Assembly: GCA_001632435.1 (NCBI GenBank)
Contig: KV423921.1
Location: 4,460 to 68,459 of the forward strand
DNA length: 64,000 nt
Direction of reading: 5' to 3'
Origin: Calocera cornea HHB12733
Taxonomy: Eukaryota; Basidiomycota; Dacrymycetes; Dacrymycetales; Dacrymycetaceae
Positions 1 through 64,000 of this stretch are shown piece by piece. The notes under the pieces were generated by a model, which worked only from the letters and a program-made list of their open reading frames with translations, did no database searches and was not told the origin of the DNA. The stretch's first letter is position 1. The number at the start of each line of letters is the position of its first letter. A program made the translations under genes and the position numbers.

Positions 1-1057
1 TAATGGGATCTTGTTAAGTTCTATCAGAGGAGTGTCGCCTGTGTGAGACCGAGATAACGCTTGTCGATAACGCGGGATAACGCCTTCGGATAACGATATT
101 TGGACAGGGGGAAAAGGCAACTCATATTCGCTACCTAGACAGCATAGTTAAGTAGCTACGGGATTCCTGTATATTCCCAGGCACCAGGCACCAGGCACGA
201 AGCCGTTCCTGGTACCTGACCAAGTGAGACTTGTGTGACCCGGAATCCGTACGGAGCGTTATCTACGTAACGCCACTCTAACGCTATGTCGCCAATTGGC
301 AAGAGAATCGGATGTACAATGGTATTACCCGTCGCCACATCTGAGAACGCACACATAATCCGGTATGAAAACAGAGTAGTGCAACATTGCCTCGTCGCCT
401 CTCCTGAGTGCAGGACTGAGTTGCCGAGTTTGGGTTGTGCACGACTGGACAGGGACGCTCAAACAGCGCCGCAGCAATCAGGAAGGACATTCCATTCGCT
501 TCTTGGTCAGTCCCTAGTACTTATCGTTTGGGTCACATCATGTGTACCGTTACCAGCAGTGCTCCCCATACACTTCATCTCAAGATCGGAGATGATGAAT
601 GAACTGATGTGTTCCGGGTGTGAACAAACGAAACATAAAGAGAGCGGCACAGGAGGCGCGGATCACAACGCGTGCTGCGGCATGATCCTGCTCCGAGACC
701 GCCATCCAACACCTCTGGCGACCTGAACTTCTGCAGCCCGCCGTACCTGAGCACCACTGCTCGTCCACCTGATAAATGTGTTAAGTAGACCATCTTGTTT
801 CGGCCATTGTCGTGCGGCGAGAAGAGGAGCTGTTGATTCATGCCCCAATCACCAGATGAACTTGGCCGCCAGTTCGGTGCAGACGCCCTCCCCTGCCGCA
901 TAGCTGTCATGTCGGTATAAGAATGGGCACGTCAAAAGATCTTATCTCCACCGAATCCCAATCCACAGCGCTGGTCGCTTCACCTTCAGCATACACATCC
1001 AGTGGTCTCTATACAACATTCACTTACCCAACACTTACCCGACATTGCCAATCAACC
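1..1057. other. Intergenic, short repeats only
   Basis: I see no convincing gene. Between about 50 and 95 the heptamer GATAACG recurs four to five times with short spacers. At 178-199 the unit CAGGCAC is repeated three times in tandem. About 30 bases near 312-345 resemble the sequence just after the stop of the next gene (about 1416-1450), which may be a remnant of a local duplication. The open frame at 286-726 has no recognisable composition or family features. Confidence 0.5.
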
Positions 1058-1400
1058 ATGCGCTCCTTCATTCTCGTCGTGATCACCTCCCTCCTCGCTG
1101 TCGCATACGCTCAAGGCAGCAAGGGCACTGTCTGCGGAAACCAGGGGCTGCTGGGCAACTCCCGACCAAAGAAGTTTGTTGGTGAGTGAGTTGTCTTTCG
1201 GTCTAAACCGCCGAGGCGCGTTCATTGACCACCGCAATGCCAGCTGCAACCGCAGCGACTCCTGGGGCAAGCTTTCGAGCCACAACTGCTTCAACAGGGG
1301 AGGCAAGAAATATCTCTGCGTACAGGACGGGAAGGCGAAATGCTACACCGGCGGCGATGTGAAGTCGCTCAACATGGAGCGCGGGGAGTGCTTCGCATAG
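1058..1400 (+). CDS. Small secreted cysteine-rich protein
   Basis: Two exons, 1058-1185 and 1244-1400, are joined across a 58-nt intron (GTGAGT donor, CCAG acceptor) in matching phase and give 94 residues. The first 18 or so residues (MRSFILVVITSLLAVAYA) form a classic signal peptide ending in an Ala-x-Ala-like site. The mature part of about 75 residues has six cysteines and is rich in Lys, Gly and Asn, the pattern of small secreted effector-like or antimicrobial-like proteins of fungi. I recognise no named family and claim no activity. An earlier GTGAGT at 1182 would break the frame, so the second one at 1186 is used. Confidence 0.75.
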
Positions 1401-1747
1401 TCCAGAGGGACTCGCCGTACAATGATATATGGTATTACCCGCCACCACATCTCAATCTGTGGCATTTTGCTACACGCTTTATTGCAAGCACAGAAATGAA
1501 CGAAGATGAAATAAAGATGCGGGTAAAAGGTCGCAGCACCGGGCGGCGCGCAAAAATAGATCGAAAGTTATGTAGTTTGTGAGTGTTTGTGTCTGTTCGC
1601 AAAAGAAATGGCACAACAAAGTCCCTCAAGACCTGAAGCGATTAGCCCAATGAGGATGTCATAACGTAGCCAGTCCCGCGGAAAGCGAAGCACACCAAGC
1701 CTTCGGCCCAAAAAGCAGGAGAAACCGATCGCCCCTCAGCCCGCGCG
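1401..1747. other. Convergent intergenic region
   Basis: This stretch lies between the 3' ends of two convergent genes. Nothing conserved is visible beyond the short duplicated patch near 1416-1450. Confidence 0.4.
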
Positions 1748-4271
1748 TTAATTGCTGTCGCGCTGCTTTCCCTTCCCCCTCGGTGGGAACTGGTAGTCGG
1801 CCGGCATGTCAGGCATGATGACGTGCGTCGCCTCCTTCATCCCCACAAACTGTGGCATGGCCTCAAGCATCCCCGGGTCGAGGCCGGAGATGCTGACGCT
1901 AGACTTGCGCGAAGGCGCAGTGGGCCCCCGGCTCAGGCGCTGCATATCCACGCCCGGGTGGCCGAGCGGGAGCGACGTGGAGGAGTCGTTTTGGCTGTAG
2001 AAGGGGTCCGGGCGCGAGCGGGAGGACGAGCTCGGCCGTCTGCTGGCGGCTGGGGAGCTGCTCTCGGACTGCTGCTGTTGCTGTTGCTGCTGCAGTTGTT
2101 GCTGGGTGGAGGGCAACGGCGCGGAATGCGGCTCCGGGAGGAAGCTCTCGATCCTGTACGCCGGGACGGGCTTGCGAGACACGCGCGAGAGAGACCCGCT
2201 CGTCGTTAGCCCGCTGCTGGCATTGTCCGAGCTCGTCCTCCCTCTGGGGGCACCAGCAGGGGTCGAAGCAGCCGCCAGCGCATCCACGCTTCGTCTCGGG
2301 ATGCCGATCCCGAGCCCCGTCACTGCAGCTGGAGCGCTCATCGGCGGGCTCGGCCCGTCAGAGGCCGACCGAGTGTGCTTATGTTGCACGAGCGAGGGCG
2401 GGCGGGGCCCTCGCACGCCAGAACCCATGCTTCCCCTCGAGCTCAGCGCACGCCCGAAGGAGCGCACAGAGTCCTCGCTCGGCCTTTGGTGCTCGCTGCT
2501 CGCCCGTGTCAGTCCCTGCGCCGCCGTGGTAGGTGCGGGCGGCGCCTCCGGAGAAACGGCCGCGGCGAGCGCCGCGATCGACGTGCTCTGCGTGCTCTCC
2601 CGGGGCGAGTTGGGCGTGCTCTCGAAGAAGCTCGGGAGGAAGCGGCTCCAGTCCTCTTCCTGCGCCGCGATCGCACTCAGGGCGCGCACAGCTCCCACTC
2701 CAGAGGGGCGGGGCGCCGCTGCGCCCTGTGGCCTGGCGGGCGGGGGCGGGGAAGCGGGCGCGGCGAACGGGTGTGTGAAGTATTCTTCCTGCGCGGGAGC
2801 GTCATATTCATAATTGGCGGGATAGGGGTTGAACGGGTGCGGGATGGGTGAGAGCGAGAGCGAGTTGGGGAACGCGCTAGGCGGGTGACTCTGGGGTGCG
2901 CCTGCGTGCTCCAGGGGATGGTCGCCCAAAGAGGAGGGGGACGACTCCCACTGCCGCAGCTCGCCCCCGCCCAGGTGGTGCGAGTCGTCCGTCTTCTCCC
3001 CTGAGGGGCTGGCGAACGGGTCGGGCCCGTGCGCGGAGAGGTAGGGCAGGCTGGGCAGGTCCTCTTCCTCCTCGTGCTCCTTGACATCCTCCACGACTCC
3101 GCCATACTGCGGACTCGCCAGGGCGCCAGTGGAGAAGTAGCTCTGCCCCCGGCCGGCGCTGCCCATCGGCGACAAAGGCACGTCCTTCTCGTACTTGTTC
3201 TCGTACTTGTCGTGCTTGTACCCCAGCTCGCGCGACGCTCGCCACGACGCGTACACCGCAACGTTCCCGTCTTGCCCTGCGCCGGAGCCGGGGCGCGCGG
3301 AGGCGGAGGAGGCGCGGAATTCTGCTGACGGCGCGCGGCGGGAAGCTTGCCTTCTGCGGCGCCACAGGAGCACGGCCAGGATGAGCGCTAGGATGCCCCC
3401 GATAGCGCAGCCCACGATGATCCCCACGAGCGCGCCGGTGCTGAGCGCCCCCGACCTCGCCGCCGACCCAGAGCCGGAAGCGGTGCTGCCCCCACACACC
3501 GGGGAGACGAGGAACGGCGTTGTCTGCGCTGAGAGGGCCGGCTGGGAGGTTACAGACTGGGCGAGGAGGATATAATACCCCCCCGGGAGGAGGGTGGTGT
3601 TGAGCGCTGCGGTGTCCCAGTTCAGCGGGACGGTCTGCCATTGAGCGAACCCGGTTGCGTTGGTCGTGGTCGTGTTCGTACCGTCTCGCTTGGCCAGGCC
3701 CACTTCCTGCGCTCGGCGAGCGGGGGAGGAGCGCCGGCGCGGATTAACGGAGTTGACTATTCCCTCCTGTCAGTACCTGCATATATGAGGAAACCAAGAA
3801 GGAGGGCGCACAGTTCACGGCAGTCACGATCGGTATCTCGACCGTCTCGGTGACGATGATATTGCCGATCGAGAGCGTCGTCGCGGTCGCGAACTCCATC
3901 GTGAGGGTGATGATGTCCGAGGTGCTGGTGGGCGGCGGGGTTGACGAGCTGGAACTTGAGCTACTCGAGCTTGAGCTGCTTGAGCTTGAGCTCGAACTGG
4001 AACTCGAGCTGCTCTCCTGCTGCAACCCCCCAGCCCCTTCCGGCAGGCTACTGCCCGGCCCCGCAACGCCCACGAGCGTGAGGTTCAGCGGGGTGTACAG
4101 CGCTTGCATAGCGGTCAAGCCTGAGAAGGTCCATGTTACGTTCTGGATGCCGCAGAGGGAGGTGGGCTGGGTGAGGGCTAGGGATTGGGCTGTTGTGGAG
4201 GTGGGGAGGGTGAAGAGCAGGAGGGTTGGGAGGAGAGAGAGGAGGGAGGGGAGGGAGCGTGGGTGAGGCAT
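1748..4271 (-). CDS. Mucin-like single-pass membrane protein, Ser/Thr-rich
   Basis: Exons 3777-4271 and 1748-3706 are joined in phase 0 across a 70-nt intron, giving 817 residues. The N-terminus is a strong signal peptide. A short ectodomain with Cys and N-glycosylation sequons follows, interrupted by an almost pure serine tract of about 29 residues. A transmembrane helix rich in Gly/Ile/Leu is followed by a basic RRRRR-type stop-transfer. The cytoplasmic tail of about 550 residues is Pro/Ser-rich and disordered, with a glutamine run. The topology resembles fungal wall-stress sensors and Kre9/Knh1-like ectodomain proteins, but I cannot assign a family. The ATG at 4271 is chosen because it starts the signal peptide; the open frame upstream is unlike a protein. 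Confidence 0.75.
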
Positions 4272-5047
4272 GGTGCTGGTGGGCGGTGGGTGACCGGGGA
4301 GGGAGGAGGGCAGCTGGCGAGGATGAGGCCGCTGTATGCTGGGACGCTGGAGCGGCTGAAGGTGGAGCTGGTCGCTGGTCGCTGTCCGCTCCTTTCCTTT
4401 CCAGGTGCTGAGCGTGTACGTTTCCACAAATCTCACGTGGGAGAGGTTGCCCGTGCGATTTCTTCCACTCTTCTTTCGGCGCTTCCCGTCGTCGTCGAGG
4501 GTTCTTCTGCGCGTTCTTGGTTCGTGCGGCCTGCCTCGTTCGGTTGCTCCGCGCGCGCTGGTTCTAGCGGTACAGAGTCGTTCGCGCAATTAGGGGAGAG
4601 TTGAGCAGAGTACAGCAGGAGCAGGAGTACTTAGTCGTCGCGCCCCGTCCACGTAGGGTACTTTCACCCGCAGCCGTCTGCTCGCAAAGGCCGGCTCACT
4701 GCACGCAAGCACAGGCAATCGCTGCACCCGCACCGCTTTTGGCAGAGGCGGGGATGGTGTGGTCAGCGGGGGGTGAGCTCACTGCACCTCACACCTCACT
4801 GCACACGGACTTGAGGGCGAGCGGTGCCCGCCACGCGCCTGTCTGGGCACACTGTACTGTCCTTGTCATGACACGAATGTATTGCGGCAGGGCGCGATCG
4901 AACCCGGCGAAAGAAGGCGTGGCGTCTCACCCTCCCGCGGCTGACACTGACCCGGCGCGTCCCAGGACCCCGGAACGCGCTCTCTGCCTCCCAAAGTCAT
5001 GGAAGAGGCAATGCAATGTCCAATGTCCGTTGCGCCGCGGCGCGTCA
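4272..5047. other. Intergenic, host flank of transposon
   Basis: Upstream region of the membrane-protein gene. No open frame with protein-like composition is present. It ends at the target-site duplication of the large transposon. Confidence 0.5.
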
Positions 5048-5054
5048 CAAGGGG
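5048..5054. repeat. Target-site duplication, left copy
   Basis: CAAGGGG lies immediately outside the left inverted repeat and is identical to the seven bases immediately outside the right one at 17820-17826. The neighbouring bases differ, so the duplication is exactly 7 bp. Confidence 0.85.
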
Positions 5055-5081
5055 TATGGAATGGCTAAGTGGACAGCTCCG
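5055..5081. repeat. Left terminal inverted repeat (27 bp)
   Basis: Begins TATGGAATGG and ends CAGCTCCG. It matches the reverse complement of 17793-17819 at all 27 positions. Weaker similarity continues inward for about 20 more bases with gaps. Confidence 0.9.
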
Positions 5082-5235
5082 TTTCTGCGTCAGACCTGTG
5101 AGGGTCTGTTGAGACCCGAGGGTGGTCTCCCCTCTCTAGCTGATAATTAGTCAGTAATTACTAATTAAGTTTAAGCTCCGCTCTCTCGGCTTTATTTCTG
5201 ATAACCGGAACTCTGTATCGCGCGATGTTAATGTG

Positions 5236-5492
5236 TCATTCGATTTAGGGTTCGACACCCCGTCGCCTCTCCTCATGTACGTAATGACAACAACAAAGAT
5301 AATTACGATTACAATTCGAACTACAGACACTCTACAGCTCTCAGAACGGGAAGTTTCGACTTGGGTCTATCTCCCGCGGCCTGATAATGTCTCATTCGAT
5401 TTGGGGTTTGGCGCGGCCACCGCCCTCCGGTGGCCCATAGTTTGAGCAAAAGATAGTTTTGATCCCAATCTATATAAAATGTCACTCCAAAG
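5236..5492. repeat. Left subterminal motifs A, A and B
   Basis: Motif A (CATTCGATTTAGGG and variants) occurs at 5236-5252 and 5393-5406, and motif B (TAAAATGTCACTCCAAAG) at 5475-5492. The 17-bp form at 5236-5252 is a perfect inverted match to 17615-17631. The two lie 181 and 188 bp from their respective element ends. Paired subterminal sites of this kind are typical transposase-binding positions; that role is inferred. Confidence 0.75.
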
Positions 5493-5600
5493 CTCGCAAA
5501 AGCGGCGCATACAATCAACATACAATGTGCAAATGAGTGTATTAAAGAGTGACAGTAGTTAGAACATGAGGTTAAGACGGGCACTATCTACGCGGCCGTC

Positions 5601-6590
5601 TTACGCTTTCTTCGTCGCTTTCCACGAGTCGATCCCCGTCGTCAGGACCGTCCAGGGGCTCACTCCACGAGCAAGCGCGATGATACAGACGACTGAAGGA
5701 TGCATCAGCAGATCGTCTCGCCCAGTAAGGTAGGAGACTCACCGAGAATGCAGAACGCATGGCGAGGGTTGGCCTTCACCCACGGAACAACCGGCCCAAA
5801 GACCTTGCCAATCGCCCAAAGGATCCAGCCGATGACGATCTGGAAAGGGAGAACGATGCGCTCCCAGGCGCTCTTCTTCTTCTTCTTGGCCTCCTCCACC
5901 TCCTCGTCCGTGAGGCCGCGGGCCATGCCGAATGCTTCAACGATGTCGCCGACGAGGACCTTGAGACCGGCGTAGCCAGCAGCGGAGCGGATGCCGAGCT
6001 TCTTCTCAGCCTCAGTGTGCGCGATGTTCTCGGGTCTCTATAGGAAGGTCAGCGCGGTGGGGAGCGGGCTGCGGAGTGACATTTTACGTCGCTCCGCAGA
6101 ACGAGGAACTCACCTCACCAACCATCCCCTTCTCCATCGCGTCGACATCGTCCCCCATCACCGCGTTGCCGGCTGCCGTGAAGTGCGTACCGGTGGCACG
6201 CAGGACGTTCAGAACGCCCTCTTCCCTCGCTGTCGCCATGATGGGACGCAGCTCGATATCCCCACCGCCAGTCCGTCCCGAGCTGGGGGGGGCACGCCTG
6301 CGGGGCTCACCGACGATGGAGGCCACGCGGGACACACCGGGCTTGTCGACGACGACGCGAGTACCCTTGTCGTTCCCAAGGTCGACGCTCTGCAGCAACG
6401 AGGCACGGGCGAGTCCTTTCTTGCCGGGCTCGTCGGCAGCGTGCGTCACTGGCTTGTCAGGGGCCTTGTTGACCGGCTCGTCGGGTGCCGTGATCGTACG
6501 GCAGAGGGCCTTCTCCAAACTCAGCAGAGTTTCGTCGGGTCCATCGAGGGTGTTGTCGGGTCCAAGGAGGGACGCCGAGTCTTCATCCAT
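5601..6590 (-). CDS. Transposon cargo gene: 287-aa protein with hydrophobic C-terminus
   Basis: Three exons, 6114-6590, 5743-6037 and 5601-5692, with introns of 76 and 50 nt. All phases agree and give 287 residues. The N-terminal half is acidic and polar. The C-terminal third has a Lys-rich stretch followed by two hydrophobic segments (about residues 215-240 and 250-265), so it may be membrane anchored. I recognise no family. The first intron contains a copy of motif B (6073-6086) inside a perfect 8-bp inverted repeat. Another motif B lies just downstream of the stop and a third upstream of the start. Its position inside the element makes it cargo or an accessory protein. Confidence 0.65.
6073..6086. 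repeat. Motif B in intron 1 of the 287-aa gene
   Basis: GGAGTGACATTTTA on the plus strand. It sits within a short hairpin whose 8-bp arms read CTGCGGAG and CTCCGCAG. Confidence 0.65.
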
Positions 6591-7201
6591 CGCGCTGGAA
6601 GGGTATGTGAGTGTAAAGTTGAGTTATGGAAGCGTATGGGTTAAGTTGATGATGCAGGTGATGGTGGTACGGATGGGAGAGAGAGGAGGAAGCGCGGCGC
6701 AGGGCGAGGGACTGCCTCCGTGGCAGCGTGTCCGGATTTGCGGGCGCATGCCACTGAGTCGGTCGGTGCTTCTCCCCCTAAATCGGGCACGTGGGCGGGT
6801 GTAATCCATCACTAGGGCGAGTCACGCAGCTCGCAGGACAAGGCAACACGTCGTAAAATGTCACTCCAAAGTCTGCCCAACGACCTTTGCATGGCTCTTA
6901 CTATAATTTGTTAGCTTGATGACGGCAATTCACCTCTATCCATCGTACTATACAAATTTCGATGTTGACCAGACCCTGATCGTCGTGACACGCGCCAGCC
7001 ACGAGGCGCGGGCGTCTAAGTCACATGACTTTGACAAGCCATTCCTACATAGGCTGTGCTGGCGGCGGAGCCTGATACACCTCTCCTGTCTGAACGACCA
7101 TCATCCGCCTTCTAACACCTTACGCTGCTATTCAAACTACAAGCTACAACCTGTAAGTAAAAGCGCATCCAACCACGTTGCACCTGGCTCACACTCCCGC
7201 C
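6591..7201. other. Divergent promoter region inside transposon
   Basis: Lies between the divergent 287-aa and 279-aa genes. It holds a degenerate motif A near 6777-6787 and a full motif B at 6854-6871. A GTAAGT donor at about 7153 suggests a 5'-UTR intron for the rightward gene. No coding region is supported. Confidence 0.45.
6777..6871. repeat. Degenerate motif A plus motif B
   Basis: CCCTAAATCGGG near 6777 is a partial inverse motif A. The 18-bp motif B is perfect at 6854-6871. Confidence 0.55.
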
Positions 7202-8089
7202 ATGCACAGAAACCTCGTGTCGTTAGCTCCTCGAATGTCTCACCAACACTCCTCTGCGCAGGCGCACCTCGTCGGGAGAGGAGCGAGCGCTATGGCACCT
7301 GGTGCGTTTCCATTTGCCTTCCATCCGATCTTCTCTTATTTTGCTTTAGACAATCCGAGCTCTCTGGAGAGCGGGCTTTGGAGTGACATTTTATGCTCGG
7401 AGAGCGTTCCAACCAACGACACGAGCAACCGCGTAGTCGCCCGCCTGCGGGGCGACGAACGCAACCACCCCGGTGGCCCAGGACCCGATCCTGGCCCGGG
7501 CATCGGAGTTCCTCACTATCCCGATTATGAAGATGTGACGCACACCACAACCCCTTCCACCAGCGAGACGGAGAATATGTTCGCGCTTCTCCACCGCTTC
7601 GAAGCCAACCCTTTGGCGCTGAAGGACGTTCTTGCTTCAAATGCAATCCACCGTGGCACGCATCCATCTCCCTTGATCTCTCCTTCCATCCAGGAGGTGG
7701 CTCCCAAGAGCCACCTGAAGGACACTCATCATCTTCCTCCTTACAATGGCTGGGACGAGCCGCCTCCCTATCACTTCACTTCTCCGGCGAACGGCAGTCA
7801 CAGTCCTACGACTGTCGACCACGGTCCAAAGAATTCCATCCCACCGAACACAGCCTTAGACTACAACAGTGAAGGCTACTTCCGCCGCCGCTACGACGAG
7901 GGCTACAAGCGAGGCGTTGCCATGCGCAAGAATGCCAAAGAGATCGGGTTGCAGACATCCAATGATTGGATCCTCGGCGTTTTGAAGGTGTGGTATATGC
8001 TCACCGGTGGATACACTCCTCTCGTCGACAATCAAGATCTGGATTCTGACATACTGGATACCCCGTCACCTCTGTTGACCTCGTTCTGA
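7202..8089 (+). CDS. Transposon cargo gene: 279-aa hypothetical protein
   Basis: Exons 7202-7301 and 7350-8089 are joined in phase 1 across a 48-nt intron (GTGCGT, TTTAG), giving 279 residues. The ATG at 7202 has a good CCGCC-ATG context; later in-frame methionines exist. The protein is Pro/His/Ser-rich and probably disordered until about residue 200. After that, a short Arg/Tyr-rich segment (FRRRYDEGYKRGVAMRKNAK) looks like a basic helix. Codons just after the intron overlap a copy of motif B (7376-7393), so this repeat is translated here. No family is recognised. Confidence 0.55.
   Translation: MHRNLVSLAPRMSHQHSSAQAHLVGRGASAMAPGAFPFAFHPIFSYFALDNPSSLESGLWSDILCSESVPTNDTSNRVVARLRGDERNHPGGPGPDPGPGIGVPHYPDYEDVTHTTTPSTSETENMFALLHRFEANPLALKDVLASNAIHRGTHPSPLISPSIQEVAPKSHLKDTHHLPPYNGWDEPPPYHFTSPANGSHSPTTVDHGPKNSIPPNTALDYNSEGYFRRRYDEGYKRGVAMRKNAKEIGLQTSNDWILGVLKVWYMLTGGYTPLVDNQDLDSDILDTPSPLLTSF
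7376..7393. repeat. Motif B within coding exon
   Basis: Inverse-strand motif B, all 18 positions, inside exon 2 of the 279-aa gene. Confidence 0.65.
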
Positions 8090-8274
8090 ACAGGATGTCT
8101 TCTCCAGCCTCTTCTATGGCTTCCTTCTCTTGTCGTGGATGCTCCATATAGTCCATCGCTCTTTTGTAACTAGGCTGATTAGGGCCATCCAGTCGTTAAT
8201 ACACTCGTTAATTGTATTGGCGTGTCTTCGTGGAACCGACTGTCTGTGACAGTCACCACATCGTCACATTGGGG

Positions 8275-8286
8275 CTCGATTTAGGG
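8275..8286. repeat. Partial motif A upstream of the 1019-aa gene
   Basis: CTCGATTTAGGG lies about 85 bp upstream of the ATG at 8369. It could be a promoter element or a remnant end. Confidence 0.45.
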
Positions 8287-8368
8287 TCTGGCCACACCTA
8301 CTGCTCGATACGTCTCCACCTTCGCCACCCTTGCATCCTGTCCTTATACTTCCCTCACGGCTATCAAG

Positions 8369-11300
8369 ATGGACACCAACCGCCGTAAGGCGGTCAAGCA
8401 GCCCCGAAATCCAGTGAAAGAACCCAAGCAGCTTGGCCGACGATATCCCCGCATCAAGAAATGGCTTAGTCCGCCGGTCTCCGCTGCCCAAGATGCCTAC
8501 GATCGCGCTGAATCACCGTCTCTTGTACTACCGCCTATATCTCAATTCGGGGAGGCGAGATTCCCCTCTGATTTACGTATGGGACTTCCGCCTATCCGTA
8601 GACCTGAAATGTCAAGCGAGGATGATGGTGATGACCGCGTCATCAAACCTCCCTCCTCCTCCACCTCCAGCGTACCACCCACGTCAACCTTTGGCCGCGC
8701 ATTGCTCCGTCCGCATCCAACTCCTCCTCGCAAGTCGGCAGGTCGCGCACAGGTTGCAGTAACTATACCGTCGAGCCAAAGCGTGAAGCACTCGGATCTC
8801 AGCCGGCCCTCATCTTCGTCCACACCAGAGTTCTCAGTGCTCTCTCCACCCGCGACACCGCCTTTGCCTCCTCGCCCCGAGCCTCCTCCGAATGGCCCGT
8901 ATGACCCAAGCTATCGACGTCGACTGGAGCGGTGGTATAAGCGCGTCGAAGCTCAACAGAAGCGTCGTGAGGCAGAGGAACTTGTTCTGCAGCAGGATCG
9001 GCAACAGGTCCAGGTCAACATGCACGTCGACAGTCAGTCTCAAGGCTCTCACAGCGTCGACCCGGATCTCCCTCTTCCCGAGATATTGTCCGAAGCAGAC
9101 CCCTTCGACGTGTCTATGAGCGCGAGCGATCACGGCAGCAATCACGAGAACCCTTCGCCTCACATGGAGATCGACGAGGACGATGATGTGGATGATGATG
9201 AGGACTCTGCCGAATGGCTTCCAGACTCGAACGGTAGCAGTGATCCGGAGGATGAAGCATCTACTGATCACTCATCGATTCAAGACTATAGCGACGAACT
9301 TGCTGAGCTACGTGGATCCGACCCGATAGAGGAAGATAGCGACCAGGGTTCGCTGGTTCCCGAAGACGATGATATGGCATCGATGAACGATGAGCACGAC
9401 ACGGAAGAAGATGACCTTGAGGCCATGGAGAACAGCGAGGAGGTAGAGGAGTTGCAGTCAGAGGGGGAGGCACAATCGCCTGCAGCGCAGAATGAAGTCA
9501 TTGGAGAGGCAGAATATCAGGTGCGTCACTGTTTCGCTCACACGTGCCCGCGCTGACATACCGGGACAGGACCATATAAACGACATCCTCGATGATCTAC
9601 AACAAGAACCAGCCGCTGCTAAACCGAACAGCACCACTTCAGCCAGTACAACCTATAGTCAAGACCTCGAGAGAGTCTGCAATGAGAGGGAGCGCGCAGA
9701 GCATACCCTGCTGGATCTTGCTCGATGTCGGCCAGGAACCGCCGAGGCCGCTGAGTATCCCGAATGGCAAAGGAAGTTGATGACCGCACATGTATGTCCT
9801 TGTGGTGTTTTACTGGAAGTCACTGCTCACAATCATCTAGAAGTTTATCCTTCAATGGCATTCAGTGACCTTGCCGGACGAGAACAGCCGCATCCAGACC
9901 GTCCTTCGTGTCCTCAAGAAGCATAGTGACGAGCTGCTCAAAGGAAGAAGAAGGGGAGATGGGGGTGGTGGTGGCGATGGCAATCCTCGTCCCAAGCCGA
10001 AGGACGAGGACGAGGATTATGTCGATAACCTGCTAAAGAACGCGCACCTCAGCCCAGCTCAACGGATACTCAACTGTATGTCGGCTCAAGAGCTGATCGA
10101 TGACCTAGAGCGTGAGCCGCAAATCCCTCTGTTCTCACAAGAAAACTTGCCCGATGCTCTCATCGGGGTACGCAGGAGGTGTGCATATCTGGTAGGCCTT
10201 CCCGTGTTGCCCTAAATCGAATGTAATTCGTGCTCATCCTACTGCAGTCTGCCTACTTCGGTCTGATCAAAGCGGATCAGGCTTCACCCTGGCTGCAAAT
10301 GAGAGGTCCAATCGCGACGAACCTCATCAATATCTGGACATGGCATCTAGAATTCGACGTGGAAGCCAAGATCGATTTCGTCGAGGATGTGGATCTGGCC
10401 TTTGGGGAAGAATGGAGTATTCTGGAGATCCTCCGACAGGTCGAGACTGGCGAAATCGGCTCCGTTGCAAGCCGTTACAACTGCGATCTGTACTCCACAA
10501 GATACATCAGGATCACTGATCGACTCACACGGCCCCGCCCTGGACCGAACGCTCGCATTTCCACAGTATCTGCTTTTATGACTCACACTGAATGGAACTT
10601 TGTACGTTTTGTGTTGCCTCAGAACTGGTACATTCTCAACTGATATCACCGCAGCGAGATACATTTACTCATCGTGGCCTTTGGCAATCTCCTCCCACCC
10701 ATTTCTTTGCTATCACGATATTCGACCTTATGGACTATGCTCGGAAGTGGCACTTCTCGCACGATATTGCTCAGTGGCCCGTTCCCATGTACAATCTTCC
10801 GGAAGCGATCGTACACGAACTCTCCCTGGAGATGCAGGGCCATGCACGCGTGGGTCCACGCTTTAGCGACGACGAGCTCGCAGATCTCCAGCGTGGCGGA
10901 CGTATGCTCAGCAAGGATGAAATATACAATACGATTATCGTCCACACGCAGCATGCTCTGAACAAATTCGATAAGAAAATCGCTCAAGTTCATGAGAAGC
11001 ATAAGCGGAAGTCAAGGCGTAGGGCTTTTGGGGGCATCCTTCCCAATGACCTGCTTGCTCCTCCTCCCAATCTCGAAGTGGAGTCAATCATTCCGCCGCT
11101 CGAAACCGCTCGGGCTGCAGGTACCACGCGTGTGAAGACTATTATGCTGCATCCGATAGCGGTGAGCTACATCTTTCCGTACCCTGATGATATTGACGCA
11201 AATCATGATCTTAGTTACACTATGGTAAATACATGTGCTTGCGATGCCGTCGCCGTCCAAAGGAAACTCGCAAGGGCCTCAAGCGTGGTTGCTATGTGAT

Positions 11301-11735
11301 CGAAGGCACGGGATGTACGTCTTGTCGGCGACAAGGTTTGCCGTGCCTATGGCGGAAGTTCGCGACCCATCGCAAAAATAGTAAGTATCGAGGGGCTAAT
11401 GGATTTCCTGTCTAATCATCTGTGCAGTTTCCTCCAAAGATTGGTGGAAGAACAAACCCAATCGCAATCTGAAGATTAGCATTGACCATCTCGAGCAACT
11501 AGTGGCCGAGGCGCACTTCAATGGAGATCCTGCTTCCGACAATGCTGCCCCAGAAGAGTGGGAGGATACAGATGACGAGGAGTGGCTAGATGTTGCTCAG
11601 ATCGAGAGAGGAGAGAAGCAAGAGCGCAAGGAGAAGGAGGAGGAGCGCAAGAAGAAGAGGCTGGAGATGGAGAAGCGGAGGGATGAAGCAAGGGCACGTG
11701 CGGCGGATGGACAGGATGAGGTGATGGAGGGATAG
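8369..11735 (+). CDS. Transposon gene: 1019-aa protein with six-cysteine cluster
   Basis: Seven exons (8369-9520, 9570-9791, 9841-10191, 10248-10601, 10655-11161, 11215-11380, 11428-11735) join with consistent phases and give 1019 residues. The first 400 residues are low-complexity: Pro/Ser-rich, then strongly acidic. The middle (about 500-850) is globular-looking with many Trp and aromatic residues. Near residue 870 six cysteines are spaced C-x2-C-x14-C-x7-C-x2-C-x6-C. This resembles a fungal Zn2Cys6 DNA-binding cluster with a lengthened first loop, and basic residues surround it. The C-terminus is a charged Glu/Lys/Arg coiled coil. The intron at 11162-11214 is preferred over reading on because it brings the cysteines into frame. 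A DNA-binding accessory role for transposition is inferred only. Confidence 0.7.
10210..10223. repeat. Motif A inside an intron
   Basis: CCCTAAATCGAATG sits inside the third intron of the 1019-aa gene, an exact inverse copy of motif A. Confidence 0.6.
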
Positions 11736-12064
11736 CGGTCTTTGGAGTGACATTTTAGGCAGCGGTGTTCCCAAGTAGTAATCACTATGGAATTATGCTC
11801 CTTCTCATTCGATTTGAGGTCATTCGCGGCCTGAGCCTGTGACTGTAAAAGCGCACCAAAGGCTCATTCCATGTCCCTAAATCGAACGCAAGGTACATGA
11901 ACAATAATTTTGGATTACTTTTTTGAGACATCGGCGGAAAGTAAGTGCTACGGCTAAAGCATGGGGTGAAATGCAAACCAAACGAGCGGCGGAATGACTG
12001 CAAGCGCTGATCGAGCGCTCATCAAAGCAAAGGCTTATGTACATGGGGAGGTAGCGTTTCGGCA
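11736..12064. other. Convergent spacer rich in element motifs
   Basis: Between the 3' ends of the 1019-aa gene and the kinase gene. It holds motif B at 11740-11757 right after a stop codon, motif A at 11806-11819 and inverse motif A at 11875-11888. A degenerate B-like stretch lies near 11845. Confidence 0.6.
11740..11888. repeat. Motif cluster B, A, inverse A
   Basis: Perfect 18-bp inverse motif B followed by two copies of motif A in opposite orientations within 150 bp. Confidence 0.65.
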
Positions 12065-14655
12065 TTAATGTGCCTCAATGCCAGTGTTTTGCCTCTCCTC
12101 GACAGGTCCTACCTCGCTGGCGTCTAGGTAGCGCGGCTCCTCTCGATCTTCCTCCTCTTCTGGACTTTCGCGTTGATCAGGGGTGCTTGCCAAGCTCGGC
12201 AAAGCCAATGCAGCACAGTAGGGAGTGCATCGGTGCTCGATGGGGAAAGCTGCGAAGGCGCGGGCCACATTCCCGTCACCAAACAGGCGCCTAGGGATCT
12301 CACTGGCTCTACGATTGAGTATCATTCGTGCAAGAGCGATGCACACGTACGGAGTGGTCATAATCTGCGGATCCGTGAGGAGCCCATTGAACCCTGTAGG
12401 AAGCTCAGCATCGCCCATCGCCTCACAACGAATCATGTATACCCTGGAAATCACTAACGTAGACCTGCCCACCGGTTTCCAAGTACTGAAGATGCTGGCA
12501 GAAGGAAAGAAAAGCCGCGATGTCTGCTTCAGAACCAGACAACTCTCGAGGAAGTGCGCTGCCGTTGTTGATATACTTGACAAAATTCTCGGGGTGACCA
12601 TCGGTATCAATCAACTCTTCCACCAGATACGGCAAATGGTGCCGTGTCGCCCGCGTCTTGTCCTTAGGCGCGGTCGGGAGTCTGACCTGGAAGAGACCGC
12701 ATTGGACAAAGCGAACTTCAGGGAAGACGGTGAGAGAGATGAGATCGTCGGGTCCGGCGGATTCCTTAGCCTCTTGAATACGTTGATAGACCAGGGCCAT
12801 GAGGGCTTTCGCCCAAACGGAGCAGGTGATTTCGCCCGCAAGCTTCTCTTCCTCTTCCTCTTTGCCTACCCGAGCGAGCTTCTTGGCAAGCACAGTGGTG
12901 TTCGACTCAGCCGCGACAGCAGGGGGCAAAACTCCGTTCTTTCCCGGTCCTGGCACATACCAGCGCTTCATGGCGACGCTGATTCGGGTGTTGACGGGGA
13001 AAGCATCGTGCTGCGTGTTGGGACTGGCTTCATGCACAACGATCCGACCGGGGTGGCACGTTTTGAAGGAACCGGCGCGACCCACAGAGGACGCAAGTCG
13101 TTCGTCCACCGTGATTTCCGCCGTACAGCCTTCGTTGTGCCAATCAACAGGGAATTTATATCGAGTGCGGACGAGATATCCGAAGGCGAGGAGAGGCGCC
13201 GGAATAAACAAGCCCGTATCGCGATGGACGCCGATCGGCAGCTTGGAACCACCGATAACGGCTGCACTGTCCTGCAGCGCGGCCCGTATCTCTTCCACGG
13301 TGACGGCGGGATCGCGTTGTTGGGCAAAAGGGGGAGATGCGTTCGAATTGGGGTTTGGGGCAGGGACTGCAGCGGCGTGACCATGTAAAATGTCACTCCG
13401 AAACTCGCTCCCCGTCGCGTTCGTCTGTCCACCATGGGGTCCTACTTGCATTTGCTGGCGTTTGGAACGGGGAGTGCTGGATGGACTGAGAGACTGATAA
13501 TGCTGTTAGAAAGGACGATCGTGCTGGAGGGCACTGCGCTTGGCTTACTGGCTGGGGAGGTCGAGTACTATGGCTGCGTTTACGAGCAGTCATGGGCCGT
13601 GAGACGGGCGCGCAGGATGATGGGGTGATTGTCCTTCGACTGGAAGCTTCCTCCATGTGGAGCATGACTGCCTCGTAGACCTTCGGCAGGATGATAAGCT
13701 TGACCTTGAAGGATTTTCCATGCTGAAAGACAGGTAGGGTGCCCTTGGGCTTGCCGCGCGGCGTTCCGATACACAGATCGTAGAAGACAGGTCTCGAGTC
13801 AGGATATCGGTCGTAGTTGGTGCCGTCTTGTCCACGGAATACGAAGTCGTCCGCATGAAACACGAATCCTCGCGTTGAATCCATCAAGGGGCGCTGAACG
13901 AGTGACAGTATAGTAGACTTGATTGCCGCGGCCCCCTTCTTGGCAGGCATGTCTTCTCGATCTTTGATGTTCTAGGGCGAAATGTGATCAGAGGCAGCTA
14001 CGGTGGGTGTTGGGCGAATACTTACCATGAAAAGCTTCGAACCCACTCGCCCTTCTTCGAAATAATGAACCGAAAAGTGGACTCCAACGACCTCAGGCTG
14101 GACTCGCCCATAAGCTTGCTGGGATCGGTGCTGATATTCGGATTGATAATGTATATGTTCGTTGGTGTATCCTCTGTGTCCGAGAGACAGCGAGGAACCG
14201 AAGGACGAGGAAGCATGCAGTGGGTTACCAGTGAGGAACGGCAGGCTCCCAATAGCTTGAACGTGAGCTCCTCCCGCTGCAATACAATGAGGACAGGGTA
14301 CATAAGGAGCTAGGAAAGGCATACTGTTGAGTCTAGCTCGGTGATTCATGCTCCGAATGACCTTGGGATCCGGCAACACGTTTGGAGCTTGTACCGTTAA
14401 ATCAGGGCGTCGTACGGTTGTTCGCGTGCTGCCTTTCTTGAGATCATACGCTGCCCAGCAGGCAGGACAGACAATGTCAAGGCTATGGCCGTCAAGAGAT
14501 CGCATACGCTGATAGATTTGCCCAGCCGGGATCACATAATGTGGTCGGGTATTGCAGAGCTCAGCCCTGGAGCATGGCTCGGGCTTGCGTGCGACGAATG
14601 TCATAGCCGCGGGGGCTATGAACACTTCATCGCTGCCTGGCGGCATGGAATCCAT
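12065..14655 (-). CDS. Alpha-type protein kinase carried by the transposon
   Basis: Four exons (14026-14655, 13549-13971, 12443-13493, 12065-12393) join in phase and give 810 residues. The C-terminal 250 residues carry alpha-kinase landmarks: a VEELIDTDG-like segment with a following KYINN, an SDFQG block equivalent to the DLQG of this family, LTDPQIMT, a glycine loop FGDGNVA, and the His-x-Cys-x3-Cys zinc ligands (EHRCTPYC) that stabilise the fold. These kinases (MHCK/eEF2K/TRPM-type) phosphorylate Ser/Thr, often within helices. The N-terminal Cys/Trp-rich segment (CNTRPHY...CPACW) may bind metal. The start at 14655 is the first Met giving plausible sequence. A motif A-like plus motif B stretch (13342-13399) is translated within exon 3, in the linker before the kinase domain. 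Agaricomycetes have expanded alpha-kinase families; finding one inside a TIR element is notable. Confidence 0.8.
13342..13399. repeat. Motif A-like plus motif B within kinase exon
   Basis: TTCGAATTGGGGTTTGG resembles the left-end motif A copy at 5395, and TAAAATGTCACTCC (13386-13399) is motif B. Order and orientation match the left subterminal region of the element, and both are read through as coding sequence. Confidence 0.55.
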
Positions 14656-15408
14656 TGGCCGGGAGAATAGTGTGAAAGAAACTTTGGAAGAGAGTGAGGT
14701 CGGGAAAGTAGACACACGGAGGAGAGCACTCACACTTGTCTCCTTAAATCGTTTACGGGACTCAAATGGCTGCCTGACTCCAGTTCGTCGAAGTACGTGG
14801 CTGATCGGGGGCGGAGACTCTTCTTTTTGCTCCATCCGCAGACCATGCAAAATGATCCCCAGCAGAAAAATCACAATATAATCAAGCAGACGCGGGCACA
14901 TGCAACGGGAGATAGCACGGTTGATGAAGCGAAGCCACGGAGACCAGGATAGAGGGAGTAGGTCGCACCGCAAACAGAAACAGCTGCGGAAGGGACAGTA
15001 TATCTGAAATGGAGGATCTTGGGCCTCCTTCCAAAGGAACGCTGATTGATGACGGTTGCAAAGTGGCTTGGCGGCCGGACCAATGAGGAGGACCGTGTAA
15101 AATGTCTCTCCAAAGCCCGTCCTCCGCCCCCAGCCAATTACAAAAGCGCGAGCCGATGGGTTGCCTACGGTCCAGATGCCTGGGGCCGCAGAAGCACTCT
15201 AAAAGCGGTCAAGAGTTTCACAGCCCCGAATCGAGCCTGCCCGTTGGTGGAGATGCGGAAAGGACAGGTCTCGATGGTAAAGGAAGCCCGTCTTCATCAC
15301 CGGAACCAAACCGATAATCAACTGCCGGAGACCTGGGCCGTACCGTCACGACAAGATCCTCATCTCTCATTCCAGGCTCTACTCGTACTGCGTCTCTGCT
15401 CATGAATC
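14656..15408. other. Divergent promoter between kinase and transposase
   Basis: No supported exon. Motif B with one mismatch lies at 15098-15115. Open frames here (for example 15046-15405) lack phase-compatible links to the transposase exons, although an additional 5' non-coding exon cannot be excluded. Confidence 0.45.
15098..15115. repeat. Motif B upstream of transposase gene
   Basis: 17 of 18 positions match motif B. With the inverse copy at 17351-17367 it brackets the transposase gene. Confidence 0.65.
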
Positions 15409-17317
15409 ATGCTCCGTAAATTGAGCCAGGGTCGGGGCCCGCTTTCCGAGAGGTCAACCGAAGGGACAGACTCAGTGCGCCGAAGAACGGGTCAGCACCC
15501 GAATCAACATCGCCCAACTGGTACGAGATCTTCATTGTCAGCGTGAACCCATGGCTGATATCACTCTGATGCAGTTCCTGATGAGGAATTACTACCGCGT
15601 ATCGAAGAGTACTGGGCGCAAGGGTTAGGAGATGGTGAGATTGCCGAGGCAATCAAGTTTGACGTCAACGCGACACAGAGAGGATGGGGGCTGAGGTGCG
15701 TACTAAGGAAGCCATGCTAAAGTAGCAGTAACTGACAAAGACTTACAGTAAGAAGACCGTCTCCCGTCGTCGAAAAGCGATGAAGCTGCAGAGTGTGCGA
15801 CAACAGGGTCATACCCTTGTCTCGCTCCGGCCTCACGTCGAGCCGGTTCTTCGCAAGTTTCCAAACGCTGGGGTAAAGCGAATTAAAGACTGGTTGGCTC
15901 TGAAGCAGGTTTTCGTATCTGAGTACGTGGCCCAAAGGAGCTCCGATGACGCCGAGACTGACACGAGTGCAGGCACCTCATCCGAGAGTACAATCGGCGA
16001 TTTCACCCTGAGGAAGTTCGGCGTCGGCAAGGCAAGCGGCTGAAGAGGGCCAAAGCTTGGTCAGAGGGGGTGTTTGCCACGATAGCTGTCGATCAACACG
16101 ATAAGTGGCACGAATATGGACTCTTTCTGCATTTGGGAGTGGAGACATTCTCTGGTGCGCTCCTCTGGATAGAGCCTTGGTGGACCAACAAGAATCCTCG
16201 TCTGATTCTCAGCTTCTATCTTCAAACGGTCAGAAAGCACGGTGGTGAGCAGTATTGTGCTGCCGTGGGACCGAGCTGACGGAGAGCTAACAGGTATTCC
16301 GCTCATCACACAAAGCGATCCAGGGAGCGAGAACAACGGCATTGCGAACGCTCAAACGATGCTTCGCCAACGTCTGGACCCCAGTTTAATCGGCAAGCTG
16401 CAGCATCGGTGGATGCGTGGGCATACCAACATCAAGCCCGAGATACGATGGAGCCAGCTCCGCCGAGAGTTCACGAGGGCCTTCGAGGACCTCTTTGCCT
16501 TCGGAGTGAACCAAGGGTGGTACAGTAAACACGACTTATTGCAAAAGTGAGTGCTTCCTCCGTTGCATGTCAAGGTTGCTGAGTTTAGTACAGACTAGTC
16601 TTTCGATGGCTCGCCATACCCTTCTTGAAGAAAAACTTAGACGAATACGTGCGCATGTACAATACAAGCAAGCCTCGACGGGATAAGAACAAGGTTCTGC
16701 CGCGGGGACGCCCAGAGCATATCCTGTATCACCCGTCACGCTTTGACAATGCGCACAACTTCAAGGTATATACACATCCATTGCTGTGGCGAGAAACAGT
16801 ACTTGACAATGGACTTCAAAGATTCTTGCGGATGAAGAGGATTTCCGGGTGGTAGAAGAACTGTACGCCCCACGCGATCATCCAGTATTCAGGCTAGTGC
16901 CCCCTTTGTTTGAGATGGAGATTCGTGGGTACTTCAAAGGTAAGTATACAGCAAGCGAATTGTGGAAAGTTTTCTGACTATCTGATTGAAGAGATTGACG
17001 AGCCCGAAGTGACGATGGAAAGCTTCTGGGAGATCTATGGGTACTTGCTGAACGCGTTTCTACGATCGTCCTCGCGGGATCGAATGATGACAACATTAGC
17101 CTTGCAGGCTGAGGAGGAGATGACGATAGAAGGGGAGCACATGGAGCTAGTGGAGGGTGAGCGGGTTCCTGATGAGTGGGAGGAGACAGACGAGGAAGGG
17201 GACACGGAGTCCGACAGTGATGTGCCAGATCTGGATTGGTCGGAAGAGAGTCTTGGGGACGAGGAGGAAAGCCGAGACGTGATTCGAGAGGTTGAGGACT
17301 TGACAAAGGGGTTGTAG
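15409..17317 (+). CDS. DDE integrase-fold transposase
   Basis: Eight exons (15409-15520, 15575-15695, 15749-15914, 16013-16244, 16294-16546, 16594-16765, 16822-16939, 16992-17317) join with every phase matching and give 499 residues. Residues about 38-75 form a helix-turn-helix-like segment (LPRIEEYWAQGLGD). The catalytic core shows the first Asp in AVDQHDKW (about D160), the second in TQSDPGSENNG (about D219) and Glu in NIKPEIRW (about E260), a D-58-D-40-E triad of the retroviral-integrase (rve) superfamily. The WWTNKNPRL block and the LHLGVE segment match the integrase-core proteins common in basidiomycete genomes. The C-terminus is an acidic tail. This is the probable mover of the element. 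The first exon is the least certain. Confidence 0.82.
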
Positions 17318-17350
17318 CATTGTTATACGATCTGTGTCATTCATGCGGTA

Positions 17351-17367
17351 TTTGGAGTGACATTTTA
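17351..17367. repeat. Motif B downstream of transposase gene
   Basis: Inverse motif B begins 33 bp after the transposase stop codon. Confidence 0.65.
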
Positions 17368-17554
17368 TAAAGGACAAACTGCTATGACGGAATCGTGCAT
17401 TGCGATGCTGTGCGTGAAATGTGACTGTCGGCTGACTAGTCTTACTAGGCCGTTATGAAGACTTGCGGCACGAAAGAGACAAATATGAACTGTGGACGAC
17501 ATATGTGACAATGTTAAAGTGCGCTTGGGGGGGGGAGAGGATGGGCCTGCGCGC

Positions 17555-17631
17555 AACCCTAAATCGAATGGCATCACCCTCGCCTTTTCGGTAGAAGTGG
17601 CGACGGAGGAGCAGAACCCTAAATCGAATGA
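17555..17631. repeat. Right subterminal motif A pair
   Basis: Inverse motif A at 17555-17570 and again at 17615-17631. The second is a 17-bp perfect inverted match to 5236-5252. Confidence 0.75.
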
Positions 17632-17792
17632 GTACTGACAATAAGGTCATCATTGTCTTCATGCGCTTAGCAAGCAGGAGCCGGTTAGCTAATAGCCGGT
17701 AGAAGCTGAGTTTGAACCTTGAGTTGCTGCGAATAATATTTGGGAAATGGGTTGGGTCTGGTCTGCTCCCGTACGAGACCCTGCCCTCGACG

Positions 17793-17819
17793 CGGAGCTG
17801 TCCACTTAGCCATTCCATA
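17793..17819. repeat. Right terminal inverted repeat (27 bp)
   Basis: Exact reverse complement of 5055-5081, ending CCATTCCATA at the right boundary. Confidence 0.9.
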
Positions 17820-17826
17820 CAAGGGG
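17820..17826. repeat. Target-site duplication, right copy
   Basis: CAAGGGG, identical to 5048-5054. Confidence 0.85.
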
Positions 17827-18760
17827 TGGGCGGGCAGTTCAGTCCGTCAGAGGGACAGACACGATGGATCTTACTTACAATGCAGCCCAGCCACCCTTGG
17901 GTTTCCTACTGTATGTCTCCTACGCTGCTCATCTTGCCCAGGTGGTCCGCGATCTCAGGCCTGCAAGCCCCGCCGACTTCAACGGACACTGGTACTGATA
18001 CTGGTACTCCTCCAGATCCGTCGGATCACGCTCATGAAGATAGGACGGACAGGCCGTGTCTCGCCCAGCCCACCCAGCATCCCCGGGGTCCTCCTCTCCC
18101 CTTCGTGCCGCGTCAAAACTACTAACTCCGGGGTCCTTTTTTCACCGAACTAGCAACAAAGCGCACCCCAAATCTACGCGTCTGCAATGCCGTCAGTCCA
18201 GTCTGGGCCGAGCCGGGGGAGGGTCGGCTCCGGCATGAATCATGAGGATGAGCACGGTATGTATAATGACTGTACCGGCATGGGTCTCGCACCACGCTGT
18301 GCGGTGTAGGAGCACTAGAGATTGTTTGGCACATTCCTATCTTGCTGTCCGAGGTATGGGCCGCATACACTCCCCGAGACCTTATAAGTTAGGTCTCACG
18401 TGCGCTAGGGAACCCGCGCGCACGTTGATGTCATTGATTCATCGGATGTTCCTTTCTCTATTCCTGGCCGTTCCCACGTTCCCAAAATTCGTGCCGGTCC
18501 AGGGAGCGCGAAGGAACGCAAAGGGTTGGGAACGTGCTGTCGTGCTAGGCTGGCTTTTGATGTCTGTAGTTAATAGGGTCGTCATAAATTGTTGCGTGTT
18601 GATATCACAATGCGTAGGGGATACAATAATGCCATGCGATGCTCCACCCACTCACCCACCCTCCTCCCGTTCCGCAATCCTCCCCCTCCCATCTTCCAGT
18701 GCGCCAACCGTGCTATGGTCCACAGTGCTCCAGGACCTTTTTCATTGGTCAGTAAGCCAG
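17827..18760. other. Intergenic, host flank
   Basis: Region downstream of the insertion and of the MFS gene. Open frames here are short and unlike proteins. Nothing specific is recognised. Confidence 0.45.
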
Positions 18761-20671
18761 CTAGTCCCTCTCCGACCCCAGCGCCATCCGGCTCCTCTTC
18801 CTGAGCCCCGGCCCCACCATGTAGAACGCGAACGGCACCGCGGCGAGCAAGGCGGCCACGCCCCCAAGCAGCGTACACGCCCACTCCACGCCCAGATTAT
18901 TGAACAGCGGCTGGGCGACGAGCGGGAGGGCGGCGGCGAATATGCTGCGGAGGAAGGTGTTGGCCGCTACTGCGCTGGCGGAGTACTTTGTGTACGCGTC
19001 GATGAGGTAGTTTATGCCCGCTTGGAAGATGAGGAGGAAGGACATGCCTATGAACACGAGGCCTATGACGCTGGGCAGCCAGAAGATCGCCGGGTTTGAC
19101 GTCCACCCCAGGAGGAAGAAACCGATCGGGAAGGTGATACTGCCCAGCATCATCGGGGGCAGGCGGTGCTCGGGCGGCGCGCTCCCGTGCTTCTCGATGT
19201 AGGGCGCGAAGACGAGCTGCGAGTAGAGGATGTTGATCCCCGCCGCGAGGATCGTGCCGAGGAGGGTGGCGAGGAAGGGAAGGGAGCCGACGAGCGTCGA
19301 CCAGCCGCGGTGCTGCTCGTATATTATCGGAACGGCCGCGAAGAGCAGGTAGAGGATGCCGTAGGCGAACGAGTTGTAGATCGTTATTAACCTATCCCAA
19401 CAACTCAGCATCGGCGCGTTTGGGAGGGGGAGAAAGAACGCACGTGACCATCGGCTCGAAAGCGAGCATCTCGAGCGGTCTGACGAGGTTTTTCTGCAGG
19501 AACATCTGCAAAGTGAAGTCCTGCATTTCCTGCCGGCTGTGGAGCGCCCATCTCCCGGTCCGTATTCTAAGCCTGCGGGCCTTTTCCGTGAGGAGGACGG
19601 GCGCGAACGTCTCTTTGAGGAAGAAGATGTCTGCTAGGACCTGCGGCTGTGTTAGCTGGTAGTACGAAGGAGTGAGGGGAGGGAAGGGGCGTACAACACA
19701 GCCGGTGAGGATGACGGTGAGGTACATTGTCCACCTCCACCCGAGGTAGCTCTCGCTCACCGCGCCCCCGATGATCGGCCCAAGCGTCGGTCCAGCGACC
19801 ACCGCAAGGGAATAAAACACCACGGCAGTCCCGCGCTCCTTCTGGTCGAACATGTCCGCCAGCCCGCCGCCCACCGTCGCTACCGGCGAGGAGGCCATGA
19901 CACCCGCGAAGAACCGCGTGATGAATATCGTCTGCAGGTTCTCCGCCGTCGCCGTCCCCGCGGTCAGGCAGAGGAAGACGACCATGGGGAGGAGGACGGA
20001 GATCCTCCGGCCGTAGACCTCCGAGACGGGCGCCCAAATCACCGGGCCGGGGATGTAGCCAGCGATGAAGAGGGATATGCCGAGGATGGCCACTTCGGAG
20101 GAAACGCCGTACTCGGCGCCGACGTAGGTCACTGCGGGGGAGAAGACGGAGGAGGCGAAGGTGCTGCACATTGTGGTGAGGCCGAACAGCATCGTCGCCA
20201 TGCCTTTGCGGCGGAGGGACCACTGTGGGGTCGCGGTCAGCATACATCCTATCAGGCTACGGGTGGCAGACGCACATTCTTGGGATTCTGTGGATCCGTC
20301 TTCGAGTCAAATGTAACAACATCGTCCACCCAATCCCTCTCCTCAGGGGGAACGTCTTCCCCCTTCCGTCTCCTCTCCCCACCGCCATTCGATCCCTCCC
20401 CCTCCGGTCGTCTCCTCTTTCCCCCCTTCTCCAGCTCCCCACCCAAGCCCACGTCCACCAACGTCCGGTCGTTGCTCGCCCTCGGGTCTTCCTGGTCCGC
20501 TCCCGCTTCCAGTTCTGGGTCGGGGTCGGGGGAGGGGTACGGATCGGGCGTGTTGGCCCCCGTAGGAGGGGCGTGTCTTTCCTCCTCGTCTGGGAGGTGG
20601 CAGGCGTCGATATGGTTCGTTGCGACCCTCCTAAGGGGTGACATGGCGCTGATCACTCTCTTCTCGTCCAT
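18761..20671 (-). CDS. MFS drug/polyamine transporter (DHA1 type)
   Basis: Four exons (20276-20671, 19695-20222, 19444-19640, 18761-19391) give 583 residues, the usual size for fungal Tpo1/Flu1-like proton antiporters. A charged, disordered cytosolic N-terminus of about 130 residues ends in the DPQNPKNWS-type entry block. Two bundles of six hydrophobic helices follow. The signature YGRR after helix 2, the RFFAGVMASSP helix and the GPTLGPIIGG helix-5 motif of DHA1 carriers are present. The second intron (19641-19694, 54 nt) keeps the frame open, so reading through would insert 18 residues into the helix 5-6 region. The start at 20671 follows a short possible 5' exon/intron junction. Substrate cannot be told from sequence. 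Confidence 0.88.
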
Positions 20672-21346
20672 CTTGTTGCTGTAAGTGCCACGCTGTAGTG
20701 TCGTGTCGTGCACTACGTGGGAATCGTCGTAGAATACGGGCTGCGCCTCCCCACCGGGGCAGCGCAGGCTATATACGTCGCATTTCGCTCACCGGCAGCC
20801 AGCACCCACGGCGCGCGATGGCGCTTGCCGACAGGACGGCCGGGAGGGAGATCGCCCAGGACGTCATCTCTGTCCTGACAGAGCACTCGGCACGTCTGAT
20901 CCCGTGAGGGTGCGCTCGGCACAGGGACTCCCCCGCCTGATAGGCTCATGGGCCAGAATATCGGCTTGGCCCGCTGCTGTAGCGTCCTACGGTGGACTAC
21001 GATCTTACGATGTAAGCCTGCCGAGCGGTCGTCTGATGCTTTGTGGATAGGAGTCGGCAGGGCATGGTTGAAGTGGACGAGAGACTTAGGCGCAGGAGAT
21101 GCCCGGAGGAATGATCGTCCGCCGGATTGGGAAGGTGCTTAGTCCGACGGTGCTGGCTCAGCGGGCGACGGGAGCGATGAGCCGATAGCAAAGTCGGTAT
21201 TTCTCGACTCTCTGGGCAATTGACGTTGATGCGGGAGGGTGGCATGCACCAACCGTGGGGACCCACTCAACACTGCGCGACCCGGGTCATATCGCACCCG
21301 TTGCAGCTGTATAATGGATATATTGACACAACTCGCACCGACACAA
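20672..21346. other. Intergenic
   Basis: Lies between the 5' end of the MFS gene and the 3' end of the Rpt6 gene. No gene or element is recognised. Confidence 0.45.
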
Positions 21347-22733
21347 CTACGAGAACAGCTTGTTGACCGAGGTGTTGGCCTCCTGGCCCTTCTTGAGCAC
21401 CTTGGCGATCGCAAACTCAAAGTCCTCCTGCGTCACGTGCTGTCTCCGCTCGCGCAGCGCATACATGCCTGAGAAAGTAACGGTCAGCATTGGGATGGCG
21501 GGTGAGTCGGGGAGAAAGATAGACGCACCGGCCTCCGTGCAGATGCCCCTGACCTCGGCACCGGAGCACTGGCCCATCTTCTCCGCCAGCGCGCGGAGGT
21601 TGATCCCTCTCTGTAGGCTCATCTTCCTCGAGTGAATGCGGAGGATGGACACCCTAGCCTCCGGACCCGGCGGGGGGAACTCGATCTTCCTGTCTATGCG
21701 TCCGGGGCGGAGCAGCGCCGAGTCGAGGATGTCGATGCGGTTCGTGGCCATGATGACCTTTATGTTCTTGCTCGGCTCGAACCCGTCCAGCTGGTTCAGA
21801 AGCTCCAGCATCGTCCGCTGCACCTCCGAGTCGCCGCCCCCGGACCCGCTATCCCCGCGGGACGATCCGATCGAGTCGATCTCGTCCATGAAGATGATGC
21901 TTGGCGCGTGCTCGCGCGCCATGACGAACAGCTCGCGGACCATGCGCGAGCCCTCGCCGATGTACTTCTGCACGAGCTCAGACCCGGACACGCGGATGAA
22001 GCGGCAGTCCGTGTGGTGTGCCACCGCCCGCGCGAGCAGCGTCTTGCCCGTCCCCGGCGGGCCGTACAGCAGAACGCCTTTCGGCTGGGCGATGCCGAGC
22101 GCCTCGAAGAGCTCTGGGTGCTTCACGGGCAGCTCGATGACCTCCTTGATCTCCTTGATCTGCTTGTCGAGCCCGCCGACCATCTCGTACGTGCTGTCGG
22201 GCACCTTCTCCACCATCATGAGCGAGACGAGCGGGTCGACCTTGTTCGGCAGGATCTTGTGGATCTGGTAGCTGTCGCTCCGGAGGGACACGCGCAGGGA
22301 GGGGGTGAGGGAAGTGAGCGCGAGCTCGGGATCGACATCGACGACTACCACGCCATGAGCATACACTCAGCCACATCGGCGAGACAGTGCACACCATATT
22401 TGCCTTCCGGCTGGACCTTGACGAGCACCTTATTCTTGCCCATAACCTTGACCACCTCTCCCACATAGCTCCCGGGCTCCTGCAGCAGCTGCAACTCCTC
22501 GCGCAGCAGCCTCACTACACCGCCAAAGACATCAGCACCCAACCCAACTGCCTAAGAAAGAAGGCCGCGCGGCGTCACTCACCCCGGGCGTTGAGCGCAT
22601 TCCGCTGCGCCTCGAGCCGCCGCAGGTTCTGCGTCTTCGCGTTGATCGTGATCTCCGCAGCCTCGATCTTGGCCTGGTAGTAGGCTTTGATGCCTGGGGA
22701 CGAGGCCGGGGTGGGGAGCAGGAGGGAGGGCAT
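21347..22733 (-). CDS. RPT6: 26S proteasome regulatory ATPase Rpt6
   Basis: Four exons (22583-22733, 22395-22514, 21529-22344, 21347-21468) give 402 residues against 405 in yeast Rpt6/Sug1. An N-terminal coiled coil is followed by the OB-fold segment with KYVVDVD. The AAA+ module has Walker A GPPGTGKT, Walker B IIFMDEID, the sensor ATNRID and the arginine fingers in [14 protein letters not shown]. The phrase [15 protein letters not shown] before the AAA domain is diagnostic for Rpt6. The subunit sits in the base ring of the 19S particle and helps unfold and translocate ubiquitylated substrates. The last intron (60 nt) is in frame and would add 20 residues if retained. The tail ends LFS. Confidence 0.95.
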
Positions 22734-23441
22734 GATGTGGTTTGATGGGTGGAAGGAGCGTTGCGTGAGCGTCGTTGAGGGCACCACGGACGACCTGAAT
22801 TACGCGTCAGCCCTGGGACAAAGCTTCCGCGTTACGGAATATCTTCGCCTCCGGAGGCGCCTCCCCAGTGCCAAGCACGCAGTGGCCGTCCCGTTACACC
22901 TGTTCTTCAATAGACGCCACGCGCCCCGTCGCGATCATAGATTGAAAGCATGAACACGCCCACCCGCCCAGGGCATCAATTGCGACTCATAGCGTACAAT
23001 GTCACTCCCACTCAACGCCCACTCCGACTGGGGAAAAAGAAATCGTGAACGCTCCTCCCGGGCCAACGCCAAAAAAAGTCATACTCAAACGTGTTGAACG
23101 CCTGCTCTGCTCGTCTCTATGTATGTAGTAACGAAAGAAAGCCGGAACTGGAACTGAAAGCGAAAGCGAAAGTGAGTGTCGAACTGGGAGGGAAGCGGAA
23201 AGTGGGAAGTGGGATGGGTAGGGGGATAAATACACATGCGTGGCGTGGAGCAAGCAACGTTGGTAGAAGTGTCCTCTCCGCCTCTCCGGGCGGGCGTCCA
23301 ACGGGAGCCGCGGCCGCAGCCGCGACCGCTCTACCTCCGGGGGGGCAACGTGGATGTCATGAATGACCTTGAGGGGTGGGAAAGGATGCAATGGCGTAAG
23401 AGAGTGGTAGTGGGGGGGCCAAGGTGTCAGAGCGCACGCAG
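22734..23441. other. Intergenic, one weak motif-B-like match
   Basis: Lies between the 5' end of RPT6 and the 3' end of the oxysterol-binding protein gene. TACAATGTCACTCC near 22994 resembles motif B imperfectly and is the only such match I saw outside the transposon. No gene is supported; the open frame at 23002-23391 is compositionally unconvincing. Confidence 0.4.
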
Positions 23442-25166
23442 TTACCGGGAAGCGCTCCTGGACCCCGCGAGTGCGCGCTCGATCTCCTCCCTGATAGCCT
23501 TGCGCCCCTCCTCGCTGAGCCTGCTCCTCCCGTCCTCAATATCGCTGTCAAAGTACACCGGCTCGAAGTGGACCCCCTTGCGCTTGCGCTCGGCGGCGAT
23601 GTCCCGCTGGGACTGCTCGATGCGCAGCTTGTGCTGCGTCGCCTCGGTATAGTTCTTCCGGTTCAGGTTCTCCGTTACGTCGTTCCAGAACCGGCGGGAC
23701 TCGTTCTCGAGCTGCTCGGGTAGGGGGCGCACGATCTTGGGAACCATGGAGAGCGCGGCGAGGTCGATGAGCGGGCGGAAGTCCTGCGACAGCGCATCAT
23801 ATCAGCTTGCAGCTCGGACAGGGCTGGCGAAGCACTAACCGTCTCCCCAGCTCTCCGCCAGCTGATCTTCTTGTCCCACTGTCCCTGGAAGCTAGCGAGC
23901 ACCTGGTCCGCGGGTACCTGCCTAACCTTCCTCCACTCCGTCGGCTCCTCCCCAGGCGTATACGTATGTATCACGCCCTCGACGGCACGCTGCGCGCGGC
24001 CGATCCACGACTCGTCCTTGTACTCTATGATCGCGCGGAGGTGCTTGCCCTCCTTCCCCCCGCGGCAGGTGATGATGACCGAGTCTGTGATGCTGGCGTA
24101 GAGGCGCATTGTGAGCAGGCCGTTGACGGCCGCGACGGGGTGCGTGATCTGGTACTCCTCGCCGGCGCCGAAGCCCGAGGTGAGCGCGATGAACACACCC
24201 TTGTTCTTGTCCCCCGGGGCGATGCGGACCGAGGCGCCAGAGAGGCGTGCGGAGATCTGGTCCACGCCCGTCACTTGGATGCCCCGGTCGACGACTTCGT
24301 AGTAGTAGGAGGACATGGGCGGGTGGTGCGAGACTTGCTCGGTCTGTGGGCGGGGCGTCAGCACGCACCAGGGGAGTGACAGGAAGGATGGGCGCACGAT
24401 GAACACGACGTGGACCTCCTCCCCGTTCTCGTCCACCCCGTCCTCCATCAGCACCGTATTCTCAAACTGGCTCGCGAGCTGGGAGATGCTGCTGTCCTTC
24501 GGTGTCTGGGTCCCCGGTGCCGGGGTCAGGCCGGCCGGAGCGCTCTTCCTGCTTCCAAAGCTGCGCATACTGCTCGCCTCACTCCTCGCACCCGGCGGGG
24601 GGATGTGGAGGTAGCTCCTGGGCACGAACTCTGGCTCGGGCGGGTTCGGCAGCGCCGGCACGCGGTAGTGGCAGCGAAAGTGCTCGCCCAGGACCGAGTT
24701 GTACGGCTTGCAGACGCCGCCGCGGATGAACTTGAGGTCCTTTGAGAAGACGAAGCGGAGGACGCTGAGCATGCGGTCGAACGGGTCGGGCGAGTCGTTC
24801 ACCGAGGCGAGGATGTCTGGCCGGTCGGTGTACGTCCAGTACTCGAGGTTCGGCACGGGGGCGAGGAGCACCGAGGGGAGGGAGAGGCGCCTTGACAAAG
24901 AAGCAGATCAGCATAATCCTCACAAGTGACGGCCCTGGGGGGCAGCAGCAAGTAGGGGCCACGCACATGTTGGCGATATCCGCCACGCCAAAGCACTTCT
25001 TGACGAGCTGCATGATCATCTTGAGCTTGCTCGTCTCGCTTGTGTCGGTGCTCTCGGGGATGACGATGGGTGTGTCCATGCTGGCATCGTCGGAGGGGGT
25101 GGTGATGCCCTTCGCGTTGGTGGGGGTGGCCGATCCGTTCATGGCTGGAGGAGTGGCGAGGGACAT
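23442..25166 (-). CDS. Oxysterol-binding protein homologue (Kes1/Osh4 group)
   Basis: Four exons (24967-25166, 24398-24890, 23840-24343, 23442-23783) give 512 residues. No PH or ankyrin domain precedes the lipid-binding (ORD) barrel, as in short Osh proteins. The family signature EQVSHHPP is intact and spans the second splice junction. An amphipathic lid-like helix (MIMQLVKKCFG) lies near residue 55, and SLPSVLLAPVPNLEYW marks the conserved entry to the barrel. A Ser/Pro-rich insertion sits between the first barrel strands. The C-terminal QLENESRRFWNDVTENL segment is also typical. Such proteins exchange sterol and PI4P between membranes at contact sites. The intron at 24344-24397 is in frame. 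Confidence 0.92.
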
Positions 25167-26198
25167 GGTGTGGTGTGCTGTGGTAGTGCGGTACACAGGA
25201 GTACCGTACCCGGTTATAGGGGGAAGGGCGAGCTGAGCCTGCTCGTGGGTGTGCTTCTGCTGGTGGGGGAGTGGAGTGATGGTGGCGGTCGTGTACGAAG
25301 ATGCGGGCACTGCCTCGCTGATCGTCTGCCCTGTGGCCAACACTGTTCGGGGGAAGAGCGTCGAGGGGCGGGGGTGGAGGTTGGGTGCGTGCGTGTCCGT
25401 GCGGCCGTGCACGGTCGTGGGTGGTGCCTGCCTTGTCTGACCCCTACTTAAGGCGGGGCACAGTGTACGACTAGTACCGCGGGGAGCGATCGCGCCCTCC
25501 CAGCCAATGACGTGGGACGTCCCGCCCCGTGGCGGTGCGCACGTGCGGCCATTCCTGGGCGGTCAGGGTGGGGTCCGCGCGGGAGGGCGAAGCGCAAGAT
25601 TGAGATTGAGATTGAACGCTCCAGCTCCGCTCGTACAAGGGAGATAGGGGATACCGGTACCCAGAGCGTTCCGTGTTCGGTGGGCTTGGGTGGATACGCC
25701 AGCGATGCCCGGGAATTGGCTCGGGTACATTCCGAGGGGTTGAGGATGCCCGGGGAAGTCGGGAGCACGAGCAGGTGGAAGGGAAGCACGAACAAGGTCA
25801 CGACTGCGCACCATCTTGGCGGTCAGTCAGATTACAGAGCTGCACCGCACCGCCCCCGGTGCGTCATCACATTATAAGTGCTGCAGTACTCTGCAGTCAG
25901 TATCTAAGAGAACGACCCACAGCCAACAGCCCATACTAATAGCCAGCAGCAACCACCGAGCCAGCTCCCGAGCAGCGAGCAGGAAAATAAGAATAGTACA
26001 CTGGTGCACAGTACTTCCTACACACGCCCGCAGCCGACCCGCCCCCGTCGCTGGTCGCCGGTCGCCGGTCGCCGGTCGCACATCGCACATCGCCCAACCC
26101 TCGCATCAGATCATCAATCGCCCTAGCATCCCGTATCCCGTATCCCATCCCATCACGCCTGGCACCTCACGCCTGACGCCTCAGCCCTGCGCCTCGAC
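25167..26198. other. Intergenic, GC-rich low complexity
   Basis: Upstream of the oxysterol-binding gene and downstream of the WW-domain gene. A stretch of short GTCGCCG repeats lies near 26049. No coding region is supported. Confidence 0.45.
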
Positions 26199-26220
26199 TC
26201 AGCGCCGGCCGCGCCCTACC

Positions 26221-26256
<36 letters not shown>

Positions 26257-29200
26257 TGCCACCGCTGGCTCCTCCTCTGCGTGGAAATGGTCCCCATATC
26301 CTTAAAGCTCTCGTACCCATCTTCCTTGCCCGCCTTGCTCTCCCCGATCCCGGGCGGGGTCGCAGCCCTGCTAGCAGGGGTGAGTGGCGCCTCCCCTGCT
26401 GACAGGTCGGTGGAGAGGTTGGCTTTGGCCGGAGGAGGGTGGGGGTGAATACGCTCTGCTAGCGGGATCGGGTGCGGGTGCGGGTGCGGGTGCGGGATCG
26501 GGCGCTGCATCGGGCTCGAAGGGCCCGAGCCGGGGGTGTTGATGCGCTGCAGGAGGCTTGGGACGGCTGCCGACTGCGGGTGAGGCGGGGGGGAAGGGCG
26601 AGACTCGGCTTTCACCGGTGCTGGCAGTGGCGCGGGCGAAGCAGGCGCCGCGGACCTCGGCACGTCGCTAGCCGTAGTACCCGGCCGGCCGTTCGCGTTC
26701 GCGTTCGCCCCGCTGGCAGCGCTACTCATCCCGCTGCGCTGGATGATCGGCCGGCCGTCGCTGTGCCTTCCCGGGAACGGGCGGGGCGGATCCTCGTGTG
26801 ACCTGGCGCGCGGGTGATCCGGCTGGTCGCGCTCGCGATCCCGGCTGGGAGGAGGGGGCCGGTTAAGCTTCGGCGGTGCGGTCAGCGGCTGGCGCGGGGG
26901 GTTCTGCTCCTGAGGGATCTCGACTCGCAGCGACACGTGGTGTTCGCGCCGTCCTGCGTCGTCCGGTGGCGGTCGACCATATTGAGCACGAGGAGAGCGC
27001 GTGAGCGGCTGGTCGAGCGGGCTCCGGGAGCGCCGCGGTGGGGGAAGGTCCCTGCGGACGTCTACCGGCGCATCCTGGCGGCGACGATCGTCAAAACGCC
27101 GAGATTCCTCTGGCCGAGACACATCCGGCCGAGGCCGGTGACCGTCGTCCGGATAGCGCGTGCCATTGGGCGGGACCCGATCGTCAGGAACGTCACGTCG
27201 ATACGAATCGTAGTTTGGGCGATCCCACCTTTCTGGAGGAGCAGACCGCGGGCCCTGCGTAGTCTCCAGGGTTACGCCGAGCGCATTAGTAGGTTCACGA
27301 GGTCTGTAGCTGTCGGGACGTCGTTGTTCTCGTCCCGGCTCCTCATAAGACGGTCGATCCTGATAGTCCCGTGCTCGAATGTCGAACCGTTCCTGCGGTG
27401 GTCGATTCGGAGGAAGACGATCCGATGGAGGACGGTCCGGAGGAAGACGACCTGGTAATGGCCGGTCCACTGGGGAGCGATTTTGTGGTGGCCGGCTTGG
27501 CGGGAGACGGTCTTGCGGTAGGTGATCTTGCAGCGGGCGGTCCTGCGGGGGTCGACTTTGCAGAGGGCGGTCCAGCGGTGGACGGTCCTGCAGTAAGCGA
27601 TCTTGCGGTGGACGGTCCATGGAAGGGCGATTCTGTGGTGGATGGTTCTCGGGTGAACGCATGGGCGGCATACGGTCTCGTGGCATGCGATCCTGCTGCG
27701 GTCGATCCTGCTGCAATCGGTCCTGGGGTATACGCTCCTGCGGCAAGCGACCTTGTGGTATGCGCTCCTGTGGTGGAAGATCATAGGGCGATCTCGGCTG
27801 ATAGCCTTCTGATCGGTGTGCAGGATCGAATGGAGGAGCCTCTCGACCAGGTTTCTCGCGCTCTCGGGGAAAGCGATCCTGATTTTGGACCCTGTCCGCC
27901 TGATTGGGTAGCTGTGGGTAGTCGCGAGCTCTTAGATCCATCTTCAGAAGCTGGGATTAGTAAAATGAATGAACGCGAGCTTAAAAGCGTACATCATGCC
28001 GGTCTCTGGTAGCAACGTTTTGAGGTGCAGGCTGGTCAGGATAACCTCTGCGATGTTGCTCCTGGACAAGCGTTCAAATTTGTTCATGGACGCGATTGAG
28101 AGACGGCGCACCAGATATGGAGGCCGTCCTTGCGGACGGTCATCCCGTCGTTGCTGTGGCTCTGCACCTGGCTTCTTAGCGTCGTCATCGTACACCGGTC
28201 GATATGTAGATGCCTGAGTTACTGGTCCCGGTCTTCTAGCCATCGCTTCCGAACGTTCGGGGTACCTTTTATCACCTTGCAATGCGAGTCGATCGTCAGT
28301 TCTGTCGTAAGCAGGGCGCGCCTCTCCTCGTACGAGGTTGTCGACGTCCATAGGAGCGTAATCGGTGCTGCGTGAGTATCTTGCTTGCGATGGGTATTCG
28401 ACTAATGGTGGCTGGCTCGGCGGAGTATGCAGCTGCCTTGCCCTCTCTGGCTCACGACGCGAAAAGTCTTGCGGTCGTTCTCTAGAGTCAATCGCATGGT
28501 TAGGTAGAGCCCTGTCATCATACCGAGCACGAGGGGAACGTAGGCGCCGTTGGTCGAGTGGGCTCCGGGAGCGGGGATGAGGGAGAGGTTCTCTCCGCTG
28601 GTCTCCTGGCGCCTCCGGACGTTGACGATCGTCGAAGCGCCCGGCCTCATTCGGCCGAGCCGCATCTGGTCGGCTCCACCGTGGAACTCCGGCTCGGGGA
28701 TGAATGGAATCCTGTGCAGCCACGGGAGGAGCAGGGACGCGATGATCAGTCGGAGGACCACTTTTGGAGTCAGCACCTCCCCAAACGCGGCGCCCTCGAA
28801 TTGGCTCTTGACGGTCTTCGAAGGTCCCGCTGGAGTGTGGCCCACTAATGGGTGCCGTGCGATCAATCGCAGAGGGCGATCCAGCTCGAGGCTCTTGCTG
28901 ATATCTTGATACTCCTAGTGGCGAGGGAGGGCGGGATCGATGGCTCGCATCAGGGCGAGTGGTTGCAGGCGGCCTTGGCGGTTCGTTGACATGTCCTGAA
29001 ATGCAAACGGAAGGCGACGGAGGAATTAATGGACATGGAGGAAAGGGTGACAGGGACGTGTGGGGAGGAAGAAAGGAAGAAAGGCCGATGATGAGCTTTT
29101 GTCCGGGACCGGGAGAAGGATGAACGACACCGGGCGGTCCTCAAGTGGACGATTCGTCCCCATGAAGACCACGATGGCGTGGCGTAGCAAGGCGGAGACG

Positions 29201-30578
29201 TACTTATCGGAGGTGAACGACCACGAACATCTCGCTGCTCGTATCTTGCATCAGCTGCCGGGACAGGGGGCCGGGCGCCCGACTGCATTCCGTTCGAATT
29301 GCTGCTGTAGGAAACGCCCTGTCCTAGAGGAACCCTTCTATCCGGTGACGAAGCACGTGGTCGCTTCTGAGATGGTTGTGGGATATCCCGAGCGACTCGA
29401 AGAGCAACTGGAGATGGAGAGCGGGGTCTTTTGTTAGCGGATCTCGTCAAAGGAGGCTCAGGTCCTGAGTGGATTGGTTGCGGAGGGGGCGAACTTCGCC
29501 TCTGAGGAGGATGGACAAATCCGCGTGGCATGCGACCAGGAGGAGAACGAGAACGCGGCCTAGGTCCCAGCGGCGAACGTTCGCGAGGAGGCTCGCGACC
29601 GCGGGCTGGAGGAGGCGAGAGCATTCGGCGAGGTGGCGGAGAACGGCCACGTCGGAGAGGCGGAAGAACCGAACTACGAGGAGGTGAGTAATGATCGGTG
29701 CTAGTGCGTCTCGGAGGAGGTCTTCCTGGTTCTGTACTCAGAACTGGAGGATCCCGTGGGGGTTCCGCAGGAACTCGACCGTTACGGGGTGGACTGTAAT
29801 GATCATAACCTTTGCGAGCCACAGCAGGTTCGGGGGCCGTGGACGGAGGCTGAGTATCCGCACCAGCTGAAGAACTTGAAGAAGATGGACCAGGGAATTC
29901 CCACGCGCTCTCCTGGGTCTTGATGTTGTAGTAATAGGTCGTTCCCCGACTCTTGGACGTGCGGGTTTCCCAATCAGGAGGGAGCTTTGGGACACTGTTG
30001 GCTGTCTGAGGCTCTGGAACCTGTCCGCGCACAGCGCCATAATCGCTTTCTGCAACCATGGGCTGCCACTCGGTAAGTTTCTCTGGACCAAGTCGGGCGA
30101 CATGCGTCTCCAAGGGTTTCGGTGGCAAGGACTGGTGGCCGGCCCTCGTAGACGCGGTTCGCTCGAGTGGTGGCGAGTCAGCATCGGCAGGTCGGTCCCG
30201 TCTTGGGACAGCCTCTGTAGAAGCGATAGGTGGCAGAGTGGTGGACGGTCCGTGGTCGAGAATAGCACCAGACGGACCTCGTTCGGCCAGCTCCATATCG
30301 ACGTCCTTTTGCACCTGCACACCAGCATACCCAGCCGAGATCCCGACTTTGTCCTTATCCGATATCTCAGCCTTCTCCTCCACATATAGTCGGGTTCCTT
30401 CGACACCAGTTTCTGTTGAGATGAGTTCGGCGTCTACCGCGGCGAGGAGACCCTCGTCTTGTGCCGCACGGTTTTGGGAGTCACGCTCGAACTCGATAAA
30501 GCCATCGAGTCGTTCGTCGTCAGAAGGTAGCGATACTACATCGTCCCCGTAGTCGACTTCGTCAAAGTCGTCAGCCAT
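26199..30578 (-). CDS. WW-domain protein with Arg/Pro/Gln-rich repeats
   Basis: Proposed exons are 29204-30578, 28112-28995 and 26199-27950, about 1336 residues. An acidic N-terminus (MADDFDEVDYGDD) is followed near residue 240 by a WW domain (LPPDWETR, TYYYN, SAWEFP), which binds proline-rich ligands. The rest is disordered. It contains SR/RS-like segments, two related modules that each contain RSRSPLDQ, a long PPQDRLPQ-type repeat block and a C-terminal glutamine run. RS dipeptides plus WW suggest an RNA-processing scaffold, which is inference. The second intron is uncertain: two acceptors fit (27942 or 27951) and its donor may lie elsewhere. The first intron, about 208 nt, is long for this genome and may hide a small exon. 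Splitting into two genes is possible, but the shared modules argue for one. Confidence 0.6.
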
Positions 30579-31050
30579 ATCGGTAGTGCGCTCAAGGCGC
30601 TGGAGGGATGGGCGTCGTGGCGGCGATGGTGGTGGAGAACGAGAATGCGTATGGTATAACAAGCACGACCTGGCGGGGCCTAATGTAGGGCGGAAGCATC
30701 CTTCGGACGCCTTCTCGGGAGTGACACAGTGCGGTCTCGCTCTGATTGCAGCTGGTCTTGACTGCGCTTTTCTTAAGGCCATAGGTCGTCATAAAAGAGC
30801 ATGCATTGCGTTGTAGAAAGCAATTGTTCAATGAATGCGTTTGTGGTGTAACGTAAGACGCGTGCCATTCTGGTCTCGACCAATGCGCGCGCTCGCGCGC
30901 AGTGGCGTCCTCGACATCCCAGTCGACGAAGCCTGTCATATGTGCTCGACCTTCTCCCACCCTACCCCTACGTCAACCACGGTGTAAACAGCCTCTACTG
31001 CGTCAAAGGCGCGCTTGCGTGATCACCAGCTGTCGAACAGCAGACCGAGG
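30579..31050. other. Divergent promoter region
   Basis: Lies between the start of the WW-domain gene and the UNC-50 gene. No gene is recognised. Confidence 0.45.
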
Positions 31051-32200
31051 ATGCCAATTCTACCGGTCCTGTCGTCGGGCTCGCGTGTCCTTACTGGAGG
31101 AGGTGATCCCAGTGGAGGCTGGACGCGACTGCCGCCGATCTTCAGGAGAATGTTGCGCTTCCAGCATATGGCACGTCGTGTTCATCGATTCAGCGCGTTT
31201 GCCTTCTGATTATATTCGGTTGTTTAGGACTTCGAATTGGCTCTATGGCAGTTGACGTATCTCTGCATAGCACCGCGGAAAGTGTGCGTACCGACTCGAC
31301 ATGTCCAACAAGGCGCATATGCTGATCTTTTCTACAGTTATAAGCAAGTGTACTACCACAAACGTACGCAGTGGATACATGTGCTGAAGGAATCTACTGA
31401 GGACGCTGCCTAGAAACTCACAACACCTGGGCGCGCAATGATCCTGCCATGCTACTCCTGATATCAGGCGCGCTAGGATGTGAGCCTTATTACATGATGT
31501 ACACCAAGGAACACGCTATCTGACTCGGCTGTATTCAGTGGCATCAGCGGCGTGGTCTATCGTATATCAGCTAGGTGCATTGGGTGGAATACGCCTGGCA
31601 CTGGTCATGATCTTCCGTGACTTCATTTTCACCGGCTTGATCCTCTGCAGCTTCTTCTGGTACGCATCTTCCTTGGAACGCTTTGAAACTTCTAGCTAAC
31701 GCGATCTACAGGTTCATGTCGAACCGTCTTTTAAATCACACCCAACCAGGAACGGTACAAACCGATCCTGGTAAGGTAGAGTGGGCGTACGCTTTTGACG
31801 TCCACTGCAATGGCTTCGTGCCTGTCTTCCTCCTGCTATACGTGATCCAACTCATTTTGGTACCGATCATCACACAAGAGAGGTGGGTTTGCCTACTTCT
31901 CGGGAACTTCCTATACCTCGTTGCGTAAGTCCTACTCCACGTTCGCACTTGACTCCCGCCTCATTTTGGATCTGCGCAGGCTTACCCAATACTTTTACAT
32001 CACTTATCTCGGTTATAATGGTACAGTCGCTTTCCGTTGCCATTGTTCAACGGTCTCTGACAACAGTTATAGCTCTTCCTTTCCTTGTACGAACAGAAGT
32101 TATCCTCTTACCACTTATACCAATTCTGACTGGTTTCATCGCGTCCTTGCTCGGCGTCAACGTCGCACGGAGAGCGCTCTCGCTGTATTTCGGTGCATAA
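31051..32200 (+). CDS. GMH1: UNC-50 family Golgi membrane protein (Gmh1-like)
   Basis: Eight exons (31051-31170, 31228-31283, 31338-31363, 31414-31479, 31539-31659, 31712-31924, 31980-32020, 32073-32200) give 256 residues; human UNC50 has 259. Conserved blocks are RRMLRFQHMDFE, ALWQLTYLCIAPRKVY, NTWARNDPA, VEWAYAFDVHCNGF and the final helices after YFYITYLGYN. Five to six transmembrane helices are visible. The family acts in the Golgi/early secretory pathway and, in animals, in receptor trafficking. The first intron appears to use a GC donor (ATG then GCACGT), because that join reproduces the invariant QMDFE. A GT alternative adds three residues. No frame-shifts are needed. Confidence 0.88.
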
Positions 32201-34163
32201 TGATATCTTTACGATCCTAACTATATACATGTCTAGTTGCTCGATCGCGTGAAGCACGAGCAACGATTAGAAAGGACTAGATCTGGTAATGGTGTCAGCC
32301 TACGAACTTCATAACGCGATAAACGGGGGAACAAAGATCAGCAAAGCCAGTATTTTCCTTTCCCCAAATCTCAACCACGCAAAGCCAGATCTCGGAATCA
32401 GCAGACAAAACGTCTGCGTCAACACGGCTCCCGAAGGAAGGAGATCTGACGATGAGACGAAGAAATGGGTATCAACGAATGGATGAACTACGTTTTCATC
32501 CTTAGAGGAAGGGAATGAAGATGAAGATCACTCACAGCGTGAGAGCCCCAGATGGCCGATGCAAGTTGCTGGCAATGGACCTGTGATCCGTGGTCAGTAA
32601 AAAGACCATTGAATACGACACAAATGAGACGAAAGGGTCAGAAGGTTTTTTGGTATATTTCAGCTATCCACAAAGGAGTTGTCCTTCTTCGGAAGCAGAA
32701 CTGAATGAAGTCATCATAATAGGAAAGGCGCGTAGCTCAAGGTATGTGGATGAACCGTCAGAGGAATACGCACATGAGATGCTTGCTGGGGCGCGTACTT
32801 GACGTAGTAGTGGTCCACTACCAGAAGGGTACGCGCACAAAAACGCTGCCCAAGAAAATGGAATGCCTCCGCTCCCTGACACGTGCCCGTGCTTCTTTGA
32901 CGGAGGCTTTGAAGAGGTCGCGTTTTTTGGGTCGACTCGGATCGCTTTCGGGCACTTGGTTGCTTCTGACAATTCTCTTGGTTTATACTCTGCTTGGTCT
33001 CAGGCTTGTCTCTGTTTGTATCGTTCCAGTTAAGCACTGGAGCTCAGCGACCGAATGGCTTGAGCTGGTCGTTTGGCAGCGACAGTGCAAATGGTCAGTA
33101 CGCACCCAACCAACTTTTACATGTCCTACCTGGACCTTTATTTGATGATAACATCCCATCTTCGAGCGGGCGACCGTTGGAATGAGCCATGCTCCAAACA
33201 TGCATCACCAGCTGATTCACTTTTCTCTCATTATCTTCGCATATCCAGAGTCGTTACTAACGGCTTGCCGCGTAGGGGGTGTGCATCGATTTTCCAGCCG
33301 CTTCGTTAGCTGCGCTGCAAATCCGAGCCACTATTGGCCCCCGTCGAGCTCGCCGACAGCCGAGGGTTTTGGCTTGACACGTTGCATACATCAGGCGTTT
33401 TCACATCCATCATCTGATGTCACCTCACCGGGATCGCACCTATCGTGCTATCGTCAGACAGGCGGCAATCTTCACCACATCCGCGTAGTGAGTTTTTTTA
33501 CCCTCCTGCTCTCCGCTCGGTTTTCGCTGTCCAAGTGATGATTAATTTCTAAAAATGACAAGCATATGTCTGAACTCGATTGAAGACACTGTTTATATCT
33601 GATCCCTTTTCCCTCTTGCTCTCGATCTTACCGAACCATGCCTGACGCGTTCCTCCAGGCGCGCCCCGTGTCCGTGGGCGCATATCGCGCATACAGTAGC
33701 CACAAGGCCCCAACCCAGCACGCTCGGAAGTGGACCTGGCAGGCAGGTCTCATCCGTCGTCTGCATATCTGGCCTGCAGCGCCGCATAGCTGTCGCCTTT
33801 TTTTCCTCATGGCTTAGGTCGTTGTTGAGGTCATAGTCGCAAAGACCGGTAGGGGCTGTTCCTAGTAGTCCCTCTGCGTAAAACAATAACGACGTTGTGA
33901 TTGCCATTTAAGCTCTCGGATTTGAAGCTCAGTTGGGCGCCATGGGGCCTGTCCGGAAGCATTCCCGTGGCGTTTGGGACATGCCTCGCGTGCCCGCGGT
34001 CCAGGGTTGACCCCTGCCAGACGCCTGCTGTTCCCTCTGTTCGCTTACTCCCTTCCATCTTCGAGAAAACCCCGTCTATTCTCCTCTGCGCGTCCTCCTA
34101 TCGTCCTTGTACAAAGTGCTGCAAGCCTGACGTCGTCCAAAACCCAAATAACTGCAGACCACT
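32201..34163. other. Unassigned 1.96-kb region
   Basis: No gene can be supported. An open frame at 32744-33145 (+) encodes a hydrophobic segment around WLLLTILLVYTLLG, but it lacks splice partners or family resemblance. Several AT-rich stretches are present. A pseudogene or lineage-specific gene is possible. Confidence 0.4.
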
Positions 34164-36525
34164 ATGGCTGTCTCTTCGTTAAAGGCTGCTCACGTGGAGA
34201 AGGTGGTGGAGCAGATCAGGGAGAGAGGGCATGGTATCATCCCAGATATCGACTTTACTCAGCACCAGCTCGAGGACGGGTCGTACATCAGCACACAGGA
34301 GCGAGTCATCAAAGATGTGAGACTATGGCGCCTTGGCTCTGTGCATTATGGTAGCTGATCGCGTGCTTGACACGTTTCAGGTGCAAGCGCCCGCGATGGG
34401 TGTGCCCACTGAGGAGCAGTTCTTCTCCAAGACGGATCCCACAAAGCCCGATATCGCGTTCCTCAAGAACCACTTCTATCGCGAAGGGAGAGTAACGGAG
34501 GAGCAGGCACTGTACATCATTGAAAAGGCGTCCGAGATCCTCAAGAATGAGCCCAACCTGCTGGACGTCGACGCGCCCATCACCGGTAAGCCCCTATCGT
34601 ATGATGCTCCCATTCGGTTCCTGACATTATCTCTCTAGTTTGCGGTGATATCCACGGTCAATATGTACGTTTGCTGCTCTGTCGCCTCATTGCCGGTGCT
34701 GACAAGGTTTCCAGTATGATCTCATGAAGCTGTTCGAAGTCGGTGGAAACCCGGCTGATACGCGTTACCTCTTCCTTGGCGACTATGTCGATCGCGGCTA
34801 CTTCTCCATAGAATGCGTTCTCTACCTATGGTCTCTGAAGATCTGGTATCCCAACACGCTCTTCCTGCTGCGTGGGAATCACGAGTGCAGGCACTTGACT
34901 GATTACTTCACCTTCAAGCTGGAATGTGAGTAATCATCGTCGACTACGTCCTACCGTCTTTGCTGATTCATCTCCACAGGCAAGCATAAATACTCGGAAA
35001 GGATCTATGAAGCATGTCTTGCGTCCTTCTGCTGTCTGCCCCTTGCGGCAGTGATGAATAAGCAATTTCTCTGCATTCACGGAGGTCTCTCCCCCGAGCT
35101 CCGAACACTTGACGACTTACGGACCGTATGCTACCGTCGTTTTCTCAGGGTCAGATCTCAATTAACTTACTTGATCTAGATTGACCGCTTCCGCGAGCCG
35201 CCCACACACGGCCTTATGTGCGACATTCTCTGGTCCGACCCACTTGAGGACTTCGGTCAAGAGAAGATACCGGACAAGTTTATACATAATCATGTTCGCG
35301 GCTGCTCATTCTTCTTTACGTGCGTTTCACTGCTCGCTACTCGCATGGGTTTGAACCTGACCTTCCGCAGGTATGCGGCCGCGTGCGATTTCCTCGAGAG
35401 GAACAACCTGCTTTCGATTATCCGTGCCCATGAGGCGCAGGATGCCGGTTATCGCATGTATCGCAAGACGAAAACGACGGGCTTCCCGTCGGTCATGACG
35501 ATCTTCTCTGCGCCGAACTACCTCGACGTGTATCAGAACAAGGCGGCCGTGCTCAAGTACGAGGCCAACGTTATGAACATCCGACAGTTCAACTGCACCC
35601 CCCATCCGTACTGGCTGCCCAATTTCATGGATGTATTCACTTGGAGTCTTCCTTTCGTCGGTGAAAAGAGTGCGTTCTCCATGCTGTTGCAAATTCACTG
35701 CGCTAACGAGTTGCCTAGTCACCGACATGCTGATGTCCGTGCTTAACATCTGCTCGAAAGACGAGCTCGAGGAAGCGCCCGAGGAGCCGAGCCCGATATC
35801 CCCCATCAGCCCGTGTGAGCTCTCAATCGTACCGTCTTTTGCTGCGGGTTCTTATTACGTAGCAGCGGAAAGCGCCGAACGGCGCAGGGCTATCAAGAAC
35901 AAAATTCTGGCCGTTGGCCGCATGTCTCGTGTATTCTCGCTCCTCCGAGAGGAATCCGAACGTGTGTCTGAGCTGAAGAACATCAGCGGCTCCAACAAGC
36001 TCCCCTATGGCACACTGGCTTTGGGCGTAGAGGGCATAAAGGATGCTATTGCAACCTTCGATGACGCGTACGTCGTCCTTCAGCTTCCCCTGACGAAAGA
36101 GTCTCATTGGTTACGCCAGCCGCAAATCCGACATTGAGAACGAGCGTCTTCCTCCCCAGCTGGTTGATCCTGAGGATATGGCATACCTGAACTACACTCC
36201 GCCAGGTGGCTCCGGTCCCGGCACTCCCCATGACGGGGGATATGCATCGGGATCTACGCCAGGAACCCCTCCGACATTCGAGGAATCTCCGATGTCTCCC
36301 GGCTCCCCAATGTCGCCCGGATCTCCGTTCCGCCGTGGCCATCATATCCGTACCCAGAGCCTTGGTACGACCATGACGAGTCCCTCGACGAGGAGAAGAA
36401 GCATCGAGAGCACGATGTCTCTTCTGCGTGAAGCCGTTGAGGGTGCGGGAGGTGAAGATCCCGAGGCAGCCAGGGTTGCCGAAGTGCTGTCCAGCCCATC
36501 CCGAAAGGAATCGGGCTGGCACTGA
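34164..36525 (+). CDS. CNA1: Calcineurin catalytic subunit A (PP2B)
   Basis: Ten exons (34164-34316, 34381-34585, 34639-34664, 34715-34925, 34980-35125, 35180-35319, 35371-35669, 35719-35814, 35863-36067, 36120-36525) give 628 residues. The metallophosphatase core shows GDIHGQ, GDYVDRG and GNHE metal ligands, [14 protein letters not shown] and [14 protein letters not shown]. The calcineurin B-binding helix and a calmodulin-binding region ([20 protein letters not shown]) follow. The autoinhibitory segment ([12 protein letters not shown] and [15 protein letters not shown]) is next. A Pro/Ser/Gly-rich C-terminal tail contains repeats of SPMSPGSP. This Ca2+/calmodulin-activated Ser/Thr phosphatase drives stress and morphogenesis signalling. 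The intron at 35815-35862 is in frame (48 nt). Confidence 0.95.
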
Positions 36526-36902
36526 TACAGGACATTATCACGCCCACGAAGGCTGTATATACCCCGGTCCGTATCTGGTTCACATCCTCCCATCGCCACA
36601 TCTTTCTGCCACCTTGTCGGTTCGTGTAAAACGGTTTGGGGACTAGTGTATAATGAGCCATTATGCCATACCCGTTCAGTTGTACTGCCTACATCGTTTT
36701 TGACAACCAGGAACATATTTATAATGGTCCGTTGCAGCAGTGCCAGCCTTGCACCTGTCGTTCCAAACGCGGCATTAACGTTGGCTCCCTGAATACGCGC
36801 GTGTCAATGATCGGTTCGACGACATCTTTCATGCATTCGGTAACCGGCTTCATGACCATGGGTCTGAGAAAGATAAGTTCGGAGAATGCGACTATAGCGG
36901 TC
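36526..36902. other. Convergent intergenic region
   Basis: Lies between the 3' ends of calcineurin and the F-box gene. Nothing is recognised. Confidence 0.4.
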
Positions 36903-38132
36903 TCACTCACCGGACCGATGGGTAGGAACGAAGTCTCTGACTTGCACCAAGGCGCCGAGGTGTCTCAATGCTTCTTCGGGCCACTGAGACCATTCTTCCA
37001 CCATCATTGCCACCGAAGAGAGGGACCGACTGCACTCGAGCCGGGATTGGACCAACGCGACGACCACGGGCGGCGACACGGGGCATTTCTCCAGTACGAT
37101 ATGCTGGAGCATCGGGCATAAAGTAGGTTCGTCCCATGAACGACGCTGCAGTCGAGTGAAGAGATCATCGTAATCGTCGAAGACCCCGTCTCTGATCTGC
37201 AGCGTTTCCATATTCGGTGTCTGTGACAGGATGTGGGTCACGTCTCTTGTCGTAAGGCCGACAACGACGACCTCCTTGACCAGCGGAAACGATTGGTGTA
37301 TGACGATCGCTCCAAGGGCGGGGATTGCGGATGCTTCAATAAATGTTTTGGCGACAGCCAGCCTTTCCAAGTGAGGCATTCGAAGCATCTCGAAAGTCTT
37401 CAAGAAACAAGATTGTTGATGATGAGATATTCGAAAATCACGGATCTTCGGCAATTCCAAGGGTATTTCTCGCGCCTCCATGTCGCCCCATGACCACCAG
37501 ATGTTCTTCAAACAAAGAGACTCGATCCCAGGGTGGCAAGAAAGCATGTCATACAAGTCGGCAAATAAAGCAGCTCCCAAGCCAGATGCGACAAATGCCC
37601 GCAAGTTAGGGCAACGAAGATAATCGGTCTTATTGAAGTCATAGTCGTCCACAAACTCGGGAAGGGTCCGAAAGAGGTCCCGCACCTCTATGAAGTAGAC
37701 GCGAGCTGAGGCGCTTGACTCGGCAAGGTGTAAAAGAAGGTCGCGTAGTCCGCATGCCCGTTCGGCATAAAGGCGCAAAGATACAGCCCCACTTCTGCGC
37801 AGACATGTTTCGAAGGGATAATACGCGGCACTGGCATCTATCGGAATGTTTGAGGCAAGCCCATTCGCCAATGTTAGGCTATCATCTGGCGATTCGTTTC
37901 CAGGTGAATGCCAACCTTCACCAAGGTCTGCATTGTAGATATTTCGCCAGAGTCGGGGAGTAGATAATGCGACATCGCGCCATTTGCGACAGGTGGCGTT
38001 AAAACATTTCAAATCTTGCCCCAAGACGGCGAAGTCCTGGTCTTGATCGTCTTCCCATTTCGCGACCACTTGCTCGAATATGGTTGCTAGGACTTCGTCG
38101 GGAAGCGCCCGCCAGTCGGAGGACGGGAACAT
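36903..38132 (-). CDS. F-box-like protein with leucine-rich C-terminus
   Basis: A single exon of 409 residues. The N-terminus WRALPDEVLATIFEQ, then CFNATCRKWRDVALSTPRLW, is the F-box-like pattern of Agaricomycete F-box families (LP.E.L..IF, then VC..W...A...P.LW). Scattered Leu-rich segments (HLERLAVAK, METLQIRDG, LQHIVLEKCP) suggest degenerate leucine-rich repeats. Such proteins recruit targets to SCF ubiquitin ligases through Skp1. The Met at 38132 is chosen because it starts the F-box; the open frame continues upstream without protein-like sequence. A truncated copy exists at 42883-43272. Confidence 0.8.
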   Translation of the reverse strand: MFPSSDWRALPDEVLATIFEQVVAKWEDDQDQDFAVLGQDLKCFNATCRKWRDVALSTPRLWRNIYNADLGEGWHSPGNESPDDSLTLANGLASNIPIDASAAYYPFETCLRRSGAVSLRLYAERACGLRDLLLHLAESSASARVYFIEVRDLFRTLPEFVDDYDFNKTDYLRCPNLRAFVASGLGAALFADLYDMLSCHPGIESLCLKNIWWSWGDMEAREIPLELPKIRDFRISHHQQSCFLKTFEMLRMPHLERLAVAKTFIEASAIPALGAIVIHQSFPLVKEVVVVGLTTRDVTHILSQTPNMETLQIRDGVFDDYDDLFTRLQRRSWDEPTLCPMLQHIVLEKCPVSPPVVVALVQSRLECSRSLSSVAMMVEEWSQWPEEALRHLGALVQVRDFVPTHRSGE

Positions 38133-38809
38133 GGTGCCGGAAGAGTCGGATTGAGTCGGAGTTTGAAAGTGAATTCTGGACAGGAGGGGTCTATTTTGTT
38201 CCCGATCCTTCTTCATCCACTTCATACATTCCAGTACCGGCGGTTTCCTTGTCCTTAGCCGCTCTGCTACGATGTCGTCTGAGCAGACCACCGCGACGGT
38301 GGAATCTAACAGTTGACATCGGTGGCGACTTGCGTTGGGCCACCGCATTGTACCACTTCGAGACCAACTGCCAGCAAAGGACCACGTGAAACTCATTGCT
38401 CCATTCAGTTTGAATGCTTTCCACATGCAATTAGGAAGGAGTCGGGCGAGCGAAGACCTCCAATGTTTGCTTCTGCAGCATCCGGAGAAAGGTCTCACAG
38501 TTAGCCCTTCCCGACAAAAGACCGCATTGGCGCACCCTCCACCCAATCCATCGTCATCTTCCGAGCTTCCCACACGTGTTGTACTTCTTGAATTTTGGAG
38601 ACGCCGCTTTGGAAAATCTCGGACGATGCCTTATAAGGTGTGTTGTCTCCCTGGGAAAGAATGTATCAAGAATATTGATGCATCTCGGTTGCTGCCAGCT
38701 GATATCCAGCTCTCTTCCTACGGCCCGATGTACCGCTTGAGCGCCGCAGCGGCCGCCCATAAGAGGCCGAGCAGAGCCCCTTTATCAATTTCAGCGTCCT
38801 TTCGAAGTG
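38133..38809. other. Divergent promoter of F-box and GH3 genes
   Basis: 677 bp between divergent starts. No additional gene is supported; the frame at 38335-38865 overlaps the GH3 start in another frame. Confidence 0.45.
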
Positions 38810-41800
38810 ATGTCTCTGCTCTTTTGCCTTGTGCTGGCCGCCTTATGGCCGGTATCCCTCGCTGATATAGTCAGCGGTGTTCCTGATGCTGCCCCTCCTG
38901 GCTTCGAAGAGTGGATATCGCCGATTGTTAGTCCTTATCTCTTGCTATTTCCTTCATCCGTAATTAGCTTTGTAGGTGGTTCCCGCGAAACCTGTCAGCG
39001 GGGATGGTCCCTGGGCGTCTGCGGTGGCTCGTGCACGTGATCTCGTCTCCCAGCTCACTCTGGACGAGAAGATCAACATCACCACCGGTGCTGGCGGCAA
39101 TCTTCCTTGCGTCGACGGAACGGGTGTAAGACTCCTCGTTCATGGCGCTCTGAAGTTACTGACGCCCGCAGTCGCTCCCGCGGTTCAATTTCTCTGGTTT
39201 CTGCCTCCAAGACAGTCCGCTGGGCGTTCGTGATACTGACTATGCGTCTGCTTTGTACGCCGACTTCCTGGTGTATCTGTGTCCCCGCCTCACACTATTC
39301 GTCAGCCCTGCTGGGATCAATGTTGCGGCCACTTGGGACAAGCAACTCATGTATGATCGTGGTTTTGCCATGGGGGCTGAGCACCGGGGCAAAGGAGTGA
39401 ATATGATCTTCGGCCCCATGACCAATCTGTCAGTGCGATCGGGCCCAGATCGCCCTGGTTCTGTTCGGGACTGATGATAGATGTGTAGTGGACGTGTTGC
39501 GGCAGGCGGTAGGAACTGGGAGGGCTTCGGAGCAGATCCATACTTGGCCGGTGTAGCCACCGCCCAGACCGTTCTGGGTATCCAAGATAACAACGTAATT
39601 GCCTGTGTCAAAGTGCGTTGTATTTGGCACTCCAGAAAGACTTCGGCTCATTTTGAATCAGCATTTGTGAGTGCGAAAGTCCACGGTCAATGCCAAATGA
39701 TGTCAACGGTTAAAGTTATGGCAATGAACAAGAGCATTATCGAGGCGGAGGAAGCAGCTCGGAGCAGATCTATAGCTCAAATATCGATGATCGCACCGCA
39801 CATGAGGTACGTCCCTTTACATATGGAAAGACTGCCCCTCTCAGCGCCTTCAGCTCTATGTGAGTCAGTATATCTGTGTGGGACCTGCGGGGAAGTAACG
39901 GTGGAAAGATCTGGCCGTTTGCCGAAGGGATTAGGGCCGGTGCAGCCTCAATTATGTCAGTGTCCTTATTAATGCGCAATGAGTCTCATTAATCATGTGA
40001 CCATTAGGTGTTCGTATAACAAGTAGAGACTCTGTACATGCCCGGCCCTGCCCAATACTGACATGCCGACTCTACCAGGGTCAACCAAACGTTCGTCACC
40101 CCGAATCTCTCTGGAAGAGCGACATTGACATACTAGACATGAAGCCAGAACTGCCAGAACTCCAAACTCTTAAACGGAATCATTAAGGTTAGCCAAAGTT
40201 CCCCTTATCATATAAGTCGCTCACGATGGAGAACGTACTAGGAAGAGCTGGACTTCCAAGGATTCATCGTCAGTGATGCCGCTGCCGCGCGGAGCGGAGT
40301 GGATACGGCGCTCGCTGGTCTAGATATGGTAAGCATTTCAGGTTGGGATGTACAACTGCCTTTCTAATGTAACTTGCCTAGAATATGTGAGTCACCCTTC
40401 TCCAATGCCACTACCATGCTGATCTGTGGCCGCAGCCCGAGCTTCTATTATTTCGGCACCGGGTCCTACAATGGAGGAGCAAGTCTTCCGAACGAAGGCA
40501 ACCCGGACAATACCACGTATTCTTGGTGGGGCTCCAACCTAATCACCGCGGTAATGAATGGCTCCGTGCCGGAAGCTCGGGTAGATGATATGGTTCGTAG
40601 GAGGAATTGTCCTGAGGTTCGCGCTAACGGTTGCATCGGCAGGTGACAAGGGGTACCAACGCTAGTCGCTACGTGAGAATGGGCTGACTCGGCTGCTAGC
40701 GTTTGCTGCCCTCTTCTTCACCGGGCAAGATTTGACTAGGGTGCCAAATTTCAATTACCAAACCGAAGTCTGTACGCTTTCCCATGTTTCGCGATGCCGA
40801 TTAACTAAGGTGATAGGACACCTACTTGAACGGAATGCTCGTGAACCAACATGTCAATGTCATGGGCAACCACGGGCAACTGATCCGCGAAATCGGAGCG
40901 GCGTCGATTGTCATGCTCAAGAACACGGGCGTGCTACCGGTTGATGTCACCAAATATCGGTGCGTTATGCTTTAGAGTGTTCCGAGCGGCGTACCTCTGA
41001 CATTTCGTAGTCGGTATGGTATATTCGGGTACGTACGCTTCTTGCAGGTAGAAGGAACCCATATCTGATCCATCTTCAAACCAGATCGGACGCTGGGCCT
41101 AATCCACAGGGACCTAATAGCTGCTCGGAGTAAGCAATGTTATTGGTTTGATACATCATTCTCATGCTCGATAGCCGCGGTTGTGATCAAGGCACACTGG
41201 CGATGGGCTGGGGTTCTGGGAGCGCGAACGTGTGTCAGCATTTCTGAATGCTGTTGCCTTTTCTGACCAATTCCAGTACCCATACCTCATCGACCCCAGC
41301 ATGGCCATCACATGGTATGTCTACAGCAATCGACCGGACACCATGATCGAGAGTGTCCTCGATGATTACGACTATGCCTCCATAAACTCTGTGGCCAGCC
41401 AAGCGGATATTTGTCTTGCCTTTGTCAATGCCGACAGCGGTGAAGAATATGTCTGTGTATGAATTGGAAAAGGGGGCAGCATTGACCGGTTGCATAGATC
41501 ACCGTCGACGGCAATGAAGGTGACCGGAACAACCTAACTCTCTGGCACAGCGGGGAAGCGGTCATCAATGCGTCTACCTCCTACTGCTCAAACACCATAG
41601 TGGTTGTACATTCCGTGGGCCCGGTCTTGCTTGAAGAATGGATTGACAACCCGAACGTGACTGCTGTCCTCTGGGCCGGACTTCCGGGACAGGAAACTGG
41701 TAACAGCCTCGTTGACGTGTTATTCGGCGCTGTTAGCCCGAGTGGCCGTCTTCCGTACACTCTTGCAAGGCAGCGGGGAGATTATCCGGCCGATGTCATG

Positions 41801-42485
41801 TACGAGAGCAACATGACCACGCCTCAGATCACCTATTATGAGCGGCTTATGATCGATTACCGGTGGTTTGACGCTCAAGGACTTGTTCCACGTTACGAGT
41901 TCGGCTATGGTACGCTGAATGACTCCACTGCAGACGCTTACTAAAAGCGCGTCAGGCTTGAGCTACACGAGTTTTGAGTACAGCACTCTGGCCATTTATG
42001 GCCAGGGTGTCTACGAGAGGGACGAGGCCAACAACCTCGACGCAAGGTGGACAACGGATACGTCGATGGCTCCCACGGCGACGTACAACCCGTATATTAA
42101 CCAGACCTTCCCCGGAGGCCCTCCCTCTTTCTCGGACACGTTGTACACCATCACTTTCAGAGTTACGAATACCGGCTCGAGGGATGGCTACGAGGTCGCC
42201 CAGCTGTATCTAGGCTTCCCGGAGAGTGCCATGGAGCCGCCAAAGGTTCTAAGGGAGTTTAACCGAGTCTGGATCAAGGCCGGGGAAAGAATCACTGTTT
42301 CCATGACTCTTTTGCGCAAGGATATCAGCATTTGGTAAGCAACCGGTGTTGTTGCAAACTGTGGAGCCTAACGCCATTGTAGGGATGTCATTTCGCAGAG
42401 TTGGATTATCCCGAGCGGCACCTTTACCGTGTATATCGGTAAATCCTCTCGCGACATTCAGCTCACGGGCACCTTTGAGCAGTAG
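38810..42485 (+). CDS. Secreted GH3 beta-glucosidase, 25 exons with micro-exons
   Basis: Family-guided reconstruction gives 25 exons, all phase-consistent, totalling 823 residues with no stop codon. A signal peptide ([20 protein letters not shown]) precedes the mature enzyme. GH3 landmarks are [73 protein letters not shown] (nucleophile about D284), GWGSGSAN and the fibronectin-like domain starting [13 protein letters not shown]. Exons 6 (39662-39666), 8 (39854-39859), 14 (40382-40386) and 16 (40642-40651) are 5, 6, 5 and 10 nt; exons 10 and 11 are 15 and 16 nt. Members of the family hydrolyse terminal glucose from cellobiose and other beta-glucans. The Trp usually after the nucleophile (SDW) is Ala here, so specificity or activity may differ. 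Some donors (GTCACC, GTCTGT) are weak. Confidence 0.82.
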
Positions 42486-42591
42486 GAGGCTAGAATAGGC
42501 CTACAGTAGTTGAGTTTCAATCAACAGTGGAAGTTACGTGAACACGTTTGTAGCATTTAGATCTAAACCGGTCGGCACGAACCTCAGAGTA

Positions 42592-42629
42592 AAACGACAG
42601 GATGGCGTCAAGGTGAAACGACAGGATGG
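42592..42629 (+). repeat. Tandem duplication of tRNA 5' end
   Basis: AAACGACAGGATGG occurs at 42592-42605 and again at 42616-42629, where it forms the start of the tRNA gene. The 24-bp period implies a small local duplication just upstream of the tRNA. Confidence 0.6.
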
Positions 42630-42716
42630 TGTAGTGGTTATCACTTTCGTCTTACATTGGATTGAAGAATCTATATGCTACACGAACAGTCGGGGGTTCA
42701 AATCCCCCTCCCGTCA
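42620..42716 (+). tRNA. tRNA-Val (UAC) with 24-nt intron
   Basis: The acceptor arms GACAGGA and TCCCGTC pair with one A-C mismatch. The D arm is GTG/CAC. The anticodon arm TTCGT/ACGAA encloses CTTACA-C with anticodon TAC. The T arm is five G-C pairs around TTCAAAT. An intron at 42657-42680 sits at the canonical position after nucleotide 37. Box A (TGGTGTAGTGG) and box B (GGTTCAAATCC) are visible and a T-run terminator follows at about 42723. The acceptor mismatch leaves slight doubt about function. Confidence 0.85.
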
Positions 42717-42882
42717 AATGAATTTTTATTCTTTTTATCGATGAGTGTATAGTGCAATCAAGCGGCAATTTCGGCGGAGACCGGGCCGGGAACTGAGGCA
42801 ACCAATAGGAGGCGACACGAGGCCCGGAGCAAAGAGCCGTGCAAGAATAGCGCGTCAGGGTCCTAAGGTCCGCGTTTTGTCG

Positions 42883-43272
42883 GCGCTACCATATTCGAGC
42901 AAGTGGTTGCAAAATGGGAGGACGATCAAGACTTTGCTGTCCTGGGACAAGATTTGAAATGTTTTAACGCCACCTGTCGCAAATGGCGCGATGTCGCATT
43001 ATCTACTCCTCGACTCTGGCGAAATATCTACAATGCAGACCTTGGTGAAGGTTGGCATTCACCTGGAAACGAATCGCCAGATGATAGCCTAACATTGGCG
43101 AACAGACTCAGCTCACACATTCCGATAGATGCTGGTGCTGCGTATTATCCCTTCGAAACATGTCTGCGCAGAAGTGGGGCTGTATCTTTGCGCCTTTATG
43201 CCGAACGGGCATGTGGACTAGGCGATCTTCTTACACCTTGCTGAGTCGAGCGCTTCTTATCGCGTCTACTCT
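42883..43272 (+). pseudogene. Truncated copy of the F-box gene
   Basis: The segment matches, in protein and DNA, the part of the 36903-38132 gene from ATIFEQVVAKWEDD to SSASARVY, with a short in-frame deletion after KWEDD. The reading frame ends in a stop around 43244 and the downstream half of the gene is missing. No start codon or F-box N-terminus is present. Orientation is opposite to the parent gene, and the tRNA lies 170 bp upstream. Confidence 0.85.
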
Positions 43273-43509
43273 TTTTTGGCAGTTTTGTGGCTTAAATATG
43301 TGGGAAATACGTCGAAATGTCACGATTTGTGTTCGATTCCTCTTGTTTTCCCTTTTTTTTCCCGCGTTGTTGTGTCCAATTTGCTTCCGGAAGGGTCCGG
43401 AAGTTGTGGCTCGAAAGCCATTGTGGCGTGGACGCGGAATTGTTCTACCATCGGCGCGTGTACTACTTCCGCTCACTGTGTTTACATGGGTATATACGCG
43501 AGACGCTTA

Positions 43510-46079
43510 TTAGATTGCAGTGCATTGCTTCTTCAGCCACGCGATTGCCCTCTCATCCCTCTTCGCCTCCAGCAACGGAAGCACCTTCTGCTCTACCTCC
43601 GCATTGTAGTCATTCAACCATGAAGTCTCTGCCTTTGTGAGCAGTGAAGCATCCACCAAGCTTGTCTGTATTGGGCACTGGGGAGAGGTCAGAGAGGTGC
43701 AGAGGTACCGTCTATCGCCACCCACCATTGTCACGTGCTCGAAAGTGTAGTAATCGCGATCCCCATAACGATTAGGCGTCTCTGCTTTCTTCACGATAAC
43801 GACGTTCTCAATCCGGATCCCGAAGCGGCCATCGGCATAGTATCCAGGCTCTGCTACTGTCAGAAAGGCACCCATGGGGAGAAAGGTGTGCTTACCATCG
43901 GAGACGACCATGCCAGGTTTCAGAGCGGTGTCATTGAACACAATGCGTTGTCCAATTCCATGGGGCCCTTCATGCACATTGAGGAAGCTGCCAACCCCAT
44001 GGCCCGTCCCATGCCGATAATCGAGGCCATCTGCCCAAAGCGGACGACGAGCGAATGCATCAAGTATGTAGCCAGAGGTCTCTTCAGGGAATACGGCCAT
44101 GTCAATGGCCATGTGTCCTTGCAATACGCGGGTAAAGGCTCTGATCTCTTCGGGTTTTGGTGTGCCAAATGCCTGTCAAGCATAAGCCAGGTGACATCAG
44201 AAGCATGCAGCAGGCGCCTACCCAGGTTCTTGTCGTATCGGTCGTTCCATCCTTGTATTGTGCTGCAGACATGCGTCAGATGTGACCCACGCGCCTATAG
44301 TCGAACACCGTACCTCCAGAGTCACAGAGATATAGGCTGTCTAGCTCTACAATGGCGCAATCCTTCGGATCGGGTTGATAGTGAATGATAGCTGGTCGGG
44401 CTTGAGTATTTGCAGCAACCATACGACTCCGCGTGCGCACCTCCATTTGACCCTGTAGCCGATATAGTCGGAAAGGACAAGCCCATGAATAGGTCCATTT
44501 CACTACGCGCGTTGAGCAGCTGTTGACATCGCTTAGCCGACTCACTCACGACCGGTACTTCTCGAGCTGATCGGCCGCATCCGTTTCCGACAGTGTCTTG
44601 TGCTGTTGCAGCTGTTCTTCCAGCCATGCAAAGTAACGGACCTGAGACCGGTCAGATGGCTGGCCTGTACTGTCTATGCGGATGGCTACGTACCAGAGCG
44701 GCACCATCACGGATGTGGGACTGTCGGAAGCCTTCTATTTCTGCCTCGTTCTTTACGGCTTTCAGATCGGCCACCGGTGATCGACCCACCGCCACATTAT
44801 GCTCCTCAAGCTCTTTGGAGATAGCCCAGCTGGCCATTCCTCCAATGAGGACCTTCTACGGCAAGAACGTCAAAGAGATTCTGGTCATATATGAGGTTCA
44901 TTGCCTTTTCAAGTTTCTCCGGGAGGGCGTTCTTGTACTCGTCGAGGTAGTACCAGAAGTCACTGTATGGTTGGATCTCAACCTCAGGGCCAAGATGCGC
45001 ACGGACCTCGTCGGTCAGCTGAGCTGGTTCCACGAACAGAACCGCCTTGTTGTCGGTTATGAACGCATAAGCAAAAAAAACTACATCGTGTCAGCAGCAG
45101 GCAAGGAGGTGGGGACAAAAATCATACCAGGATTGAACGCAATATCGCTTCCTCTCAGGTTGAACAGCCAAGCAACCTCATCCAGCATGCTGACCACCAT
45201 CGCACTAAAGTTGTTCTTGGTGAGATATTCTCGGACCTCTTTGATCTTCTCCGACGAAGACTTTCCTGTGGATGTTCAGACGCCAAAGACTTGTATTCGG
45301 GGGGAAAACAGACCCGCATATTGTACTTCATGGACTATGACCGGGTTCTTGGGCCGTTCAGGACGTGACTCTGCCCAAACTCTGTCCACAATGTTCCAAG
45401 TGAGGGGAACAAGGCTGGAATCCTTCTTCCCCAGGTCTTCCCGTAGCACCCGCGCATCCTCCGCAGAAATGAGAGTCGGGTCGATTCCAATCTTCGTACC
45501 TTTCGGCAGGTCCTCCGATAGGAACTTTTGCCATGTGGGCACTCCTGCGTCGCGGTCAACAGGATACTTCTTCATCTCCAGAGTGTTACGCACCTTTCAA
45601 GCCTTGCTTCATCAACTGCCAATTGCTGCTACGAGGTCAGCACCAAATCGGAAGCATGAACCGTTGCTCACCTGTCCAATTGTTGTTCGGCTTGCAAGAA
45701 ATATCTCCCATCCGTAAACAAGTGGGCGCTATCCAGCGTGATTACCGCACAGCCTAATAAACGTTCAGTTCCAGCAGCGGTGGCATTGAAACAAACGGCG
45801 CACCAGCAGAGCCGGTGAAGCCAGAGATAAACGCTCGTCGTGCGTCACAATCGGCCAGGTATTCACTCGCATCTGCGTTCTGATGAATTACATATCGTGC
45901 GGTCATAAGCTGCAGACATACGTTGATCTTGTGAAGGTACCACGCTATTGTTGGATCAGTGCAATCCTAGCAATCGTTCTGGGACAAACACACTATGCTT
46001 GCACGTTGTTCTCCGGCCGCTTCATGAACTCCCGCAACACCCTCAGCCGCCCGTACGTCTCGACGGTCTTAGACTTCAT
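43510..46079 (-). CDS. Xaa-Pro aminopeptidase (M24B metallopeptidase)
   Basis: About 15 exons give roughly 610 residues. Conserved blocks in order: SEYLADCDARRAFISGFTGSAG, LFTDGRYFLQAEQQLD, NWQLMKQGLKGVPTW, EVAWLFNLRGSDI, GAALVRYFAWLEEQL, the metal ligands in LCDSGAQY.DGTTDTTRTW, HGTGHGVGSFLNVHEGP, EPGYYADGRFGIRIENV, and the C-terminal YTFEHVTM. This is the full three-domain creatinase-fold architecture of cytosolic/mitochondrial aminopeptidase P, which removes N-terminal residues before proline using two divalent metals. The intron at 44856-44904 seems to have a GC donor (AAG then GCAATG). The exon between 45804 and about 45930 is uncertain at its 5' end. The first ATG used is 46079; an in-frame ATG at 46181 would add an Arg/Ser-rich stretch. 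Confidence 0.87.
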
Positions 46080-46374
46080 GTCGACCAGTGTGCTCGCAAG
46101 GCGGATCGAATAGCTACAGCGCGATCTTGCACGTAGAGAGGTATATAATACAAAGGATCGAAAGGCCGTGGTGGAAAGCATGCATGTGCCAGCGCTGGTC
46201 GCGTGCTCGACGTCAGGGTTGATGACGGCCTACCCGGGGGCGCCTTGTGCACCCTTATGGACGACCTCGGTAGCCGGATCAAGCAATTCCGACATTAGGC
46301 CGTAGCAGGATAAGTAGTCCATTTCAGGTATACAGGTATACAGACCGCCGGCCCGCGACGCACTATGTACAGCG

Positions 46375-48005
46375 CTATGATATCCGTCCTACAGCTGTCC
46401 GACCGTTCGACTTCGGTGTGCTCGGCAACGCCGCGCCGTTCTGGCCAGCTTCGAGATCCGCCTCCCGCTCCCGTCGCCGCTCCTCTCTCCGATGCTCGCG
46501 GTCTTTCGCGGTCAACAACGTCATCTCATCGCCCTCCGACTCATCCTCCTCCTCTTCCCGCAGGTCTTCTAGACCAATATCCTGCGGCTCTTGTGAGATA
46601 CTCCCATTGCTCACACCCCAGCCCCCGCTCCCCGCTCCCCCGTTATGTACGCGATAGCCCGCGTTGCCTCTCCGGCCATGCGGGGTGCGCTCGCCTGACC
46701 AGTTCGATTCCAAGGATATCCGACCTGATACACTGAGGCGCGGGTTCATGAGACCATTCTCGAGCGGGACATGCGGGAGGTCCGGATCTGGGTACTCAGG
46801 CTGGTGGTTCAGGTTCAATAGGTATACACCCATGAATGTGACCATGAATCCGATGATCAGCGATGAGATGCTGACACCGTCTGAGGTGTTGAAACCTTGA
46901 AAGAGGATGAGGGATGCAAAAATCACGGCTGTCGAGAAGCCGACATAGTAGATCGGGTTGACACTGTGGAAGCATCAGTACGCAGGTCCCAGTTGCGCGG
47001 TGGTCCACGTACACATTGGTGGAAAAGGTATCCAATGCCTTGTTGAAATAGTTCATCTGCACGAGGATGCAGACCACAACGATGATTGCGAATACGTAGG
47101 TGCTCGGGTGTGTGAGCTGGTTGTTACCGGCGAAGGTGAGCTTCAACGCAATACCGAAGCCCTTGATGCCCATGACGGAAACAGAACCAGCCAGCGAACA
47201 GATTGTCAGGTATACGATGGGTGTCTTCTTGCCATACTTGGGCGCCAGAACGTATATAAATACGATGCAGGTGACCAGGGACACCAGACAATAGAAGAGG
47301 AATGCTGCAGCACGGTTAGCACCGAGCGGAATGGGGATCAGAATATGCGCACCTGGCTGAAGTGCATAATGCAGGATCTCATCGACTGTCTCGATCTCCT
47401 TGTCGGCTGGCGCATGTAATACAATGATGAGGGATCCCAGAAGACATAATGCGCACGCTGCCCGACCGAGAGGGCCGAGCTCTTCCTTGAGGAAGATGGA
47501 CGCGAGGACAGCTCTGGTTAAGCGGTCAGAACCCGGTCGCAACAGGGAGCAGCAAGCCCGCGCACCCAATGATCACACTTAATGCTCCTAATGGCGTGAC
47601 CAATATTGGCGGTGCAAATGCATAGGCAGCAAAGTTCATCACTGGATAAAGCGTTATGGACACGAATATGGACCGGCAGCGATGGGCATACCCTCCCCGG
47701 AAATCACTGCACAGGGCGTCAGCGATGGGTTCGCCAGTATGGACAACTGTACACACTGGTTGTCATCCCCATCCACCATAATGGGTTCTTTAGGTATAAT
47801 AACTTGTCGGCGGCGCTACTGTGTCCTGCTTGTAATGCGGCTGCATTTAATCCCTACATCAATCGGGCGCACGGTCAGAAGGACGCCGGCGAAACCTCCA
47901 CGTCGTCGAAGAGGCGCCACTGACCATCTTTGTTATAATGAAACTGGACCCAATGGCGACCGTACCCAAGACTGCGAGTATTAAGCCTATCCATCTGTCC
48001 TCCAT
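46375..48005 (-). CDS. NIPA-type magnesium transporter
   Basis: About seven exons; the first is 47925-48005 and the last ends at the stop at 46375. The protein starts MEDRWIGLILAVLGTVAIG. It shows the family core WWMGM, [48 protein letters not shown] and YYVGFSTAVIFASLILFQGFN, with nine hydrophobic helices. The C-terminal tail of about 150 residues is charged (a run of EEEEDESEGDE) and cytosolic. One exon between the first and second TM-rich exons is only 15 nt (MISGE). NIPA proteins are Mg2+ transporters of the drug/metabolite-transporter fold. Open sequence upstream of 48005 is not protein-like. Confidence 0.88.
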
Positions 48006-48821
48006 CGTGGCGGACAGAGAAAGAGAGCGATGAAGGCCAGCGGCTGGGCGTGGTGCGGAAGACGGCTGCGCCTTGGAGGAGGACGCGCGAAACCGTCGGG
48101 TGACTGCAGCCGGGGTCCACACCGCTTCTTTCGGAACGTGGGCCCTAGCGATGTTATTTGCGGACCGCCGACGCGAACGGCTCGACATGTCACTTCACCC
48201 CGGCGTCACTACGCCATACCGTTCAGCGCTTCAATACCCGACCGCGTCTTTGGAGCTAATTTAAGATAGCATTCCGGGTACTCCCCCAGGCAATTCCGCA
48301 AGGGCGGAGTGTTGTCGTCGAATCGGTCGCCTTGCTTGCTGTTTTCTGATGCGCCCCAGCACCCTTGGGCGTAGCGCGTGTTCAATGTCTTGCAATTTAC
48401 GACAGGAACGACGCGTTCAGGGCGACTCGGAATACAGTCGTTATGCCAACTCTGCGCGCATAGACTCTCCAGTTTAGAAGGATCTGATACATGTATAACA
48501 CAACGTGGAACGTACGTCAACAGGAAATCTGCTACTCGCACCCAAAGCGCCGTAGGTAGCTCGAGTCCCTAACTTACGCGAAAAGTACGCGGCCCTTTCC
48601 CCGGCTTCGGTGCCCACCAACTTCTTTGACAATCCAACCGCTTTCGTTTCAGACTGCTTCCGCAGAAGTCACCGTTGTACCGTCCGTGTCCCGTCTACTC
48701 GTACAAACACTAGACAGCGCGTTCCTGACTATCTTTACCACATCTTTGCGCGTATTCGGACGCTGAAAGGCCCTGAAGTGCCATGGACACATTCATCCAA
48801 GAGTAGGGTGCCAGTACGGAT
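48006..48821. other. Divergent intergenic region
   Basis: Lies between the NIPA and SDR starts. No gene is supported. A short ATG frame at 48783 stops after seven codons and could be an upstream ORF of the SDR mRNA. Confidence 0.4.
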
Positions 48822-49906
48822 ATGCGGCCCGTGGCTTATGTCCGCATCGCTGGCAGCATAGACATCCTTCCATACAAGCGCTTCTACGCGGCTGATAAGA
48901 TTCCCGACCTGACTGGCAAAGTCGCGGTCGTGACCGGTGGTTCCGGTGGCATAGGTGCGGAGATATGCAGGTATGTCATGTCCTTGCGACTATTGGCTGC
49001 ATTCCCGAAACCCAATAGGCAACTGGCAATCCACGGCGCGAAAGTGTATATTCTCGCCCGAGGCGAAGCGCGGGCCCAAAGGATCATCTCGGAGATCAAG
49101 GAGTCGCGCCCTTCAGCGGATCTCGAGTTCCACGAGCTCCGACTGGACTCCATCGCCGAGTCGATCGCGTCGGCCAAAGCGCTGCTGCAGAAAGTGCAGC
49201 GTCTCGACATCGTCCACCTGCATGCGGGGTTCGTCGTCACCTCCCTGGAAGGCACCGTGGATGGTCTCGAACCCGGGATCGGCATAGAGCACATGGGTCA
49301 TTTCGCGTTCATCATGACCTTGCTGCCGTTCCTGGAAAAGCAGAGCGTGGACGACGTGCGGATCGTGGTCACCAGCTCGCGGAATCACTCGCTGGTGCCC
49401 AGGCCCGGCATCGACTTTACGACACTTGGACCAAGCAAGCCGAAGGACCTTGATGAAGTTGCCCTCAGGTATGGAAGGGCTAAACTGGCAAACGTCCTTA
49501 TGTCGAACCAACTGGCAAAAGTGTTGAAGTCTCGAGGCGTGTAAGTGAGAATGACCGCCCATGCACTTCGGTGGCTTATGTCGCTCACAGAACCAACGTC
49601 ACGGTGAATTCGCATGATCCCGGGGTGATCTTCACCGATCTCTTCAAACCGATTGCCCGCGAACTGGGATGCTTCGGTCCCCTGTACCTAGGGTGGTACA
49701 AGCTGATCAGCATCACGCCGCAGGAGGGCGCCCTCACGGCGTTGTTCCTCTCCACAAGTCCGGATGTCAAGGGCATCAGTGGTGGATACTACGTGCCTAT
49801 TGGGAGGAAGGCAAAGTGCTCCAAGCTTGCCCAAGACGAGGCGCTCCAAAAGAAGCTCTGGGAGTGGAGCGAAGAGCAGATGGCGCGGGTATCTTCGTCT
49901 TCATGA
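48822..49906 (+). CDS. Short-chain dehydrogenase/reductase
   Basis: Exons 48822-48970, 49019-49540 and 49591-49906 give 328 residues. The Rossmann motif TGGSGGIG, the NAG-equivalent HAGFV, the active-site Ser in VVTSSRNHS and the Tyr-x3-Lys pair (YGRAKLAN) are all present. This resembles the retinol-dehydrogenase/WWOX-like classical SDRs that use NAD(P)H. The N-terminal YIDILPYKRF-like prefix is common in fungal members. The gene is two genes away from a halogenase and next to an O-methyltransferase, so it may belong to a small metabolite cluster. It could equally be housekeeping. Confidence 0.88.
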
Positions 49907-50090
49907 TTTCTCTTATTGCTTCGGGGCGGGAATACCAGCGTTGTCGATCAACTTTACGCTTTTGTAAATGGATACCCATTTTCTGTTGGATCTGGACGTT
50001 AGTTATACAATCTTAGGTCAAATCATTGAAGAGATCATCCGACTAGTGATTACTATTGTCTACACGACGGCCCGAAACCCAGGCTGACAC

Positions 50091-51855
50091 CTAATTTGGC
50101 AAAATCGTTGGCACCGGCTTGACAGCCTTGATCATCGACGCAGCCGAGCGCATCGGAGTCGCGCTGATGAATTCCCAGGATGCGGCTTGAAGCAGGTTGC
50201 GTAAACTGATGAATTAGTTCATCAGTTGCTTAATTCATAGATAACAGGAGGCGGTACTGACTCGTTGATGTCCCTTCCGGCCGCGTTGAGCAAGCTAGTC
50301 ATCGTTGCTCCAGAGCGCGTTTCTGGGAGGAATCAGCCACTGCGTTGACATCGATAACGGCATTACTCACCATACGCGCTCCCATAGCCCCAGTCGGCCC
50401 ACAGGGGCTCCGGAATGGGTAAATGCATTTCTTGGATGTCGTGCATAGTCTTGCCGGAGATCTCATTAAAGTACTCTTTCACGCTCAACGGCTTCGTGTC
50501 TGGAACCGGAATGGCGGGCATATAGGTGCATACAAGCAGCGTGGAGCCAGGAGCAGCGGCTGGAGCAAGGTTCTATATGCCGGATGGTTTATATTCGTTC
50601 TCGGGGGTAATGGCAATATACATACCCTCAGAATCTTGAGACACGCTTCATCTGGCCAGTTGTGGAGGACATTTTTGATCATGAACACGAAAGGAGAGTC
50701 GTCGGTGACGTGGAGGTTTGTTTCGGCGAAGAAGTCCTGCGCGAGGAATGAGACACGGTCTGCCTCCACGATCTCGGTAGCCTGCTTCTCCCAGAACTAG
50801 CGCCCAAAGTCAGCAAGGCAAAATCAATGGGAGGATAATTGCTCACCTCCTTGATGGCCGACAGTGCCTCCTCACGATCTTGCAAGATAGCCTTCCACTT
50901 GGGGAACCGCTTGAGCAGGGTCATGGTCAAACCACCGCGACCACTGCCGATATCCACCAGCGTCACAGCCTCGCCAAGCTCCTCCCATGGGTAATCGGAT
51001 GGGATGCCAGGATCCATGTAGAGCTCGAGCTGCGTCATGCCGCGGTGGAAACGCGTCAAGTAACGCGAGTTCTCCATCAGCCATGGGTACAATGGCTTGT
51101 GATGATACAGCTGGAACGCAGTCTGATCATGCCAGGTCAGAACACAACGACAGTCAGGGGTATGCGCGGTACGCACCTCTTCGTACTTCTCCCCAACCGG
51201 CAACCCCTCATGGCGAAGTGCTTTGGACAGCACCGAACCACCTCTCATGCTCGGCCCTGAGGTGAAGGAGACCAGGTCGCCGATGGCATTGCCGGTGACA
51301 AGGACGCTCGAAGGTCGGTTAAGGACATAACGTCCAGCCTCGATCTCCTTGAAGTACGACTCGGACGTCAGGACGCGCAGGATAGAACCTACCTTGTTGA
51401 TCAGTATCAGGGGTGTTACCCATTTGGGCGATGGACATACGCAGTTTAGCGGCATCAATTCCAGTCTTCGCGGCCAAGTTGCCAACGGTCTCTCCGCACT
51501 GACCGGCCTCTGCGATCAAGTCGACTACTGGCGGGTCGCTCTCAATAACAACGTTCAAGGCCACTGGAAGTAGCCACGCGTTGGAGACGACAACAGCGCG
51601 CTCAGCGGGGTTCTGGACTGTGGCGATAATCTTGTTGCATAGCCCGGCGATGGCTTTCCTCGCATACCAGCTCACTGGGTCGGGCAGGCCGGAGTCGAGA
51701 GGATGAGGACTCGAGCTATCGAGTTGGAACGGAGGGAGCTGGCGGTCTTGGAGAACATTCTGGAGTGCATTGACCGCGTCGTTGAGGGAAGAGACGAGCT
51801 CGGTGAGCTTGTCCAACCCAGTCTCGCCGTTGGGGACGCCGTTTACCTTCGACAT
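50091..51855 (-). CDS. SAM-dependent O-methyltransferase (plant-COMT type)
   Basis: Seven exons (51441-51855, 51177-51388, 50847-51122, 50626-50796, 50371-50572, 50262-50322, 50091-50205) give 483 residues with all phases matching. An N-terminal helical dimerisation region is followed by the SAM-binding loop VDIGSGRGGLTMTL and the catalytic block FMIKNVLHNWPDE, where His is the general base of the COMT family. The C-terminal exon (ASWEFISATPM) matches fungal members. The enzyme should methylate a hydroxyl on a small, probably aromatic, molecule. It is divergent from a flavin-dependent halogenase with 1.1 kb between starts. Introns 2 and 5 are short and conventional. Confidence 0.88.
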
Positions 51856-52968
51856 GTCGATATCGTTCTGGAGGGCTCTGCATCTTGCCGATACTTCTAC
51901 TTAAGGGGCGCTCCGAGCTTGCGGTATCTGAATCCAATGGCAGATGCGACGATGGAGACGCGGGCCGCTCAGTGGCCTTAGAGACGCAAGCGTTACCTCG
52001 GTCCCCAAACCGTGCCGGAGCCTGAAACTCCTGCCACTCCGCCAAGTTCCTTTGCGGCCGATAATATCGCACGTTGGGTGGCACATGGGCTGCATTGGTA
52101 CACCGTGGATCATCGGATCGAACGTTGTGTCTTTACATCGCGAAACGTGAATCACTCTTCGCCGTCGTCTAAAGCCGCTAAACGCCGTTGCTCCCGCCCC
52201 GCATTCTACGTGTCTATCTCCATTCCTCTGCGATCTTCTCCATCCCGCCAAACGTGACCCGTGAGCCTCATGGCGCGACTCCGGCGAGTTGCCCCGCCTC
52301 CTAATTCTGTACCATTCCTAGGCGGGCCGAGAGAGGAAATGTGCAAGCACAATATCGCCTTGGTCACAATCCGATGGTAACTTCTCTCGTCTGTGAATTC
52401 TGTCAAAGCCGCTCAAACTCCTTTTAGCGGTTAGGCCAAGCCCCATCCGACAGGTGATGTCAAACCGACGTGCGATAACAATAACGTCACGAATGAGCAA
52501 CAATAACGGTGATTCTGCAGTCGACTGTTGGGAGGAAGGCCTTTGCTGCTCACAGGATAAATGGATCCGCGCACGCTGGGGAGAAAGAACAAAAATGTGG
52601 GACACAAAGCTCGCTGTCCGAGCAGCACCAAGAGCTTCCCGTTCGCATCGATACGGCTAGTCTATCTCTGTGGCAGTCTATCTGCGACTATTCCGGTCCG
52701 ATTAACCCCCATTCGCACATGTTCTTGCCGAACCCTTCCATGCCGCTCGACCGGCCGCAGTAAGCCCGCTACTGAATCGTTCTTCCGGCAAAGGTCCGTA
52801 TGGGTGGTCGGGCCTTCGCGCCTACCGAGCCCGCCCCGAGGGTTATCGCTCTGTATTACCGTATAAATACATGGCGCATCTCCTGGTGTCCGACTGTCGT
52901 GGCTCTTCCATTTCTTGAGTTCAACCCCCTCCCCACTTCAAGCCCTTCGCTTTCAACAGCACCTTGAA
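51856..52968. other. Shared divergent promoter of OMT and halogenase
   Basis: 1.1 kb between divergent starts with no supported gene. A TATA box lies 100 bp upstream of the halogenase start. Confidence 0.5.
52862..52869 (+). promoter_or_regulatory. TATA box of halogenase gene
   Basis: TATAAATA sits 100 bp upstream of the ATG at 52969, at a spacing plausible for a short 5' leader. Confidence 0.5.
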
Positions 52969-55154
<2,186 letters not shown>

Positions 55155-55381
55155 GTATTACCCCCTACTTCATCCTTAGATAGGATTACCTTACCAAGCA
55201 CCCTTGTAGATATGCTAGATTCTGTTGGAATACAATACCACTTACGAAGAAATAACTGCACAAATCCCTTCGCGGCGGCACTGCACGCTCAGATTACTGC
55301 CGAACACAAAGTTAACAACCTGACCGAAATACAGGTAACTACTGAAGGACAATAATAAATATGCAACCTTCCACCCTCTTG

Positions 55382-57489
55382 TTAAAGCGCCTCTATCTTC
55401 GCCCGTATTACCCTCGCCTTCTCCGTGAACTCCGCGATGCGGCGTTCTCCTTCAGCTCGGAGAACTTCGTATTGCCGCCTGGTCTCGTGCCGTACCCATT
55501 CTTCCAGTGTCATGGACAGTTCAGCTTCTGTGAAACTGGATATAGGCGGAAGTGGGAGCACTGGATGCATCGCAGGTATTGGTAGTGACGGACCAGGCAA
55601 GGTTGGTGGCACAGCACGCGTCCTCGGCGGGGGGGTGACTGGGGAGATTTGCTCAGGGATGGATTGGGAAGGCCCCAATATCGTCCTTTCAACCTCTTCA
55701 ACGTCACTCGATTCATCATCTCCGGTCTCTGAGGTCAAAGGCTCTGCTTCAATGTCGTTTGTGGCTTGAACGCTTGCCGCATCTTGCATCTCCACGTCCG
55801 ATGCTTCCGTTGCAGGCTCCTCGACCGAAGGTGGAGCTACGGGTGTCTTCGTCTTCTTCTTCGGTTTGGCCTTAGCAGATATCTTGGCCTGAGGAGCCTG
55901 TTCTGATAGGTTCAGATCTGACAACGCTAGGTCGTCAGGTTGAACCTGTGACTGAGCTGGCCTGGCCCGAGTGGAGCGAGTCAGAGGTGGAGCGGGAACG
56001 ACGTCCGCTTCAGATTCGGAAATGATGTCTGGTTTCGTCCGAGTACGGGTTGACTTGCGCAGGAATGGTGTCGGTTCGGGTTGAGCAGATGCAGCACGCG
56101 TTCGTCTCACTGGGTGGGGCTCCGCATCGGTCACGTCCTCAGATTCCGAAGCCAACGTTTGTTGGCTGGCGAAGCGCGTAAGCCGAGTCGGCTCGGGCTC
56201 GGCATGTGAGTCAGACGCCGAAGGTTGGGAGGCAATGGCAGCTTGCTTGCCTTTGCCTTTGCCTTTACCCTTACCGGTTCGAGCGGGTGGCTTGGCAGTG
56301 ACGATGTCATCGTCTGACACGATGATAATGGCCTCTTCCACTTCAGATTTGACTTTCTTGGCTCGCCCGCGCTTCTTGGGCTCCACAGGTGGCAGGGGTT
56401 CTGGTTCAGGCGCAGCCTCTTCCACGATCCTAGGTTCGCGCTCCGGTTCCGGCTCGTCGTCAACGATCACCTCCTTCTTCTTCGGTGGTCGGCCGCGCTT
56501 CTTTTTCACCGGTTCGGCTGGTGTCGGCCCCGATTCGCTTGTTGAAGTGCTGGTCTGTTGAGCTGCTTGGGAAGACGATGACTTGGCAAGTTTCTTCGCC
56601 GTTCCGTTGGCCTTCCTTTTCGGTGAAGCATGCACAGGCTCAGACAGCATAGTCACCTGGGATCAACCCATGAATATCATAGTACCGGAAACTGCAGTCT
56701 TATGGCGCACCTCAACTCCGACGCGATCGCCAGCGGTGAAGAACACACAGTTAGGCCGCTTTCGACGATGCTCTTCAAGGGGATCATCCGTAGGCTCCCA
56801 ACCGGACAGTGAGGTACCACAGTATACACAGCTAGCATTGTCCGTGTCTCCCACGCTAGGGGTACAATGCCAACCAGCCCGGGCCATCTTCAAGACCTAA
56901 CGATCAGCACCGTCACATAAGGAAATAAGCAGTCGTACCTTCTCTGAGGTCGCCGAATGCTTCGGAACGTCGTCGTAAGGCCACCAATTGGAGAAAGTGT
57001 CATGCCTGCGGCTTTCCATAGCTGTGGAGGTCGGCAGTCGATCGGCAGAAGCGAAAATGTAGCTGCACATGGAAACATCAGCTCTTCCTTGTTTGGCAGA
57101 CGACGCTTGAGGACATACGTGTGGTTATTCACTCTCTCTTTAGATTCCACCTCACACACAGCCCTAGCCCATCCGCAGTTGTCTTCGTCGTGAGCGACAT
57201 GCTCCAATGAAGGATCATCTCCTGGTTCCCAGCTTCCAAGGCTCTTGCCACAAACAAAGCAGGTGCAATTGTCCGGTTGCTCTTCGGAAGCATTGAAAAA
57301 GAAGCCCGCTTTTGACAGGCTCGTCGGATTGAATGGCTCGCTCAAAGGGTGGGGCCATGCTTTCGACTTTGCTCCACGATGAGCCTGCGATGCAGCCAGA
57401 GGGCCGTTGTTGGACACGTGTGAATGGGTGAACGACGCCAGTCGAACTTCGAGGTATTCATATCGGGGTGTCTGGGTCTTTGGCGGCAT
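55382..57489 (-). CDS. BIR1: Survivin/Bir1: two BIR domains, chromosomal passenger protein
   Basis: Exons 57119-57489, 56939-57062, 56711-56896 and 55382-56656 give 651 residues. Two BIR zinc domains are visible: CTCFVCGKSLGSWEPGDDP with the later His and Cys, and CVYCGTSLSGWEPTDDP with EHRRKRPNC. Both have the C-x2-C, His, Cys ligand set. The second begins DTFSNWWPYDD. The remaining 430 residues are disordered, with AT-hook-like KKRGRPPKK and Lys/Glu/Pro-rich blocks, ending in a coiled coil (EEWVRHETRRQYEVLRAEGE). This matches fungal Bir1/Cut17, which places Aurora kinase at centromeres. The intron at 56897-56938 is only 42 nt. Confidence 0.92.
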
Positions 57490-57836
57490 GGCGAGGCGTG
57501 ATAGTGTTTCCTAGTAGTCTCCAATATCAGATGATTGTTCTTGAATGTGATCTGCTAGCGGAGACGGCGGGCGGTCGGGTTGAGATCAAAGCCGTCGAGC
57601 TCGAAGGTGTCGACGTTTACGGCAGCTCAGCGCGACGCGCTCGACGCGTGCCTCGCTTTGCTCCCGCACCTGCCTGATGCGGCGCGTCCCTTGAAGGCAC
57701 AGCCACTCCCGACCTGGTTGGATCAGCCCGGAGCGGGGCAACATGTACACGAACGGCTGAGTTATCGCCATCATCCATCAACCCAACGGCCGCCAGCTGA
57801 CGTCCTGGGAACACCTGTATATGCTATTATCTGGAT
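57490..57836. promoter_or_regulatory. Bidirectional promoter, BIR1-WAPL
   Basis: 347 bp separate the two divergent start codons, the only upstream DNA for both genes. No clear TATA box is seen. A shared cell-cycle promoter is inferred from arrangement and function alone. Confidence 0.5.
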
Positions 57837-60800
57837 ATGCCTGTTCAACGAGCAACGAGAACGACTTATGGGAAGCGAGCAAACGGTCGCGCGACCCGCG
57901 CAGCTCGACGAGATGATGACGACGACCCGATCGACGTTCCCACGAAACCGGCAGAGAGCAAGAAGGCCCATTCAATCCCACGCGTCGAGCCTGCGTTGAA
58001 GGGGAAAGAGCTGGAGATCTCCCGCCTGAGGACGACTGGCGTACGCCGTCCATCTCCAACGGTACCTCGACCACCGGCTGCCTCGATCAGGACACCCACC
58101 AAGCCATCCGCTATTGCAAAGGCATCTTCACACTCGTCTAGCCCACTGTCATCACCTAACGATCAGGAAGCTAGCGATGACGAAATGGAAGTTGCTCAAC
58201 TTGTCCGGGTATCTGAAAGCCCCGTACCTGCACCCAATCCTTCGAAGTCGACTCGTAAGAGGAAAGAACAGGTGAATGACGAGACCAGCAGCGCCTCCAA
58301 GGCAAAGAAGCAGAAGCTAGATACCTACGTGGACGTACCATTAGCACCGAAAGGGCGTGTTCAGACGGCGCAGTCTGTTACATTGAGGAGAGCTTCTGGT
58401 GAGCATACATACAGCTCCATGTCGCACATGCTGAGTCATTATAGGCGCTGAAGACGGGCGGGCAGTCGCACCACAGACCGTCAAGCGGACAGTGACGGAC
58501 GCTGTCGAGCGGCCTTCTCCCACAAAGAGGAGGTTGTCCATGAAACCTCGAGCCCCGATCCGCACAGCGGCGCTGTCCACCGATCCGCCGCCAGCCCATG
58601 TTGCACCGTCGACACCTCCAAGGTCGCCAAGGAGTCCTGTTCGCGTGGTTTCAACGAGCCCTTCAATGCCAGAGAGGATACGCGCCGCATCGCAGCGGGG
58701 CCTCCAATCCTCTCCTGGCCGTGAGCCTTCACAGTCGAAGACGATGGCTTCCCCAAAGCAATCTGTGGAGAAGCGGGTGACGACAGACCTGCCACGACCT
58801 TCCACCCCGCCTGCTCATCGCTCCCCATTTCCTTCTACCCCCACTCCCAAAGCTCCCAAGAATCTGTCAGCCCTCTTCGACTCGCTACCACAGCCACCTG
58901 CTTCGCCGGGTACACCGAGTCGAACTGGGCTGGTACGCAGCATGTCCAAACGTAGCCCAATGAAAGCGTCATCGTCACGCTCCGACTCAGAATCATCCTC
59001 TCCATTACTACCTGCAACTCCAACTAAGTCATTTGCCTCGTCTTCGCAAGCCGAGAATACCCCCAAGCAAGAATCACAATTTTCTCAACCTAATGGCACC
59101 CCTGCCCCGCGAGCGCCCAGTCGAACTACCTCTGCCGCATCATCGACGCACAAGACCTATGCCAAGTCTCGTTCATTCCTGATGGAAATCGGGTCTTCAG
59201 GCTCGCACTCGCACTCACAATCCCAATCCCAGTCTCAATCTCAGTCTCAGTCGTTCTCGATGTCGCTCGAGAACAGCCAGAACATCGGCGAAATGGACAT
59301 CGACGCCATGATGGCTGATCTAGACCCTCCCAGCATACCCCAATCCCTTGGCTTCGATGATTTTGGTCTGGGAGAAGTGACGGAGAGTTATGCGGAGAAA
59401 GCAGCTCGATGGGGCATTGAAGACGACCGAGTGGACGAAGGTCTGCAAGACCCTGCCGACTTGCGCTCCATTTCGTTCCAGCGCTCCAAAGGCGAAAACA
59501 GGAGATTTTCGGACGAAGTTGGCTTCTTGCTCGAAGGACTCAAGGTTGGCCAGGCACTGGCCATCCGCCGATCCAGCGCCTTGCAGTTCGTCGAGCAGAT
59601 GCTCGATCACGACTTCATACGGAAGCTGAAGGCAGTGGATGGCATCGGTCGATCGTGGGATGCCATCCGTCAAGCTGGAGCAGGCGATGGGGACCATATC
59701 CTTGATGGCGCTCTGTTCCTCTATATCGCCCTCATCACGAAGGACATCCGCAATACGGATACGCTTTTTTCACGAATGGACGGCGTTGTTTCGGTTTCAG
59801 TCAACGGTTTAGAGACCAAAGAGGAAGAGGATACCTTGGCAGGAGCCAGAGTTCCCAAAGGCGAACGAGGACTGATGGCTACACTGAAGACATTATTGAC
59901 AAAGGCGGAGCTCGACCTAGAGGACTCGAAGCTTTCGACACGCCACCTTGTCTCCAGCTCTCTGAAGGTCTTCGCAAGTTTAACACCAATGCCACTGACT
60001 CTACCCATTCTTACTCCGACTATCGCATCCTTGCTGTGTGAGCTCCAGCCATTCTCAAAGCGACTGGCAGCCTTTGGGAAGGGTGGCACCCTCTTGCCTC
60101 AGGATGGCGATGATGACGAAGACGGCGATTCTATCATAGACCTTGGACACGCCGACAACTGCTTGCACGTACTTGAGGTCTTCACCTTGCGAGGCAACAA
60201 CGATGACTACTCAAGCGAGGCTATGGACATTGTCCGCGAACGTGTCGACGAACTGAGCGAGCATCTGCTCTCCCTATGTATCGGCTGTCACGGCTTAACG
60301 GCAACACCGGATGAGAAGCGGGCTGCCCAAGGTACATATGCAACCTCTGTTGAGACCAACATTGCTGATGTTCACTTGCAAAGCCATGACTTGCCTCATC
60401 TCAAGCCTCAGGGTCCTGGTCAATTTGTCGAGCAGCGAGATCCGGTGGTGTCATGCTATTCTCGCGCAACCAGCTGCTCTGCCCGGTGTTATCCGTTTGA
60501 TCGTACAGTCAGACCTTGAAGCGACTAAAGCTATCGCCGCCGGCGGGAGAGAAAGTTCGCACGACGTCTTGTGCCTCGGCCTTGCGCTTCTGACCAACCT
60601 GGTGGAGCAAGTTCCAGAAGCTAGAGACTCGGTCCGGGAGACATGTAAGTGATGTATTATCTGTTGATCATCTGCGTACTCATGACGTGCAGTATACAAC
60701 GCCTCTTGCCCTGGAGGGCCAAAATGCACCTTTGCTTGTCATTGCTCGAAGCGTGTGTCTGCCTTGAGGTGTCTCGTAGATCTGTATGTGCGGAAGACGG

Positions 60801-61256
60801 AGGAGGCTGAGCGGTATGCGGTGGAGAGTCAGGAGCGGGAAGGGGTAAATGCATTGTACAAGCCCTTTCAGGACAATCGCTGATCGTCTGCTACAGGCAG
60901 AATCTGCGTTCGTCGCCGGACATTGTTCTGTGTTGCTCAGTATCCTCGCACTCGACAACTCTGCCAACCTGAAAGCGATTATCAAAGCCCTTCCTGGCAA
61001 GGACAAGCGGGACAAGATCGACCGACTCCTCACAGCGGTCAGAGATTTCACCGACGCGCAGAGGGACGTGAAGCAGGCCCTTACTGCCAGCAAGTCCCAG
61101 GCAGAGGAGCCGGAAGACACAGACGAAGGGGCGGAGGACGAGCCGCTCCGGGACGACCATGTCAATGCGGTGGAGGTAGGTGGAGAGGAGGAGAAGGCGA
61201 AAACGGTAGTAGCCCAGATAATTCAGATGCTGGAAGGGCTGCGAGATGTAGCCTGA
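57837..61256 (+). CDS. WPL1: WAPL cohesin-release factor
   Basis: Five exons (57837-58398, 58445-60331, 60384-60644, 60693-60844, 60897-61256) give 1073 residues. The first 480 are disordered and Ser/Pro-rich with a (Ser-Gln) repeat. The C-terminal 500 form the WAPL domain: [76 protein letters not shown] and [20 protein letters not shown] opens the Smc3-kleisin gate and removes cohesin from chromatin. It lies head-to-head with BIR1, another sister-chromatid gene. Convergent eL42 follows 148 bp after the stop. Confidence 0.9.
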
Positions 61257-61404
61257 CCGGGACCACGAGCCCTCATGATCACACATTCCTGACCCTGAAC
61301 CTCGATGACCCCGAGTGCGAGCAAATGTGCGCATATGCATGCCATAACGTGCGAGTATCACTACATGAAGACGCGTGTAATCCCCATCCCCCGAGCGACA
61401 CCGA

Positions 61405-61920
61405 TCACTGCACATCCTCGTCAGAACATCCTCGTCCATAGGAAAGCGGAGTGAACGCACGAAAGTAAGCGCAGCGCCCTTGGTCTTCTTATCACCCCCA
61501 AGCTCAAAGTGCTTGCACCGCTTGAGCGAGATTTGCATCTTGTACTTGCACGCCGTGCACTCGAGCCGCAGCACGACCTTCTTCGTCGTCTTGGCCTTCT
61601 TGTGGAACACGGGCTTGGTCTGCCCGCCGTACCCGGACTGCTTGCGGTCGTACCGCCGCTTGCCCTGCGAGAAGAGCGAGGCCTTGCCCGTCTTATACTG
61701 CGTCACTTTGTGCGGCGTGTGCTTCTTGCAGTTCTTGCCCTTGCAGACTGCGCACATGAACAGAATCGTCAGCTCGCTGTCCTACACACTCCACCACAGC
61801 GCAAGCGCGCGAGACGTAAACGTACAGGTCCGGCGAGTCCTGCGCGCAAAGTATCAGCACCGCGCACCACACGACATCACTCAACGGAACAGACAGCACG
61901 CACTTGGGAATGTTAACCAT
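61405..61920 (-). CDS. RPL44: 60S ribosomal protein eL42 (L44/L36a)
   Basis: Exons 61904-61920, 61826-61839, 61461-61747 and 61405-61407 give exactly 106 residues, the family length. The sequence starts [20 protein letters not shown] and contains the two C-x2-C pairs of its zinc ribbon and the [12 protein letters not shown] block. It sits at the E site of the large subunit. The second exon is 14 nt. The last intron starts right after the final Phe codon (GTGCGT), so the last exon supplies only the stop codon TGA. If that intron were retained the protein would run on beyond its conserved end. Confidence 0.93.
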
Positions 61921-63148
61921 CGTGACGGAACGGGGGAGGTTGGCGTCGAGGTCGGGGTCGGGGGCGGGAAGCGTGCAGAGGTCGGCGAGCTGCGGTGCTG
62001 GTACTACGGTCCTGCGGAAGTGGGACGGTGCGGAGGCAGATTTAGGGGGAAGAGCACGCCCTGAAGTGCTGTATAGTTCTCGGACGCCACTTGAGGGACG
62101 GGCGGCGGCGCGGGACTGGAGACCGGAGTCATCGAGGCGATGCAACGGCTGGGCGGGACTGCCAGTGCACTCCACAGATACTGTTGTCTACTGTACCCTG
62201 GATTGATTGCCCTTGTGCAGCGGCAGCGTCATCATCATCATCATCTTCTTCTTCTTCTCCTGTAAGAAGTTGTCTCAGTGCCGACGATGCTGGATACTAC
62301 GATTATGAGCTGCTGAACGGCTGTCGCATACGGTACATGTCGTACAGTATCCGCTCCTCGGGAAATAAATGTCTCCCTCGCAGGGATACTGTGGCACAGA
62401 CCGCATCCGCATTCGCCCCTGATATCGTCCCCGGTCCCAGGTTTCTCTCGGGCTCATCGTCTATTCCAGCGGCACGCAGACACCCAACAGCGGTCTGCCC
62501 GATGCGCCCGGAGCTCAGCCGCGGGGGAGCGCTCGGAGCGGGCCTCCTGCATGTGGCATGAAGCGTGAGTCAGGCCCCGTCGACTAGTAAGTGCCGTAGT
62601 CGTGGCCATAGCGATGCTGTTGCTGGCAGGCCAGGCTCGCGCCCTTTCTGAGCATCGGCGTCGGCGTCGGCGTCGGGGCGGGCTGGATCTGGCCGTGGGG
62701 CTGGAGCGCAGGCGTCAGCATTCGTGACCTTGCACGCGCTGCATTGCACGCGCTCTGTAATACTGTACCACTGACGAGCGTAGCCTGTCGGATAGGGTGG
62801 CAGCTCCCCTGTGGTTTCAGACAATCGAAGAGCGGCGTCGGCGGACGTGTTTCATACATACTTAACTTATCAATCAGTCAAGGAAATGAATGGCCGACTG
62901 GGTCGTTATCCATGCTCATGAGTCGGCACACGCTAATTCAACTAGCGAGTTAGCATGCCTCTCTCCAAGCAATGTAATACGAAACTGCTCCCTGCGAACC
63001 CAAGAATAACGAGCGAGATCGGGGTGCACGTGCCCAGGGATGAGGCGGGACCAGGCAAAATCCTCTCCGAGTGTCTACTGTATTGCTCTCACCTCACCTC
63101 ACTCCTCCAGCAGGCGCGCTCACTCCCAGCAGGCGAGAGAGAGAGAGG
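61921..63148. other. Divergent intergenic region
   Basis: 1.2 kb between the divergent eL42 and MRS2 starts. It contains a short TCATCATCATCA/TTCTTCTTCTTC microsatellite near 62233. No gene is supported. Confidence 0.45.
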
Positions 63149-64000
63149 ATGGCAGCCTGTCTATGCTCACACGGCCCACTCTTCCTCCGCCACCGCCCAT
63201 CCCCCACCGCCGCCGCCTCCAGGCTGATCAGCACGCTCACATGCGCCGAAGCAGGCCCATCCACCCCCCGGCGGCCTGTCCTCCCCCTCCCCCTCCCCCT
63301 CCTCGCCCGCACTCGCCCTCCCTCGGCGCGCCGTGCCTCCCACACCCGCCCACTCGCCCATGCCCGCGCAGCCTCCCACTACTCCCCCCTCCGCGCATCC
63401 ATCTCCGACCACCCGCCGACATACCGCGCTCGACCGGCACACGACGCGCCCCCGACTTGCTCCCCCAGCGCGCCCAACGGCACCCCAGAGCCGGAAAAAC
63501 ACCCCTGGTGGGACCCCTTCAAGCGCGCCGCTTCCTCCTCCTCCTCCTCCCCGCGCAAGGGCGCCGACCCCCTTGCCGATGTGCGCCAGACCGCCTCCCT
63601 CGCGTTCGGCCTCGGCCCCGGCCTCGGGAACGGGAACGGGCGCGGCGCGTACGAGATGAGCGGCGAGGAGGAGGAGGCGGCCAAGAGCGCCATCCTCGAG
63701 AATGTCATGATGGGCCGGCAGCCGGCGGATCTCCAGCTCAGGTGCACGATCCTCGATCAGGATGGGGACATCAAGATGATCAGTGGGAAGTTTAAGAAGA
63801 CGGATCTGTGCTTGGAGCATAAGCTCAATGTGCGTCTTCCGTTCTGTGGTGAGGTGGGGAGTGGGGATGGGATGGCGCTGACCTCCGATGGGTAGCCCCG
63901 CGACCTGCGCAAGATCGACTCGCGCGTGCCCAATCTTGTGCCCACCATCCTCAGCCGAAAAGACTGCATCCTCGTGAACATCCTGCACATTCGGGCGCTG
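63149..64000 (+). CDS. MRS2: Mitochondrial magnesium channel MRS2/LPE10, 5' part
   Basis: Exon 1 is 63149-63829 and exon 2 starts at 63896, open to the window edge. Residues 1-110 are Arg/Ser/Pro/Ala-rich with no acidic residues early on, as in a long mitochondrial presequence. The CorA-like domain begins at about LRCTILDQDGDI, then KKTDLCLEHKLNPRDLRKID and VPTILSRKDCILVNILHIRAL, all matching Mrs2p. The pore helices and GMN motif lie beyond the window. Family members carry Mg2+ into the matrix. The start at 63149 gives the presequence; an earlier in-frame codon is less likely. Confidence 0.88.

Follow-up and report, generated by a model that had tools for sequence, protein, structure and literature searches.

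Five genes enclosed by inverted repeats in the basidiomycete Calocera cornea HHB12733 raise the question of whether they form a mobile element and, if so, of which kind. The window examined here, i.e., a stretch of 64,000 nt from contig KV423921.1, had been predicted to contain an apparently intact multigene transposon with perfect 27-bp terminal inverted repeats (TIRs). Both claims were borne out, since positions 5054–5081 pair with 17793–17820 over all 28 bases (spacing 12,711 nt), of which 27 constitute the perfect TIR while the 28th, outer pair is a chance base, and since further copies have the same kind of ends. Because homology among sister-family copies starts exactly at the T of TATGG in copy-versus-copy comparison, the element was delimited to 5055–17819 (12,765 bp; Table 1). 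With its ends read as TATGG/CCATA, it is flanked on both sides by CAAGGGG, i.e., the exact 7-bp duplication that had been predicted; the sequence would look identical if 6 bp had been duplicated and a single base gained, either G at the left end or C at the right.

Table 1. Features of the element and its flanks (positions in the window).
Feature	Position	Strand	Basis or details
Left target-site duplication CAAGGGG, 7 bp	5048..5054	.	Read in sequence
Left TIR, TATGGAATGGCTAAGTGGACAGCTCCG	5055..5081	+	Complementarity to right end
Subterminal motif TTCGATTTRGGG, copy 1	5239..5250	+	Motif search
Subterminal motif TTCGATTTRGGG, copy 2	5395..5406	+	Motif search
Word site 1, 3′ of gene A	5475..5491	-	Pattern search
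Gene A, 269 aa	5705..6590	-	Exons 6590-6114 + 6037-5705
Word site 2, gene A intron, 2 mismatches to core	6070..6086	+	Pattern search
Word site 3, between genes A and B	6854..6870	-	Pattern search
Gene B, 295-aa ORF	7202..8089	+	Modelled as single ORF
Word site 4, N-terminal part of gene B ORF	7377..7393	+	Pattern search
Gene C, 1019 aa, 7 exons	8369..11735	+	Gene model
Looser motif TTCGATTTDGGG, internal copy	10210..10221	-	Motif search
Word site 5, directly after gene C stop	11741..11757	+	Pattern search
Looser motif TTCGATTTDGGG, internal copy	11875..11886	-	Motif search
Gene D, alpha-kinase PF02816, 810 aa	12065..14655	-	Pfam match
Gene D exons	14655-14026, 13971-13549, 13493-12443, 12393-12065	-	Gene model
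Word site 6, poorly conserved gene D linker before kinase part	13386..13402	-	Pattern search
Word site 7, between divergent genes D and E	15098..15114	-	Pattern search
Gene E, DDE transposase, 515 aa, 8 exons	15409..17317	+	PF24764 integrase core
Word site 8, 33 bp past gene E stop	17351..17367	+	Pattern search
Subterminal motif TTCGATTTRGGG, copy 3	17557..17568	-	Motif search
Subterminal motif TTCGATTTRGGG, copy 4	17617..17628	-	Motif search
Right TIR	17793..17819	-	Complementarity to left end
Right target-site duplication CAAGGGG, 7 bp	17820..17826	.	Read in sequence

None of the five gene models contains an internal stop, their coding frames are conserved, and comparison with the C78 copy revealed purifying selection on all five (with dN/dS values that are approximate because dS is 1–1.9). 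The original prediction of five uninterrupted multi-exon genes thus stands as to their being open, but a multi-exon structure is supported for four of them, since gene B was modelled as one ORF (which may contain a short intron). Likewise, the predicted DDE integrase-fold protein was recovered as gene E, albeit in a model longer than the earlier 499 aa. Its integrase fold is taken from that of the close relative P0002, for which NCBIfam returned a sub-threshold IS3 match alone (E 0.023), and an alignment of 23 sequences shows no invariant or nearly invariant cysteine, which fits an integrase-like core lacking the HHCC motif. In a Pfam search of the five products, those of genes A, B, and C yielded no match above the cut-off; by eye, the gene A product has a hydrophobic stretch close to its C-terminus. 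For gene C, PF26625 (source name "Putative Zn2Cys6 domain") is precomputed in 9 of 11 database relatives (P0127 being without it), and was not called by direct Pfam search in P0121, P0123, or P0127; the structure prediction of relative P0122 was poor (mean pLDDT 46.7, pTM 0.27) and left unused.

The combination of a 7-bp duplication and such an enzyme had been thought to fit no nameable family, which is not supported. The TATGG..CCATA termini match the fungal IS3EU pattern TAYGG..CCRTA, and the alpha-kinase gene D lies opposite in orientation to transposase gene E, as in fungal IS3EU. According to the available part of the report on rust-fungus IS3EU families, these carry TET/JBP and alpha-kinase genes, have TIRs of >30 bp and 6-bp duplications, and share with the window element the TAYGG..CCRTA ends, the IS3EU-type transposase, and the oppositely oriented alpha-kinase gene (Kojima 2025, PMC12730594). 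In contrast, as far as that part describes them, the rust elements have a TET gene between transposase and alpha-kinase and duplicate 6 bp, whereas the window copy has genes A–C and family-private words (see below) instead, and 7 bp (PMC12730594). The Pfam search found no TET match among its five products. Judged by these features, the window element is assigned to the known, little-studied IS3EU superfamily rather than to a new one, the assignment being a match to published descriptions (ends, transposase type, alpha-kinase gene). A point against this explanation is that genes D and E share a strand in 2 of 19 contigs (C71 and C126).

A new cut-and-paste superfamily defined by its 7-bp duplication, as hinted at in the original prediction and suggested by the exact repeat outside TATGG..CCATA, is very improbable, given the agreement with published IS3EU in termini, transposase type, and alpha-kinase. 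Moreover, IS3EU-type termini also occur in C260 (TACGG), C196/C48, C65, and C25, and the duplication is 6 bp in all four sisters with both ends read (C260, TCATTC; C196 with C48, CGACCA; C65, AGCACC; C25, GAGGGA), against 7 bp (or 6 + 1) in the window copy. TIR lengths range from 24 bp (perfect) in C65 and 27 bp (perfect) in the window to about 40 bp (at least 80%) in C260. Starships are marked by a DUF3435 tyrosine recombinase; a Starship was rejected, since Pfam detected no such domain in any of the five products even with E values of up to 1 admitted. A KDZ (Kyakuja-Dileera-Zisupton) element, with its 8-bp duplication, was likewise rejected, there being no KDZ match in the five products and duplications of 7 bp here and 6 bp in the sisters. 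Related integrase-like transposases are found in GingerRoot and IS481EU; in the accessible portion of their description, GingerRoot resembles the present elements in its 6-bp duplications and mostly TA..TA ends, while the hosts differ (clubmoss and animals; parabasalids) (PMC10045372).

A search for more copies located other loci with the same kind of ends in the genome. Recent movement of a sister family is shown by a pair of near-identical half-copies, which differ by 2 mismatches in 3,805 bp and have unrelated flanks. The closest copy of the window element found in the genome is only ~71% identical, so that no recent sibling of it is known. A cluster of host genes that happens to lie between inverted repeats, for which no support was found, is refuted by these sister copies, i.e., by ends and gene order common to other copies and by the unrelated flanks of the half-copy pair, and can be dismissed. 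Several diverged IS3EU families with a common five-gene plan occur in this one genome, as do IS3EU copies of 26 kb. The alpha-kinase gene is also present at many other IS3EU loci, while genes A and B are confined to the sub-lineage of the window element, with gene C adjoining, which is new here. On contig C64, gene C lies 22 kb from a weak gene-E match (26.5 bits). A single end was found for C97, C108, C54, C9, C127, and C155a, and the duplication of C78 is unreadable because its right end has lost its last bases. A brute search for TIR plus duplication gave no convincing pair for C127, C155a, C155b, C10, C2, and C18, which may be ancient, extend beyond the stretch analysed, or have ends of another kind.

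The locus is thus very probably an apparently intact, probably autonomous C. cornea IS3EU transposon. We infer that gene E, as the cutting-and-joining enzyme, would act on the TATGG..CCATA ends, excise the element, and insert it at a staggered cut, usually of 6 bp (7 bp here), i.e., by cut-and-paste transposition. The gene D alpha-kinase would be its partner, and genes A, B, and C would form a sub-lineage-specific accessory block, maintained because selection favours the spread of the element itself. A multi-gene fungal IS3EU has already been published as Styx of Zymoseptoria, which is attributed to this superfamily; in the part of its description that is available, Styx duplicates 6 bp and has accessory genes in which DNA-binding motifs occur, but comprises four ORFs in 7,927 bp (7.9 kb), and neither an alpha-kinase nor repeated words are mentioned there (PMC10853768).

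In each of five element families, a word of ~23 bp private to that family recurs at as many as eight homologous positions, for the most part in matching orientation; since the sites were picked by pattern, the identity of words within an element is partly by construction. The words of the families have changed in concert, which is new here, and in three families they have constant CG..TTTTA edges and a variable middle. C8 and C78 have eight sites each, with homologous positions and matching orientations despite an identity of only ~71% between the elements; site 4 was placed inside the gene B ORF because the C78 alignment reads through it. C260 and C196/C48 have site 8 in the opposite orientation; orientations in C260 are weak because its word is near-palindromic, and those in C196 can be compared only after the direction of its word has been chosen freely once. 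C196 lacks site 3, which was not found in C97 either, and for C54 alone the word count was not above shuffles (2 vs. up to 3). At C155a, a gene-E locus with no gene D nearby, a different word (CAGGATGCGC) occurs in 11 exact copies in both orientations at 1.2–4.2 kb of the contig, and words are thus not confined to elements carrying genes A–C.

The most likely reading, with a likelihood only a little short of even, is that the eight sites are bound by an element-encoded protein, which would activate the genes of the element or release them from silencing. More tentatively, the words may form a self/non-self code, in which each family-private word would co-evolve with a protein that the element encodes and that binds the word, so that activation or release from silencing stays within the family. 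Gene C, which is Zn-cluster-like, would provide another putative DNA-binding module with its own motif, TTCGATTTRGGGTT, common to another set of loci. This motif has 28 exact matches in 32 Mb, every one on gene-C contigs, and its exact form is absent from 3 of 13 such contigs (C78, C260, and C196).

It is also possible, if rather doubtful, that an element-encoded regulator reads the words as promoter, terminator, or RNA-processing signals of the ordinary kind, with no relation to escape from silencing; in favour of this, some sites lie 3′ of A, C, and E and others separate the genes of the divergent pairs A/B and D/E. However, general host signals would not vary among element families within one genome, and within 32 Mb the core of the window word (≤1 mismatch) matches nothing but the element itself. 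This explanation overlaps with the binding-site reading, since an element-encoded regulator is still needed. That the words are functionless, with gene conversion or the insertion of very short pieces spreading and homogenising them within each element, is unlikely: tandem expansion in C196 (sites 4 and 5) and C260 (site 5) and the denser scatter of the C155a word are consistent with it, but the conservation of all eight sites between C8 and C78 at such low identity argues against it.

The arrangement of family-private words, which hints at a self-recognition system, resembles in outline the Arabidopsis anti-silencing transposons VANDAL/VANC, which are Mutator-type and for which VANC binding was shown experimentally. 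In the available parts of those reports, a family-specific short motif is repeated through the element and differs among families, mainly in one orientation, often in tandem, and in non-coding DNA (PMC5735166, PMC10398659). The words described here are instead mostly single, at fixed places, in both orientations, and in two cases inside ORFs.

The searchable literature says little about fungal IS3EU elements. The several five-gene families and 26-kb copies in one genome indicate that a fungal DDE transposon can carry many genes without Starship machinery. If true, the self/non-self code would amount to a fungal counterpart of plant VANDAL/VANC, evolved independently and in a different transposon superfamily, and family-specific word binding would imply a separate origin, outside plants, of sequence-specific self-recognition by transposons.

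Inverted repeats that match perfectly across 28 bp, the presence of CAAGGGG just outside both of them, and five genes (A to E) bore out the original prediction of an apparently intact multigene transposon with terminal inverted repeats (TIRs). Since homology between copies of a sister family starts at the T of TATGG, this base was taken as the start of the element, and the limits and 7-bp duplication in the table hold on that basis. Judged by eye from the ORFs around window positions 4591–5047 and 17827–18760, the element seems placed between two minus-strand genes, one membrane-protein-like and one MFS-transporter-like, and no broken host gene was noticed at the insertion.

Window element with its genes, and related elements on other contigs (C) of the same genome (G000); L, labelled stretches
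Feature	Position	Strand	Length	Duplication	Remark
Window element	window 5055-17819		12,765 bp	7 bp	start at T of TATGG
Gene A		-	269 aa
Gene B		+	295 aa
Gene C		+	1019 aa
Gene D		-	810 aa		Pfam alpha-kinase, E 1.1e-11
Gene E		+	515 aa		Pfam integrase core PF24764, E 7.3e-9
C78 copy	C78:105790-118671 (L011, L012)				full-length, five genes; right TIR without outermost bases
C260 element				6 bp, TCATTC
C196 with C48 element				6 bp, CGACCA	spread over two contigs
C65 element	G000:C65:25829-52148 (L039, L040, L041, L023, L024)		26.3 kb	6 bp, AGCACC
C25 element	G000:C25:195648-222022 (L038, L025, L026)		26.4 kb	6 bp, GAGGGA
Half of recently moved family	C97:119085 onward (L016)				broken at contig end
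Half of recently moved family	C108:1-3805 (L022)				broken at contig end
Half of recently moved family	C54:175374-180004 (L015)				broken at contig end

Genes were modelled by alignment to the C78 copy and splice modelling, and CALCODRAFT_427331 of Calocera cornea HHB12733 is 100% identical to gene E over 85% of gene E length. A Pfam search of the A, B and C products gave nothing above cut-off. Between the window and C78 copies (dS 1–1.9), dN/dS was 0.18 for A (264 codons), 0.39 for B (290), 0.16 for C (985), 0.17 for D (771) and 0.08 for E (470). Of 22 gene-by-copy comparisons, 9 were saturated at synonymous positions and the 13 that yielded a ratio ranged from 0.08 to 0.48. Purifying selection thus maintains all five genes between element copies.

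The claim that the element fits no nameable family was not supported, as its TATGG ends and alpha-kinase/transposase pair agree with published IS3EU transposons. Passages of Kojima and Bao (2023, PMC10045372) give IS3EU TA..TA ends and duplications of usually 6 bp, and passages of Kojima (2025, PMC12730594) describe fungal TET-bearing IS3EU with 6-bp duplications, TAYGG..CCRTA ends and an alpha-kinase gene opposite in orientation to the transposase gene. The window element shares these ends and the gene pair, but its duplication is 7 bp. Both ends were readable in five elements (window, C260, C196 with C48, C65 and C25); second loci with like ends, sought by the original prediction, were thus found, but with duplications of 6 rather than 7 bp. 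The IS3EU elements on C65 and C25 share identical 24-bp TIRs, and in both the right end holds genes D and E; C65 also contains a Pif1-like helicase ORF (PF21530, E 3e-7), other unknown ORFs and an internal N run, and C25:195901-210499 was left out of the reading. In a search of the genome (32.1 Mb, 302 contigs, the window lying on C8) that scored best candidates only, a gene-D match was also found on 19 of the 27 contigs with a gene-E match, D and E being divergent in 17 and on the same strand in two (C71, C126). The window element is filed under IS3EU with a deviating duplication; it is a genuine transposon carrying several genes, apparently intact, and its superfamily is one already described. 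A literature search for an alpha-kinase linked to a transposase in fungi returned, by title, only Kojima 2025 as relevant; searches for a Calocera transposon with terminal inverted repeats, and for alpha-kinase, transposon, basidiomycete and integrase combined, found nothing.

The left halves on C97 and C108 differ at 2 of 3,805 positions, with identity beginning at TATGG and unrelated flanks, and sequence comparison indicates that this class of elements has moved recently. Since the C54 flank yields no duplication with C97 or C108, C54, which bears that family's private word (i.e., a short family-specific repeat), may represent a third copy. The nearest full-length relative of the window copy is C78 (71% identity over 9,954 aligned bases), which probably can no longer move because the outermost bases of its right TIR are lost. 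Another right end from this family, now decayed, lies at C9:326619; no matching left end was found.

Genes A and B matched on the same six contigs only (C8, C78, C260, C196, C97, C108), and gene C on these and seven others (C64, C67, C85, C93, C109, C111, C132). Among the 19 contigs with D and E, three (C8, C78, C260) had A, B and C matches and the other 16 none, C54 among the latter being truncated by the contig end. The B–C order also occurs in the sister species C. viscosa, since predicted protein P0124 unites a B-like and a C-like part. Nine of the 11 gene C relatives found carry PF26625, whose source name begins 'Putative Zn2Cys6 domai'.

A second motif, TTCGATTTRGGGTT, had 28 exact genome matches on ten contigs, all among the 13 with gene C (0 for its reversed control genome-wide), and the window element has two inward-facing copies per end. 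A looser form, TTCGATTTDGGG, had no match in the window's 51 kb of host sequence, in C65, C260 or C196, or in eight further regions (C25, C127, C155a, C155b, C10, C2, C18, C9). Because motif and gene co-occur, we guess that the gene C product is a putative TTCGATTTRGGGTT binder. The seven additional contigs have gene C and TTCGATTTRGGGTT with no A, B or D match, and may represent a different kind of multigene element with gene C in common. C132 (L042, C132:58500-68499) additionally has a phosphotransferase-like gene (PF01636), and its TTCGATTTRGGGTT copies near 61.6–61.9 kb and 79.1–79.2 kb point at each other, with more between, as if bounding a 17-kb element.

The private word TTTGGAGTGACATTTTA occurs eight times in the window element (0–2 mismatches, four per orientation); all seven genome matches with ≤1 mismatch lie within it, and the reversed pattern had none genome-wide. 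From the A to the E side, the eight sites lie 3′ of A, in an A intron, in the A–B gap, in the N-terminal ORF of B, just 3′ of C, in the D linker, in the D–E gap and 3′ of E. Homologous places in C78, C260, C196 and C97 bear different words (e.g., GCGRGCTTTGGAGTGACATTTTA in C8, GCGGATGTTCCAGTCACCTTTTA in C78, GCGAACGGCACGATGACATTTTA in C97). The C97 word recurs in C54 (sites 7 and 8) and the C196 word in C48 (site 8), thereby linking contig halves independently of the duplications. Orientation agrees at 8/8 sites between C8 and C78, at 7/8 in C260, at the 5/5 found in C97/C54 and, once word direction was chosen, at 6/7 in C196/C48. Some copies have one or two additional sites near the ends. The C196 element (L020, L021) carries arrays of its private word at site 4 (four copies, 126-bp spacing) and site 5 (nine matches, 30–34-bp spacing); in C260, site 5 holds three copies.

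Spaced copies of exact 12-mers numbered 7 in C8, 7 in C78, 6 in C260, 8 in C196 and 3 in the partial C97, versus ≤3 in dinucleotide shuffles (100 each; ≤2 for C97) and ≤2 in 12 equally long, mutually overlapping stretches of host sequence taken from the window; C54 showed no excess (2 versus up to 3 in its own shuffles). Eight other gene-E or D/E regions were examined likewise: C127, C155b, C10, C2 and C18 had ≤2 copies each, and C65 and C25 close or tandem repeats only (3 and 4). C155a (C155:1067-4261, L031) has a denser, different word, CAGGATGCGC, in 11 exact copies in both orientations left of the gene-E match, and its region has a TACCGAAG.. end at 8907. Words therefore extend beyond elements with genes A–C, and C155a is perhaps another IS3EU lineage with a private word of its own. 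In 29-bp windows at pattern-picked sites of C8, C78 and C97/C54, identity was 76–80% within families versus 57–61% at the same site between families; C8 windows 40–60 bp off the sites were only 24–25% identical. Since word sites are more alike within a family than at the same site between families, these pattern-picked sites appear to have changed in concert within families.

We infer that the gene E protein would bind the element ends and mobilise the element by cut and paste, perhaps assisted there by the subterminal motif if bound by C. The most likely reading of the words is as target sites for a regulator that the element itself encodes and that has diverged between families, which resembles Arabidopsis VANDAL transposons, whose VANC proteins and motifs are described as diverged between families in passages of PMC5735166. 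In rust IS3EU, a TET gene is proposed to oppose silencing (passages of Kojima 2025, PMC12730594); where passages of that paper and of a 2026 meeting report touch on sequence-specific anti-silencing, searched for in fungal transposons, the plant system is meant. Since Pfam gave no TET match among the five window-element products, our hypothesis is that genes A–C may fill the anti-silencing role of the rust TET, and the accessory block together with the private-word system is the part of the finding that is new to us.
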